DNA from: an uncultured Clostridia bacterium
Lineage (GTDB): Bacteria > Bacillota > Clostridia > Oscillospirales > Ruminococcaceae
Assembly: GCA_947627045.1 (NCBI GenBank)
Contig: CANQUM010000012.1
Location: forward strand, 1-52,235
Reading direction: 5' to 3'
Length of the DNA: 52,235 nt
Below the pieces are notes generated by a model. It saw only the letters and a list, made by a program, of their open reading frames with translations, was not told the DNA's origin and ran no database searches. The position numbers were made by a program, and so were the translations under genes. Below are positions 1 through 52,235 of the stretch, piece by piece; within the stretch, counting starts at the first letter, position 1; every line of letters starts with the position of its first letter.

Positions 1-74
1 CACAGTAGTTAAGCTCATCTACGCCAATGATACTTGGCTGGCGACGGCCCGGAAAAATAGGTAGTTGCCGACAC
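1..74 (+). rRNA. rrf: 5S ribosomal RNA, 3' part (5' end outside the window)
   Basis: The first 74 bases align by eye with the 3' two thirds of a clostridial 5S rRNA: AGTTAAGCTC, the GATACTTGG segment, and the closing TAGGTAGTTGCCG. The gene starts left of the window, so an rRNA operon lies upstream. The exact 3' end is uncertain by a few bases. Confidence 0.9.
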
Positions 75-126
75 TTAACAAACAGAAAGAGAAAAGTCGA
101 TACTTTTCTCTTGTACTGTTTGTTAA
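75..126 (+). terminator. Long hairpin after 5S rRNA
   Basis: TTAACAAACAG (75-85) pairs with CTGTTTGTTAA (116-126). Inside it AAGAGAAAAGT pairs with ACTTTTCTCTT around a CGAT loop. There is no clear T tract, so this may be an rRNA processing stem rather than a full terminator, and the tRNA downstream could be co-transcribed. Confidence 0.6.
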
Positions 127-136
127 AATTAAATAA

Positions 137-225
137 TATTCCTCAATAGCTCAGTCGGTATGGAGCGAAAAGAAACGCAAACGTTTCTTCGGCTGTTAAT
201 CACGATGTTGCTTATGTGAGGAATA
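137..225 (+). pseudogene. Degenerate tRNA-Asn-like copy carrying an inserted hairpin
   Basis: This stretch copies parts of the intact tRNA-Asn at 243-318. The acceptor/D-arm segment TCCTCAATAGCTCAGTCGGT and the anticodon segment CTGTTAATCACGATGT are identical, with an extra AT in the D loop. The 5' strand of the anticodon stem is replaced by a perfect 8-bp hairpin (AAGAAACG, loop CAAA, CGTTTCTT, 170-189), and the T arm is missing. The ends still form a perfect 9-bp stem, TATTCCTCA (137-145) with TGAGGAATA (217-225). It cannot be a normal tRNA; it is a decayed duplicate or a tRNA-like transcript. Confidence 0.7.
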
Positions 226-242
226 CATTAAAAATTAAATAT

Positions 243-318
243 TCCTCAATAGCTCAGTCGGTAGAGCGCGTGACTGTTAATCACGATGTCGCTGGTTCAA
301 GTCCAGCTTGGGGAGCCA
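243..318 (+). tRNA. tRNA-Asn (anticodon GTT), CCA encoded
   Basis: This is a full cloverleaf. Acceptor TCCTCAA pairs with TTGGGGA (one G-U), the D arm is GCTC/GAGC, the anticodon stem-loop GTGACTGTTAATCAC has GTT at 276-278, and the T arm is CTGGTTCAAGTCCAG. The discriminator G is followed by an encoded CCA (316-318). It reads asparagine codons AAC/AAU and lies just after the rRNA operon, a common place for tRNA-Asn in Firmicutes. Confidence 0.95.
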
Positions 319-484
319 CCGGCGAGCCGCCGGAGCCTGTTCGCGTTTCACATTTTGTGGAATGTGAATTTGTATCTCGCGTTAGTATTTATATTTTTGA
401 TAAGTATTTACAACAGGCAAACTATTTGTCTTGCTTGTTCTGTATATATTGGTAGCCGATGTTTTGTAGTAAAATGATTGATTC
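319..484. other. Non-coding spacer after tRNA-Asn with two hairpins
   Basis: CCGGCG-AGC-CGCCGG (319-333) directly abuts the encoded CCA. A second stem, TCACATT/AATGTGA, follows at about 349-368. Neither has a good T tract. They could be a weak terminator or tRNA 3' processing structures. No gene is supported here. Confidence 0.4.
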
Positions 485-513
485 TTGACAGTTGTTATAT
501 GATATGTTATCTT
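485..513 (+). promoter_or_regulatory. Sigma-A type promoter for the GH5 gene
   Basis: A consensus TTGACA (485-490) is followed after exactly 17 bases by TATCTT (508-513). This is about 70 bases upstream of the GH5 start and leaves a short untranslated leader. Confidence 0.6.
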
Positions 514-584
514 AATAAGTGTAAAAAGGGTTATTTAACTCTTTCAAGAGATATATGTGAAAAGTATGAAAAAGGGTGATATTT

Positions 585-2696
585 GTGAAGGTTAAGAGGT
601 TAGTTGTGTTCTTATTGACAGCTTGTATTATGTTTGGTTCTTCATCATTACAGGGAATAACAACTGTCATTGGTATGGCTGATGATGGTGTTATGCGTGA
701 CAATATGACTGCACAAGATTACGCTGACGATATGGGTCTTGGAATCAATCTGGGTAATACAATGGAATCCTATAATGCAGGCAATTGTACGAGTTTATCA
801 TACCAATGGCCTCCTGTAATAGGCAGTAATACGCCCAGAGATTATGAAACTACTTGGGGTGCTGTAGTAACTACACAGGAGATTATTAACGGAATGAAAA
901 ATGCAGGGTTTAATACTATAAGAATACCTGTATTTTGGGGCAATATGATGGCAAATGATGGCACATATACGATTTCAGACGCATACATTAAGCGTGTTAA
1001 GGAAATTGTAGATTATTGCCGTAATGCAGGAGTTTACGCAGTTATCAATATTCATCACTTTGATGAGTTTATAATCAGACGTAACTCGAAAGAAAAATCA
1101 GCAGAAATATTTAAAAGGATATGGACTCAAATTGCTAATTATTTTAAGGAATATTCAGATTACCTAATGTTTGAGGGATTTAATGAATATCTTGGAGGAG
1201 GTCAGATAGACGAAAACGATATAATTAACGATTTGCCTGAAAGTGAAGGATTTGATTGGACTAATAAAATGAATCAGGCATTTGTTGATGCTGTAAGAGC
1301 TACCGGCGGTAATAATGAAAATAGAATGCTTATTGTTTCCGGCTATTTTACTAATGTAGAAAAAACCACTAATTCAGAATTTAAGATGCCTGTTGATACG
1401 GCAAAAGACAGAATGATGGTATCAGTACATTATGTTGACGGAAACGCATATTGGTCTCAGCAAATCGGAAGTAAATTTTGGAGGTTATTTAGTATAAACC
1501 AATTAAATCTTTTGAAAAAATCTTTCACGGAAAAGGGTATACCTGTATTTATAGGTGAGACAACTTCTATATATGATAATGATCGTTTTTCTGAAAATGC
1601 TGAAGTAAAATCAACAAGCGAAGCTTTGGATTATCTTATGAGACTTATTAAGAGTTATGGATTTATTCCTGTTCTGTGGGATGTAAATGACAATTTTTAT
1701 TCAAGAACACAATTTAAAATAAAAACAGAAACAGATGCCAATGTTATAGAAAATCTAGCTAAAGAAATTAAAGACGGAACTTTTGTTCCAATTGATACAA
1801 GTTACTATGCGCCAATGTCGAAAGAAGATGCGCTTGGGTTGATTAAATCAGGCGGTACTTCTCTTAATTTGGCTAACGGGACAGCTGACGCTTCAATGGA
1901 AGGGGCAGCAAAGATAAGGTATATATTTGATTGTGCTGCAGATGTTTCATTTAACCCATGGGCTGGTATTAATTTGTCAGCAAATATTGCTGGCAAAGAA
2001 TCAAAAAAGACTGTAATGGGTGAAAATGACATTACCGGCGAAACTGCAATAGAAGTAATTTTAGACCTTTATGATCAGATTAAGAATGGTGACAGCTATA
2101 GTGTTTCTGCTTCAACATATTCATGGGAAGAAGCCAAAGATTATGTATATTTGATTAGGTGTGTTGAATTTCTTGATGCAAACGGAAATGTACTCAAGAC
2201 TATTGGAGAAAAAAGTGCACCTTCAGAACCGCCTTTAGAAGATAAGACAGACCAATCGGACAATACAGGCAACACAAATAATTCAGAAGATGATAATAAA
2301 TCGGATCCGCCTAAAACAACTGAACCAACAACGGCCAAGACACCTGTAAACAGCAATAAAAAAATAAATAAGCCTGCAAATAAAGTGCCAAGTGCAACTA
2401 AAGTAACCGCTCAAAAACCAGCCAAAGTAAAATCAGTTAAACTTACTGCAAAGAAAAAGAAGCTAAATGTTTCTTGGAAAAAGGTAAGCGGAGCAACAGG
2501 CTATGAGGTAATGTATGCAACAAACAATAAGTTCACAAAGAACAAAAAGACAGTTAAAGTCAAGAAAAACAAAGTAACAATAAAAAGACTTAAATCAAAG
2601 AAGAAATACTTTGTAAAAGTAAGGGCATATAAGAAAGAAAAAGGCAGTACAAAATATGGAAAATGGAGTAAAGCCGTTAAGAAAAAAGTTAAATGA
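585..2696 (+). CDS. Secreted GH5 endoglucanase (cellulase family) with C-terminal FN3-like domain
   Basis: This is an extracellular glycoside hydrolase, probably cutting beta-1,4-glucan or related plant polymers. GTG 585 was chosen because AAAGGG at 572-576 is then a well-spaced ribosome site; the in-frame GTG at 576 would overlap that site. An N-terminal signal sequence (MKVKRLVVFLLTACIMFGSS) precedes a GH5 barrel at about residues 40-400. The barrel shows INIHH, acid/base Glu in FNE (E201) and nucleophile Glu in IGET (E325). A beta-rich domain of unknown type follows at about 405-540. Next come a Thr/Pro/Asn/Asp linker and a very lysine-rich terminal domain of about 90 residues ending like an FN3 repeat (GYEVMYA, YFVKVRAYK). 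No dockerin is visible, so it is probably not cellulosomal. Substrate specificity cannot be read from sequence alone. Confidence 0.88.
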   Translation: MKVKRLVVFLLTACIMFGSSSLQGITTVIGMADDGVMRDNMTAQDYADDMGLGINLGNTMESYNAGNCTSLSYQWPPVIGSNTPRDYETTWGAVVTTQEIINGMKNAGFNTIRIPVFWGNMMANDGTYTISDAYIKRVKEIVDYCRNAGVYAVINIHHFDEFIIRRNSKEKSAEIFKRIWTQIANYFKEYSDYLMFEGFNEYLGGGQIDENDIINDLPESEGFDWTNKMNQAFVDAVRATGGNNENRMLIVSGYFTNVEKTTNSEFKMPVDTAKDRMMVSVHYVDGNAYWSQQIGSKFWRLFSINQLNLLKKSFTEKGIPVFIGETTSIYDNDRFSENAEVKSTSEALDYLMRLIKSYGFIPVLWDVNDNFYSRTQFKIKTETDANVIENLAKEIKDGTFVPIDTSYYAPMSKEDALGLIKSGGTSLNLANGTADASMEGAAKIRYIFDCAADVSFNPWAGINLSANIAGKESKKTVMGENDITGETAIEVILDLYDQIKNGDSYSVSASTYSWEEAKDYVYLIRCVEFLDANGNVLKTIGEKSAPSEPPLEDKTDQSDNTGNTNNSEDDNKSDPPKTTEPTTAKTPVNSNKKINKPANKVPSATKVTAQKPAKVKSVKLTAKKKKLNVSWKKVSGATGYEVMYATNNKFTKNKKTVKVKKNKVTIKRLKSKKKYFVKVRAYKKEKGSTKYGKWSKAVKKKVK

Positions 2697-2700
2697 TAAC

Positions 2701-2734
2701 AAAAGCGTTCGGAAAATTCCGAACGCTTTTACTG
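2701..2734. terminator. Bidirectional terminator between convergent GH5 and GH31 genes
   Basis: This is a perfect palindrome of 14-bp arms (AAAAGCGTTCGGAA with TTCCGAACGCTTTT, 2701-2730). It is flanked by A/T runs that give a T tract on both strands. It sits between two genes that end towards each other. Confidence 0.85.
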
Positions 2735-2763
2735 TATATGACTATTTAGTAAATTTGGCTTTT

Positions 2764-5109
2764 TTACAGTTCAATAATAACCTTTCCGCCGAAGTTTGGA
2801 GTAATTTCTATTGATTTATCTGTGCCTGCAACAGTAATTGTAAATGAAGAATCAGTATCGGTGTATTCACACTCAATTTTATTTCCGTTTCTCTTAGCTG
2901 TCAACTCAAATACCTTGTTTGCTTCCTTATCATAAACAGGGCAAACAGCGGATCTGCCGTCATCTAAGTTGTAAATTGTAAAGTTTGTACCGTTTACATA
3001 ATCATATTCAAAATCACGTACAAAATTACCGAATGCAATAATAGAATTAGGTTTAGCTAGTGCAGGTATCTCAAAGTAATTACATTTATGTCTGTACCAC
3101 TTACCGCCATCAAGGGTTTTTCCTGTGATTATATCTGTCCATTTTCCCTCTGGAACATAGTATTCAGCTATACCCTCGTCATTAAGTATAGGAGCAACTA
3201 AAATGTTGTCGCCGAACATATACTGCCTGTCAAGAGTAAGGCAAGTTGGGTCATCTGCGTAATCGATAACCATAGCTCTCATCATAGGAACTCCGACATT
3301 GTGAGTTTTAATAGCCTGTGCAAAGATATAAGGCATCAGTTTGCCCTTTAGTTCAGTAAAGAATTTAAGAACATCACATGATTCCTCGTCGAACAGCCAA
3401 GGCACTCTATAGCTTTGATTTCCATGAAGCCTAGAGTGAGTAGAGAATAATCCGAATGCAGCCCATCTCTTGTAAATGTCAGGAGTAGCTGTAGCCTCAA
3501 ATCCTGACATATCGTGGCTGAAGAAACCAAATCCCGAAAGTGAAAGTGAGAGTCCGCCTCTGATTGTCTCAGCCATAGAAGAATACTCAGCAGAGCAGTC
3601 GCCACCCCAGTGAACAGGGAATTGCTGTCCTCCGGCTGTAGCAGAACGTGCAAACAAACAAGCCTTATTTTCACCATAATAATCTTTAAGCACGTTGAAC
3701 ACAGTCTTATTGTAAAGATGAGTGTAGAAGTTGTGCATTTTTATAGGGTCAGAACCGTCATAATAAACAATATCTTTTGTAGGTATTCTTTCACCGAAGT
3801 CGGTTTTAAAGCAGTCAACACCCATATCGCAGAGAGCTTTCAGCTTTGAAGCATACCACTTGCAGGCTGCCGGATTTGTGAAGTCGACAAGCGCCATACC
3901 CGGCTGCCATTCATCAGCCTGGAAAATATCGCCGTTTTTCTTTTTCACAAAGTAACCGTTTTCCATACCCTCGTCAAACAGCTTAGAACGCTGTGCAATA
4001 TACGGATTTATCCAAACGCAGGTATGAAGGCCTTTTTCCTTGTGAAGACGTTCAAGCATAGCAGGCGGGTCAGGGAACTGAGACTTATCCCATTCAAAGT
4101 TACACCATTCAAATTCCTTCATCCAAAAGCAGTCAAAGTGGAACACCTGAAGCGGTATATTTCTTTCTGCCATACCGTCTATGAAAGAAGTTATTGTCTC
4201 TTCGTCGTAGGTTGTTGTGAAAGAAGTCGTAAGCCACAGACCGAATGTATATGCAGGCGGAAGTGCAGGCTTTCCTGTAAGATTCGTATAACCTTCCAAA
4301 ACATCTGTAAGATTTTCTCCGCCGAAAATAAAGTATTCAAGCTCTTCGCCCGGAACGGTAAATGAAACCTTTGAAACTGTATCAGATGCAACTTCGTATG
4401 AAACCTTATCAGAACTGTTTACGAACACACCGTAGTTTCTCGAAGAAGTATAGAAAGGAATACTCTTATAGCTTTGATCTGAACAGGTTCCGCCGTCGGC
4501 GTTCCAAATCTCAACATTCTGACCGTTTTTGGTAAAAGTAGTGAACTTCTCACCAAAACCGTAAATATATTCGCCGACTGAAAGCTGCAGCTGTTCACGC
4601 AGATATGTCGTGTGAGAATCCTGAGGGTAGCTCCAGAAAGTGTCGTCCTCCTGTTTAGCAAGCCTTGCATTAGCTTTGAACTGACTTTCCTTAACTAATG
4701 TGGTGGCTCTCCAAGCACCTCCTGTCAAAAGCTTGTCGCCGTAGTAGTACTGAACACTCCAGTTATCTTTGCTGATAACAACCTTAGTCTTTCCTGTAAC
4801 AAGTTCAACGCTGTTCTCATTTTCGTTGATTACAGGCTTGTAGCCGTAATCCTCTTTTAACTCAAAATGCGGTCCGCGGTCAACAGTGCCCTTGTAGTGC
4901 GTGATGTGTACTTTGATGCAGTTCTCCATAGTTGAAGAATATGTAATTTCAAGGTTTGGACCGCCAAGTGTCATAGCTCTGTTGTAGATTTTTGAAGGCG
5001 TTGCTACAACCTTGATGGCATTATCAGTTGTTTCGATAACATAAGCCTCGTTGACATAATTGACTTCGTATCCACGTTCTGTGAGCCAAAATCCATCTGA
5101 AAATTTCAT
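2764..5109 (-). CDS. yicI: GH31 alpha-xylosidase (YicI type)
   Basis: This enzyme removes alpha-1,6-xylose from xyloglucan oligosaccharides. It has no signal peptide, so it should act in the cytoplasm on imported oligosaccharides. Its 781 residues match the YicI subfamily. The nucleophile motif KTDFGE has Asp at 437 and the acid/base motif WGGD has Asp at 504, and their separation is close to that in E. coli YicI. The N-terminal beta-sandwich, (beta/alpha)8 barrel and C-terminal beta domains are all present by length. ATG 5109 follows AAAGGAGG at good spacing. The gene is convergent with GH5 and divergent from GH3. It is probably controlled by the palindrome at 5181-5200. Other GH31 activities such as alpha-glucosidase are possible but fit less well. 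Confidence 0.88.
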   Translation of the reverse strand: MKFSDGFWLTERGYEVNYVNEAYVIETTDNAIKVVATPSKIYNRAMTLGGPNLEITYSSTMENCIKVHITHYKGTVDRGPHFELKEDYGYKPVINENENSVELVTGKTKVVISKDNWSVQYYYGDKLLTGGAWRATTLVKESQFKANARLAKQEDDTFWSYPQDSHTTYLREQLQLSVGEYIYGFGEKFTTFTKNGQNVEIWNADGGTCSDQSYKSIPFYTSSRNYGVFVNSSDKVSYEVASDTVSKVSFTVPGEELEYFIFGGENLTDVLEGYTNLTGKPALPPAYTFGLWLTTSFTTTYDEETITSFIDGMAERNIPLQVFHFDCFWMKEFEWCNFEWDKSQFPDPPAMLERLHKEKGLHTCVWINPYIAQRSKLFDEGMENGYFVKKKNGDIFQADEWQPGMALVDFTNPAACKWYASKLKALCDMGVDCFKTDFGERIPTKDIVYYDGSDPIKMHNFYTHLYNKTVFNVLKDYYGENKACLFARSATAGGQQFPVHWGGDCSAEYSSMAETIRGGLSLSLSGFGFFSHDMSGFEATATPDIYKRWAAFGLFSTHSRLHGNQSYRVPWLFDEESCDVLKFFTELKGKLMPYIFAQAIKTHNVGVPMMRAMVIDYADDPTCLTLDRQYMFGDNILVAPILNDEGIAEYYVPEGKWTDIITGKTLDGGKWYRHKCNYFEIPALAKPNSIIAFGNFVRDFEYDYVNGTNFTIYNLDDGRSAVCPVYDKEANKVFELTAKRNGNKIECEYTDTDSSFTITVAGTDKSIEITPNFGGKVIIEL

Positions 5110-5180
5110 AATTTTTCCTCCTTTAATATTTTATAAAGAAAATACTAAAACAATCGTGCTGTATTTTCTGAGTATCTTTT

Positions 5181-5211
5181 CAATGACAAAAATGTCATTG
5201 ATTACATTGTA
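5181..5211 (-). promoter_or_regulatory. GH31 promoter (extended -10) with overlapping operator palindrome
   Basis: On the minus strand TGC-TACAAT (TACAAT at 5211-5206) is an extended -10 element. Immediately downstream, at the expected transcription start, is a perfect inverted repeat CAATGACA-N4-TGTCATTG (5181-5200). The position fits repressor binding; the regulator is not in this window. Confidence 0.5.
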
Positions 5212-5330
5212 GCACAATTTTATAATAAATAATAGTCTATTTTTAACTTGTTTTTGTCAATTATTATCCAAAACCAAGAGATGAAATTTTTAATGTTTAA
5301 ACAATACAGGCGTAACCGGTAGGCATAATG

Positions 5331-5359
5331 TTGCTTAAATTTCACTATTGTGTTATAAT
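5331..5359 (+). promoter_or_regulatory. Promoter for the GH3 gene
   Basis: TTGCTT (5331-5336), a 17-base gap and TATAAT (5354-5359) with an upstream TGT extension form a good sigma-A promoter about 40 bases before the GH3 start. Confidence 0.7.
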
Positions 5360-5400
5360 GAACATCAAGAAAATTTATCCTTGCAGGGGGATCTCAAATA

Positions 5401-7662
5401 ATGAACATTGATAAAATATTAGCGGAAATGTCTTTAGAGGAAAAAGCGTCATTGTGTTCCGGAGAGGGGTTCTGGCACACAAAATCGGTTGAGAGATTGG
5501 ATATACAAAAGATAATGATGTCTGACGGGCCTCACGGACTAAGGAAGGTAAATGAGGAAAGAGACTGCGTTACTGATGAAAGCATAGAGGCTGTTTGTTT
5601 TCCCACTGCGTCGGCGCTTGCGTGTTCGTTTGACAGGGATTTAATAGAAAAGCTGGGCAAGGCTCTAGGTGATGAGTGTCAGGCTGAAGGAGTAGCAGTG
5701 ATATTGGGTCCCGGTGCAAATATAAAGCGTTCACCGCTGTGCGGCAGAAACTTTGAGTATTTTTCAGAGGATCCGTATCTTTCAACAGAGATGGCTTCGG
5801 CGTACATTAAGGGAGTGCAGTCAAGGGGTGTTGGAACTTCGCTCAAGCATTTTGCACTCAATAATCAAGAGTACAGAGGAATGAGTGTTTCTGCTGAGGT
5901 TGATGAAAGAACTTTGCGTGAGATTTATCTTGCGTCTTTTGAAGGAGCAGTTAAGAATGCAAAGCCGTGGACAGTTATGTGTTCATATAACAGGGTAAAC
6001 GGTGTACATTCGTCTGAAAATCCAAAGCTCCTTTCAAATATATTACGTGATGAGTGGGAATATAAAGGTCTTGTAGTTAGCGACTGGGGAGCAGTAGATA
6101 ACCGTGTAAACGGAATAAAGGCAGGTCTTGATTTAGAGATGCCTTCGTCGCTGGGCAAAAACGATAAATTTATTGTTGAGGCTGTAAGGCTTGGAAAGCT
6201 GGATATAAAAGACGTTGACAAGTGTGTAAGACGAATTTTGGAGCTTATTGATAAATATGAAGACGGCAAAAAATCTAATATTATTTGGGATAAGGAAAAG
6301 CATAACAAGCTGGCGGCAGAAATCGAAAGCGAATGTATGGTATTGCTGAAAAACGAGGGTAATATTCTTCCGCTTGACAGAAGCAAGAAAATTGCATTTA
6401 TAGGCAGGTTTGCCGAATCTCCGCGCTATCAGGGTGGAGGAAGTTCACATATTAATTCTTATAAGGTAACCTCTGCTCTTGAAGCAGTAAAAGATATATG
6501 CAAAGTAACTTATGCAGAGGGTTACAATACTGTTGAAGATGAAACAGATGATAAACTTTTAAGTGAAGCAGTTCAGGCGGCAAAGGAGTGCGAAATTGCT
6601 GTGCTGTTTGTCGGTCTGCCTGATTTATTTGAATCTGAGGGATATGACAGAAGTCATTTAAGACTTCCCGAATGTCAGATTGAGCTTATTGAAAGGGTCA
6701 GTGAAGTAAATGAAAATACTGTAGTTGTACTTCATAACGGTTCTGCAGTTGAGATGCCGTTTGCTGATAATGTAAAGGGTATTCTTGAGGCATATTTGGG
6801 AGGACAGGCAGTCGGTCAGGCAGAGGTTAATATACTCTTTGGAAAGAAAAACCCAAGCGGTAAGCTGGCAGAAACATTTCCGAGGAAATTAAGCGATAAT
6901 CCGTCTTATCTGAATTTTCCAGGCGAGGGAGATAGGGTACGCTATCAAGAGGGTATATTTGTCGGCTACAGATATTATGATAAAAAGGAAATTGAACCGC
7001 TTTATCCGTTCGGGTACGGTCTTAGCTATACAACTTTTGAATATAAGGATATTGATATTTCTAAGAGTGAGATGAACGACGATGAAGAGGTTACAGTTAC
7101 TGTTACTGTAAAGAATACCGGAAAGATCAAAGGAAAAGAGATCGTTCAGCTATATGTAAATGACGAGCAGTCGAGCGTTATAAGACCTATTAAGGAGCTT
7201 AAGGGATTTGAGAAAGTAATGCTCAATCCGGGAGAAGAAAAGAAAGTTGCATTTGTTCTTGACAAACGTTCATTTGCATATTATAACACTGATATTTCCG
7301 ATTGGTATACCGAATACGGAAAGTATAATATATTTGTCGGTTCAAGCTCAAGGGATATAAGACTGAAAACCTGTGTATATGTTGCTCCTACAAATAAGAT
7401 AAGAGTAGAGTATACGCTCAACAGTACCGGCGGCGATGTTATGTCAACCGAGATGGGAAAAGAGTTATTTAAAGAGTTTTTAAAAGAAGTCAATGCAGGA
7501 ATAAACAGCGGCTCGGATAAAAGTGAAGGGGAACTGTCTATGTATAACGAGCTTCCGCTTAGGGCTATGGTCAGCTTTTCTGACAATGCAAATATAACAA
7601 GAGAAAAACTGAGTCAGTTTGTGAAAAGGCTTAACATTATGATTAACAGCGATTTGTATTAA
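5401..7662 (+). CDS. GH3 beta-glucosidase (BglB type)
   Basis: This enzyme hydrolyses terminal beta-linked glucose (or xylose) from short oligosaccharides. Its 753 residues have no signal peptide, so it is intracellular. The GH3 N-terminal barrel shows KHF (about 149-151), NNQE and the nucleophile motif VVSDWG with Asp228. The C-terminal alpha/beta sandwich follows (about 310-530), and then a fibronectin-III-like domain (about 560-640, with PFGYGLSYTTF just before it). The last roughly 100 residues are a tail also seen in clostridial BglB enzymes. The ribosome site is weak (GGGGG about 10 bases before ATG 5401). It is transcribed away from the GH31 gene, and together they can finish xyloglucan or cello-oligosaccharide breakdown. 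Beta-glucosidase versus beta-xylosidase cannot be separated here. Confidence 0.9.
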   Translation: MNIDKILAEMSLEEKASLCSGEGFWHTKSVERLDIQKIMMSDGPHGLRKVNEERDCVTDESIEAVCFPTASALACSFDRDLIEKLGKALGDECQAEGVAVILGPGANIKRSPLCGRNFEYFSEDPYLSTEMASAYIKGVQSRGVGTSLKHFALNNQEYRGMSVSAEVDERTLREIYLASFEGAVKNAKPWTVMCSYNRVNGVHSSENPKLLSNILRDEWEYKGLVVSDWGAVDNRVNGIKAGLDLEMPSSLGKNDKFIVEAVRLGKLDIKDVDKCVRRILELIDKYEDGKKSNIIWDKEKHNKLAAEIESECMVLLKNEGNILPLDRSKKIAFIGRFAESPRYQGGGSSHINSYKVTSALEAVKDICKVTYAEGYNTVEDETDDKLLSEAVQAAKECEIAVLFVGLPDLFESEGYDRSHLRLPECQIELIERVSEVNENTVVVLHNGSAVEMPFADNVKGILEAYLGGQAVGQAEVNILFGKKNPSGKLAETFPRKLSDNPSYLNFPGEGDRVRYQEGIFVGYRYYDKKEIEPLYPFGYGLSYTTFEYKDIDISKSEMNDDEEVTVTVTVKNTGKIKGKEIVQLYVNDEQSSVIRPIKELKGFEKVMLNPGEEKKVAFVLDKRSFAYYNTDISDWYTEYGKYNIFVGSSSRDIRLKTCVYVAPTNKIRVEYTLNSTGGDVMSTEMGKELFKEFLKEVNAGINSGSDKSEGELSMYNELPLRAMVSFSDNANITREKLSQFVKRLNIMINSDLY

Positions 7663-7684
7663 TTGTAGGATTGAGGTGATTTGA

Positions 7685-8152
7685 TTGAGAATTGGTTACG
7701 GTTATGATGTTCATAGACTTACAGAGAATAGAAAGCTGATTTTAGGCGGAGTTGAAATTCCGTTTGAAAAAGGCTTGCTCGGACACAGCGACGCAGATGT
7801 TTTAACTCACGCTGTTATGGATTCACTGCTTGGTGCCTGTGCTTTTGGGGATATAGGAAAGCTTTTTCCCGATACTGATGAAAATTACAAGGGTGCAGAT
7901 AGCATTATGCTTTTAAAAGAGGTTTATGGAATAATAAAAAACAGTGGATATGCTGTTGTGAATATTGACTCAACTATTTGCTGCCAATCACCTAAGCTAG
8001 AGCCTTATATAAATAAGATGAGAGCAAATATTGCTAAGGTATTATGTTGTGATATTGATTGTATTTCCGTAAAGGCAACTACTGAGGAGGGTCTGGGGTT
8101 TACCGGAGCAGGTGAGGGAATCTCTGCAACAGCGGTCTGCCTTATAGATTAA
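7685..8152 (+). CDS. ispF: 2-C-methyl-D-erythritol 2,4-cyclodiphosphate synthase
   Basis: IspF closes CDP-ME 2-phosphate into the cyclic diphosphate in the MEP isoprenoid pathway. The 155 residues begin with the family signature [12 protein letters not shown] (metal-binding Asp and His), then [12 protein letters not shown] and the ending [15 protein letters not shown]. The start is TTG at 7685 behind GAGGTGAT, fixed by the conserved N-terminus. It sits 22 bases after the GH3 gene and is probably read from the same transcript. Other pathway genes (dxs, ispA) lie 30 kb away. Confidence 0.97.
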
Positions 8153-8168
8153 AATATGAAAATTTTAA

Positions 8169-8191
8169 GGCGGCAAGAAATTCTTACCGCC
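8169..8191 (+). terminator. First hairpin after ispF
   Basis: GGCGGCAAG pairs with CTTACCGCC with one mismatch. It is followed by an A-rich, not T-rich, stretch. It is probably an accessory stem ahead of the stronger terminator at 8219. Confidence 0.45.
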
Positions 8192-8218
8192 TAAAATATA
8201 AATATTATGAAACTACTT

Positions 8219-8256
8219 AACAGGCAAGAATATTCTTGCCTGTTTGTTTAATTTTT
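8219..8256 (+). terminator. Intrinsic terminator after ispF
   Basis: A perfect 12-bp stem, AACAGGCAAGAA/TTCTTGCCTGTT (8219-8244) with a 2-base spacer, is followed by TGTTTAATTTTTT. It ends the GH3-ispF transcript and faces the end of dapB. Confidence 0.85.
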
Positions 8257-8325
8257 TAAGTAATTGATATATTGGCAACTAATACAGTTATATTGGATAC
8301 CAGCGTGTTAAAACACTAAAAATAA

Positions 8326-9084
8326 TTATCTGTTAGAGATCATCTTATTCATATCATAAAGACCGGCAGACTTATCGCTGATAAATAAAGCCGCATTTAC
8401 AGCTCCGACTGCGAAAACCTCTTTAGAATGAGCCTCATGTTTAAGAGTTATGACCTCGTCACGCCCTGCAAAGATAATTTCATGTTCGCCGACTATTGTT
8501 CCGCCTCTGATTGCGTGCATACCGATTTCGGTTTTTGAACGCTTTTTTCTAACCGAATGACGGTCGTAAGTCAAAGAATAGTTATTGCCAAGCTCCTCGT
8601 TAATTGCTTCAGAAAGCATAATTGCTGTTCCGGACGGAGCGTCGATTTTCTGATTATGGTGCTTTTCTACTATTTCAATATCAAATTGACCGCCCAGTAT
8701 TTGAGTTGCTTTTTTAGCAAGCTGTGCCAATAGATTTATACCCAGCGACATATTAAATGTGAAAAACACAGGTATTTGTGATGACGCCTTTTTTATTTTT
8801 GCTATTTGATCTTCTGTATAGCCTGTTGTTGCAATTACTATAGGAGTTCCATTAGTTTGACAATAATCCAAAAGCTCATCTAAAACGCTCGGGTGGGAAA
8901 AATCAATAATCACATCAGGCTTTACTTTCATATCAATGACTTTTGATACTATAGAAAAATCAGAATATGTATCTGTTATCTTATCTATACCTGCAATAAT
9001 TGTACAATCATCTCTTGAAGACACAACATCATAAATCACTTTTCCCATTTTACCGTTAGCACCGCATACAGCTATATTTGTCAT
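8326..9084 (-). CDS. dapB: 4-hydroxy-tetrahydrodipicolinate reductase
   Basis: DapB performs the NAD(P)H-dependent reduction that follows DapA in diaminopimelate/lysine synthesis. The 252 residues show the dinucleotide-binding GANGKMG (8-14) and the signature EKHHNQKIDAPSGTA with H142, H143 and K146. ATG 9084 was chosen over an in-frame TTG 18 bases upstream because it follows AAAGGA at normal spacing and gives the family N-terminus MTNIAVCGANG. It is the last gene of the asd-dapA-dapB operon, so lysine-riboswitch control upstream of asd should reach it. Confidence 0.96.
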   Translation of the reverse strand: MTNIAVCGANGKMGKVIYDVVSSRDDCTIIAGIDKITDTYSDFSIVSKVIDMKVKPDVIIDFSHPSVLDELLDYCQTNGTPIVIATTGYTEDQIAKIKKASSQIPVFFTFNMSLGINLLAQLAKKATQILGGQFDIEIVEKHHNQKIDAPSGTAIMLSEAINEELGNNYSLTYDRHSVRKKRSKTEIGMHAIRGGTIVGEHEIIFAGRDEVITLKHEAHSKEVFAVGAVNAALFISDKSAGLYDMNKMISNR

Positions 9085-9102
9085 AAATACTAGTCCTTTC
9101 AA

Positions 9103-9124
9103 GAAAAGGCAGATACTTTCTGCC
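9103..9124 (-). terminator. Possible attenuating hairpin between dapA and dapB
   Basis: On the minus strand GGCAGA-N5-TCTGCC (9124-9108) is followed by TTTTCTT. The stem is only 6 bp, so it would at most lower read-through into dapB. Confidence 0.4.
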
Positions 9125-9144
9125 CTCTTTAATTTTCAAATCAG

Positions 9145-10035
9145 TTATTTTACAAGTCCGATCTTTTGCATCTGTGCTTTCAGCTTATCAATTTTACTCT
9201 GAGGCATTTTGCAAAGAGGCAGCCTACATTCACCAACTTCAAATCCCATAATGTTAAGAGCTTCCTTAACAGGAATTGGATTTACGTCCATAAATAAGCC
9301 GTTTGTAAATTCCAATAATTTAAGTGCAAGCTGAGACGCTTCCTCGTATTTATTCTCAAAGCAAAGCTCGCAAATTTCGTGAGTTTCCTTTGGCATACAG
9401 TTCGATAAAACTGATATTACTCCTTTTCCTCCGAGTGAAATAATAGGAATAATCTGATCGTCGTTACCGCTGTAAACGTCTAAATCATCACCGCAGGCAG
9501 CACGAATTTGAGCAACTCTTGAAATGTCTCCGCTTGCTTCTTTAATAGCGGCTATGTTTTTGTGCTTTGAAAGCTCAACACAGGTTGAAACAGCTATGTT
9601 TGTTCCTGTTCTTGAAGGAACATTATATGCAATAATAGGAATATTAACAGCGTCTGCTATAGCGTAGTAATGCTTGATCAAACCTTCCTGCGAGCATTTA
9701 TTGTAATAAGGAGTAACCACAAGCAAAGCGTCAGCACCTTGTTCCTCTGCGTGTTTTGAAAGGGCAACTGCATATTTTGTGTCATTAGAGCCTGTTCCTG
9801 CAATTACAGGAATTCTTCCGTCTGCCTTCTTAATTGCATAAGTGATACAATCCTGATGCTCTTTGTCGGTCATAGTAGCACTCTCACCTGTAGTTCCGCA
9901 GATGATAATAGCGTCGGTGTGATTTTCAATATTAAATTCAATAAGCTCACCCAGTTTGTCGAAATTAATAGAACCGTCCTCATTCATAGGTGTTATAATG
10001 GCAACTCCTGCGCCTTTGAAAATTGTCTTTTTCAT
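9145..10035 (-). CDS. dapA: 4-hydroxy-tetrahydrodipicolinate synthase
   Basis: DapA condenses pyruvate with aspartate semialdehyde, the branch-point step to diaminopimelate and lysine. It has 296 residues, the usual size. Visible residues are the GTTGES substrate loop (T48/T49), catalytic Tyr137 in AYNVPSRTG with Arg142, and Schiff-base Lys165 in AAIKEASGD. ATG 10035 follows AAGGAG. It lies 39 bases after asd in the riboswitch-controlled operon. The product feeds peptidoglycan and, through dipicolinate, the spore core. Confidence 0.97.
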   Translation of the reverse strand: MKKTIFKGAGVAIITPMNEDGSINFDKLGELIEFNIENHTDAIIICGTTGESATMTDKEHQDCITYAIKKADGRIPVIAGTGSNDTKYAVALSKHAEEQGADALLVVTPYYNKCSQEGLIKHYYAIADAVNIPIIAYNVPSRTGTNIAVSTCVELSKHKNIAAIKEASGDISRVAQIRAACGDDLDVYSGNDDQIIPIISLGGKGVISVLSNCMPKETHEICELCFENKYEEASQLALKLLEFTNGLFMDVNPIPVKEALNIMGFEVGECRLPLCKMPQSKIDKLKAQMQKIGLVK

Positions 10036-10074
10036 AGCTGATTACTCCTTTCATGAGTAAAATATTAAATAAAA

Positions 10075-11154
10075 TTAATCAAAATAACCCTTTGCAGCCA
10101 ACAGTTCTGCTAAAAGAACTCCGCCTCCTGCGGCGCCTCTTAACGTGTTGTGCGACAGACATACGAACTTATAGTCAAATAGCTTATCCTCTCTTAGTCT
10201 TCCAAGAGTAACTGCCATTCCGCCCTCTAAATCTCTGTCAAGCTTTGGCTGAGGTCTGTTATCCTCTTCAAAATAGTTTAAAAACTGCTTAGGTGCTGAA
10301 GGCAGGTCAAGCTCCTGCGGAACACCGCTGAACTCCTTCCAGTCTTTCAAAATTTCTTCCTTAGAAGGCTTTTTATCAAATGATACGAACACTGCCGCAG
10401 TATGACCGTCTTGAACAGGCACTCTCAAGCATTGTGTAGTGATGCAAGGAGTTTTAGCGTCAACAATTTTATCGCCGTCGATTTTTCCCCATACCTTTAA
10501 TGGCTCAATTTCAGACTTTTCCTCCTCGCCGCCGATATAGGGTATTACATTATCCACAATATCAGGAAAAGTCTCAAAGGTTTTTCCTGCACCGCTTATA
10601 GCCTGATATGTGCAGGCAAGAACATTTTTAACACCGTATTTCATAAGCGGATGCAGAGCAGGTACATAGCTTTGAATAGAACAGTTAGATTTAACTGCAA
10701 TAAATCCACGCTTTGTACCGAGTCTTTTTCTCTGAGCGTTTATTATCTCAATGTGTTCAGGATTTATTTCAGGAACGACCATTGGAACGTCAGGGGTATG
10801 TCTGTTTGCCGAGTTGTTTGAAACTACCGGACATTCAGCCTTTGCATAGGCTTCTTCTAATGCTCTTATTTCGTCCTTTTTCATATCTACGGCACAGAAC
10901 ACAAAGTCGACCATACCTGCGATTTTTTCAATGTCTTTGGCTGCGTCGAGAATGATCATGCTTTGCATTTTCTCAGGCATTGGAGTAGGCATTGCCCACC
11001 TTTTACCTACAGCGTCTTTATAGCTTTTTCCCGCTGAGCGAGGCGAAGCGGCAAGACATTCAACCTCAAACCAGGGATGATTTTCAAGTAAAGTTGCAAA
11101 TCTTTGCCCCACCATACCTGTTGCACCGATTATTCCCACTTTGAATTTTCTCAT
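10075..11154 (-). CDS. asd: Aspartate-semialdehyde dehydrogenase
   Basis: Asd reduces aspartyl phosphate to the semialdehyde used for lysine, threonine and methionine. The 359 residues carry the N-terminal GIIGATGMVGQRF nucleotide loop, catalytic Cys158 in SNCS and His251 in VQDGHTA. Length and motifs fit the archaeal/fungal-like class of the enzyme rather than the shorter classical proteobacterial form. ATG 11154 follows ACGGAGG. It is the first gene behind the lysine riboswitch and heads asd-dapA-dapB. Confidence 0.95.
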   Translation of the reverse strand: MRKFKVGIIGATGMVGQRFATLLENHPWFEVECLAASPRSAGKSYKDAVGKRWAMPTPMPEKMQSMIILDAAKDIEKIAGMVDFVFCAVDMKKDEIRALEEAYAKAECPVVSNNSANRHTPDVPMVVPEINPEHIEIINAQRKRLGTKRGFIAVKSNCSIQSYVPALHPLMKYGVKNVLACTYQAISGAGKTFETFPDIVDNVIPYIGGEEEKSEIEPLKVWGKIDGDKIVDAKTPCITTQCLRVPVQDGHTAAVFVSFDKKPSKEEILKDWKEFSGVPQELDLPSAPKQFLNYFEEDNRPQPKLDRDLEGGMAVTLGRLREDKLFDYKFVCLSHNTLRGAAGGGVLLAELLAAKGYFD

Positions 11155-11277
11155 AAAAACCTCCGTAAAGTACTTCTAAAAAATAAATTTATGAAAGCAT
11201 AAATGCTTACTTTTAAAAATCATATCACATATTTGAATAAGTAATTGTAAATTTTCAAACAACTTCATACAAATATT

Positions 11278-11301
11278 AAAAAAACTGGTTGAAAACCAGC
11301 T
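11278..11301 (-). terminator. Riboswitch-controlled terminator
   Basis: On the minus strand CTGGTT-TTC-AACCAG (11299-11285) is followed by seven T residues (11284-11278). It stands about 50 bases after the lysine aptamer and 120 bases before asd, so it is the likely expression platform. Confidence 0.85.
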
Positions 11302-11350
11302 CATCATACAATATAATAGAAATGTTGACATATATAATGACAAATATATG

Positions 11351-11522
11351 CCGATAGCACTCCATCATACTTTATGATGACAATTACAAGCCTTTTAAGC
11401 GTGCAATCAGAAATAAGCTTTCCCAACACTTAATTCTTCGGCAGCATCACCTTTCACACTTTCGGCTCGGGAAGCCTTTAAATTATGAAAATGCTAATAA
11501 TTTCAGCCGCACCTCTATCGTT
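11351..11522 (-). ncRNA. Lysine riboswitch (L-box)
   Basis: Read on the minus strand, the conserved L-box blocks appear in order: CGATAGAGGTGCGG, GAAAGGTGATGCTGCCGAAG, TGGGAAAGC, and finally GGAGTGCTATCG. CGATAG and CTATCG close helix P1. The order and wording match the B. subtilis lysC leader. It precedes asd-dapA-dapB, the expected target. Lysine binding should favour the terminator at 11278-11301 and switch the operon off. Confidence 0.93.
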
Positions 11523-11531
11523 TCTACAATT

Positions 11532-11560
11532 ATAATACCAAAAATAAGTCTGTGTGTCAA
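11532..11560 (-). promoter_or_regulatory. Promoter of the lysine riboswitch/asd operon
   Basis: On the minus strand TTGACA (11560-11555), 17 bases and TATTAT (11537-11532) stand ten bases before the aptamer. Spacing and position are near ideal. Confidence 0.85.
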
Positions 11561-11638
11561 CACCGCAGAAGAAAAATGCAGAAAAATTTTATTCGGATTT
11601 ACGTTTATTTGAACAAATGAAAGGAATATGTAACATAT

Positions 11639-12691
11639 ATGATAGATATAAATGATATGAAAAAGTCTGATTTTTATTATGAGCTTCCAAGCGAACTTAT
11701 TGCCCAAACGCCTCTTGAGCCGAGAAACTCCTCACGGCTTTTAAAAATGGACAGAGTTACAGGGAAATGTGAGCATAGTCATTTCTATAATCTATGCGAT
11801 TATCTAAAAAAAGGTGATTTGCTTGTTCTTAATGATTCAAGGGTTCTTCCTGCCAGAATATATGGAGTGAAAGCAGACAACAATACGCCTATTGAATTTT
11901 TGCTTTTAGAGCAAAAAGAGAATATGGTATGGGAGATTTTATGCAGACCGGGTAAAAAGGCAAAGGTCGGTACTAAGTTTCATTTTGAGCACGGCGGTTC
12001 AAGTCTTGACGCTGAGATAATTGATGTTCTTGACGACGGAAACAGAATAGCAAGATTTACTTGCAATAAAAACTTTTTTGAGACGTTAGATGAAATCGGA
12101 CAGATGCCGCTTCCTCCATATATAACTAAAAAGCTAAAGGATAAAGAGCGTTACCAGACGGTGTATTCAAACGAGCTTGGCTCTGCCGCCGCCCCCACAG
12201 CAGGACTTCACTTTACAAAGGAACAGCTTAGCGAGCTTGAAAGTAAGGGTATAAAGCTTGCGTATGTAACTTTGCACGTCGGTTTGGGTACATTCCGTCC
12301 TGTTAAGGAGGACAAGGTTTTAGACCATAAAATGCACAGCGAGTATTATGAAGTTCCCGATGAGACTGCAAAGCTGATTAGTGAAACAAGAAAATCAGGC
12401 GGTCGAATTATAGCAGTGGGTACGACCTCATGCAGAACGCTTGAGAGCGTTGCGTCTGAAAACAACGGAGAGATTGTCCCTTGCAGCGGAAAGACAGATA
12501 TTTTTATCTATCCGGGATACAAGTTCAAGGTGCTTGACGGACTTATAACAAACTTTCATCTGCCCGAGAGCACGCTTATTATGCTGGTATCAGCTTTTGC
12601 AGGATATGAAAACACAATGAATGCCTATAAGATAGCTGTTGAGGAAAAATACAGATTTTTTAGCTTTGGGGATAGCATGGTGATATTGTAA
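11639..12691 (+). CDS. queA: S-adenosylmethionine:tRNA ribosyltransferase-isomerase
   Basis: QueA transfers the ribosyl part of S-adenosylmethionine to preQ1 in tRNA, giving epoxyqueuosine. The 350 residues show the family blocks [57 protein letters not shown] and [17 protein letters not shown] 11639 follows AAAGGA with a 13-base gap that contains a small inverted repeat (ATATG-TAA-CATAT). The stop overlaps the next start by one base. The partner gene tgt lies 1.6 kb downstream. Confidence 0.96.
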
Positions 12692-13338
12692 TGAAAAATT
12701 TTATGGAAAAAGGCACTGCGTTCAGAGACATTAAATGGATTTTCTTCGATATTGGTTCAACGCTTATTGATGAAAGTGAATGCTATAAACTAAGATACCG
12801 TGAAGCTGTTGCGGGTACAACAATCAGTGTCGATGATTTTGAAAAAAAGGTCATCGAATTTTCTAAGCAAAATTTGAAAGGCGACCATGAGGCTGTCAAG
12901 TATTATGGTATAGCATTGCCACCGTGGCATAAAGAGGCGGAAAAGCCATACGGTAACACGGAATCCGTCTTAAAGCAGTTGACCGTCAAAGGATACCGTC
13001 TTGGTGTTATCGCAAATCAAAGCCAGGGAACGAAAGATCGCCTTTCAAGCTGGGGGCTTTTAAAGTATTTTGACGTCGTTTTAGCCTCTGCGGAAGAAGG
13101 TATTTCAAAACCGGATAGTGAGATATTTCATCGTGCGCTAACTGCTGCAAAGTGTTTGCCTGTCAACTCCGTTATGATTGTAGACAGATTGGACAACGAT
13201 ATCGTACCTGCCAAAAAAGTTGGTATGAAAACGGTATGGATAAAACAAGGTCTTGGTGGATTGGCAAGTGTTATTCATAAAAATGAGCAGGCAGATTTCG
13301 GAATAGAGGATCTTTCGGAGCTATTGAATATATTTTAA
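12691..13338 (+). CDS. HAD-family hydrolase, function unknown
   Basis: This is a haloacid-dehalogenase-fold phosphatase of 215 residues. Motif I is FFDIGST with nucleophile Asp20; the usual second Asp is Gly22, a replacement known in some HAD subfamilies but one that weakens a simple phosphatase call. Motif III (ISKPDSEIF) and motif IV (VDRLDNDIVPAKKVG) are present, the latter with the VGD-type pattern altered to VDR. It overlaps queA by one base (TAATG) and is probably translated by coupling. Codon choice looks more C-rich at third positions than in neighbours, which hints at a more recent arrival. The substrate is unknown. Confidence 0.75.
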   Translation: MKNFMEKGTAFRDIKWIFFDIGSTLIDESECYKLRYREAVAGTTISVDDFEKKVIEFSKQNLKGDHEAVKYYGIALPPWHKEAEKPYGNTESVLKQLTVKGYRLGVIANQSQGTKDRLSSWGLLKYFDVVLASAEEGISKPDSEIFHRALTAAKCLPVNSVMIVDRLDNDIVPAKKVGMKTVWIKQGLGGLASVIHKNEQADFGIEDLSELLNIF

Positions 13339-13395
13339 AAAATGATGATGTTATTATGGAAAAATGGAAAGTGAATGAATTTAGAGGAGAATAAC

Positions 13396-13836
13396 ATGAA
13401 TATTAGAAAAATGACAATTGATGACTACGATGAGATTTATAACTTATGGATGTCATGTGCAGGAATGGGCTTAAACAATTTTGATGACTCCAGAGATGGT
13501 ATTGATAAATTCATAAATAGAAATCCTGATACCTGTTTTGTTGCATTAATTGAGAATAAAATTGTCGGAGTGATCTTGGCAGGTAATGACGGTAGGCGTG
13601 GGTTTATCTATCATACCGCAGTAAGTCCACGATTTAGAAAGCAAGGTATAGGGCGTAAATTAGTGGATACCGCAATTTTGGCATTAAAGCAATGCGATAT
13701 CAATAAGGTCGCACTGGTCGTATTTGATAAAAATATAGATGGAAACGCATTTTGGGAAAGTCTCGGTTTTACAGTCAGGAACGACCTAACATATCGTAAT
13801 AAGGTTCTTACCGAGATGATTAGGATTGATACATAA
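13396..13836 (+). CDS. GNAT-family N-acetyltransferase
   Basis: This is a 146-residue acetyl-CoA-dependent acetyltransferase of the RimI-like GNAT fold. The acetyl-CoA loop is visible as the RFRKQGIGRKLVDTA segment, preceded by beta strand IYHTAVSP and followed by the C-terminal FWESLGF block. ATG 13396 was chosen over an in-frame ATG 21 bases upstream because AGAGGAG lies five bases before it. The acceptor substrate cannot be inferred. It stands alone between the HAD gene and the PAS gene. Confidence 0.82.
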   Translation: MNIRKMTIDDYDEIYNLWMSCAGMGLNNFDDSRDGIDKFINRNPDTCFVALIENKIVGVILAGNDGRRGFIYHTAVSPRFRKQGIGRKLVDTAILALKQCDINKVALVVFDKNIDGNAFWESLGFTVRNDLTYRNKVLTEMIRIDT

Positions 13837-13879
13837 ATTATCATTGATAAAAAAACTTTTATAAAAGGAGATAAAACCT

Positions 13880-14242
13880 ATGGACATCAATATGTTTTTA
13901 AAAGGAATAGTTGACGGTGATGAAAAGCCGATAGTTGTATGTGATTTAACTCACACTATAATATATATGAATCCTGCCGCAGTTAAGAATTATGAAAATC
14001 GGGGTGGGGCAGAGCTTATCGGAAAATCAGTTCTTGACTGCCATAACAGTCACTCGCAGGAGATAATAAAAAATAATGTCAGCAGAATGCAGAAGGATAA
14101 GTCGGTAAACAAGATTTTCGAGTTTCATAAAACCCGTAACGGTGCTAATGATGATGTTTATTGCGTAGCAATAAGAGACGAAAGCGGTAATCTTATCGGA
14201 TACTATGAAAAGTTTGAGGATAAGAATTTACACAATGCTTAA
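13880..14242 (+). CDS. Small stand-alone PAS-domain protein
   Basis: The 120 residues form essentially one PAS domain: VCDLTHTIIYMNPAA, then IGKSVLDCHNSHS, then a strand ending VYCVAIRDESGNLIGYYEKFED. No output domain, signal peptide or membrane segment is present, so it must act through a partner. Similar single PAS proteins may bind heme, FMN or small ligands, but no ligand residue can be assigned here, although the DCHNSH motif is of interest. It has its own ribosome site (AAAGGAG before ATG 13880) and lies 39 bases before tgt. Confidence 0.75.
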   Translation: MDINMFLKGIVDGDEKPIVVCDLTHTIIYMNPAAVKNYENRGGAELIGKSVLDCHNSHSQEIIKNNVSRMQKDKSVNKIFEFHKTRNGANDDVYCVAIRDESGNLIGYYEKFEDKNLHNA

Positions 14243-15418
<1,176 letters not shown>

Positions 15419-15419
15419 T

Positions 15420-15995
15420 ATGGGCTTGACAGAGCTATTATTAATAGCTGTAGGACTTTCCATGGACGCATTTGCAGTGTCAGTAACAAACGGGCTTTGC
15501 TATAAAAATGTAAAGTTCGGCTGGACGCTCGGAATGGGGCTTTGCTTCGGTCTGTTTCAGGGAGCAATGCCGACAATCGGCTATTTTCTGGGAAGCACTT
15601 TTGCTGATTATATATCAGCGTTTGACCATTTTATTGCCTTGATACTTCTTTGTTTTATCGGAGGTAAAATGCTTATTGACGGAGTTAAAAGCAAAGATGA
15701 GGATATTAAAGCAACAGGGGCGTCGATAGGCTTGGGTATTCTCTTAGTTCAGGGAGTCGCAACAAGTATTGACGCACTTGCTGTTGGAGTTTCGTTTGCT
15801 GTGCTTCCCGACGTAAATATAGTTATGGCAGCAGGTTTTATAGCGTTTGTTACCTTTGTACTTTCGGTCATTGCAGTGTTGGTAGGTAAAAAATTCGGTA
15901 GTCTTCTTAATAATAAAGCTCAGATTATCGGCGGGCTTATTCTTATTGCAATAGGAATTAAAATATTTATTGAGCACACTTTTTTTGGCGGTTAA
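15420..15995 (+). CDS. mntP: Manganese efflux pump MntP
   Basis: This is a membrane exporter for Mn2+ of 191 residues and about six transmembrane helices. Two related halves each carry an acidic membrane motif: GLSMDAFAVSVTNG near the N-terminus and ATSIDALAVGVSFA near residue 120. ATG 15420 was chosen because GGAGG lies six bases upstream and the product then starts at the family N-terminus; a longer frame would run back into tgt. No Mn riboswitch is possible in the 1-base gap, so expression depends on tgt transcription. Confidence 0.93.
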   Translation: MGLTELLLIAVGLSMDAFAVSVTNGLCYKNVKFGWTLGMGLCFGLFQGAMPTIGYFLGSTFADYISAFDHFIALILLCFIGGKMLIDGVKSKDEDIKATGASIGLGILLVQGVATSIDALAVGVSFAVLPDVNIVMAAGFIAFVTFVLSVIAVLVGKKFGSLLNNKAQIIGGLILIAIGIKIFIEHTFFGG

Positions 15996-16049
15996 GTTAA
16001 AAGTTAGTAAATAACACAGTGAGTTAATATTTTTTTAACATATTACCGC

Positions 16050-16064
16050 TATAATTGTTTTATT
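16050..16064 (+). promoter_or_regulatory. -10 box placed for a leaderless transcript
   Basis: TATAAT (16050-16055) ends nine bases before the ATG at 16065, so transcription should start at or beside the A of the start codon. No Shine-Dalgarno is visible between them. The -35 region is weak. Confidence 0.45.
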
Positions 16065-16724
16065 ATGATTAAGTATATAATTTTTGATTTGGACGGAACT
16101 CTGGTAAATTCAATATATGACCTTGCAGATTCAGTCAATTATGTGTTAAGACAAAACGGATATGCTGAACATCCGATTGACAGCTATTATTATTTTGTAG
16201 GTAATGGAACATTAAAACTTATTGAGAGAGCATTGCCGGAGAATAAGCGAACGGCGAATGAAATCGAGCGAGTACACTCACAGTTTGCAGAGCGTTACTC
16301 TCAAAATTATCTAAACAAAACCGTACCTTATAACGGTATAAAAGAGTTGCTTGCCGAGTTGGATAGAAGAAAAATAAAATATGCAGTTGCTTCAAATAAA
16401 ACCGATGTGTTTACACAAGAGATAATTAATGATTTGTTTAAAAACTATCAATTCGATGTAATTATGGGTAAAAGGGAAGAAAATCCGACAAAGCCTGACC
16501 CTAAGATAATATATGATATATTGGAAGGTAAGAATTTAACTATAAATGAAATTTTAGTTGTAGGGGATTCAAGCGTTGATATTGAAACCGGACATAATGC
16601 TAAACTCAGAGCAGTTGGCTGTTTGTGGGGCTTCAGAGATAAAAAGGAACTTATAGAATCAGGTGCTGATTTTATAATTTCGCACCCAATTGAACTTATA
16701 GAAATAATAGATAATATTAAATAA
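16065..16724 (+). CDS. HAD-family phosphatase, phosphoglycolate-phosphatase-like
   Basis: The 219 residues have all HAD motifs: IIFDLDGTLVNS (motif I with both Asp), VASNKTD (II), KPDPKIIYDIL (III) and VVGDSSVDIETGHNA (IV). The cap segment and LWGF near the end resemble Gph/PGP proteins, which clear phosphoglycolate or act on nucleotide or sugar phosphates. The substrate is not certain. There is no visible ribosome site, and a -10 box lies nine bases before the ATG, so it may be translated from a leaderless mRNA. Confidence 0.85.
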   Translation: MIKYIIFDLDGTLVNSIYDLADSVNYVLRQNGYAEHPIDSYYYFVGNGTLKLIERALPENKRTANEIERVHSQFAERYSQNYLNKTVPYNGIKELLAELDRRKIKYAVASNKTDVFTQEIINDLFKNYQFDVIMGKREENPTKPDPKIIYDILEGKNLTINEILVVGDSSVDIETGHNAKLRAVGCLWGFRDKKELIESGADFIISHPIELIEIIDNIK

Positions 16725-16744
16725 AATGGAAAGGGCGAGAATTT

Positions 16745-17311
16745 ATGACTTATAACATTAAGGAAGTTGCCGAAAGACTAAAAGGACTTCGTGAGTCCTG
16801 TGAATTGTCTATGCAGTCTTTTTGCGATAAGACAGGTATATCTGTTGAAGATTATAAGAAGATCGAGTCGGGCGAAAAAGATTTTTCAGTTACTTTTTTA
16901 TACAAATGTTCTGAATTATTTGACGTTGATTTAGTAGAACTGCTGACTGGTGCGGCTCCTCGTTTGAGTAATTATTCAATAGTACGCAAGGGAGAGGGAC
17001 TTCCTATTGAGAGAAGAGAGCGTTTTGCGTATCAGCATTTGGCGTACAGGTTCAAAGATAAAAAGATTGAGCCGCTTATGGTTTTGGCTCCATATGACGA
17101 AAACGAACAGGACAAGCCGATAAAGTTATCTGTTCACGAGGGTCAGGAATGGGATTTCATAATCAAAGGCAGTTTGAAGTTTGTTATCGGTAACCATACC
17201 GAGATATTAAATGAAGGCGATTCGCTTTATTATAATTCAAATCAGCCTCATGGAATGATAGCAGCAGGCGGTGAAGACTGCGAATTCTTAGCCGTACTGA
17301 TTAAAGAGTAA
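16745..17311 (+). CDS. XRE-family regulator with C-terminal cupin domain
   Basis: The 188 residues have an N-terminal helix-turn-helix (about 10-65, LRESCELSMQSFCDKTGISVEDYKKIESG) and a cupin_2 beta-barrel (about 105-185, HEGQEWDFIIKGSLKF and NEGDSLYYNSNQPHGM). Such proteins repress nearby metabolic genes and sense a small molecule through the cupin. It precedes the acyl-CoA synthetase by 44 bases and probably shares its transcript, so regulation of that gene is a reasonable inference. The ligand is unknown. Confidence 0.88.
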   Translation: MTYNIKEVAERLKGLRESCELSMQSFCDKTGISVEDYKKIESGEKDFSVTFLYKCSELFDVDLVELLTGAAPRLSNYSIVRKGEGLPIERRERFAYQHLAYRFKDKKIEPLMVLAPYDENEQDKPIKLSVHEGQEWDFIIKGSLKFVIGNHTEILNEGDSLYYNSNQPHGMIAAGGEDCEFLAVLIKE

Positions 17312-17355
17312 TAAATATATTAAAAGAAGAGATTTAACTGAAAGGAAACAGAAAT

Positions 17356-19029
17356 ATGAGTGTTAATTTGAATGATTTTTACAAACGATTCGTAATAGAA
17401 GAATTTGATGAAAAGACGGGAGTAGTTTCAAAGTTTGAGGCAAATCCTGAGCCTAATTACAACTTTGCATATGATGTTATTGATGAAATTGCAAGGCTCG
17501 ACCCTGAGCGTATATGTCTTTATTGGGTACACGAAGAGGGTGAAGAGAGAAAGTTTACTTATAAAGACGTTTCAGAGTTGAGTAATCAGTTTGCAAATAT
17601 GTTTATAGATCACGGCATAAAAAAAGGCGACAAGGTTATGCTTGTTCTTAAAAGGCATTATGAGTTCTGGCTTGCGGCATATGCACTTATGAAAATAGGG
17701 GCTATTTTTATCCCTGCAACCTGCCAGCTCAAGGAAAAGGATTATGTTTATCGTTTTGAAGCAGCAAGTGTTGAATACATATGTGCTACAATTGACGATA
17801 ATGTTCCTGAAATTGTTGAGAATTCTATAAAGAAGTATAATGGCATTAAAGAGAAGTTTATTGCAAGAGGCAACAGAGAAGGCTGGACCAACCTTATGGA
17901 AGAGTCGGCTAAATATCCAAAAACTCTTGATAGAATTGAAAACAATGTTGAGGACGCAATGCTGTTATATTTCTCATCGGGAACAACAGGATACCCGAAG
18001 ATGGTTTTGCATAATCACTATTATACAATTGGGCACATAATAACTGCTAAGCACTGGCATAATATTTCTGACGGCACTCTGCATCTTACAATATCAGAGA
18101 GCGGCTGGGGAAAATGTGCATGGGGAAAGATGTTTGGTCAGCTTACCTGTGGTGCAACTGAATTTATCTACGACTTTGACAGATTCCACCCTGATCAAAT
18201 GCTGAAGGTTATTCAGGACTATAAAATAACTTCTTTCTGCGCACCTCCTACTATGTATCGTTTCTTCATAAAAGAGGGTATTGAAAACTATGACCTTTCA
18301 AATCTTAAATATGCTGCTACTGCCGGAGAGGCTTTAAATGCCGAAGTTTTCAACAAGTTCTATGAGTATACGGGTCTTAAAATAATGGAAGGCTTCGGTC
18401 AGACGGAAACTGTTGTTTGTGCTGCAACAATGGTAGGAATGGAGCCAAAACCGGGTTCAATGGGCAAGCCTACGCCTATTTACAATATGGACATTGTAGA
18501 CGAGAACGGAAACTCATGTCCTGTAGGTGAGACGGGCGAAATGGTAATCAGAACAAACGGCAGAAAGCAGAAGTGCCTGTTCGTTGAATATTACAGAAAC
18601 GAAGAGGCTACAAAAGAAGCTTGGCACGACAATATCTATCACACTGGCGATACCGCTTGGAAGGACGAGGACGGATACTATTGGTATGTTGGAAGAACCG
18701 ACGATGTTATCAAAGCATCGGGTTACAGAATAGGACCGTTCGAGATTGAGTCTGTACTTATGGAGCATCCGAGTGTTTTAGAGTGTGCTGTAACTGCTGC
18801 TAAAGACCCGATAAGAGGTAATGTAGTAAAGGCAACTATCGTGCTTGCAAAGGGATACACCGGCAGTGATGAGCTTGCAAAGGAGCTGCAGACATATGTT
18901 AAGAATGCAACTGCTCCGTACAAATATCCTAGAATAGTTGAGTTTGTTGACGAGCTTCCTAAAACTATAAGCGGAAAAATCAGAAGAGTGCAGATTCGTG
19001 AGGAGGACGCTCAGAAGAATAAATTATAA
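17356..19029 (+). CDS. AMP-dependent acyl-CoA synthetase
   Basis: This enzyme activates a carboxylic acid to its CoA thioester via an acyl-adenylate. The 557 residues show the P-loop-like YFSSGTTGYPKMVLHNH, the adenylate motif EGFGQTETV, YHTGDTAWKDEDGYYWYVGRTDD, and the C-terminal lysine in PKTISGKIRR. Overall text resembles the ACSM/medium-chain group more than acetate-specific Acs. The ribosome site is GAAAGGA before ATG 17356. Paired with the upstream XRE-cupin regulator it probably handles a fatty or aromatic acid, but the chain length cannot be told. Confidence 0.88.
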   Translation: MSVNLNDFYKRFVIEEFDEKTGVVSKFEANPEPNYNFAYDVIDEIARLDPERICLYWVHEEGEERKFTYKDVSELSNQFANMFIDHGIKKGDKVMLVLKRHYEFWLAAYALMKIGAIFIPATCQLKEKDYVYRFEAASVEYICATIDDNVPEIVENSIKKYNGIKEKFIARGNREGWTNLMEESAKYPKTLDRIENNVEDAMLLYFSSGTTGYPKMVLHNHYYTIGHIITAKHWHNISDGTLHLTISESGWGKCAWGKMFGQLTCGATEFIYDFDRFHPDQMLKVIQDYKITSFCAPPTMYRFFIKEGIENYDLSNLKYAATAGEALNAEVFNKFYEYTGLKIMEGFGQTETVVCAATMVGMEPKPGSMGKPTPIYNMDIVDENGNSCPVGETGEMVIRTNGRKQKCLFVEYYRNEEATKEAWHDNIYHTGDTAWKDEDGYYWYVGRTDDVIKASGYRIGPFEIESVLMEHPSVLECAVTAAKDPIRGNVVKATIVLAKGYTGSDELAKELQTYVKNATAPYKYPRIVEFVDELPKTISGKIRRVQIREEDAQKNKL

Positions 19030-19078
19030 AAGTGAACAGAATATATAAAAAGGCTTAGCGTTGATTCAAAAGTTTTCG

Positions 19079-19208
19079 CTCAAGCCTTTTTCAAAAGGCT
19101 TGAGGGTCAAGGGCAGAGACCTGTCGCTGACGAGCCGTCAGCGAAATCTCTTACGGAGTGCTTCCAAAAAAGGTGAATTTTAAAATAGTTAGGTGGACTA
19201 TTTTAAAA
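19079..19208. repeat. Cluster of perfect inverted repeats, possible repetitive element
   Basis: Three perfect hairpins follow each other: CTCAAGCCTTTT/AAAAGGCTTGAG (19079-19104), CGCTGACG/CGTCAGCG around AGC (19125-19143), and TTTTAAAATAGT/ACTATTTTAAAA (19178-19208). Between them lies GGGTCAAGGGCAGAGAC, which resembles spacer text I associate with repeated intergenic sequences in Ruminococcus-type genomes. No reading frame is supported. The first stem may also terminate the acyl-CoA synthetase transcript. Confidence 0.55.
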
Positions 19209-19211
19209 GAG

Positions 19212-19240
19212 GGAAAGCCCTGCAAGAGAGGGCTTTTCCT
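19212..19240 (+). terminator. Terminator-like hairpin before the membrane-protein gene
   Basis: AAGCCCT (19215-19221) pairs with AGGGCTT (19229-19235). It is bounded by GGAAA/TTTCC-like ends and a short T run. It would stop transcription coming from the hairpin cluster. Confidence 0.55.
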
Positions 19241-19303
19241 AAAAATTAATTAACTTTGATATTAAATGTAAAAGAACATTTGCTCTATTTACTAGGTGAT
19301 AAA

Positions 19304-19882
19304 ATGCTGTTATACAAATTTCCGAAAAAGCTGTCTGCCTCTGAACAGATTGAACAGGCAGGCGAGCGAATAAAGGTAAATAAAAAGATAAGAAGGTTAA
19401 GAATTCAGAATATTATTATTCTTGCAGTAATTTGTGTTTTACTCTGGCGAGTTCCATTGGTATGGCTGAAATTGTTGACTGCTTTTATATTTTTACTGTG
19501 CATTGTGTTTAACTGTCTGATTTTAATGGTTGTTAAGCGTCAGGAAGACAGCGGTGCTTATACTAAAATTTACGACGACCATATTGAACATAAGCAGGCA
19601 AGTCTTTTTAATTTAAAGAAGACAAACTACAAAGAAGTTACAGTTTTTTATAGTGATATTCTATCTTCATCACAGGACGCTTTTGGTAATTTACAGCTTA
19701 AGCTGAAAAACGGTGAAATCATTTCTCTTTATTTCTGTGATACAGACGCTAAACTTTATCTAATAAACAATTTGCATAAAGAAATTAAATATCCAAAGAA
19801 GGAATACAAAGATTTAAGCGCTGATGAGATTTTTGACAAAGATGATCCTGATTATAAGTGGAATAATTGGAAAGACTTTTAA
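19304..19882 (+). CDS. Hypothetical membrane protein with C-terminal PH-like segment
   Basis: This gene is not recognised as a named family. The 192 residues begin with a basic, charged segment. Two adjacent hydrophobic helices follow at about residues 36-75 (IIILAVICVLLWRVPLVW, TAFIFLLCIVFNCLILMVV). A soluble beta-rich part comes next (about 85-160, KIYDDHIEHKQ, LQLKLKNGEIISLYF), as in small bacterial PH/YcxB-like membrane proteins, and the end is acidic. ATG 19304 with AGGTGAT upstream was preferred to TTG 19256, which has no ribosome site. It converges with the anti-sigma gene. Confidence 0.6.
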   Translation: MLLYKFPKKLSASEQIEQAGERIKVNKKIRRLRIQNIIILAVICVLLWRVPLVWLKLLTAFIFLLCIVFNCLILMVVKRQEDSGAYTKIYDDHIEHKQASLFNLKKTNYKEVTVFYSDILSSSQDAFGNLQLKLKNGEIISLYFCDTDAKLYLINNLHKEIKYPKKEYKDLSADEIFDKDDPDYKWNNWKDF

Positions 19883-19907
19883 CGTTATATTGACTAATAG
19901 AGTTTAA

Positions 19908-20681
19908 TTAATTCTTGGAAACGCTATTGTCGGAAATAAGTTTTCCGTCAAAATCCCATGCTTTGATAGTGCCATCTTCGTATATAAATGAAATTTTATT
20001 TTTGTCATATGACATCTCAGTAACTTCTCCATGAGGATTATCTATAAATTCCTTTACATATTCAGGAACTTCATCATCGCAGTTTTCCTTCTCAGTCCAT
20101 ATTTTCTTGCCGTTTAAAGTAAGTTTGTCGACATTTTCATAGCAGTTATCAGTTATCCAATCCATTTCATATATTTTGCTTTTTTCTTCCTTAGATTTGA
20201 AAAAGGATTTAAAGTCAACAACAGGAGTTTTAATACTTATATCAAGTTCTTTTCCGTTTTCGTTCAAAACTTCTTTTGCCGCCGAATAAGAAACAAGCTT
20301 TTGATTATAGAACACAAAAAACACACCGTCGCATTTATAAACTCTGGTAGCGTACACCTTATTTTCCGATAACTTTTTTAAAGGAACCTGTGTAAGCATA
20401 TAAAAAGAACTTATCAGTACCGCAACGCATAAAACAGTAATAATTATGCCTTTAAAAAGTTCTTTATGTTTGATTTTCTTTAAAAGCGCCTTAACTCCTT
20501 TTTTCTCGTTGCTGAGCGTTGCTGTAAGCTCTGTACAGAGGTTGTCATATTCCTTTGAACATTCCTCGCAGTTATTTAGATGCTCCTCAACTGCAATTGC
20601 AGTAGTATCGCTTACTACATTGTCATGATATAACGGAAGCAAATCTTTTACTATTTCGCAATCAATATTATTTTCACTCAT
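19908..20681 (-). CDS. Anti-sigma factor with zinc-finger (zf-HC2) domain
   Basis: This is the membrane-bound partner that should hold the neighbouring ECF sigma factor inactive. The 257 residues have an N-terminal zinc motif H34-x3-C38-x2-C41, a single transmembrane helix at about 78-98 and a mostly beta extracellular part of about 150 residues with no recognised sensor domain. The start overlaps the sigma stop by four bases (ATGA), which indicates translational coupling and matched amounts. The outside signal is unknown. Confidence 0.85.
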   Translation of the reverse strand: MSENNIDCEIVKDLLPLYHDNVVSDTTAIAVEEHLNNCEECSKEYDNLCTELTATLSNEKKGVKALLKKIKHKELFKGIIITVLCVAVLISSFYMLTQVPLKKLSENKVYATRVYKCDGVFFVFYNQKLVSYSAAKEVLNENGKELDISIKTPVVDFKSFFKSKEEKSKIYEMDWITDNCYENVDKLTLNGKKIWTEKENCDDEVPEYVKEFIDNPHGEVTEMSYDKNKISFIYEDGTIKAWDFDGKLISDNSVSKN

Positions 20682-21199
20682 ATTAATCTATCCTTTCTTA
20701 GTTTTTCTGTAATATTTTTTTTAGCACGGTGATATGTAACTCGTGCCCAGCTTTCGGTTTTTTGAAAAATCTCTGCAATGCTTTTAAATGATAGCTGACC
20801 AAAAACTCTCAGCGAGAAAACCTCCTTGTAAGGCTCACTCAGTGTGTGCAGTACTATATGTATACGCATTGCGGTATCGGTATCTGCAATGCTTTCCTCA
20901 ATTGAAAAGGAGTTTTCTTTGAGTTGGCTTTCATCTAATTCGCATAGCCTGCCTTGCTTTTTTAAATAATCAAGCCATATATTTTTGGCGATTGCACAAA
21001 GCCAGGTGCTTTCTTTAGAATTACCGGAAAACTTCTCTTTTGATTTTAAAGCCTTAAAAAAGGTTTCCTGAGTAATATCCTGTGCCATATTTTCGTCCTT
21101 GCAAAGAGAAAGCGTATATCTGTATACAAGTGTGTAATCTGCCTCAAGAATACCTCTTTCAAGAGATTCATCATTTCCTTTAATTCTTATTGAAACCAC
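20678..21199 (-). CDS. ECF-family RNA polymerase sigma factor
   Basis: The 173 residues contain region 2 (YRYTLSLCKDENMAQDITQETFFKAL, STWLCAIAKNIWLDYLKKQ) and region 4 (LSEPYKEVFSLRVFGQLSFKSIAEIFQKTESWARVTYHRAKK). It directs RNA polymerase to an unknown stress or envelope regulon and is controlled by the coupled anti-sigma factor. The start is uncertain: GTG 21199 overlaps its own AAGGAGG ribosome site, and the frame stays open upstream with no ATG, so a rare start codon a few residues in is possible. Confidence 0.88.
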   Translation of the reverse strand: MVSIRIKGNDESLERGILEADYTLVYRYTLSLCKDENMAQDITQETFFKALKSKEKFSGNSKESTWLCAIAKNIWLDYLKKQGRLCELDESQLKENSFSIEESIADTDTAMRIHIVLHTLSEPYKEVFSLRVFGQLSFKSIAEIFQKTESWARVTYHRAKKNITEKLRKDRLI

Positions 21200-21359
21200 C
21201 TCCTTGACTTTGCAGAGTTCAAAAGATCTTTTGATGTCTATTAGACGTTTAGAAATGAAAAACGTTACAAAATAATTTATAAATTTATTTTATCACACAA
21301 ATATCGGGAGTTAAAGCCTTTTGCCAAATGCAAAAATTGAAAATTTTTTTGCTTATTGC

Positions 21360-21388
21360 TTGACAAAGGAAATATATTGTGATATATT
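21360..21388 (+). promoter_or_regulatory. Promoter of the pheST leader
   Basis: TTGACA (21360-21365), exactly 17 bases and TATATT (21383-21388) lie directly before the T-box leader. Confidence 0.85.
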
Positions 21389-21394
21389 AACTTT

Positions 21395-21629
21395 AAACAT
21401 TATGACTGAGAGAGTAGGTTTGTGTACAGCTTTCAGAGAGGGAATGTCTGCTGAAAAATTCCTAAGCGAGATCAGACTGAAGTTCACTCACGAGTGGTTC
21501 TGCCGAAGTTTTTATTGTAAGCAGAAACGGATTTTGAAACCGTTAAAATTCAAAGGAGTGTTGGCTCTTTTTAACCTTTAGGTGGTATAGCAAGATACAG
21601 TCTTGTCCTGATAGGGATAAGGCTTTTTT
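21395..21629 (+). ncRNA. T-box leader specific for tRNA-Phe
   Basis: The leader has the T-box order. First is a stem I with the AGAGAGTAGG bulge and the terminal hairpin GGAAT/ATTCC (21451-21472). The specifier region GAAGTTCACTC has a Phe codon TTC at 21483-21485. The T-box sequence AGGTGGTATAGC is at 21580-21591. Last is a terminator stem GTCTTGTCC/GGATAAGGC (21600-21623) and six T residues. Uncharged tRNA-Phe should bind and allow read-through into pheST. The specifier and target agree. Confidence 0.9.
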
Positions 21630-21650
21630 ATTTAATTAAGGGGGATTTCA

Positions 21651-22670
21651 ATGAAAGACGCACTTTTAAAAATCAAATCACTTGCAAAGGATGAGCTTTC
21701 AAAGGTAAATGATACTAAGGCTCTTGAAGAATTAAGAGTAAAGTTCTTAGGAAAAAAAGGCGAGCTCACATCAATTTTAAAGCAAATGGGTAAGCTGTCG
21801 GCTGAGGAGAGACCTGTTATCGGGCAGCTTGCAAACCAAGTCAGAGCTGAAATTGAAGAGTCTATAACAAACCGTGTTAAAGAAATAAAGGCTTTGATGC
21901 TTGAGAAAAAACTAAAAGAGGAGGAACTTGACGTAACCTTGCCGGGTAATAAGTCGACTATCGGAAAGCTGCACCCTCTGAATATCGTACTTAATGAGAT
22001 TGAAGAAATCTTTATGGGTATGGGCTTTGACGTTGTAGACGGTCCGGAAGTCGAGTATGATTACTACAACTTTGAGGCTCTTAATCTTCCGCCTGACCAC
22101 CCTGCAAGAGATACACAAGATACTTTTTACATTACCGACAATATATTGCTTAGAACTCAGACATCATCTGTTCAGGTACACGTAATGGAGGAGAAAAAGC
22201 CTCCGCTCAGAATAATCTCACCGGGCAGAGTTTATCGCTCTGATGCAGTTGACGCTACCCATTCACCGCTGTTTCATCAGATTGAGGGGCTTGTAGTGGA
22301 TAAGGGCATTACTATGTCTGACCTTGTAGGAACTCTGGAACTGCTTATGAAGCGGTTGTACGGTGATGACTGTAAGATAAGACTTCGTCCGCACCATTTT
22401 CCGTTTACAGAGCCCAGTGCCGAAGTTGACGTAATGTGTTTTAACTGCGGAGGAAAGGGTTGTTCTATGTGCAAGGACGAAGGTTATATTGAGCTTTTGG
22501 GAGCAGGTATGGTTCACCCGAAGGTTCTTGCAAACTGCGGAATTGACCCTGAAATTTACTCAGGCTTTGCGTTCGGGCTTGGTCTTGAGAGAATAGTTAT
22601 GAGAAGATACGGTATAAACGATATGAGACTGCTGTTTGAAAACGATTTGCGTTTCTTGAATCAGTTTTAA
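21651..22670 (+). CDS. pheS: Phenylalanyl-tRNA synthetase alpha subunit
   Basis: This is the catalytic half of the alpha2-beta2 enzyme that charges tRNA-Phe. Its 339 residues are the usual length. The N-terminal coiled coil (about 1-85) precedes the class II core with [19 protein letters not shown], motif 2 region [36 protein letters not shown] and the motif 3 text [21 protein letters not shown] 21651 follows AAGGGGG. It is under T-box control and 24 bases before pheT. Confidence 0.98.
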
Positions 22671-22694
22671 TGAATGAGGGGAGGAATACTGTAA

Positions 22695-25109
22695 ATGGAT
22701 TTATCAATGAAATGGCTGAGCGACTTTGTAGATGTCAGCGATAAGAGTATAAAGGATTTTTGCTATGATATGACAATGTCAGGCTCAAAGGTTGAAGGAT
22801 ATACTCCTGAGGGCAAGGACATTACAAACGTAGTTGTGGGAAAGATTTTATCGGTTGTTCCTCACGAGAACTCTGATCATCTTGTAGTATGTCAGGTTGA
22901 CGTGGGAGCAGAACAGCTTCAGATAGTTACAGGAGCTCAAAATGTAAATGCAGGCGACTATGTTCCTGTTGCTTTGAATAATTCAACGGTTTTGCATGAT
23001 GGTAAGCCTGTAAAGATCAAAAACGGAAAGCTAAGAGGCGTTGAGAGCAACGGTATGTTATGCTCTCTTGACGAATTAGGTTTGACCACTCATGATTTCC
23101 CATATGCAATTGAAGACGGTATTTTTATTTTGGGTGATGACTGCGATAAAACTCTGGGGAAAGATCTAAAAGAAGCAATTGGCTTTAACGACACAACGGT
23201 TGAGTTTGAAATAACTTCAAACAGACCTGATTGCCTATCTGTACTCGGTCTTGCAAGAGAAGCCGCTGCAACCTATGGAATAAAAAGAACGCTCAAAGAA
23301 CCCTCCTACAAAGGCATAGACGGCAATATAGATGACGAGCTTTCAGTTGAGATAAAAAATCCTAAGCTGTGCTCAAGATATATTGCAGGTATTGTAAAGA
23401 ATGTTAAAATTGAGCCATCTCCGAGATGGATGAGAGAAAGACTTCGTGCAAGCGGAGTGCGTCCAATAAACAATTTTGTCGATATTACAAACTATGTAAT
23501 GCTTGAATACGGTCAGCCCATGCACGCATTTGATTTAAGGTATGTAAGCGGAAGCAGTATAATAGTCCGCAATGCAAAGCAAGGAGAGAAGATAGTAACT
23601 CTCGACGGTGAAGAGCGAACATTAAGTGAAGAAATGCTTGTTATCGCCGATAAGGATAAGCCTGTTGCAGTTGCTGGAGTTATGGGAGGAGAATACAGCG
23701 GTATCATGGATGATACTACTACCGTTGTTTTTGAGTCTGCCTGCTTTGACGGTGCAAGCGTTAGAAAGACAGCCAAGAAGCTGGGTATGAGAAGCGATGC
23801 GTCGTCAAGATTTGAAAAGGGGCTTAGTCCTAAAAATTGCTATCCTGCTATTATGAGAGCCTTTGAATTGGTTGAGGAGCTTGGAGCAGGTGAGGTTTAT
23901 AACACAATTATCGACAGAGACTGCTCTGATATTAGCGAAAATCCTGTTGACTTTGATCCTGAATGGATAAACAATTTTTTGGGTACAGATATTCCTGAAA
24001 GCGATATGATCGAATATTTACAAAGGCTTGACTTTGAGATCCGTGACGGAAAATGCTATGCCCCATTTGTGAGAATTGATATTGAATGTAAGGCAGACAT
24101 TGCAGAAGAGGTTGCAAGAATTTACGGATATAATAATATACCGTCTACAATTTTAAGAGGTGTTGCCGAAGCAAGGAAAACGCCAGAGCAGAGATTTATT
24201 AAAAATGTTCAGTCGTCAATGGTATCTTTGGGTCTTAATGAGATTGAGACATATTCGTTTATCTCGCCTAAGTACTTTGATAAAATCTCTTTGGATAAAA
24301 ACAGTGGTCTGCGTGACGCAGTTACTATAACAAATCCTCTCGGTGAAGATACATCTGTTATGAGAACGACAATTATACCTTCAATGTGCGAAACTTTGGC
24401 AAGAAACTATAATTACAGAAATATGAAGGCAATGCTGTTTGAGTTGGGTAACGAGTATATAAAAACCGAGAACGGAAAGCTGCCGAACGAGCCTGTACGT
24501 CTTTGCATTGGTGGGTATGATTCAAACGGAGGAATGGATTTTTATTCATTAAAGGGAATAGTTGAAGAGCTTTTAAATAATTTGTCTATAAGTGATTATG
24601 AAGTTGAGTCTGCTGATTCAAAATGCAATTTTGACGAATATACAGCATTCCATCCGGGAAGAGCAGCGGTTTTAAAAAAGAACGATGTTCAGTTTGGAAT
24701 TTTCGGTGAGCTTCACCCTGAAGTGCAGGAAAACTACGATATTGGAACAAGAACATACATTGCAAAATTAAACATTCCTGAAATGATGGCTTTGGCTGAT
24801 TATGATAAGACGTATAAGCCTCTGCCTAAGTACCCTGCAACAACAAGAGATTTATCACTTGTATGTGATGATAAAACGCCTGTAGCATCATTGGAGAAGG
24901 TTATTAAGTCAGCAGTTGGCAAGACGCTTGAAAAGGTTACTTTATTTGACGTATATAAAGGCGAGCAGATTGAAAAAGGTAAGAAATCGGTTTCTTATAC
25001 AATATCAATGCGTTCTCATGACGGAACCCTTACAGATGAACAGGCTGATGCGGCAATAAAGAGAGTTTTAAAGGCTCTTAAAGAGATCGGTGCAGAGCTT
25101 AGAGCATAG
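22695..25109 (+). CDS. pheT: Phenylalanyl-tRNA synthetase beta subunit
   Basis: This is the beta chain of PheRS, with roles in tRNA binding and editing. The 804 residues have the EMAP/OB tRNA-binding domain (about 40-150, HENSDHLVVCQVDVG), then B3/B4 editing (about 210-390, FVDITNYVMLEYGQPMHAFD), B5 (about 405-475), the synthetase-like core and a C-terminal FDX-ACB anticodon-binding domain (about 712-804, KYPATTRDLSLV). ATG 22695 follows GGGGAGG. It completes the T-box regulated pair. Confidence 0.98.
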   Translation: MDLSMKWLSDFVDVSDKSIKDFCYDMTMSGSKVEGYTPEGKDITNVVVGKILSVVPHENSDHLVVCQVDVGAEQLQIVTGAQNVNAGDYVPVALNNSTVLHDGKPVKIKNGKLRGVESNGMLCSLDELGLTTHDFPYAIEDGIFILGDDCDKTLGKDLKEAIGFNDTTVEFEITSNRPDCLSVLGLAREAAATYGIKRTLKEPSYKGIDGNIDDELSVEIKNPKLCSRYIAGIVKNVKIEPSPRWMRERLRASGVRPINNFVDITNYVMLEYGQPMHAFDLRYVSGSSIIVRNAKQGEKIVTLDGEERTLSEEMLVIADKDKPVAVAGVMGGEYSGIMDDTTTVVFESACFDGASVRKTAKKLGMRSDASSRFEKGLSPKNCYPAIMRAFELVEELGAGEVYNTIIDRDCSDISENPVDFDPEWINNFLGTDIPESDMIEYLQRLDFEIRDGKCYAPFVRIDIECKADIAEEVARIYGYNNIPSTILRGVAEARKTPEQRFIKNVQSSMVSLGLNEIETYSFISPKYFDKISLDKNSGLRDAVTITNPLGEDTSVMRTTIIPSMCETLARNYNYRNMKAMLFELGNEYIKTENGKLPNEPVRLCIGGYDSNGGMDFYSLKGIVEELLNNLSISDYEVESADSKCNFDEYTAFHPGRAAVLKKNDVQFGIFGELHPEVQENYDIGTRTYIAKLNIPEMMALADYDKTYKPLPKYPATTRDLSLVCDDKTPVASLEKVIKSAVGKTLEKVTLFDVYKGEQIEKGKKSVSYTISMRSHDGTLTDEQADAAIKRVLKALKEIGAELRA

Positions 25110-25128
25110 CGATTTAACTTTTTACAAC

Positions 25129-25165
25129 AATTTATACTAAATTTTCATATTTTAGTATAAATTTT
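25129..25165 (+). terminator. Terminator after pheT
   Basis: AATTTATACTAAA (25129-25141) pairs perfectly with TTTAGTATAAATT (25151-25163), ending in TTTT. It is AT-rich but long. Confidence 0.65.
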
Positions 25166-25228
25166 GACCGTTCTTTATAAATAAAAATGCTAACAAATTA
25201 TTAATTTTGCTATTTTTTTCAAAAGCAC

Positions 25229-25257
25229 TTGTTATTTTGAATTTTTTAGGTTATAAT
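25229..25257 (+). promoter_or_regulatory. Promoter for ireB
   Basis: TTGTTA (25229-25234), 17 bases and TATAAT (25252-25257) are followed by a leader of about 100 bases. Apart from the terminator and this promoter I see nothing else in the 25110-25361 gap. Confidence 0.65.
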
Positions 25258-25361
25258 AATATTAGCAGAGATTTTCAAAAATGTTAAAGACTCGTTTTAG
25301 TGTGGTGGTTTGCATAAAGAGTTTTTGACTTTCCGTGTATTGATAAAGGAGGATAAAGCTT

Positions 25362-25607
25362 ATGTACGATCAGACAATGACCTTTTCCGTTAAAGAAGAT
25401 AAGGAAGTGGAGATGAAAAAGAATCTGACAATTATTTATCAGGCGCTTAAGGAAAAGGGATACAATCCAATCAATCAAATAGTAGGTTATATTCTTTCTG
25501 AGGATCCGACCTACATAACGACTTATAACAATGCAAGAAGCTTAATCCGTCATATTGATAGAGATGAATTACTTCAGGCATTAGTTAAGTCTTATTTGGG
25601 TGATTAG
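25362..25607 (+). CDS. ireB: IreB family regulatory protein (UPF0297)
   Basis: This small cytoplasmic protein has 81 residues. In enterococci the family member IreB is a phosphorylated partner of a PASTA-type Ser/Thr kinase (IreK) that acts in envelope stress tolerance. The family text is clear: [48 protein letters not shown] and [30 protein letters not shown] precedes ATG 25362. The usual neighbours (a RuvX-like nuclease and a DUF1292 protein) are absent here; it is a single-gene unit between two terminators. Confidence 0.92.
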
Positions 25608-25622
25608 TGATAAAATAATTTC

Positions 25623-25650
25623 AGAGACAGCTTTTGCTGTCTCTTTTTAA
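25623..25650 (+). terminator. Terminator after ireB
   Basis: This is a perfect 9-bp stem AGAGACAGC/GCTGTCTCT with a TTTT loop (25623-25644) and a TTTTT tail. Confidence 0.92.
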
Positions 25651-25734
25651 TTAGTTTGGTATTATATTTGAATAAATTAACAGCATTGTATTTTTTATTT
25701 TTGGTTATCCTAACTTTAGAAAGGATGATCAATA

Positions 25735-26673
25735 ATGAAATATATTATAAGTCTTGTTTTGTCGTTAGGATTCATTCTAACGGGCTGTTCAAATGATATA
25801 GAGCCGAATACCAAGGATTTTGATGAAAGTATGATGAATTCTTCAGTTACAAATGAAAGCCGGACGGAAAATAGTACTCAAACTAATATTACAACGGAAC
25901 CTTCAACATCAGGCTCGGCAAAATCAAGTTCAGCCAGTGCAGAGCCTTTGGCAGCCAATACTACTGTAGATTTATCAACACTTGACAACACACTTATTGG
26001 ATACGGTCAGGGAGTTATTGTTGACAGTGAAAACAGACCACAGGGAGCAGTTGACTTTAATGAAAGATATTCAAAGTTTAATGCCGTTGCAATGGCAAAA
26101 ACTGAAAAAGTCAAAAATAATAAAAAGACAATATATCTGACCTTTGATCAGGGATATGAAAACGGTTACACTTCAAAAATTCTTGATATACTAAAGAAAA
26201 AGAACGTAAAGGCAACCTTCTTCATACTTCAGGATTATGCCGAGAGAAATCCAGAACTTGTAAAGAGAATGATCAAAGAGGGTCATACTGTAGGAAATCA
26301 TTCAGTTTCTCATCCGTCAATGCCAAAGATTTCAATTGAAGAAGCTAAGCAGGAGATCATGGGGCTTCATAACTATGTTAAGGAGAAATTCGGCTATGAG
26401 ATGAATGAGTTCAGACCGCCCAGAGGAGAATTTTCTGAAAGGATTCTGCAGCTTGTAAATGATTGCGGATATAAAACTGTTATGTGGAGTTTTGCATATG
26501 AAGACTGGGATATTGACAATCAACCTGATGAAACTAAGGCACTTGAAAAGGTTACTAATGCAAAACATAACGGCGCAATTTATCTGCTCCACTCAGTTTC
26601 TAAGACTAACACAAAAATTTTGGGTAGAGTTATAGATAATTTAAAGAAGGACGGATATTCTTTTAAAGCATAG
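25735..26673 (+). CDS. pdaA: PdaA-like peptidoglycan/muramic delta-lactam deacetylase, lipoprotein
   Basis: In B. subtilis PdaA removes the N-acetyl group of muramic acid to make the spore-cortex delta-lactam. The 312 residues start with a lipoprotein signal (LTGC, Cys18), then a Ser/Thr/Asn-rich linker to about residue 80 and a NodB domain (about 130-312). Motif 1 is LTFDQGYENGYT (Asp138, with Gln139 where most deacetylases have Asp; PdaA itself has Asn there). Metal-site His189 and His193 are in HSVSH, RPPRGEFSE follows, and GAIYLLHSVSKTN is at the end. Similarity across the domain is with PdaA rather than general chitin deacetylases. The spoIIIA operon nearby agrees with a spore role. Confidence 0.82.
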   Translation: MKYIISLVLSLGFILTGCSNDIEPNTKDFDESMMNSSVTNESRTENSTQTNITTEPSTSGSAKSSSASAEPLAANTTVDLSTLDNTLIGYGQGVIVDSENRPQGAVDFNERYSKFNAVAMAKTEKVKNNKKTIYLTFDQGYENGYTSKILDILKKKNVKATFFILQDYAERNPELVKRMIKEGHTVGNHSVSHPSMPKISIEEAKQEIMGLHNYVKEKFGYEMNEFRPPRGEFSERILQLVNDCGYKTVMWSFAYEDWDIDNQPDETKALEKVTNAKHNGAIYLLHSVSKTNTKILGRVIDNLKKDGYSFKA

Positions 26674-26687
26674 ATATAAAGCTATTT

Positions 26688-26720
26688 AATCACGCTCTGC
26701 ACTGCAGGACGTGATTTTTA
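26688..26720 (+). terminator. Terminator after the pdaA-like gene
   Basis: AATCACG (26688-26694) pairs with CGTGATT (26710-26716), with an inner CTGC/GCAG stem. TTTTTATAT follows. Confidence 0.8.
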
Positions 26721-26801
26721 TATATTTAAACATAATAATAATTATCATAATCGTCCGATTTTTTAATATACTTTAATTAAGTATAAAAAGGAGGACAAAC
26801 A

Positions 26802-28079
26802 TTGACTATTAAAAGAAAAATCAAAATTATGCCGCTTGTTATTATTCTGACCTTGCTTTTGTGTTCATGCCAAAAAAATATACATACTGAGTTGTTTGAA
26901 GTCAGAAACGAGGGAATTGCTTTAAACGGCGATATTAAAGAACAAATAAGCGGAGTAAAAGAAAAACCTAAAGCTTCTTCAAAAACTGAAAAAAAGGAGT
27001 ATGAGCCTTTGAATTATGATGAGCAAAAGGCGATCTGGTTTTCCTATATTGATTTAGCGGAGTTCATATCTGGAAAATCTAAGTCTGAATTCAAAGAGTC
27101 GATAGGCACTGCGCTTGAAAATGTTAGCAATGCAGGCTTTAATACGGTGTATGTTCACGTCAGAGCTTTTGAAGACGCTTATTATAATTCAAAATTATTT
27201 CCAAAAACAGCGTATTTGGGAGAGAAAACATACGACCCGTTAAAGATAATTATATCAAAGGCACACAAGCTTAATTTATCAGTACACGCATGGATCAACC
27301 CTTTCAGATGCGGAACAACAGAAACAATAGAATCCTTATCTGACGGATATATAATTAAAAAATGGTATGATGACGCAGAAAAAAACGGAACATATGTAGT
27401 AAGCGTAAAAGACGACGAGCATATGTGGTTAAATCCTGCTTATGACGAAGTAAGAAAGCTGGTTGCAGACGGTGTGAAAGAAATAATTGAAAACTACAAA
27501 GTCGACGGAATTCACTTTGACGATTATTTCTATCCCACAACTGATAAGAGCTTTGATAAATCGGCTTTTGAGCAATCGGGTAAAAATAATTTATCTGACT
27601 GGCGTATTGATAATATAAATAAAATGGTAAAACTGGTTTATAATTCAATAAAAGAGTTAAATAAAAAAGTTATGTTTGGTATCTCACCGCAGGGGAATAT
27701 TGAAAATGATTATGAGCTTCAGTTTGCCGATATTAAGACATGGTGCAGCAAGGACGGGTATGTAGATTATATAACTCCGCAGGTATATTACGGATATTCC
27801 AGCACAAGTCCATATCTTAAAACAATAAAAAGATGGGATTCATTAAAAACGAATAAAAAAGTAAAATTAGTTATAGGCTTGGCAGAATATAAAATAATAT
27901 CAGAGGATGAATATATTCATAATAAGGGTATAATCGCCGAGCAGATAAAAGATGCAAAGAAGCTTTCAAACTATGAGGGAATAGCTATATACAATTATAA
28001 AAATCTTTTTTCTGCAGAGAATGAATATTCCGATAGGGTTGAATCTGAGTATGCTTATATAACTGAGGAATTGTCTTAA
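26802..28079 (+). CDS. GHL10/DUF187 glycoside-hydrolase-like lipoprotein (DigH/YngK-like)
   Basis: The 425 residues begin with a lipoprotein signal ending LCSC (Cys23), so the protein sits on the outer face of the membrane. The barrel domain shows KAIWFSYIDLAEF, GFNTVYVHVRAF, LSVHAWINPFRCG, VDGIHFDDYFYP and VDYITPQVYYGY, the pattern of the GHL10 family. E. coli DigH of this family cleaves denuded glycan strands at the septum. The start is TTG 26802, six bases after AAGGAGG. The gene follows the pdaA-like lipoprotein, so both probably work on the cell wall, but the activity here is inferred. Confidence 0.82.
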   Translation: MTIKRKIKIMPLVIILTLLLCSCQKNIHTELFEVRNEGIALNGDIKEQISGVKEKPKASSKTEKKEYEPLNYDEQKAIWFSYIDLAEFISGKSKSEFKESIGTALENVSNAGFNTVYVHVRAFEDAYYNSKLFPKTAYLGEKTYDPLKIIISKAHKLNLSVHAWINPFRCGTTETIESLSDGYIIKKWYDDAEKNGTYVVSVKDDEHMWLNPAYDEVRKLVADGVKEIIENYKVDGIHFDDYFYPTTDKSFDKSAFEQSGKNNLSDWRIDNINKMVKLVYNSIKELNKKVMFGISPQGNIENDYELQFADIKTWCSKDGYVDYITPQVYYGYSSTSPYLKTIKRWDSLKTNKKVKLVIGLAEYKIISEDEYIHNKGIIAEQIKDAKKLSNYEGIAIYNYKNLFSAENEYSDRVESEYAYITEELS

Positions 28080-28126
28080 TAATCAGAACAAACTTGAAAT
28101 TAGGTAACAAAATTTAAGAAAAGTAC

Positions 28127-28155
28127 TTGTCTTTATTAGAAAATACTGATATAAT
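28127..28155 (+). promoter_or_regulatory. Promoter for yajC
   Basis: TTGTCT (28127-28132), 17 bases and TATAAT (28150-28155) with a TGA extension lie about 30 bases before the yajC start. Confidence 0.8.
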
Positions 28156-28185
28156 AAATAGGAAATTTTTTTAGGAGGATAAAAA

Positions 28186-28506
28186 ATGAATGTATTAATT
28201 TTAGCGAATAATAATGCAAATTCAGCAATGTCGCTGGTAAGTCTTGTTCCCTTGATTCTGATTATTGTTGTATTTTATTTCTTGCTTATCAGACCTCAGA
28301 GAAAAAAAGATAAGCAGGATGCAATAATGAGAAAAAACCTTCAGGTCGGAGATGAGGTCGTAACAGCCGGCGGAGTTGTCGGTATTGTATTTTCTATTAA
28401 GGATGATACAGTTGTTGTAGAAACAGGCGGAGACAGAAGTAAAATCCGTGTCAAGAAATGGGCAATTGCTCAGAATCTAACTGTTCACGATGATCAATCA
28501 AAATAA
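28186..28506 (+). CDS. yajC: Preprotein translocase subunit YajC
   Basis: This is an accessory membrane protein of the Sec translocon. The 106 residues have one transmembrane helix (about 16-36, LVSLVPLILIIVVFYFLLI) directly followed by the family signature RPQRKKDKQ, then the small beta domain (QVGDEVVTAGGVVGIVFSI and DRSKIRVKKWAI). AGGAGG precedes ATG 28186. In many clostridia yajC precedes the TIGR04086/SCIFF genes, as here. Confidence 0.95.
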   Translation: MNVLILANNNANSAMSLVSLVPLILIIVVFYFLLIRPQRKKDKQDAIMRKNLQVGDEVVTAGGVVGIVFSIKDDTVVVETGGDRSKIRVKKWAIAQNLTVHDDQSK

Positions 28507-28589
28507 GTAATAATTATTAAAAATCCTGAATAAAGTTTAGTATAAAGCTGTTTTATCGCTTTTTCTCATAGACTTTAGGAGGGATTTTT

Positions 28590-29006
28590 TTGCTGACTAA
28601 TTCCAGAAGGCGCTCCTCTTCGACTGTAAAAAAGGATATATTTTTTGTTTTTGTCGCAATACTTGCCGGATTTTTAATAACAATGCTGGTTCTATTGTTT
28701 TTCTCGTTTATACTTACAAAAATCGATGCACCTGATAAAATTGTTAAGCTGCTCTCAACTGTTGCATTGGGTGTTGGAACCTACTTCGGAGGGTATATTT
28801 GTTCAAGACGAAAGCATAACAGAGGAATATACAGAGGTGCATTGTGCGGTTTTATAATGTTCTGTGCAATAGTAGTTGCAGGCGCAATATTTGCAAACAC
28901 TGTATTGTCATTTAGCGTAACTTCAAAGTTTATTCTTACACTTGTATGCGGCGCAATTGGAGGGATTGTCGGCGCTAATTCAAATTCAAGATTCAAGAGA
29001 TATTGA
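28590..29006 (+). CDS. TIGR04086-type small membrane protein
   Basis: The 138 residues have four predicted membrane helices: about 18-43, a second glycine-rich helix about 55-70 ending YFGGYICSRRKHNRG, 80-102, and 112-130 with a final GGIVGAN. The pattern and location between yajC and the SCIFF gene match TIGR04086; its function is not known. The start is TTG 28590 behind AGGAGGG. Its stop codon lies inside the -35 box of the SCIFF promoter. Confidence 0.8.
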   Translation: MLTNSRRRSSSTVKKDIFFVFVAILAGFLITMLVLLFFSFILTKIDAPDKIVKLLSTVALGVGTYFGGYICSRRKHNRGIYRGALCGFIMFCAIVVAGAIFANTVLSFSVTSKFILTLVCGAIGGIVGANSNSRFKRY

Positions 29007-29031
29007 CATATTTTTTTTAGTGTGTTATACT
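29003..29031 (+). promoter_or_regulatory. Promoter for the SCIFF precursor gene
   Basis: TTGACA (29003-29008), 17 bases and TATACT (29026-29031) form a near-consensus promoter. The TGA stop of the upstream gene (29004-29006) is part of the -35 box. Confidence 0.8.
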
Positions 29032-29059
29032 TAGAAAAACTAAATTTGGAGGAAATAAA

Positions 29060-29203
29060 ATGAAACATATCAAGACTATCAATAAAACAAATTTAAAGAA
29101 AACTGCGTCAAAAGGCGGATGCGGTAACTGTCAGGCTTCATGCCAGTCAGCATGCAAGACTTCATGCACCGTTGCAAATCAAAAATGTGAAAAGGACGCA
29201 TAG
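29060..29203 (+). CDS. scfA: SCIFF ribosomal peptide precursor (six cysteines in forty-five)
   Basis: This 47-residue peptide gene starts at ATG 29060 behind TTTGGAGG. The peptide opens MKHIKTINK and has exactly six cysteines, at 21, 24, 28, 32, 36 and 43, in the conserved SCIFF pattern. In the characterised family member from Thermoanaerobacter the radical-SAM maturase joins Cys32 to Thr37 by a thioether; this peptide has Cys32 and Thr37 in the same positions. SCIFF is almost universal in Clostridia, and its biological role is still unclear. The maturase follows after a hairpin. Confidence 0.95.
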   Translation: MKHIKTINKTNLKKTASKGGCGNCQASCQSACKTSCTVANQKCEKDA

Positions 29204-29229
29204 TTTTTTATAAAATTATGATTAGTTTG

Positions 29230-29257
29230 AGGGACATAGCCTGTCCCTTTAATTTTT
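29230..29257 (+). terminator. Hairpin between SCIFF precursor and maturase genes
   Basis: AGGGACA (29230-29236) pairs with TGTCCCT (29242-29248), followed by TTAATTTTT. It is probably a partial terminator that keeps maturase mRNA lower than precursor mRNA. Confidence 0.7.
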
Positions 29258-29273
29258 GTATGCTGAAATTTCA

Positions 29274-29305
29274 AAAGGAGGTATGCTCTTCAAGGGGCAT
29301 AAATT
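29274..29305 (+). promoter_or_regulatory. Hairpin between Shine-Dalgarno and scfB start
   Basis: AAAGGAGG (29274-29281) is followed at once by TATGCTC (29282-29288), loop TTCAAG, GGGCATA (29295-29301), a 7-bp stem with one G-U pair. Then AATT and the ATG at 29306. The 3' arm contains a second, weaker site (AAGGGG, 29292-29297) that the stem would hide. Confidence 0.55.
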
Positions 29306-30679
29306 ATGATTCACTGTTTTAAACTAAAGGGTTTTAATATTGTTTTGGACGTTCATACGGGCGGAGTGCATATAGTTGATGATATTACATATGAAATACT
29401 TGAAAATATATCGTTGCCGCTTGATGAAAATTGCAAAAATGAAGTTACAAAAAAGTTGTCAGGGAAATACTCATTTAAAGACATCGAAGAATGTTTTGAT
29501 GAAATCCTTGAACTGTATAATGATGGTATTCTTTTCAGTAATGACGATTATGAGCAGTTTGCAGATTATGCGGTTGCGTCGCCTATAAAGGCGATGTGTC
29601 TGCATATTGCTCATGACTGCAATTTAAGATGTAAATATTGCTTTGCGTCAACTGGTGATTTCGGTGTGGGAAGAAAGCTGATGGATCTTGATACAGGCAA
29701 GGCTGCAATTGACTTTTTGCTAGAAAAATCGGGAAACAGGAAGAATCTTGAACTTGATTTTTTCGGTGGCGAGCCGCTTATGAATTTTGATGTTGTAAAA
29801 GAAATTGTTAAGTATGCAAGAGGGAAGGAAAAGCAATACGGAAAGACGTTTCGATTCACTATCACTACTAACGGATTACTGCTTACCGATGATAAGATTG
29901 ATTTTATCAACAAGGAAATGTCAAATGTAGTTTTGTCAATAGACGGTCGAAAAGAAGTCAATGACAGGATGAGAGTTCGTGTTGACGGCAGTGGAAGCTA
30001 TGATACAATTATTGACAAGTATAAAACACTTGTTTCAAAGCGGGATAAGAATAAGGATTATTACGTAAGAGGGACATACACAAAATACAATCTTGACTTT
30101 TCAAATGACGTTATGCACCTTTATGAGTGCGGATTTGATCAGGTATCAGTTGAGCCGGTTATGGGCAGTGAAACAGAGCCGTATGCCATTACTGAAGATG
30201 ATCTTGAAAAGATAAGCGAGGAATATGATATTCTAGTTGACAAGCTTTCAGAGATAAAAGAAAAAGGCGGGTTTTGCAACTTCTTTCATTTTATGCTTGA
30301 TTTAAACCAGGGACCTTGTGCTATAAAACGACTGAGAGGCTGCGGAAGCGGCAACGAATATGTAGCGGTAACTCCTGACGGTGATATTTATCCCTGCCAT
30401 CAGTTTGTAGGCATTGAGAGTTTTAAAATGGGTAATCTTCATGATAAAACTTTTAATATGGATATAAAAAATATGTTCGCAAAGACTCATATTTACGCAA
30501 AGGACGATTGTAGGAACTGCTGGGCGAAGTTTTATTGCAGCGGCGGCTGTAATGCAAACAACTATCTTTATGAAGGAAATATACTAAAGGCACACAAATT
30601 GTCCTGCAAAATTCAAAGGAAAAGACTTGAATGCGCTATCTTGATGAGTATTAAAAAAGAGATGGAAAAGCAAATTTAG
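29306..30679 (+). CDS. scfB: Radical SAM/SPASM SCIFF maturase
   Basis: This iron-sulfur enzyme forms the thioether crosslink in the SCIFF peptide. Its 457 residues begin with a PqqD-like leader-binding (RRE) region (about 1-90). The radical SAM core follows with CNLRCKYC (Cys105, 109, 112), FFGGEPL and TTNG. The SPASM part carries many cysteines for auxiliary 4Fe-4S clusters (PCAIKRLRGCGSGNEY, YPCHQF, CRNCWAKFYCSGGC, and Cys near the end). The order scfA-scfB is the standard family layout. Its start region contains an unusual hairpin. Confidence 0.95.
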   Translation: MIHCFKLKGFNIVLDVHTGGVHIVDDITYEILENISLPLDENCKNEVTKKLSGKYSFKDIEECFDEILELYNDGILFSNDDYEQFADYAVASPIKAMCLHIAHDCNLRCKYCFASTGDFGVGRKLMDLDTGKAAIDFLLEKSGNRKNLELDFFGGEPLMNFDVVKEIVKYARGKEKQYGKTFRFTITTNGLLLTDDKIDFINKEMSNVVLSIDGRKEVNDRMRVRVDGSGSYDTIIDKYKTLVSKRDKNKDYYVRGTYTKYNLDFSNDVMHLYECGFDQVSVEPVMGSETEPYAITEDDLEKISEEYDILVDKLSEIKEKGGFCNFFHFMLDLNQGPCAIKRLRGCGSGNEYVAVTPDGDIYPCHQFVGIESFKMGNLHDKTFNMDIKNMFAKTHIYAKDDCRNCWAKFYCSGGCNANNYLYEGNILKAHKLSCKIQRKRLECAILMSIKKEMEKQI

Positions 30680-30709
30680 TTTAATTATTTTCATATATAA
30701 GCATATATA

Positions 30710-30747
30710 AGACAGATATTGAGAAATCTTTATCTGTCTTTTTTTTG
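30710..30747 (+). terminator. Terminator after scfB
   Basis: AGACAGATA (30710-30718) pairs perfectly with TATCTGTCT (30731-30739) and is followed by seven T residues. Confidence 0.9.
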
Positions 30748-30776
30748 TAATAAAATTATAGCTTGTTTCATAGGAT
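30747..30776 (+). promoter_or_regulatory. Possible sigma-E promoter of the spoIIIA operon
   Basis: GTAATAA (30747-30753) and CATAGGAT (30769-30776) match the loose sigma-E pattern (ATA, 17 bases, ATA) about 40 bases before spoIIIAA. spoIIIA is a sigma-E operon in B. subtilis. The match is partial. Confidence 0.45.
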
Positions 30777-30814
30777 TAAATAAAAGCACTTTTGAAGATA
30801 GAGGAAGGTTTTAA

Positions 30815-31744
30815 ATGTCAGAACAAAAAAGCAAATTGGACAAGGCTATGAAACTTTTGACACCTAAACTTGCACAGCCATTTTATAATATGTCTAACAA
30901 AAAACGATTTAGTATTAATGAGATACGTCTCAGAAATAAAAGGTATTTGACAATTGTTATCGGCGAAGATGAATTTTATATCTTATCTGACGGAAGTATA
31001 TCAAGGGATTGTAAGAATGTCTTGAAAATAACAGAAGAGGATATAGATTACACATACAAAACAGCACTTAGGAATACAATATACAGCTTTAAGCGTGAGA
31101 TTTCTTTAGGTTACATAATTACTGAGGGCGGAAACAGAGTAGGATTTTGCGGAACAGCTGTTTTAGATGATAGAGGCAAAAATGATACGCTTAAAAATAT
31201 TTCGGGAATAAGCATAAGAATAGCCAGAGAGGTTTTTGGAGCGGCAGATGACTTGATTAATAAGCTGGGTCTTTTGGAAGACGGCATAAAAAATGTTTTG
31301 ATTCTTGGTTCTCCGTCAAGCGGTAAGACGACTTTGCTGAGAGATCTTTGCAGACAGCTTGGAATGAGAAAGAGAATTTCTCTTATAGATGAAAAAAATG
31401 AAATATCGGCGACTTTTAAATCTGCCGCACAGAATGATATAGGAAATTTCACTGATGTGTTTGATTCATATACAAAATACTATGGCATTTTGTCAGCTGT
31501 TAAAATAATGTCGCCTCAGCTGATTATTTGCGATGAAATAGGTACAAAAGACGATTTAGAGGCACTTGATTATGCAGTCAATTCAGGTGTAAAAATTATA
31601 GCTACTATGCACTCAAGCAGTATTGACGATGCCTTCAAAAAGCCGTATATGAAAGAATTATTTTCAAGAAAAGCTTTTGATTATATTGTTTTGCTTGGAA
31701 CAGGGACGGATCTAGGAAAGATATTCAGTATAAGAAAAATCTAG
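30815..31744 (+). CDS. spoIIIAA: Stage III sporulation protein AA (ATPase)
   Basis: This is the mother-cell ATPase of the SpoIIIA-SpoIIQ channel, related to secretion ATPases. It has 309 residues, the usual length. Walker A is GSPSSGKTT (about 165-173), the Walker B region is LIICDEIG (about 231-238), and TMHSSS follows. ATG 30815 has AGAGGAAGG upstream. It is the first gene of a complete eight-gene operon and is expected to act during engulfment to keep the forespore active. Confidence 0.96.
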   Translation: MSEQKSKLDKAMKLLTPKLAQPFYNMSNKKRFSINEIRLRNKRYLTIVIGEDEFYILSDGSISRDCKNVLKITEEDIDYTYKTALRNTIYSFKREISLGYIITEGGNRVGFCGTAVLDDRGKNDTLKNISGISIRIAREVFGAADDLINKLGLLEDGIKNVLILGSPSSGKTTLLRDLCRQLGMRKRISLIDEKNEISATFKSAAQNDIGNFTDVFDSYTKYYGILSAVKIMSPQLIICDEIGTKDDLEALDYAVNSGVKIIATMHSSSIDDAFKKPYMKELFSRKAFDYIVLLGTGTDLGKIFSIRKI

Positions 31745-31777
31745 GAGGAAACGCTCAACTTGAGCCAAATTACAGCA
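31743..31777 (+). promoter_or_regulatory. Palindrome between Shine-Dalgarno and spoIIIAB start
   Basis: AGGAGG (31743-31748) is followed by GCTCAA-C-TTGAGC (31753-31765), which can fold as GCTC/GAGC. Two starts are possible: TTG 31760 inside the palindrome, 11 bases after the site, or ATG 31778 beyond it. The latter would repeat the layout at scfB and ispA. Confidence 0.45.
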
Positions 31778-32266
31778 ATGAAAATAATAGGAATAATGCT
31801 TGTTTTCTTGTCATCAGCGTTTTTGGGGTTTAATATGTCTAAAAGATATAAAAGGCGTATTCAGATATTAGAAGAGATAAATGAACTTATTATCAGCATA
31901 AAAATTATTATTGAGGCAGAGAGCCCGACAGTTGACGAGCTTTTTTATTCACTTGCCGGTCAAAAAAAGCTGGATAACTTTTTTATATCAAAAACCGCCT
32001 TTTTATCTCCAGACTATAAAAGAAATATTACTTCAGAATGTAAAGGCTGCAGCTTTCTTAAAGAAGATGACAAGCGGTTGTTTATAGGATTCATAAATGA
32101 ACTCGGCACTGCTAATCTGGAGGGACAGATTTCAATTATAAACGGTTACATAAAACAGTTAGAAAATAAAATTGCAAAACTCTTAAGTGAGCAAAACTCA
32201 AAATGCAGAATGTATAACTCATTTGGCGTTTTAACAGGTGCATTTATTTCGATAATTCTGTCATAG
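31760..32266 (+). CDS. spoIIIAB: Stage III sporulation protein AB
   Basis: This is a GspF-like membrane component of the SpoIIIA complex. The 168 residues begin with a membrane helix (IIGIMLVFLSSAFLGFNMS), then a helical cytoplasmic part and a final hydrophobic helix (FGVLTGAFISIILS), the family layout. The listed start is TTG 31760; ATG 31778, six codons later, gives an equally good N-terminus, and the hairpin context may favour it. It lies 15 bases after spoIIIAA. Confidence 0.92.
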   Translation: MSQITAMKIIGIMLVFLSSAFLGFNMSKRYKRRIQILEEINELIISIKIIIEAESPTVDELFYSLAGQKKLDNFFISKTAFLSPDYKRNITSECKGCSFLKEDDKRLFIGFINELGTANLEGQISIINGYIKQLENKIAKLLSEQNSKCRMYNSFGVLTGAFISIILS

Positions 32267-32291
32267 TTACAGACATTAAACAGGAGAAGTT

Positions 32292-32486
32292 ATGGAAATT
32301 GATTTAGTTTTTAAAATAGCAGCAGTAGGCATTATAGTTGCGGTATTAAATCAGCTTTTAAAACGAGCAGAGAGAGACGAACAGGCAATGATGGTAACGC
32401 TTGCTGGACTTATTATTGTTCTTGTTATTATAGTAAACCAAATTGCTTCATTATTTGATACAATAAAAGACGTCTTTGACTTATAG
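32292..32486 (+). CDS. spoIIIAC: Stage III sporulation protein AC
   Basis: This is a tiny membrane subunit of 64 residues with two transmembrane helices (about 6-22 and 36-55) around LNQLLKRAERDEQA. Size and sequence are typical of the family. AGGAGAAG precedes ATG 32292. With SpoIIIAD and AE it forms the membrane part of the channel. Confidence 0.95.
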   Translation: MEIDLVFKIAAVGIIVAVLNQLLKRAERDEQAMMVTLAGLIIVLVIIVNQIASLFDTIKDVFDL

Positions 32487-32516
32487 ATAAAGCTAAGACA
32501 CAGACGGAGAAAACAG

Positions 32517-32903
32517 ATGAATGTTATTTCAGTAGTCGCACTTTGCATAATGGCAACGGTCATTTGCAAGGTGCTTGAAAGGGAAAATAAAGAGATATCA
32601 ATACTTATCGGTATATTTGTTGCAGGATATATTTTACTAATGAGTGTAATAAATTTTTCAGATATATCAGACACCATTGATACCTTGTTTTCAAAAGCCA
32701 GTATAAGCAACGAATATATAGAAATACTTTTTAAAGCTGTCGGGATAAGTTATATTACACAGCTTGGATGCGATTGCTGCAGGGATTCGGGCGAAAATGC
32801 GATGTGTACCGGAGTTGAGTTATTTGGTAAGATAACAATTCTCTTGATTTCACTTCCAATATATTCGTCTGTTATTTCGTTGATTGAAGAATTGTTAAAT
32901 TGA
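32517..32903 (+). CDS. spoIIIAD: Stage III sporulation protein AD
   Basis: The 128 residues have about four membrane helices, with the conserved motif ATVICKVLERENKEISILIGI near the N-terminus and CDCCRDSGENAMCTGVELFGK in the middle. This is the normal length for SpoIIIAD. The ribosome site CGGAG lies before ATG 32517. Its place between AC and AE confirms the call. Confidence 0.95.
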   Translation: MNVISVVALCIMATVICKVLERENKEISILIGIFVAGYILLMSVINFSDISDTIDTLFSKASISNEYIEILFKAVGISYITQLGCDCCRDSGENAMCTGVELFGKITILLISLPIYSSVISLIEELLN

Positions 32904-32909
32904 GGATTT

Positions 32910-34055
32910 ATGAAAAAAATAATAATTTTTGTTATTACAATATTAGTTTTTTTGTTTATTAATAGTATTTTCGCATATGCAGAAAATGAAGCGGCCGATG
33001 CAGAACAGGTACAAAAGGAAATAACTCAGGAAATTGAACAGGGTATAACTTCTGAAACCCCCAATGAAGCTGAGGATTTTTTAGACAATAATGATATATC
33101 ACTTGATGAACCTGAGTCTGTGTCAAGGGTTGGGGTAGGCGACTGGCTTGATTATCTTATTGAACTTGTAAAGGATTTTTTATCAAGTCCGCTTAAACTT
33201 CTTGGAGCTTTACTGCTGGTTATTGTTTTTACATCTGTTGCAGTAGGGATCATAAGCGAGAATTCAAGTCTGCTTAATATAATCAGTATAATAAGCGTAC
33301 TATCCTGTACGGCGATTCTTTTTGAAACAATTAACGACTGTGTTGATTCAGTGAGCAATACGATTTCGAACCTGTCATTGTTTATAATGTCGTATGTTCC
33401 TATATTCTCAAGCGTAGCTGCTGCATGCGGCAATGTATCTAGCGGTGCGTCATACTACATTGTGATTCTGTTTTTGTGTGAAATAATAACTTTTTTGATC
33501 GACTACATATTAGTTCCTTTTGTCAGCTTCAGTCTTGCGTCTTCCATTGTAGAATCAATAAACCCAAATCTCTCAGTAAACGGCTTTTCAAGAGGTCTGT
33601 TAAGTGCTGCTCGATGGATATTAGGTCTTGCTGTAACGATTTTTATAGGTGTAATGACAATTCAGGGCATTATTGGAACTTCTGTTGATACTATTGGTGT
33701 AAAGGCAGCAAAGTATGCGGCTTCAAGTATGATACCGGTTGTAGGCGGTGCAATGTCAGAAGCGTATTCAACAATTATGGGGAGCCTGTCGCTGATAAAA
33801 AACAGCGTAGGTGTAATTGGCATTGTAATTATACTTGTTACTGCATTAAAGCCGGTAGTTATGGTTTTGTGCCTTAAATTTTCGGTATGGCTCTCATCGG
33901 TTATAGCGGCTTTTTTTGAGCAAAACAGAATTTGTTCGCTGCTTCGGGGAATTAACAATGTTTTATCAATTCTGCTTGGAGTGGTAGCCTGTTTTACTCT
34001 GATATTTATTATATCAACAGCAGTGGTAATGCTGCTTAGCTTTAATATGGTGTAA
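32910..34055 (+). CDS. spoIIIAE: Stage III sporulation protein AE
   Basis: This is the largest membrane subunit of the SpoIIIA complex. The 381 residues have an N-terminal signal sequence (about 1-25), an acidic linker and roughly seven to eight membrane helices from residue 85 on. Family text includes NAVG-type segments such as SMIPVVGGAMSEAYSTIMGSL and VVMVLCLKFSVWL. It starts six bases after the spoIIIAD stop. Confidence 0.95.
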   Translation: MKKIIIFVITILVFLFINSIFAYAENEAADAEQVQKEITQEIEQGITSETPNEAEDFLDNNDISLDEPESVSRVGVGDWLDYLIELVKDFLSSPLKLLGALLLVIVFTSVAVGIISENSSLLNIISIISVLSCTAILFETINDCVDSVSNTISNLSLFIMSYVPIFSSVAAACGNVSSGASYYIVILFLCEIITFLIDYILVPFVSFSLASSIVESINPNLSVNGFSRGLLSAARWILGLAVTIFIGVMTIQGIIGTSVDTIGVKAAKYAASSMIPVVGGAMSEAYSTIMGSLSLIKNSVGVIGIVIILVTALKPVVMVLCLKFSVWLSSVIAAFFEQNRICSLLRGINNVLSILLGVVACFTLIFIISTAVVMLLSFNMV

Positions 34056-34103
34056 CTTTTTTAAAGAAATGAATTGTATAAAATCTGTGCAAGGAAGATA
34101 AAA

Positions 34104-34592
34104 ATGGAACTTATAAAAAGTGTAACAGGTGCATTTTGTTTTGTCGGATTGGCGGCGACTATATTTGATTACATTTCGCCTAGCGAGGGCTTTAGGCTTA
34201 ACATCAAGCAAATTTTATCGCTTATACTTATTATTGGTATGCTTACTCCGTTTCTAGGGTCTGATCTTGAACTGAGAATACCTGAATTAAATGAGATAAC
34301 AGACTTAAAAGAATATAATGAGCTTAACGAAAGCGTGAGCAAGTCTTATGAGAATATCTTAAAAAAAAGCCTTGAAAAAAAGGTTCTCATAAGACTACAA
34401 TCAGTAGATGAAAATGTAAAAAAAGTTGTCATACAAGCTGATGTACATGAATATAATTCATTAGAAGTTAAAAAGACAGAGGTTTATATAAAAACAAAAG
34501 AAATTTCAAAGGAGAAAAAAGAAAAAATTGAAGAAGAACTGAAAAATAATATTGGAGAATCAAAAGTTGAATTCTATGAATATCAAGAATAA
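34104..34592 (+). CDS. spoIIIAF: Stage III sporulation protein AF
   Basis: The 162 residues start with two membrane helices (about 8-24 and 36-52), followed by a soluble domain rich in Lys and Glu that takes part in channel assembly. ATG 34104 was chosen over TTG 34074 because GCAAGGAAG lies seven bases upstream and gives the family start MELIKSVTGAF. It overlaps spoIIIAG by 17 bases. Confidence 0.92.
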   Translation: MELIKSVTGAFCFVGLAATIFDYISPSEGFRLNIKQILSLILIIGMLTPFLGSDLELRIPELNEITDLKEYNELNESVSKSYENILKKSLEKKVLIRLQSVDENVKKVVIQADVHEYNSLEVKKTEVYIKTKEISKEKKEKIEEELKNNIGESKVEFYEYQE

Positions 34593-35142
34593 ATTATCTT
34601 TAAAAAATATTACAGACAGGTTTGCAAAGAAAACCGGGCTTTCAGGTAAAGCATTAATTATAGTTGTTATCGGAATATTAGGACTTTTAATGATAGTTTT
34701 ATCTGAATTTTTTTCAAGCGGTGAAACTGAAAATGCAAATGATGTTTCAAATTCAATTGATAACACTTCATATTCAGAGAGCTTTAAACAGCGAACAGAA
34801 AAGGAGCTAAGGGGTATAATCAGTAAAATAGACGGTGTAGGAGAGGTATCTTTAATGATCACCTTAGACGGAACAACCGAATATGTATATGCTGAGGATG
34901 TTGATACCGAAACTGATGAAGATAGTGAAAGTAAAAGCAATAAGTATAAAAATGAAGTTATCATTGTAGATTCAGACGGTGAAAAAAAGGCACTGGTTAA
35001 AAAGATAGTAGAACCAAAAATAAACGGAGTAGTTATAGTCTGCTCGGGAGGAGGGAAAACAGAAATAAAAGAACGTGTTACTAAAGCTGTTTCATCAGCT
35101 TTAAATATATCAACAAACAATATTTGTGTTGAAAAAGGTTAA
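34576..35142 (+). CDS. spoIIIAG: Stage III sporulation protein AG
   Basis: This is the ring-forming channel component. The 188 residues have one membrane helix (about 26-46) and then a soluble ring-building domain (EKELRGIISKIDGVGEVSLMITLDG and GVVIVCSGGGKTEIKERVTKAVSSALNI). ATG 34576 lies within the end of spoIIIAF. The GGAG site is 18 bases upstream with a short inverted repeat in the gap (GAATCAA/TTG-A-ATTC), so coupling with spoIIIAF translation is likely. Confidence 0.92.
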   Translation: MNIKNKLSLKNITDRFAKKTGLSGKALIIVVIGILGLLMIVLSEFFSSGETENANDVSNSIDNTSYSESFKQRTEKELRGIISKIDGVGEVSLMITLDGTTEYVYAEDVDTETDEDSESKSNKYKNEVIIVDSDGEKKALVKKIVEPKINGVVIVCSGGGKTEIKERVTKAVSSALNISTNNICVEKG

Positions 35143-35158
35143 ATGTGGAGGAGATACT

Positions 35159-35698
35159 ATGAAAATTCCAAATTTTATTGTGGGAAAGAAACAAATTATA
35201 CTTGCCAGCCTGACACTGTTTCTTGGACTGGCTATCTATGTCAATTACGCTATGAATACTAATGAAAATGGGATAAAAACCACAAAGGTCGTCAATACAA
35301 AATCATCGAATTACGGTGTAGCGGATTTTGTCAATGAAACAAATGATGAAGATGATTACTTTGCACAGGCAAGGTTAGACAGAATGACCTCACGAGATGA
35401 AGCGGCTCAGACGTTGGAAACGATTATGAGCGGCGGTGATTCTACCGATGAGGAAAAAGAGGTCGCTTCTGAGAAAGCTGTGTCTTTATCTCAGCTTATA
35501 GAATCGGAAAGTAAGGTTGAAAATCTTATAAAAGCGGCAGGATATGAGGATTGTGTAGTATATCTTGACGGAACAAGCGCTAATATTGTTGTAAAGTCTG
35601 ATGGTCTTAAAACTGCTCAGGCAGCACAGATAAAGGATATTTTGCTTGGCGAAGTGGATGTGTTAAATGAAAATATAAAAATTTTTGATGTAAAATAG
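35159..35698 (+). CDS. spoIIIAH: Stage III sporulation protein AH
   Basis: SpoIIIAH spans the mother-cell membrane and binds SpoIIQ across the intermembrane space. The 179 residues have one N-terminal helix (about 11-30, KKQIILASLTLFLGLAIYVNYAM), an acidic linker and the YscJ/FliF-like domain with ESESKVENLIKAAGYEDCVVYLDG and VVKSDGLKTAQAAQIKDIL. ATG 35159 was chosen over ATG-like starts upstream because GGAGGAG lies six bases before it. Confidence 0.93.
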   Translation: MKIPNFIVGKKQIILASLTLFLGLAIYVNYAMNTNENGIKTTKVVNTKSSNYGVADFVNETNDEDDYFAQARLDRMTSRDEAAQTLETIMSGGDSTDEEKEVASEKAVSLSQLIESESKVENLIKAAGYEDCVVYLDGTSANIVVKSDGLKTAQAAQIKDILLGEVDVLNENIKIFDVK

Positions 35699-35727
35699 TT
35701 GTGTTAAATCCTTTTTAATGGTATAAT
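35699..35727 (+). promoter_or_regulatory. Promoter for asp23-nusB cluster
   Basis: TTGTGT (35699-35704) overlaps the spoIIIAH stop, and TATAAT (35722-35727) follows after 17 bases. It allows vegetative expression independent of the sporulation operon. Confidence 0.7.
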
Positions 35728-35768
35728 ATTCTTAGCTATATGTTTACCGTAAAAAGGAGGCATAATTT

Positions 35769-36119
35769 ATGATGTTCAAAAATGATAAGATTGAGGGTCA
35801 GCTTAAAGTAAGCAAGGATGTTATTTTTACCATAACGAAAAATGCTGTTTTAGATATTGACGGTGTTTGTTCAATAGCTAATGCTAAGAAAAAGATGTTA
35901 AAGGGTCTGTTTGTATCTAATACAGATTTTGATTCTATAAATATAGATTTTGTGAACGATACAGCTGTAATTTCAGTTTTCCTTTATGTAAATCCCGGCG
36001 CAAGAGTAAAATCAGTTGCCGAACAGGTACAGAACAGGGTTAAAAATGAAGTTCAGTCTATGACCGGTATAACTGTTTCAAAAGTCAATGTAACTATCGC
36101 AGATATAGAATACAATTAG
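35769..36119 (+). CDS. Asp23/Gls24 family envelope stress protein
   Basis: The 116 residues match the Asp23 domain from end to end: GQLKVSKDVIFTITKNAVLDIDGVCSIAN, VFLYVNPGARVKSVAEQVQNRVKNEVQSMTG and KVNVTIADIEY. Members of this family attach to the membrane or act with wall and fatty-acid metabolism, and a copy before nusB is common in Clostridia. AAGGAGG precedes ATG 35769. There is no membrane segment. Confidence 0.9.
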   Translation: MMFKNDKIEGQLKVSKDVIFTITKNAVLDIDGVCSIANAKKKMLKGLFVSNTDFDSINIDFVNDTAVISVFLYVNPGARVKSVAEQVQNRVKNEVQSMTGITVSKVNVTIADIEYN

Positions 36120-36128
36120 TTCATTATG

Positions 36129-36155
36129 CCTCATTATCTATAAGATATTGGGGCT
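36129..36155 (+). other. Strong hairpin between asp23 and nusB
   Basis: GCCTCATTATCT pairs with AGATATTGGGGC (11 of 12 positions, one G-U) around ATA. There is no T tract. It may set the asp23 to nusB ratio by partial stopping or RNA processing. Confidence 0.45.
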
Positions 36156-36183
36156 TATGCTGTTTAATAAGGGAAGTGTTTAA

Positions 36184-36600
36184 GTGAAGCTGTCGAGAAG
36201 AAATATAAGAGAGTCGGCGTTTTTGATTATTTATGAAAGATCTTTCGGTAATTATGAGCTGGACGAGCTATTTGAATTAGCAAGGGAATCTGAAAATATA
36301 CGGATAAATGATGACGTTATAAAAACGGTAAAAGGTGTTTTTGAACATATAGATGAGCTTGATAGTATAATTTCGCAGTTTAGTCAAAAGAGAAGCCTAG
36401 AGCGTATTCCAAAGGTAAATTTGTCAATACTCAGGCTTGCAATTTATGAAGCTAAATATTCAGAAAATGTACCTGTTAATGTGGCTATTTCTGAGGCTGT
36501 TGCAATTGCAGAAAAGTATGCCTTTGAAACTGATGCAAAATTCATAAACGGCGCTTTGGGAGCTTATTCAAGAAGTGAAGGAATTACCACAGATGTATAG
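36184..36600 (+). CDS. nusB: Transcription antitermination factor NusB
   Basis: NusB binds boxA in rRNA leaders with NusE/S10. The 138 all-helical residues show MKLSRRNIRESAFLIIYE, LDSIISQFSQKRSLERIPKVNLSILRLAIYEAKY, VPVNVAISEAVAIAEKY and DAKFINGALGAY. The start is GTG 36184 after AAGGGAAG. Eight bases overlap the next gene. It is the usual first gene of the clostridial nusB-xseA-ispA-dxs-recN cluster. Confidence 0.95.
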   Translation: MKLSRRNIRESAFLIIYERSFGNYELDELFELARESENIRINDDVIKTVKGVFEHIDELDSIISQFSQKRSLERIPKVNLSILRLAIYEAKYSENVPVNVAISEAVAIAEKYAFETDAKFINGALGAYSRSEGITTDV

Positions 36601-37549
36601 TGTATTAGGTATTGATACAAGCAACTACACTACCTCTGTATCTTTGATTGACGCTGAAAATATGGAAATATGTCAATCGAAGATAATGCTTCCCGTAAAA
36701 AGCGGTGAGGTTGGTATAAGACAATCTGACGCTGTGTTTCATCATACTAAACAGCTACCTATTGCTATATCCGAATTATTAAAAAAAGTAAACGATAATT
36801 GTTATGATATAAAGGCAGTCGGCGTATCAAAAAGCCCCAGACTTGTAAAGGGCTCTTATATGCCTTGCTTTTTGGTCGGAGAGGGCTTTGCAGAAAGCTA
36901 TAGTAAACTTTGCGGCATTGATTTATATAAAACATCTCATCAGACAGGGCATATTCTCGCCGCTTTGTTTTCGGCTGACAGATTGGATTTGATCAGAAAT
37001 AAGAAGAGCTTTATAGCTTTTCATATAAGCGGAGGTACAACCGACTGTCTGCTTTGTAAGCCTTCTGAGAAAGACGTTTTAAGCATAACTCAGATTGGAA
37101 CATCACTCGATTTAAAGGCAGGGCAGGCGATTGACAGAATTGGTGTTAAGCTGGGTCTTGATTTCCCTTGCGGCGCTGAACTTGAAAAAGAAGCGTTGTT
37201 GAGTGAAAAAACTTATAGTACAAATCCTTCGCTTAAAGGCAATGATTGCTGTCTGTCTGGTTTGCAGAATATATGTGAGAAAATGCTTGAAGACGGCGAA
37301 AAGTCCTGCGATATAGCAAATTTTTGTCTTACATACATAGGCGATACGATTATTTCTATGTCAAAAAGGGCAAGAGAAACTTATAAAGATACTCCTATAG
37401 CATTTGCAGGCGGAGTTATGTCCGATAAAATTATTAAGGATAAAATATTGTCTGAAATAGGAAATGTATATTTTTCAGAGCCTGAATTTTCTTGTGATAA
37501 TGCTGTGGGAACCGCATTATATGCGGCTATAAAGAAGGAATTGATTTAA
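36593..37549 (+). CDS. TsaD/Kae1-like paralogue (M22 family, ASKHA fold)
   Basis: The 318 residues belong to the TsaD/Kae1 family by the N-terminal LGIDTSNYTTSVSLID, the HxxxH pair (His116, His120 in SHQTGH, where true TsaD has HxEGH), SGGTTD (146-151), and AFAGGVMSD and DNAVGTA near the end. True TsaD makes the t6A tRNA modification. This divergent copy lacks the acidic residue in the metal motif and sits between nusB and xseA, where many clostridia carry a second, uncharacterised M22 protein. ATG 36593 follows AAGGAA; the in-frame GTG 36575 lacks a site. Confidence 0.8.
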   Translation: MYSVLGIDTSNYTTSVSLIDAENMEICQSKIMLPVKSGEVGIRQSDAVFHHTKQLPIAISELLKKVNDNCYDIKAVGVSKSPRLVKGSYMPCFLVGEGFAESYSKLCGIDLYKTSHQTGHILAALFSADRLDLIRNKKSFIAFHISGGTTDCLLCKPSEKDVLSITQIGTSLDLKAGQAIDRIGVKLGLDFPCGAELEKEALLSEKTYSTNPSLKGNDCCLSGLQNICEKMLEDGEKSCDIANFCLTYIGDTIISMSKRARETYKDTPIAFAGGVMSDKIIKDKILSEIGNVYFSEPEFSCDNAVGTALYAAIKKELI

Positions 37550-38745
37550 TGAGTGCCATTTTGACTGTTTCACAAATTAACAGATACTTAGCAAGCAAGA
37601 TACGAGGCGATATTAAGCTGAAGGGTATTGCGATAAAGGGAGAAATCTCAAATCTCAATACAAGTTATTCGTCGGGGCATTTTTACTTTACCTTAAAAGA
37701 CGAAAACAGTGCTCTTAAAGCAATTATGTTTTCAAGTGCAACAAAGAATCTTAAAATTGAGCTTAAAAACGGGATTAATGTTATGGCGCTTGGAAATATA
37801 GATTGCTATGAACGAGACGGAATATACCAGATAATCGTTACGGATATACAGCCAATCGGCGTCGGAGCCGTTAAGGAATCACTCGACAAGCTGAAAATGA
37901 GACTTAAAGATAAAGGTTACTTTAACACCGAAATAAAAAAAGAAATTCCTTATGCGCCTAGGACGATCGGCGTTGTAACTTCAATAACTGGTGCGGCGCT
38001 GCAGGATATACTTAATATTCTGAAAAGACGTTACCCTATATGCAGAGTTATGGTTTTTCCGACGCTGGTTCAGGGAACTGACGCTAAGGACAATATTGCA
38101 AACGCTCTTATGCAGGCTGATTCTATGAATGTCGATACTATAATTCTTGCGCGGGGCGGAGGCTCTGCGGAGGATTTATCGGTATTCAATGAAGAAAAGG
38201 TAGCAGATGCGATTTTCAGTGTTAAAACGCCCGTTATCTCTGCTGTAGGGCATGAAACGGATATAACTATTGCTGATTTGGTTGCCGATCTGCGTGCGCC
38301 TACACCGTCTGCCGCAGCAGAACTGGCATCGCCTGATATATCGGTTTTTTACTCGCTTGTTGACAGTTTAAAAGTGAAAATGAAAGAGACGGTTGTAAAT
38401 AGAATTTCCAACTTTACAGTTAAGTTGAAATCTGTTTCTGAAAGACTTCATTCTTCCTCACCTGAGAACAAATTGGAAATAAGCGAAGTTAAGTTTAAAA
38501 ATGCTGAACAGCGTTTGAAAACTTCAATCAATAATACAATAAACAATTATGCTGTCGATCTTAGCAATCTAGCATCATTACTAGATTCTTACAGTCCGCT
38601 GAAGGTATTGAGCAGAGGTTATTCTCTTACGCTCAAGGGGAAAAGAGTAATTTCAAAAGCTGATGATGTATCAATAGGTGATATGGTTGAGATCAATTTC
38701 TCGGATTCTTCAATCAGCGCTGAAGTTAAGACTATTAATCATTGA
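37549..38745 (+). CDS. xseA: Exodeoxyribonuclease VII large subunit
   Basis: This is the catalytic subunit of ExoVII, which trims single-stranded DNA from both ends. The 398 residues have the N-terminal OB fold (KGIAIKGEISNLNTSYSSGHFYFTLKDE), the catalytic core (IGVVTSITGAALQDILNILKRRYP, ARGGGSAEDLSVFNEE, SAVGHETDITIADLVADLRAPTPSAAAELA) and a C-terminal coiled coil that binds XseB. It overlaps the previous stop by one base. Confidence 0.97.
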   Translation: MSAILTVSQINRYLASKIRGDIKLKGIAIKGEISNLNTSYSSGHFYFTLKDENSALKAIMFSSATKNLKIELKNGINVMALGNIDCYERDGIYQIIVTDIQPIGVGAVKESLDKLKMRLKDKGYFNTEIKKEIPYAPRTIGVVTSITGAALQDILNILKRRYPICRVMVFPTLVQGTDAKDNIANALMQADSMNVDTIILARGGGSAEDLSVFNEEKVADAIFSVKTPVISAVGHETDITIADLVADLRAPTPSAAAELASPDISVFYSLVDSLKVKMKETVVNRISNFTVKLKSVSERLHSSSPENKLEISEVKFKNAEQRLKTSINNTINNYAVDLSNLASLLDSYSPLKVLSRGYSLTLKGKRVISKADDVSIGDMVEINFSDSSISAEVKTINH

Positions 38746-38758
38746 GGAGATGTTATAA

Positions 38759-38944
38759 ATGACATTTGAAGAGTCATTGGATAAACTGAACACAATTGTT
38801 TCAGAGCTTGAATCGGGCAATTTATCTTTAGAGGAGTCTCTTGACAAGTTTAAAGAAGGCATTGTGCTTTCTGGAGAATGCAAAAAAAAGCTTGATGAAG
38901 CAAAGCTTGTGGTTGAGACTGTTGATAAAAATATTACTGATTAG
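38759..38944 (+). CDS. xseB: Exodeoxyribonuclease VII small subunit
   Basis: The 61 residues match the family: TFEESLDKLNTIVSELESGNLSLEESLDKFKEG and a helical end. Several copies bind each XseA chain. It lies 13 bases after xseA, and ATG 38759 follows a GAGGAG site. Confidence 0.95.
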   Translation: MTFEESLDKLNTIVSELESGNLSLEESLDKFKEGIVLSGECKKKLDEAKLVVETVDKNITD

Positions 38945-38977
38945 GAGGATTGCTCTCAACAGAGCAAGGTAATAATA
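38943..38977 (+). promoter_or_regulatory. Hairpin between Shine-Dalgarno and ispA start
   Basis: AGGAGG (38943-38948) overlaps the xseB stop. It is followed by a perfect 7-bp stem TTGCTCT (38950-38956), loop CAAC, AGAGCAA (38961-38967), then ten bases to the ATG at 38978. A second weak site AAGG (38966-38969) straddles the stem end. Confidence 0.55.
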
Positions 38978-39874
38978 ATGCAGGAGATTTATGCTACACA
39001 AATTCAGAAATATCAGGAAAAGATAAAAGATACACTTCATAGCTTTACAAAACAAAAAGAGTTCTATAAAAAAGAAGTTATGCAGGCTATGGAGTATTCT
39101 ATTTTGAGTCCCGGAAAGAGAATAAGACCTATCTTAGCAATTGAATTTTGCAAGATGTGCGGAGGGAATTATGAGAACTTTTATGAAATCGTCTGTTGTA
39201 TAGAACTTATACACTGTTTTTCGCTTATCCACGATGATCTGCCATGTATGGATAATGATGATTTTCGGCGTGGAATGCCGTCGTGCCATAAAAAATTCGG
39301 CGAAGCTGAAGCCCTTCTGGCAGGCGACGCTTTAAATACACTTCCATTGGAGATAATCGCAAATGAATATAATATTGGGAAAATATCTGCGGAAACTGCA
39401 ATTAAGTTAGTTGGCGAAATTTCAAATGCTGCAGGAATAAATGGAATGATAGGCGGACAGGCATTCGATATGTATTCACTTAAGATGAAGCATTTTGATG
39501 TTCAAAATCTAAATCTTTTGCATGAGTTAAAAACGTGCAGACTTTTAGAAGCTGCATGCGCAATGGGGTGTATTTTGGCGAATGCTGATGATAAGAAAAT
39601 AGAAGAAGCAAAGTCATTCGGCAAAAGACTTGGATATGCTTTTCAGATCGTTGATGATATTCTTGACGTAGAGGGCAGCTTTGATGACTTAGGCAAGCCA
39701 ATAGGAAGCGATAAAGAAAACGGAAAGATAACTTACGTTTCAATGGTAGGTCTTGATAAATCAAAAGATGCGGCACGCCATCAGACTTTAGAGGCACTAA
39801 AAATTCTTGAAGGATTTGAAAATAACGAACTTATGGTCGATTTGACTATGGATCTATTAAACAGAAAAAAATAG
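38978..39874 (+). CDS. ispA: Farnesyl/geranylgeranyl diphosphate synthase
   Basis: This polyprenyl synthase joins isopentenyl diphosphate to allylic primers. The 298 residues have the first Asp-rich motif HDDLPCMDNDDFRRG (Asp86, 87, 92), the second motif QIVDDILD (about 226-229), PGKRIRP and GGQAFDM. Length and motif spacing fit bacterial type FPP synthases; the product chain length is not certain. The start region holds a hairpin after a strong ribosome site. dxs follows. Confidence 0.93.
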   Translation: MQEIYATQIQKYQEKIKDTLHSFTKQKEFYKKEVMQAMEYSILSPGKRIRPILAIEFCKMCGGNYENFYEIVCCIELIHCFSLIHDDLPCMDNDDFRRGMPSCHKKFGEAEALLAGDALNTLPLEIIANEYNIGKISAETAIKLVGEISNAAGINGMIGGQAFDMYSLKMKHFDVQNLNLLHELKTCRLLEAACAMGCILANADDKKIEEAKSFGKRLGYAFQIVDDILDVEGSFDDLGKPIGSDKENGKITYVSMVGLDKSKDAARHQTLEALKILEGFENNELMVDLTMDLLNRKK

Positions 39875-39939
39875 ATTTTAGTTCATAATTAAGACTGTAT
39901 GTTTTTGGGCAAATTTAGAAGTATGAGAATGGAGATAAA

Positions 39940-41784
39940 ATGACAAAGTACTATGAGGAAAAATTTAATAAGTTAAAACTTCCGGATGATCTTAAAAAGC
40001 TGAGTTATGAGCAGTGCAGAGTTTTGTGCAAAGAAATTCGTGATACTTTGATCAAAACAGTTTCTAAAAACGGAGGACACCTGTCGTCTAACTTAGGAAC
40101 GGTTGAGTTATCATTGGCGCTGCACAGGGTTTTTTCATCGCCAAAAGACAAGCTGGTTTGGGATGTAGGTCATCAGTCATATGCGCATAAAATTTTAACA
40201 GGACGGCTCAAAGAGTTTTCTACATTAAGGCAGGAAAACGGCTTGTCCGGCTTTTGTAAGCCTAGCGAGTCGGAACATGACGCATTTGTTAGCGGACACA
40301 GCTCAAATTCAGTTTCTGCCGCATTAGGCATTGCGACTGCAATGAAGCTGAACGGCGATGAACATTATGCAGTTGCTGTTATCGGCGACGGTGCGGCAAC
40401 CGGTGGTCTTTCATTTGAAGGACTTAACAATGCAGGTAAAAGCAATACTAATTTGATTGTTGTTTTAAATTATAATGAAATGTCAATTTCTAAAAATGTA
40501 GGTGCAATAGCAAAATATCTGTCGAATTTCAGGACAAAGGAATCATATAAAAAGACCAAAACTATCGTTGAGCGTGCGCTTGACAGAATTCCTATTATAG
40601 GTCAGCCTGTAAAGAACACTCTTAAGTTTTCAAAAGATACCATTAAAAATTCAATTTTCAGAACAACTCTATTTGAGGATTTGGGATTTGAATTTGTCGG
40701 GCCTGTTGACGGACATAATCTTGCGGAGCTTGAGGAAGCACTAAAAAAAGCTAAAGCAATGAAAAAGCCTGTTGTAGTTCAGGTGAATACTATAAAAGGC
40801 AAAGGATATGCACCTGCTGAAAAAAATCCCGGTGAATATCATGGTGTAAGTTCGTTTGAGCTTAAAACTGGCAATCCTGATGTAAGCAAATGCGACAGCT
40901 ATTCATCGGTATTCGGAAGTGAGCTGTCTCGGTTGGCTGATGAAGACAAACGAATATGTGCAATAACAGCGGCTATGAAATATGGAACAGGACTTGATAA
41001 GTTTGCAAAATCACACTATGACAGGTTCTTTGATGTTGGTATAGCAGAGGAGCACGCTCTTACATTTGCAGGCGGTCTGGCTTCAATGGGAAAGCTGCCT
41101 GTATTTGCAGTTTATTCTTCGTTTCTGCAAAGGGGATACGATCAGCTTATACATGATCTTTCAATATCCAATCTTCACGCTTTGATTGCCATTGACAGAG
41201 CCGGGATTGTCGGCGAGGACGGTGTAACACATCAGGGTATATTTGACGTCTCATTTTTATCAACTATACCTAATGTTACAATATATTCGCCGAGCAATTA
41301 TGATGAACTCAGATATTGCATAACAAAAGGTCTTTATGATGATTCGGGAATCGTAGCTGTGCGTTATCCAAGAGGCTCTGAAAAAGAATGTTCATTAAAA
41401 AAAGAATACATATCAACTGATTATGAGCTTTATGAAAACAAATCTGATGTTCTTGTTATAACCTACGGCAGACTTTTCAGAGAAGTTTCAATAGCATTTG
41501 ATATGCTGAAAAATGATAATAAAACTATCGATATTTTGAAATTGATTAATCTTAACTGTATTGATAAAAATATGATAAAAAAAATCAACACATATAATAA
41601 GGTTTACTTCTTTGAAGAATGTTATTATAACGGTTCAGTTTCTCAGAGACTTAAAAATGAGATACATAATTTAATTGCAGCGGCAATTTATGATTTTGTA
41701 CCGCAGGCGTCAGTTGAATCATCTCTTGAGCATCTGGGCTTGTCAGGAAATGAAATTTACAATAAGCTGAGTTCGGAGATATAA
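39940..41784 (+). CDS. dxs: 1-deoxy-D-xylulose-5-phosphate synthase
   Basis: Dxs is the first and rate-setting step of the MEP pathway: pyruvate plus glyceraldehyde 3-phosphate, with thiamine diphosphate. The 614 residues show GGHLSSNLG, VWDVGHQSYAHKILTGR, the ThDP motif GDGAATGGLSFEGLNNAG ending with a variant NYNEMSIS, and the second domain with DVGIAEEHALTFAGGLA, DRAGIVGEDGVTHQG and VRYPRG. ATG 39940 follows ATGGAG. It is cotranscribed with ispA and tlyA. Confidence 0.98.
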   Translation: MTKYYEEKFNKLKLPDDLKKLSYEQCRVLCKEIRDTLIKTVSKNGGHLSSNLGTVELSLALHRVFSSPKDKLVWDVGHQSYAHKILTGRLKEFSTLRQENGLSGFCKPSESEHDAFVSGHSSNSVSAALGIATAMKLNGDEHYAVAVIGDGAATGGLSFEGLNNAGKSNTNLIVVLNYNEMSISKNVGAIAKYLSNFRTKESYKKTKTIVERALDRIPIIGQPVKNTLKFSKDTIKNSIFRTTLFEDLGFEFVGPVDGHNLAELEEALKKAKAMKKPVVVQVNTIKGKGYAPAEKNPGEYHGVSSFELKTGNPDVSKCDSYSSVFGSELSRLADEDKRICAITAAMKYGTGLDKFAKSHYDRFFDVGIAEEHALTFAGGLASMGKLPVFAVYSSFLQRGYDQLIHDLSISNLHALIAIDRAGIVGEDGVTHQGIFDVSFLSTIPNVTIYSPSNYDELRYCITKGLYDDSGIVAVRYPRGSEKECSLKKEYISTDYELYENKSDVLVITYGRLFREVSIAFDMLKNDNKTIDILKLINLNCIDKNMIKKINTYNKVYFFEECYYNGSVSQRLKNEIHNLIAAAIYDFVPQASVESSLEHLGLSGNEIYNKLSSEI

Positions 41785-41787
41785 ACA

Positions 41788-42585
41788 ATGAATCAAAGAC
41801 TTGATGTAGAATTAGTCAGCAGGGGACTTGCTGATTCACGTTCTAAGGCGCAGGATATGATAAGGAATACTGCCGTTAGTGTAAACGGGAATATTGTGTC
41901 GAAGCCTGCTTATTTGGTCGATAAGGCTGATGAAATACATATTGTCGGCGAAACGCTTAAATATGTAGGCAAGGGCGGTATAAAGCTTCAAAAGGCAATT
42001 TTAGATTTTAACATAGATTTAAAGAATAAGATCTGCGTAGATTTTGGTGCGTCAACAGGCGGTTTTACCGATTGTATGCTTAAAAACGGCGCCGAATTTG
42101 TCTATGCTGTAGATGTTGGAAGTGATCAGCTTGATTGCAGTTTAATTGGTGATCCGAGAGTTGAGAATATAGAAAATACAAATATTAAATATGTTTCAAA
42201 ACAAATGTTTGAAAAAGATATTGATTTCTGCACAGTTGATCTTTCATTCATATCACTGTCTTTTGCTGTTCCTGTGGTTTATAATGTGCTTTCAGATGAT
42301 GGAGAAGCTGTTATGCTTATAAAGCCTCAGTTTGAAGCAGGCAGGAATAGTTTAACAAAAAGGGGAATAGTAAAAGACAGGAAGGTGCATATAAGAGTTC
42401 TTGAAAATGTACTAAATATTATTAAAAGTACAGGTTTCAGCATATTGGATCTCACTTTTTCACCTATAAAAGGCGGTAATGGCAATATTGAATATCTTGT
42501 TTATATTAAAAAAAGTGAAATTCAAAGTGCATTTAATTCAGATATTAAAGCTATAGTTGACAGGGGATTTGAATGTCTTAAGTAG
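41788..42585 (+). CDS. tlyA: TlyA-family rRNA 2'-O-methyltransferase
   Basis: The 265 residues have an N-terminal S4 RNA-binding domain (RLDVELVSRGLADSRSKAQDMI) and an FtsJ-like methyltransferase domain with the SAM motif VDFGASTGGFTDCML and later DLSFISLSFAVP. Family members methylate 16S and/or 23S rRNA; older annotations call them hemolysin A. It starts three bases after dxs and precedes nadK, the usual order. Confidence 0.95.
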   Translation: MNQRLDVELVSRGLADSRSKAQDMIRNTAVSVNGNIVSKPAYLVDKADEIHIVGETLKYVGKGGIKLQKAILDFNIDLKNKICVDFGASTGGFTDCMLKNGAEFVYAVDVGSDQLDCSLIGDPRVENIENTNIKYVSKQMFEKDIDFCTVDLSFISLSFAVPVVYNVLSDDGEAVMLIKPQFEAGRNSLTKRGIVKDRKVHIRVLENVLNIIKSTGFSILDLTFSPIKGGNGNIEYLVYIKKSEIQSAFNSDIKAIVDRGFECLK

Positions 42586-42602
42586 ATAAGGAGGGAAATC
42601 TG

Positions 42603-43490
42603 TTGAATATTTATATATTGCCTAATCTAAAAAAAGATAAAAGTGAACTATATGTAAGAGAAGCTGCAAAAATACTAGAACAAAACGGAGCAGAGTTATC
42701 AATGTCTGAAAAATATAAGACAGATTTTTCTGATATTACTTTTATTGAGTTTTCAGACGAAGATAGACTTGTATCAAAATGCGATATTATTTTAGCTGTC
42801 GGAGGCGACGGAACTATTCTCAAAGCGTCATTATCAGCTTCAAAGTATGACAAGCCTATACTCGGTCTTAACTGCGGACGGCTTGGATTTATGTGTACCC
42901 TCGAGCATAATGAGATTGATTTGCTCAATAATCTTTGCAATGGTGATTTTGCAGTACAAAAGAGAATAATGCTCGACGGTGAAATTAATAGGCAAGATGG
43001 AAGAAAAAAAGTTTTCACAGCGCTTAACGATATTGTAGTTTCTAAGCCACCCCACAGCAAAATATCTGATTTTGAAGTGTCAAAGTCAGGGAAAATTGTT
43101 TCATCTATAAGGGCTGACGGCTTAATATTTTCGACGCCTACAGGCGCAACTGCATATTCTCTTTCAGCCGGAGGACCCATTATTGAACCTGATATGGAGT
43201 GTATTGAATTTACTCCCATCTGTCCCCATTCACTGCTTTCAAGAACGATGATATTTTCTAAAACTTCAAAGCTGACGGTTAAGTTTTTTACAAATTCTAA
43301 TGAATTTTTCGGCTTATCGGTGGACGGAGTTACAGAGGACGATATATCACAAAAAGATATTTTAACTGTGTCTATGTCAGATAAATATATCAAGCTGATA
43401 GATATTAAGGGAGGCAGCTTTTTCGATTCAGTTAATTCAAAGCTGATGCGGCCTTTAAAGGTTGTTATGGAGGATAGTGAAAATGTCTAA
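42603..43490 (+). CDS. nadK: NAD kinase
   Basis: NadK phosphorylates NAD to NADP. The 295 residues have the catalytic GGDGT (67-71), NCGRLGFM, a conserved NDIVVSK segment, and DGLIFSTPTGATAYSLSAGGPI, the signature binding loop. The start is TTG 42603 with AAGGAGGG upstream. It overlaps argR by eight bases. Confidence 0.97.
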   Translation: MNIYILPNLKKDKSELYVREAAKILEQNGAELSMSEKYKTDFSDITFIEFSDEDRLVSKCDIILAVGGDGTILKASLSASKYDKPILGLNCGRLGFMCTLEHNEIDLLNNLCNGDFAVQKRIMLDGEINRQDGRKKVFTALNDIVVSKPPHSKISDFEVSKSGKIVSSIRADGLIFSTPTGATAYSLSAGGPIIEPDMECIEFTPICPHSLLSRTMIFSKTSKLTVKFFTNSNEFFGLSVDGVTEDDISQKDILTVSMSDKYIKLIDIKGGSFFDSVNSKLMRPLKVVMEDSENV

Positions 43491-43944
43491 GGAAAAGCGG
43501 CAAAAGGAAATTTTAAATATAATAACAAGCAGCAGTATATCAACACAGCAGGAGCTTCAGGAGAGACTCAGGGAAAAGGGTTTTGAAACAACTCAGGCAA
43601 CGATTTCACGGGATATAAAGGAGCTTTCTCTTATTAAAACAGTATCAGACAATGGTGTTTACAAGTACGATATACCTAGCAGTATCAAAGACAGGGGAAA
43701 AAGTCCTGAGGAAATTCTGAAAAATATTTTTCAGGAAGCTGTTGTATCGGTAAATTTTGCAATGAATATAGTTGTAATAAAATGTAATACAGGGATGGCT
43801 CAAGCAGTTTGTGCAAAACTGGACAACGCCTATTTTGATTCAATTATCGGTACAATTGCGGGTGATGATACTGTGTTTGCAGTTTTGAAAAACGAGACAT
43901 TTGCAATTGAATTTGCTGGTAAATTGAACAGCTTGCTATTATAA
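43483..43944 (+). CDS. argR: Arginine repressor ArgR/AhrC
   Basis: This arginine-dependent regulator controls arginine synthesis and breakdown. The 153 residues have an N-terminal winged helix (EKRQKEILNIITSSSISTQQELQERL, TTQATISRDIKELSLIK) and a C-terminal arginine-binding and hexamer domain with GTIAGDDTVF. ATG 43483 was chosen because GGAGG lies 11 bases upstream and MSKEKRQ is the family start. A place between nadK and recN is normal in Clostridia and Bacilli. Confidence 0.96.
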   Translation: MSKEKRQKEILNIITSSSISTQQELQERLREKGFETTQATISRDIKELSLIKTVSDNGVYKYDIPSSIKDRGKSPEEILKNIFQEAVVSVNFAMNIVVIKCNTGMAQAVCAKLDNAYFDSIIGTIAGDDTVFAVLKNETFAIEFAGKLNSLLL

Positions 43945-43991
43945 ATTGAAGTGTCAAATTTTTTCTATCAATGAAAGGAAGAATAACCTAA

Positions 43992-45653
43992 ATGCTCACG
44001 GAATTATATATTGAAAATCTTGCCGTTATTGAAAAAGCTGTGATAGCATTCGGCGATAAACTGAATGTTTTCACCGGCGAAACAGGTGCAGGAAAGTCAA
44101 TTTTAATAAACGGAATTAATGCAATACTAGGTCAGCGTGTTTCGAAAGACATTGTCAGGACGGGTGAAAAAAAAGCAGTCATTTATGCTGTATTTAACAA
44201 TATATCTGATGAAGTATCAAAATTGCTCTCTGACAGCGGTATTGACAGTAATGGTGAGCTTATTATTTCCAGGGAAATTTCATCAGACGGCGGAAGTGTT
44301 GCCCGCATAAACTCACGTCCTGTTAATCTTTCTCTGCTTAGAGAAATTGGAGAGCTTTTGGTTAATATTCACGGCCAGCACGACAGTCAGATTCTTTTAT
44401 CTCCTCACAGACATATAGATATACTTGATTCTTACGGAAATCTTGAAAGTGTTCTTGCGGATTATCAAACATCGTTCAGAAGCCTTCAGGCAGTTGCTAA
44501 GCAGATAAAACAGGCAACACTTAGTCAGCAAAATAAAATAGACAGAATTGAAAGCTTGAGAGAGATTGTTAGTGAGATTTCTTCACTTGATTTAAAGGAG
44601 AATGAGGATGAGGAAATTGAGTCAAAATTTGAGCTTTCAAACAGCGCCGTTGAAGTAAAATCAGCTGTAAATGAGGTTATAGACATTATTGAAAATGAAG
44701 AAGGAATAAGCAATAAACTTTTCAGTGCCGCTGACGCTTTAGAAAATTATTCTGATGTTTTTTCTGATTTAGAACCTTTGATTGAAAGAATAAAATCTGC
44801 TAAAATCGAAATAGACGATATATCAGGTGAACTTAATCATCTTACATCTTTGCTTGATGTTGACCCAGAACGATTTGCATTTATTTCTGCCAGAAACGAT
44901 AGTATAATCAGAATTAAGAAAAAATACGGTCCAGAACTTTCCGATGTTATTAAGAGACTTGACGAATCGGTAAAAGAACTTGAAGTTTTAACAGGTGATG
45001 AAAACAATATTGAATCACTAAAAGCAAAAAGGGTAGAGCTTTTAGAGGAAACCTCTAAGAAAGCAATACTTCTGTCTAATAAGCGTGAGCAAGCTGGCAA
45101 AAGATTTGTAAAAGAAGTTACGGAACAGCTTGAATTTCTCAATATGCCTAATGTAAAGCTGGAGGTTTCCAATACTAAGGGCAAGCTCACTATTCACGGA
45201 ATGGATAACATAGAGTTTCTGATTTCTGCAAATTTAGGTGAAGAAGCAAAGCCGATAGCAAAAATAGCTTCCGGCGGAGAGCTATCCCGCATAATGCTTG
45301 CTTTAAAAAGTGTAATTGCCGAAAAGGATAACACGCCTACTATGATTTTTGATGAAATAGACACAGGCGTCAGCGGTCGGGCAGCAATGAAAATCGGAAT
45401 AAAATTACACGAAATCTCAAGGAACAGACAGGTCATTTGCGTAACTCATCTTGCACAGATAGCTGTTACGGGAGATACTCATATGCTTATTGAAAAGAAG
45501 GTCGAAAACGGAAAAACAAAGACCAAAGTTTGTGAATTGACGTCTCTTGATGAGAGAAAAAGTGAAATAGCAAGAATTATAAGTGGTGATAACACATCAG
45601 AAATTACTCTTGCAAGTGCTGAGGAAATGTTAAACAGTGTTGATCATACATAA
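43992..45653 (+). CDS. recN: DNA repair protein RecN
   Basis: RecN is an SMC-like ATPase that helps repair double-strand breaks. The 553 residues have Walker A GETGAGKSI (29-37), an INIHGQHDSQ Q-loop region at about residue 128, a coiled-coil middle (about 150-370), the signature SGGELSRIMLALK (about 425-437), Walker B TMIFDEIDTGVSG and the RQVICVTHLAQIA switch. AAAGGAAG precedes ATG 43992. It closes the nusB-recN cluster. Confidence 0.97.
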   Translation: MLTELYIENLAVIEKAVIAFGDKLNVFTGETGAGKSILINGINAILGQRVSKDIVRTGEKKAVIYAVFNNISDEVSKLLSDSGIDSNGELIISREISSDGGSVARINSRPVNLSLLREIGELLVNIHGQHDSQILLSPHRHIDILDSYGNLESVLADYQTSFRSLQAVAKQIKQATLSQQNKIDRIESLREIVSEISSLDLKENEDEEIESKFELSNSAVEVKSAVNEVIDIIENEEGISNKLFSAADALENYSDVFSDLEPLIERIKSAKIEIDDISGELNHLTSLLDVDPERFAFISARNDSIIRIKKKYGPELSDVIKRLDESVKELEVLTGDENNIESLKAKRVELLEETSKKAILLSNKREQAGKRFVKEVTEQLEFLNMPNVKLEVSNTKGKLTIHGMDNIEFLISANLGEEAKPIAKIASGGELSRIMLALKSVIAEKDNTPTMIFDEIDTGVSGRAAMKIGIKLHEISRNRQVICVTHLAQIAVTGDTHMLIEKKVENGKTKTKVCELTSLDERKSEIARIISGDNTSEITLASAEEMLNSVDHT

Positions 45654-45657
45654 TTTT

Positions 45658-45688
45658 AATCGGTGAGCGGTCGCTTGCCGATTTTTTG
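45658..45688 (+). terminator. Terminator after recN
   Basis: AATCGG (45658-45663) pairs with CCGATT (45678-45683), with an inner AGCG/CGCT stem. Four or more T residues follow. Confidence 0.85.
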
Positions 45689-45694
45689 CTGAAT

Positions 45695-45723
45695 TTGACT
45701 TTTATCTATTAAAATGGTATAAT
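45695..45723 (+). promoter_or_regulatory. Promoter for thyX operon
   Basis: TTGACT (45695-45700), 17 bases and TATAAT (45718-45723) lie about 30 bases before thyX. Confidence 0.85.
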
Positions 45724-45754
45724 TAATTAACTTTGTACAAGGACTGAGGTATTA

Positions 45755-46525
45755 ATGAAAGTTACATTATTGACACACACTCCAGAGCCTGAAAAGATAA
45801 TTGCAGCAGCTGCGAAATTGTGTTATGCGAGTTCAGATATAGACACGCTTCTTGATGGTCTGACCGAAGAAAAAACTGTTAATTTTTTAAATATGCTTTC
45901 CGGATTGGGTCATCTTAGTCCTATTGAGCATATTACATTCACATTTGGAATTGAAGGAGTATCCCGTGCGCTATTGGCACAGATAACCAGACATAGAATT
46001 GCCTCGTTCTCGGTTCAAAGCCAGAGATATGTAGAGGAAAAAAATTATGAATTTGTAACTCCGCCTGAAATTGCAGAGATCCCTGAGGCTTTAGAGGAGT
46101 TCAACAAGCAGATGGATTGCGCAATATCAAGCTATAATAAACTAGCTGATATACTCAAGGATAAGCATTACAAGACTTTCATAAGCGAGGGTTTGGGTGA
46201 AAAGGAAGCTGCTAAGAAGGCTCAGAAAAAGGCAATTGAGGACGCACGTTTTGTTCTACCTAATGCCTGTGATACTAAAATGATTATGACAATGAATGCA
46301 AGAAGTCTATTGAATTTCTTTAGTCTTAGGTGTTGTTCAAGAGCGCAATGGGAGATCAAGGCCCTTGCTGATGAAATGCTTAGACTTTGCTTTGAAGTTG
46401 CTCCTACTATCTTTAAGAATGCTGGTCCCGGATGTGTAAGAGGAAAATGTGCAGAGGGTAATATGACCTGCGGTAAAATGAAAGAGGTTCAAAACTTTTA
46501 TAGGGAGCTTAAAAATGAAAAATAA
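45755..46525 (+). CDS. thyX: Flavin-dependent thymidylate synthase
   Basis: ThyX makes dTMP from dUMP with FAD and methylene-tetrahydrofolate. The 256 residues contain the defining RHR...S.RY motif (RHRIASFSVQSQRY, 79-92). The catalytic neighbourhood ends with NARSLLNFFSLRCCSRAQWEIKALADEML. It overlaps the thymidylate kinase gene by 11 bases, so dTMP is made and phosphorylated by coupled genes. Whether a ThyA also exists lies outside this window. Confidence 0.97.
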   Translation: MKVTLLTHTPEPEKIIAAAAKLCYASSDIDTLLDGLTEEKTVNFLNMLSGLGHLSPIEHITFTFGIEGVSRALLAQITRHRIASFSVQSQRYVEEKNYEFVTPPEIAEIPEALEEFNKQMDCAISSYNKLADILKDKHYKTFISEGLGEKEAAKKAQKKAIEDARFVLPNACDTKMIMTMNARSLLNFFSLRCCSRAQWEIKALADEMLRLCFEVAPTIFKNAGPGCVRGKCAEGNMTCGKMKEVQNFYRELKNEK

Positions 46526-47180
46526 GCTTGTTGTTATTGAGGGCTTAGACGGAAGCGGTAAATCTACTCAGTTTGAAATAATTGATAAGTTTTTTACACA
46601 AAATAATATTCCTCATAAGTCTATCAGCTTTCCTGACTATAATAATCAGTCCTCAGCCTTAGTTAAGATGTATCTCGGCGGTGAATTTTCAAAAAATGCT
46701 AATGATATAAACGCATATGCCGCTTCCAGCTTTTATGCTGTTGACAGATATGCCAGCTTTAAACTTTACTGGGAGAACGCCTATAAAAAGGGAGATTTGA
46801 TTTTAGCCAGCCGATATGTTACATCTAATGCAATATATCAGATGGTTAAATGCGATAAGAGCGAGTGGGACGAATACCTAGCTTGGCTGTCTGATTACGA
46901 ATATAGCAAATTGGGACTTCCTGTACCGGATTTAGTAATATTTCTTGATATGCCAATAGAGATTTCACAAAGGCTTTTGACTAAGAGATATTATGGAGAC
47001 GAGAGTAAAAAGGATATTCACGAGGTTGATATTGAATTTTTAAAATCCTGCCGTAAGACGGCTCTTTACACGGCAAAAAAACAAAACTGGAAAATAATCA
47101 GTTGCAGCGAAGGAAACCTTCCGCTTCCTGTTGACGTTATAACAGAGAGAATTTTAAATGAGATAAATAAATTGAAATAA
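46515..47180 (+). CDS. tmk: Thymidylate kinase
   Basis: Tmk phosphorylates dTMP to dTDP. The 221 residues have the P-loop GLDGSGKST (10-18), DRY (AVDRYASFKLYW), SRYVTSNAIYQ and a lid region around RLLTKRYYGDESKKDIHE. The sequence is somewhat longer and more divergent than E. coli Tmk but follows the family order. The ribosome site AGGGAG lies inside thyX. Confidence 0.93.
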   Translation: MKNKLVVIEGLDGSGKSTQFEIIDKFFTQNNIPHKSISFPDYNNQSSALVKMYLGGEFSKNANDINAYAASSFYAVDRYASFKLYWENAYKKGDLILASRYVTSNAIYQMVKCDKSEWDEYLAWLSDYEYSKLGLPVPDLVIFLDMPIEISQRLLTKRYYGDESKKDIHEVDIEFLKSCRKTALYTAKKQNWKIISCSEGNLPLPVDVITERILNEINKLK

Positions 47181-47197
47181 CAGAAAAGAAGGATACA

Positions 47198-48091
47198 ATG
47201 TTTGACTTTAGAGAGATTAAATTAAGCGACAAGCAATGGATCGACGAGCTTTTAGCTAAATCAGATTTTATGGGTTGTGAATATTCTTTTGCCAATAATG
47301 TTGCTTGGAGAAGACTCAGCGATTCAGTTATTTCAAGATATAAGGATTTTTATTTGATCTCAACTCAGGACGATGATAACATCTATCTTACCTATCCGGC
47401 AGGGGAGGGAGATATTCTTGAATTTCTCAATGTTTTTAATAAATACTGCAATAATCTAGGCAAAGGCTTTGTTTTGTCATCTGTAACATCTAAGAATTTG
47501 GAGTTTCTTAAAGAAAATTTTGGAGACAGAATTGCTGATATTAAGTCTAATCCAGATTACTATGATTATATTTACAATGCTGACGATTTGATAAATCTCA
47601 AAGGGAAAAAGTATCATTCTAAGAGAAATCATATAAGTAATTTTAAAAAACAGCAATGGGAATACAAAAATCTTACGTCAGACTTATTTGACGATTGCAT
47701 AGAATTTATTACTGAGTCTTATAATAAGAAAATCGATAAGAATAATTTTTCTGCTGTTGTTGAGCAGTTTGCCGTGAACACTTTTTTTAACAACTTTGAT
47801 TATATGGATCTCGTTGGCGGAGTGCTTTTTCAAAATGATAAACTTGTTGGTGTTACAATTGGAGAGAAGCTGAATTCCAATACATTAGTTGTTCATATAG
47901 AAAAGGCACTAAGTGATGTAAACGGCGCATATCCTACACTATGCAACGAATTTGTTAAGGTAAATGCGTCTGATCTGCAGTATATAAACAGGGAAGAGGA
48001 TATGGGTCTTGAGGGCTTGAGAAAATCAAAACGCTCATACCATCCCTGCTTTCAATTAGAGAAACACTCGGTTGTATTTAAAAGAGATTAA
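47198..48091 (+). CDS. DUF2156 (LPG-synthase C-terminal-like) protein
   Basis: The 297 residues have the double GNAT-like fold of DUF2156: DSVISRYKDFYLIS, the central YIYNADDLINLKGKKYHSKRNHISNFKKQ signature, then DLVGGVLFQNDKLVGVTIGEKLNSNTLVVHIEKAL and NREEDMGLEGLRKSKRSYHPCF. Related domains add amino acids to phosphatidylglycerol or act on other aminoacyl acceptors. This stand-alone soluble form has no membrane helices and its substrate is unknown. AGAAGGA precedes ATG 47198. Confidence 0.85.
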   Translation: MFDFREIKLSDKQWIDELLAKSDFMGCEYSFANNVAWRRLSDSVISRYKDFYLISTQDDDNIYLTYPAGEGDILEFLNVFNKYCNNLGKGFVLSSVTSKNLEFLKENFGDRIADIKSNPDYYDYIYNADDLINLKGKKYHSKRNHISNFKKQQWEYKNLTSDLFDDCIEFITESYNKKIDKNNFSAVVEQFAVNTFFNNFDYMDLVGGVLFQNDKLVGVTIGEKLNSNTLVVHIEKALSDVNGAYPTLCNEFVKVNASDLQYINREEDMGLEGLRKSKRSYHPCFQLEKHSVVFKRD

Positions 48092-48126
48092 TATTATATT
48101 TTATTTCTGAAAGGACTGTAATATCT

Positions 48127-48669
48127 ATGGTATATGTTTTTTTGGCTGACGGTTTTGAAGAAGTTGAAGCTCTTGCACCGGTCGATATTTTAAGACGTGC
48201 AGAAGTTGAAGTTAAAACAGTAGGAATAGGTTCAAATATAATCAGAGGTTCTCATGGTATACCTGTAATAACAGATTTAGATTCAAATAAAATAATACTT
48301 GATGATAAATTAGAAATGATAGTTCTCCCGGGCGGAATGCCAGGTACTGTCAATCTTGAAAAAAGTGAAAATGTAAGGCAAGCTATAGACTTTTGTTTAA
48401 CTAATAATAAGTTTATTTCTGCAATATGTGCAGCACCTTCGATTCTAGGACACAAAGGTATTTTAGACGGCAAAAAAGCTACTTGTTTTCCGGGCTTTGA
48501 AAATGAATTAGGCAAGGCAGTTTATTGTAGCGAGTTAGTTATTAACGACGGCAAAATTACTACTGCAAAAGGCGCTGGAGCTGCGGTCAAATTCGGGCTG
48601 AAGCTTGTTGAGCTTTTGTTATCTAAGGAAAAGTCCGTAGCACTTGAGGCATCACTTCAATGCAAGTAG
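48127..48669 (+). CDS. DJ-1/PfpI family protein (YajL-like)
   Basis: The 180 residues have the DJ-1 flavodoxin-like fold: VFLADGFEEVEALAPVDILRRA, IVLPGGMPG, and the nucleophile elbow SAICAAPSILG with the conserved Cys, and TAKGAGAAVKFGLKLV near the end. Family members act as stress-related hydrolases, glyoxalases or chaperones; annotations as ThiJ are historical. It overlaps the next gene by ten bases. AAAGGACTG precedes ATG 48127. Confidence 0.92.
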   Translation: MVYVFLADGFEEVEALAPVDILRRAEVEVKTVGIGSNIIRGSHGIPVITDLDSNKIILDDKLEMIVLPGGMPGTVNLEKSENVRQAIDFCLTNNKFISAICAAPSILGHKGILDGKKATCFPGFENELGKAVYCSELVINDGKITTAKGAGAAVKFGLKLVELLLSKEKSVALEASLQCK

Positions 48670-49250
48670 ATATTCAGAATCAAAAAAATATTCTTAGGAA
48701 GGATATTTTAAAAAGACGCAGTCAATTAAGAGATAAAGAAAAGGAAGTAAAAAACCGAAAAATATTTGACATTCTTATAAATTTAATTCAAATCAAAAAT
48801 GCAAGGAAAATTTGCATATATGTTTCTAAACCGGACGAGGCAGATACATTTTGTGCGATTGAACATCTCATAAGTATGGACAAGGCTGTGTATGTCCCTA
48901 AGAGCGATAAGAAAAATAATAAAATGTCGTTTTATAAAATAAATTCTCTAAAGGAACTCAAAATAGGAGCGTTTTCGGTTTTAGAACCAAGCGATAAAAA
49001 TGAAAAATATATTTGCACTGGTAATGAAGACGTATGTATTGTTCCGGCACTATGCTTTGATAAGCAAGGTTACAGATTGGGATACGGAAAAGGTTATTAC
49101 GACAGATTTTTAAATGATTTTAATGGTATAAAAATCGGAATTTGCTTTGATGAATTCATTAGAGAAGTTCTTCCGAGATTTAATACGGATATAGCTGTTG
49201 ATATGATCATATCGGATATTAAAAAAATTTGCTGTAAAGGTGGAAAGTAA
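48660..49250 (+). CDS. 5-formyltetrahydrofolate cyclo-ligase
   Basis: This enzyme converts 5-formyl-THF to 5,10-methenyl-THF with ATP. The 196 residues contain the family features KNILRKDILKRRSQL near the start, CIYVSKPDEADT, the ATP site GYRLGYGKGYYDRFL and FDEFIREVLP. It overlaps the DJ-1 gene and lies just before mltG; the link to folate use by ThyX is only metabolic. The spacing from the GAGG in the preceding frame to ATG 48660 is acceptable. Confidence 0.92.
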   Translation: MQVDIQNQKNILRKDILKRRSQLRDKEKEVKNRKIFDILINLIQIKNARKICIYVSKPDEADTFCAIEHLISMDKAVYVPKSDKKNNKMSFYKINSLKELKIGAFSVLEPSDKNEKYICTGNEDVCIVPALCFDKQGYRLGYGKGYYDRFLNDFNGIKIGICFDEFIREVLPRFNTDIAVDMIISDIKKICCKGGK

Positions 49251-49251
49251 A

Positions 49252-50913
49252 ATGGATGAAATTGAAAAGAAGCCTAATGACACCGTAAATAATGACGATT
49301 TAGATATTGATTCAAAGTTAAGTGATTTTTTAGATGAGAGCTTTAAGGCGTCAAAGGCTCTCGACTCCATAGTCGGAGATGATAAAAAAGAAAATGTAGT
49401 TGCTTCTGCTGATGTAACCTTGACCAATATTGAAACAAGAAAACCTTTGGAAAAACAAAACAATGTAAAAACTCAGAAAACAGATAATAAGATACATAAC
49501 GAAAAAGATGAATCTTTAAGTAATGTATCTGTGAATATTTCTAAAGAGGATATTATAACTTCTGACGTTGAAGACTTATCACTTAATGCCGATGAAATAA
49601 TAAATAATAAAAATGAATTAAATGATAAATCAAACAAACAAAATGTAATTAATAAAGAAGTACCGCCATCTGATTTTAATACCGTTAGTAATAATGATAA
49701 TAAATATGATACCTTTGACATTAGTTCTCAGAAAGAAAAATTCAATTTGAATATTGATTACTCTAAGAGCAATATTGATGAGCAAAGAAATTTGAACAGA
49801 AAGTCTAAAGGGAGGAACAGTAAAAAGAAAAAGGTTGAAGTAAATTATTCAATTTTCACAGGACTTATTGTTACTGTTGTTGTTTTAGTTGTTTCTGTTT
49901 CTCTTGCTTTCTTTGGTATTTCACTTGGTCTTGAATATTTAGGTATGAATAAAAGTGATGAAGTAATTAAACTCAATATTAAAGAGGGTTCAAATACTGA
50001 TGAAATCGCACAACAGCTTTATGATGAAAATATTATAGACAATATGTTTCTGTTTAAGGTAATTGTTAATTTGAAAAATGCAGGAGCTTTGATGAAACCC
50101 GGCGATATAGAGCTGAAACCAAATTCGTCATACGCTGATAAAATTGACGCCTTGATGGAACAAAGACAGTCATTTGAAAATGTTTCTATTGTATTTCCTG
50201 AAGGAATTAATCTTCTTGATGCAGCAAAGCTATTAGAAAATAAAGGCGTAATATCTGATTATAATGAGCTTATACGCACTTTCAACAGTGAAAAATTCGG
50301 ATATGATTATGAAGGCATTATTGATAATAATGATAATAAATTTTATGATATGGAAGGATATTTCTATCCGGATACCTATAATTTTTATTTAGATGATTCT
50401 TCATACAACATAGTTAAAACTGTAAGAGAGCATTTCAATTCCAAGTTTACTGATAAAATGAAAGCTGATATGAGCAAAAATGGTATGAATATGAATGAAG
50501 TCATAACACTGGCATCAATTGTTCAGCTTGAGGCAGGCTCGGTCAAGGATATGCCTAAGGTAGCTTCAGTTTTCATAAACAGATTAAATGACCCTGCAAA
50601 CTTTCCAAGACTTGAATCTGACGCAACAAAAAGCTACTATAAGGATGTTATAAAGGTAGAAGCAAAAAACTCAAAAGCATATGCAGATAGTGAGATTGCA
50701 TCATTTAAGGATTCATATGATACTTATATTGCTAACGGACTTCCGGTGGGTCCTGTTTGCAATCCGGGACTTGAGGCAATAAATGCAGTAATATATCCTG
50801 AAAAAACCGATTATTTGTATTTCTGTTCAAATCTAAAAACGAAAAAGACTTATTTTGCAAAGACACTGTCAAAACATAAACAGAATCTTGCAAAGGCAGG
50901 CTTAAGCGATTAG
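49252..50913 (+). CDS. mltG: Endolytic murein transglycosylase MltG (YceG-like)
   Basis: MltG cuts new glycan strands next to the synthetic machinery and ends their growth. The 553 residues (ATG 49252, chosen over an in-frame GTG at 49240 that overlaps the GGTGG site) have an unusually long acidic, Asn/Asp/Lys-rich cytoplasmic part (1-190), one membrane helix (about 201-226), a LysM-like part (KLNIKEGSNTDEIAQQLYDENII) and the YceG domain. The catalytic Glu is E427 in ASIVQLEAGS, with EGYFYPDTY and LPVGPVCNPGLEAINA. A flexible N-terminus is known in Firmicute forms. Confidence 0.95.
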   Translation: MDEIEKKPNDTVNNDDLDIDSKLSDFLDESFKASKALDSIVGDDKKENVVASADVTLTNIETRKPLEKQNNVKTQKTDNKIHNEKDESLSNVSVNISKEDIITSDVEDLSLNADEIINNKNELNDKSNKQNVINKEVPPSDFNTVSNNDNKYDTFDISSQKEKFNLNIDYSKSNIDEQRNLNRKSKGRNSKKKKVEVNYSIFTGLIVTVVVLVVSVSLAFFGISLGLEYLGMNKSDEVIKLNIKEGSNTDEIAQQLYDENIIDNMFLFKVIVNLKNAGALMKPGDIELKPNSSYADKIDALMEQRQSFENVSIVFPEGINLLDAAKLLENKGVISDYNELIRTFNSEKFGYDYEGIIDNNDNKFYDMEGYFYPDTYNFYLDDSSYNIVKTVREHFNSKFTDKMKADMSKNGMNMNEVITLASIVQLEAGSVKDMPKVASVFINRLNDPANFPRLESDATKSYYKDVIKVEAKNSKAYADSEIASFKDSYDTYIANGLPVGPVCNPGLEAINAVIYPEKTDYLYFCSNLKTKKTYFAKTLSKHKQNLAKAGLSD

Positions 50914-50934
50914 GCAAAAAGTTATGGAGGCATG

Positions 50935-52167
50935 ATGGATTTTAGTAATTTAGAGGTTTTATCTCCTGCCGGTGATATGGAAAGGCTTGAATCAGCTTTG
51001 GATTACGGCGCTGACGCCGTATATCTCGGCGGAAAATCTTTTGGTATGCGAGCAGGACCGTTAAACTTTGACAATTCAGAACTTAAGACTGCTGTTGATA
51101 AGTCGCATAAAAGAGGCGTACTTGTGTATCTTACCTGCAACACTTTGCCTCATAACGATGAAATCCCATATTTCAAGGCGTTTATAGATAATGCAGTTGA
51201 CGCTAAAATCGACGCAGTGATAGTCAACGATATAGGACTTTTGTCCTTGGTGAAAAAATATGCTCCGAATATGGAAATTCACATTTCCACACAGGCAGGA
51301 ATTGTGAACTATGTTACTGCAAATGAATTTTATAAGATGGGAGCAAAGCGAGTTGTTCTTGCAAGAGAGCTATCATTAGATGAAATAGCTGAAATAAGAG
51401 CAAAAACCCCGGAAGATTTAGACATAGAGTGCTTTGTACACGGAGCAATGTGCGTCAGCTTTTCGGGAAGATGTCTTTTGTCAAGCTATTTAGTAAATCG
51501 TGATGCAAACAGGGGAGAATGTGCACAGCCTTGCAGATGGGGTTATCATCTTATGGAGGAAAAACGTGACGGGCAGTATTTTCCTGTGTTTGAAGATGAA
51601 AAAGGAACATATATTCTTAATGCGAAAGATATGTGTTTGATAGAGCATTTAGACAAGCTTGCAAAGGCAGGAATTAAGAGCTTTAAAATTGAAGGCAGAG
51701 CCAAATCTGCTTATTATGTGTCAGTTATAACAAACGCTTACAGATTTGCAGTCGATTTTTTAAGGAACAATCCTGATGATTACGATAAATTGCCTTCGTG
51801 GATAAAAGAAGAAGTTTACAAAGTAAGCCACAGAGCCTACTGCACAGGCTTCTTTTTCGGTCATCCAAATGAGCAATTAGACACTCAATATTATGAAAAC
51901 AGCGGATATATCAGAGAATATGATGTTGTTGCAATTGTAGATGAGTGCAGAGACGGAAGAATTTATGCAACACAGCGGAATAAATTCAATAGGGGAGACG
52001 AGCTTGAAATTTTAGCTCCCGGTAAAGAGCCTGTTAAAATTACCGCTGATAAGCTTTATAACGATAAGAATGAAGCGATAGAGACTGCAAACCACGCAAT
52101 GATGAAGCTATCATTAGAATGTGATAAAGTTTTTGCAAAAAATTCAATCATCAGAATTAAAAAGTAG
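50935..52167 (+). CDS. U32 family peptidase (RlhA/YrrO-like)
   Basis: The 410 residues match the U32 family: LEVLSPAGDMERLESALDYGADAVYLGG, CFVHGAMCVSFSGRCLLSSYL (the family signature), RGECAQPCRWGY, NAKDMCLIEHL and IKSFKIEGRAKS. Several members are now linked to RNA hydroxylation (RlhA, TrhP) rather than proteolysis, and Cys-rich motifs fit iron-sulfur or prephenate-linked chemistry. ATG 50935 was preferred to 50932 because GGAGG ends at 50930 and the spacing is better. It lies 21 bases after mltG. Confidence 0.92.
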   Translation: MDFSNLEVLSPAGDMERLESALDYGADAVYLGGKSFGMRAGPLNFDNSELKTAVDKSHKRGVLVYLTCNTLPHNDEIPYFKAFIDNAVDAKIDAVIVNDIGLLSLVKKYAPNMEIHISTQAGIVNYVTANEFYKMGAKRVVLARELSLDEIAEIRAKTPEDLDIECFVHGAMCVSFSGRCLLSSYLVNRDANRGECAQPCRWGYHLMEEKRDGQYFPVFEDEKGTYILNAKDMCLIEHLDKLAKAGIKSFKIEGRAKSAYYVSVITNAYRFAVDFLRNNPDDYDKLPSWIKEEVYKVSHRAYCTGFFFGHPNEQLDTQYYENSGYIREYDVVAIVDECRDGRIYATQRNKFNRGDELEILAPGKEPVKITADKLYNDKNEAIETANHAMMKLSLECDKVFAKNSIIRIKK

Positions 52168-52235
52168 ATTTTTGCCTCCTTTACCGATTTTGTTTGTGTA
52201 ATAGGGGGCTAATTTTGTGAAAGGAGAAATTTCAG
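52168..52235 (+). other. Right-edge spacer with a ribosome site of the next gene
   Basis: After the U32 stop there is an AT-rich spacer ending in GTGAAAGGAGAAATTTCAG. AAAGGAG looks like a Shine-Dalgarno, but the start codon is beyond the window. No terminator is obvious. Confidence 0.35.

Follow-up and report, generated by a model that had tools for sequence, protein, structure and literature searches.

In one clade of gut bacteria allied to Ruminococcus, dozens of genes carry a hairpin of conserved sequence between the Shine-Dalgarno (SD) sequence and the start codon. We consider it likely, with a probability of roughly 0.64, that the arrangement constitutes a split and structured ribosome-binding site whose folded hairpin would bridge the distance to a remote SD. 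At the level of sequence, this reading is supported by the architecture of the element, its excess over chance, its covarying stem, its confinement to one clade and the constancy of the distance left outside the hairpin in three of four gene families.

The scfB leader and related hairpins in the window

The 52,235-nt stretch of DNA that was analysed as a whole (the window) carries the SCIFF precursor gene scfA (29060-29203; NCBIfam TIGR03973, 82 bits, above the cut-off) and the SCIFF maturase gene scfB (29306..30679, plus strand; NCBIfam TIGR03974, 692 bits, above the cut-off). The SD of scfB, AAAGGAGG (29274..29281, plus strand), whose GGAGG is retained in 10/10 scfB orthologues of the clade, abuts without a gap the hairpin TATGCTCT-TCAA-GGGGCATA (29282..29301, plus strand), which scores 36.4 bits with our model R1 and is followed by the spacer AATT (29302..29305, plus strand) and the ATG at 29306. 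A preliminary description of this DNA had placed a hairpin between the SD and the scfB ATG, and both the sequence and the predicted fold bear this out; its 7-bp stem stands as a stem, with the length corrected to 8 bp (29282-29289 with 29294-29301, including two G-U pairs, around the loop TCAA). If all 8 pairs form, the spacing outside the hairpin is 4 nt. The folding energy of the 35-nt stretch is -9.1 kcal/mol (z = -3.33), and 1 of 200 shuffles was equally stable. The whole 96-nt leader showed no unusual structure (z = 0.50), and the probability of the stem pairs was ~0.48 when folded over 100 nt. An Rfam scan of the window returned three matches, none of them at the scfB hairpin, where no family reaches its gathering score. 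Matches above that score were found for a T-box leader (21393-21613, plus strand) and a lysine riboswitch (11347-11525, minus strand). Taken alone, a single hairpin at scfB would prove little.

The intergenic region between scfA and scfB also contains a terminator-like hairpin, GAGGGACA..TGTCCCTT, with a T-rich tail (29229-29249), which probably lets the precursor exceed the maturase. The scfB leaders of the nine related loci L060-L068 and of several more distant loci show similar stems (GGGACA..TGTCCC). Just 5′ of scfA lies a promoter-like TTGACA-17-TATACT (29003-29031) with 11/12 matches and a TG before the second hexamer.

Hairpins had likewise been reported at spoIIIAB and ispA, and both are present with GCTC stems. 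The element before spoIIIAB (31743..31777, plus strand) consists of AGGAGG, which overlaps the spoIIIAA stop codon, and the core GCTCAACTTGAGC (31753-31765), with the ATG at 31778. Before ispA, encoding farnesyl diphosphate synthase, it comprises AGGAGG and the core GCTCTCAACAGAGC (38943..38977, plus strand; core 38952-38965; ATG 38978; R1 36.4 bits). A fourth hairpin of the window lies in the leader of tgt (14250..14281, plus strand; Pfam TGT), where CGGAGG precedes the stem TACCC/GGGTA (14258-14272; ACCC/GGGT) and the ATG at 14282. Its distances are the same as in the element, and the tgt leader is a probable diverged copy.

Recurrence, architecture and covariation of the element

A search of the scfB leader against its own genome found a second site, 89% alike over 35 nt, before a cysteine desulfurase-family gene. 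The pattern AGGAGGN{0,6}GCTCN{3,9}GRGC occurred 27 times in the 2.1 Mb searched and the reversed pattern, used as control, 0 times. Twenty-five of the 27 matches precede an open reading frame (ORF) of at least 50 codons, and in 22 of these the first such start comes 23-30 nt after AGGAGG. The remaining two sit within long open frames, so no population of matches away from starts is seen.

We also counted leaders independently of the stem, scoring AGGAGG as short-spaced at up to 15 nt from ATG and as long-spaced at 18-36 nt, and the spacer as folded at -5 kcal/mol or better. A 452-kb sample picked without regard to the element (379 called ORFs) contained 30 short and 13 long AGGAGG leaders (43 in all); 11 of the 13 long spacers were folded (11/43 of all such leaders), where shuffling the spacers gives an expectation of 0.82. 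The preliminary description had set such an excess over shuffled sequence as a test, and it is found. Extrapolation from these 11 gives about 50 copies per genome. L060-L068 (188 kb) contained 23 short and 19 long leaders, 13 of them folded (13/42), with 0.56 expected by shuffling. This GCUC-independent count covered, outside the clade, G001 (34 short, 2 long, 1 folded; 1/36), L069-L073 (11 short, 0 long, 0 folded; 0/11) and the 1.1 Mb of L074-L139 (86 short, 4 long, 1 folded; 1/90). Plain AGGAGG leaders in the genome of the window hold the SD at 5-13 nt from ATG, with a peak at 7-8 nt.

To describe the element, 163 loci (L003-L029, L140-L275) were reduced to 139 distinct candidates, some of which are not elements; one locus yielded none. 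The copy set took in 80 further R1 matches, leaving aside the weakest listed and the unlisted ones. It includes 127 copies with a core and an AUG, 118 of them with a single AUG; a set of 130 copies was defined by another stem rule. The layout is AGGAGG, 3 nt, GCUC..GAGC, ~11 nt and AUG. The consensus reads as an A-rich stretch, AGGAGG, WWT, GCUC, six loop bases like YUWAMR, GAGC, an AUAG-like A/U-rich segment and AUG, the constancy of GCTC being partly a matter of ascertainment, since R1 was seeded with it. The core begins 3 nt past AGGAGG in 106/118 copies and is 14 nt long in 98/118. The total distance between SD and AUG is 26-30 nt in 103/118 copies (mode 29) and 23-34 nt in 117/118, further than the 5-13 nt of plain AGGAGG leaders, and a stable hairpin lies wholly inside this interval. 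The expectation that removing the hairpin would restore an ordinary spacing holds across copies: 14-15 nt remain outside the 4-bp core stem in 70/118, and 10-12 nt, a working distance, outside the full stem in 66/130.

Families in which the hairpin changes in length bear on the same point, and three of four keep the outside distance constant. It is 14 nt in all ten copies of a 148-aa protein family (cores 14-15), 15 nt in 3/3 copies of a family that we take to be ABC-like (cores 12-13) and 14 nt in 2/2 copies of a presumably ispG-like family (cores 20 and 14); at ftsQ (11, 16 and 15 nt) the constancy is broken. A family presumed to be RpiR-like, with cores of 14 and 15, has 14-16 nt outside. 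Regressing total distance on core length over the pooled copies gave a slope of 0.79 (se 0.18), which fell to 0.32 (se 0.26) once two long hairpins and one outlier were removed; the pooled regression thus backs bridging only via the two long hairpins.

The stem covaries. Among 84 distinct aligned copies, in an alignment fitted to the model and hence leaning towards it, 90.8% of cells pair versus 86.8% after shuffling, both sides change at 5/7 pairs, and covariation is 0.217 versus 0.159 in shuffled alignments; 0/500 shuffles reach any of these three values. The count of further pair types in this alignment was not significant (51/500 shuffles), and slid structures reached at most 58.4% pairing. 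Of the 96 copies that form a gapless class, 68 have a Watson-Crick pair below the loop (shuffled mean 43.4, maximum 61 of 5000) and 76 have one at the first pair outside the core (shuffled mean 66.5, maximum 76). The outermost pair shows no covariation (28/96 Watson-Crick versus a shuffled mean of 28.9) and is unpaired in 35/84 aligned copies. Core pairs are swapped on both sides in three families: pyrG of G002 has ACTC/GAGT, ftsQ of L252 has GTTC/GAAC, and L260 has ACTC/GAGT, where relatives have GCTC/GAGC. In several species the scfB stem is ATGCTC/GAGCAT; L062 and L064 have ACGCTC/GAGCGT there, and L066 has a mismatched ACGCTC/GAGCAT. This pattern of substitution indicates that the stem is under selection, and the conservation and compensatory changes among relatives that the preliminary description had set as a test are both found.

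The 127 copies, one of which (L180) belongs to the outgroup species G010, fall into 51 gene families, 30 of them multi-copy; each of the ten clade species contributes a single copy to the 148-aa family. Names based on profiles include FtsQ, RNase J, TGT, ATP synthase B, phosphatidate cytidylyltransferase, farnesyl diphosphate synthase, SpoIIIAB and GalU, several of them with scores under the cut-offs of those families. Because so many unrelated genes, dozens in all, carry the element, the special role first proposed for it at scfB, in relation to the precursor, is not supported.

Distribution and origin

Within a genus of 15 species, R1 matches numbered at least 23-41 per genome in ten species and 0-2 in the other five; the best 150 of 1004-1581 first-look candidates were scored in each genome, so the copy numbers are lower bounds. 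Pattern counts in the same genus were 17-30 in ten genomes and 0-4 in five, and an unrooted tree of the genes that we take to be pyrG and hisD splits the same ten from the five by a long branch (support 1.000). The loci and the genomes are not independent sets, since L060, L061, L062, L065, L066 and L067 are G005, G012, G011, G004, G014 and G002, respectively, and L069, L070, L071 and L072 are G007, G006, G010 and G013.

Under stricter filters, R1 found matches in 3/148 genomes of the family. Two belong to the clade; in the third, G456, the match is likely a plain SD followed 8 nt later by an ATG that lies within the supposed loop. In a survey of 398 genomes of the phylum, where the genome of the window is the sole member of its genus, it had 22 matches versus 0 reversed; the largest other excesses noticed were 7 versus 1 (G109), 16 versus 10 (G249) and 6 versus 1 (G129). 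None of the other genomes resembles it in this pattern. Because pattern and R1 both depend on GCUC, neither would detect hairpin sites built on other stems elsewhere. Ruminococcus bicirculans stands further away (71% in ScfB). A phage origin or use was also considered and rejected. We saw no sign of phage use among 14 exact matches in viral contigs: 12 of them have no ATG 18-36 nt after AGGAGG, and of the other two, one (L323) has an ATG with a 3-codon frame and one (L321) an ATG at 33 nt with a 54-codon frame.

Orthologous leaders suggest how the element arose. The hairpin is found at scfB in 10/10 clade sequences (the window and L060-L068), at pyrG in 9/9 readable clade leaders and at hisD in 8/9 (G004 lacks it), versus 0/5 outgroup sequences at each gene. 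Outgroup leaders of scfB and pyrG show a plain SD with ordinary spacing, which at scfB (L069-L073) is AAGGAG 8 nt before ATG in 5/5. Presence in the clade alone, together with plain outgroup leaders, points to the hairpin being derived at scfB, pyrG and hisD. At other genes its occurrence is uneven. The ispA hairpin is present in 6/10 clade sequences (absent in L062, L064, L066 and L067); that of spoIIIAB can be made out clearly in the window, L060 and L061 and less well in L063 and L068, with none evident in the remaining five. The spoIIIAB leaders of L062 and L064 no longer have an upstream SD; what stands before ATG there is CTC..GAGGGTG, of which GAGGGTG could now act as the SD.

A gene for a 58-aa ribbon-helix-helix-like protein (HicB and RHH_1 score just under the Pfam cut-offs) is preceded by an SD and a hairpin both in the outgroup (three species: G007, G010 and G013) and in six clade species, in which the stem sequence differs; the loci on both sides are L178, L179, L180 and L360-L368. 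The last 35 nt of these nine leaders fold at -6.3 to -7.3 kcal/mol, and those of 20 listed paralogues at -3.4 kcal/mol or weaker. Its presence on both sides of the split indicates that the hairpin at this gene predates the expansion.

Modes of action and relation to known systems

In the course of evolution, the hairpin has come to lie between an SD and an AUG that outgroup leaders hold in plain form, and it is found at many genes. In the proposed mechanism, the strong SD would pair with the 3′ end of 16S rRNA; the short hairpin, starting 0-3 nt past the SD, would remain folded while the 30S subunit binds; and the ~10-12 unpaired nt outside the stem would place AUG in the P site despite a linear SD distance of ~23-34 nt. 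The ribosome would thus use the upstream SD across a folded hairpin, and we infer that the element acts constitutively rather than as a switch. A role coupled to the ribosome fits best because the distances to both SD and AUG are set, because plain orthologous leaders hold the SD at an ordinary distance and because the same arrangement is established in phage T4. In predicted folds in context, the median unpaired value was 0.467 for the SD and 0.462 for AUG. The value for the core stem itself was 0.934. That SD and AUG are predicted to be paired about half the time argues against certainty of such a role.

The T4 precedent answers the earlier statement that no named element of this form is known. 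According to passages of a review (PMC3014915), which attributes the 'accommodated' split ribosome-binding sites of T4 genes 25 and 38 to Nivinskas (1999) and to Malys and Nivinskas (2009), a hairpin cuts the spacing between SD and AUG from 27 to 11 nt in gene 25 and from 22 to 5 nt in gene 38, and weakening it lowers initiation. As in those genes, a hairpin between SD and AUG would here turn an over-long spacing into a working one, and it occurs in close relatives but not in those further away. In contrast to the single phage genes of T4, whose function was tested experimentally, the clade element is known from sequence and spans 51 bacterial gene families with a shared GCUC/GAGC core and fixed placement. 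The split ribosome-binding site of Escherichia coli thrS (PMC3936740) likewise has a structured leader, the parts of the ribosome site being separate; there the structure appears to lie upstream of the SD, whereas the clade hairpin lies between SD and AUG. In the passage of PMC4631060 that refers to it, the T4 work is merely cited, and the word Ruminococcus does not occur in the passages of two RNA-discovery papers (PMC11109978, PMC6429828). The principle is already known. A genome-wide, clade-specific family of such sites in bacterial genes, conserved in sequence, appeared neither among the best-ranked matches in the open-access literature nor in Rfam, and may be new.

In SD-sequestering hairpins, thermometers and translational riboswitches, the SD itself is paired. 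The clade element shares with them a short RNA structure in the initiation region. Unlike them, it leaves the SD outside the conserved, covarying stem, with pairing elsewhere predicted about half the time. A bistable switch between the hairpin and pairing of the SD with the 5′ arm was rejected: the median energy of the latter is -3.5 kcal/mol versus -7.3 kcal/mol for the hairpin, which is the more stable in 114/118 copies. A backward-SD control gave -3.8 kcal/mol and is weak because GGAG is still present in it.

The conservation of the core, the loop and the upstream A stretch exceeds what bridging needs, which leaves room for a binding factor. In the strongest alternative, which we regard as rather unlikely, a clade-specific protein or small RNA grips GCUC/GAGC beside the SD and thereby represses or activates translation across a large regulon. 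Conservation of the core and loop extends to their sequence besides their structure, A is enriched 10-11 nt upstream of the SD (A at position -11 in 95/130 copies versus 7/30 plain SD leaders), the element is confined to one clade, and its oldest copy precedes the ribbon-helix-helix-like gene. However, the named genes are functionally mixed, a repressor has no need of fixed distances to both SD and AUG, and in three families core pairs are exchanged on both sides. We suggest, tentatively and with little more confidence than in a factor alone, that AGGAGG and the GCUC hairpin at a fixed distance form a composite initiation signal, read as a unit by the clade's ribosomes or by a clade-specific factor, which the ancestor of the genus had at the one ribbon-helix-helix-like gene and which was taken up by ~50 genes in the ancestor of the ten species.

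The close likeness of the scfB and cysteine desulfurase-family copies, and the likeness among copies upstream of the SD, would also be expected of a dispersed DNA repeat that spread by copying and happens to hold an SD, its hairpin being functionless. We find this improbable, given that 25 of the 27 genomic matches stand before an ORF and the other two in long open frames, that paired changes between orthologues preserve the stem, and that the 148-aa family has the element in all ten clade species. Lower still we place the switch suggested in the preliminary description, in which the 3′ arm of the stem conceals a second SD and the choice of site depends on whether the stem is open. The scfB 3′ arm does contain AAGGGG, GGAG occurs in the 3′ arm of 58/127 copies, and the spoIIIAB leaders of L062 and L064 offer an SD-like 3′ arm without the upstream SD. 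An SD-like 3′ arm (AAGGGG, AAGGAG or AAGGGC) is nevertheless found in just 4/10 scfB orthologues and AGGAG in 24/127 3′ arms, the base that would complete the second SD covaries with its partner (C-G to U-A), and GAGC lies ~11 nt from AUG, beyond the 7-8-nt peak of plain SDs. As no second SD is conserved, the buried site is not upheld and such a switch is very unlikely as a general function. An intrinsic terminator or RNA-stability hairpin is hardly credible: a scan flags 29282-29301 as terminator-like, yet the tail AATTATGATT has no T run directly after the stem, the consensus tail is A/U-mixed up to AUG, and fixed distances to SD and AUG would not be needed.

Few rules of bacterial translation are as firm as the spacing between SD and AUG, which is also written into gene finders; these may misplace starts in such genomes. 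Dozens of genes of the clade break this rule in the linear sequence and appear to keep it in the folded RNA. As close relatives hold the plain form at the same genes, they provide a natural panel of paired leaders with which to test how the 30S subunit accommodates structure in the mRNA path and how ribosomes find start codons. The element is also a case of an RNA element growing common within a genome and, if the composite signal proves true, one lineage would have rewired translation initiation at many housekeeping genes.
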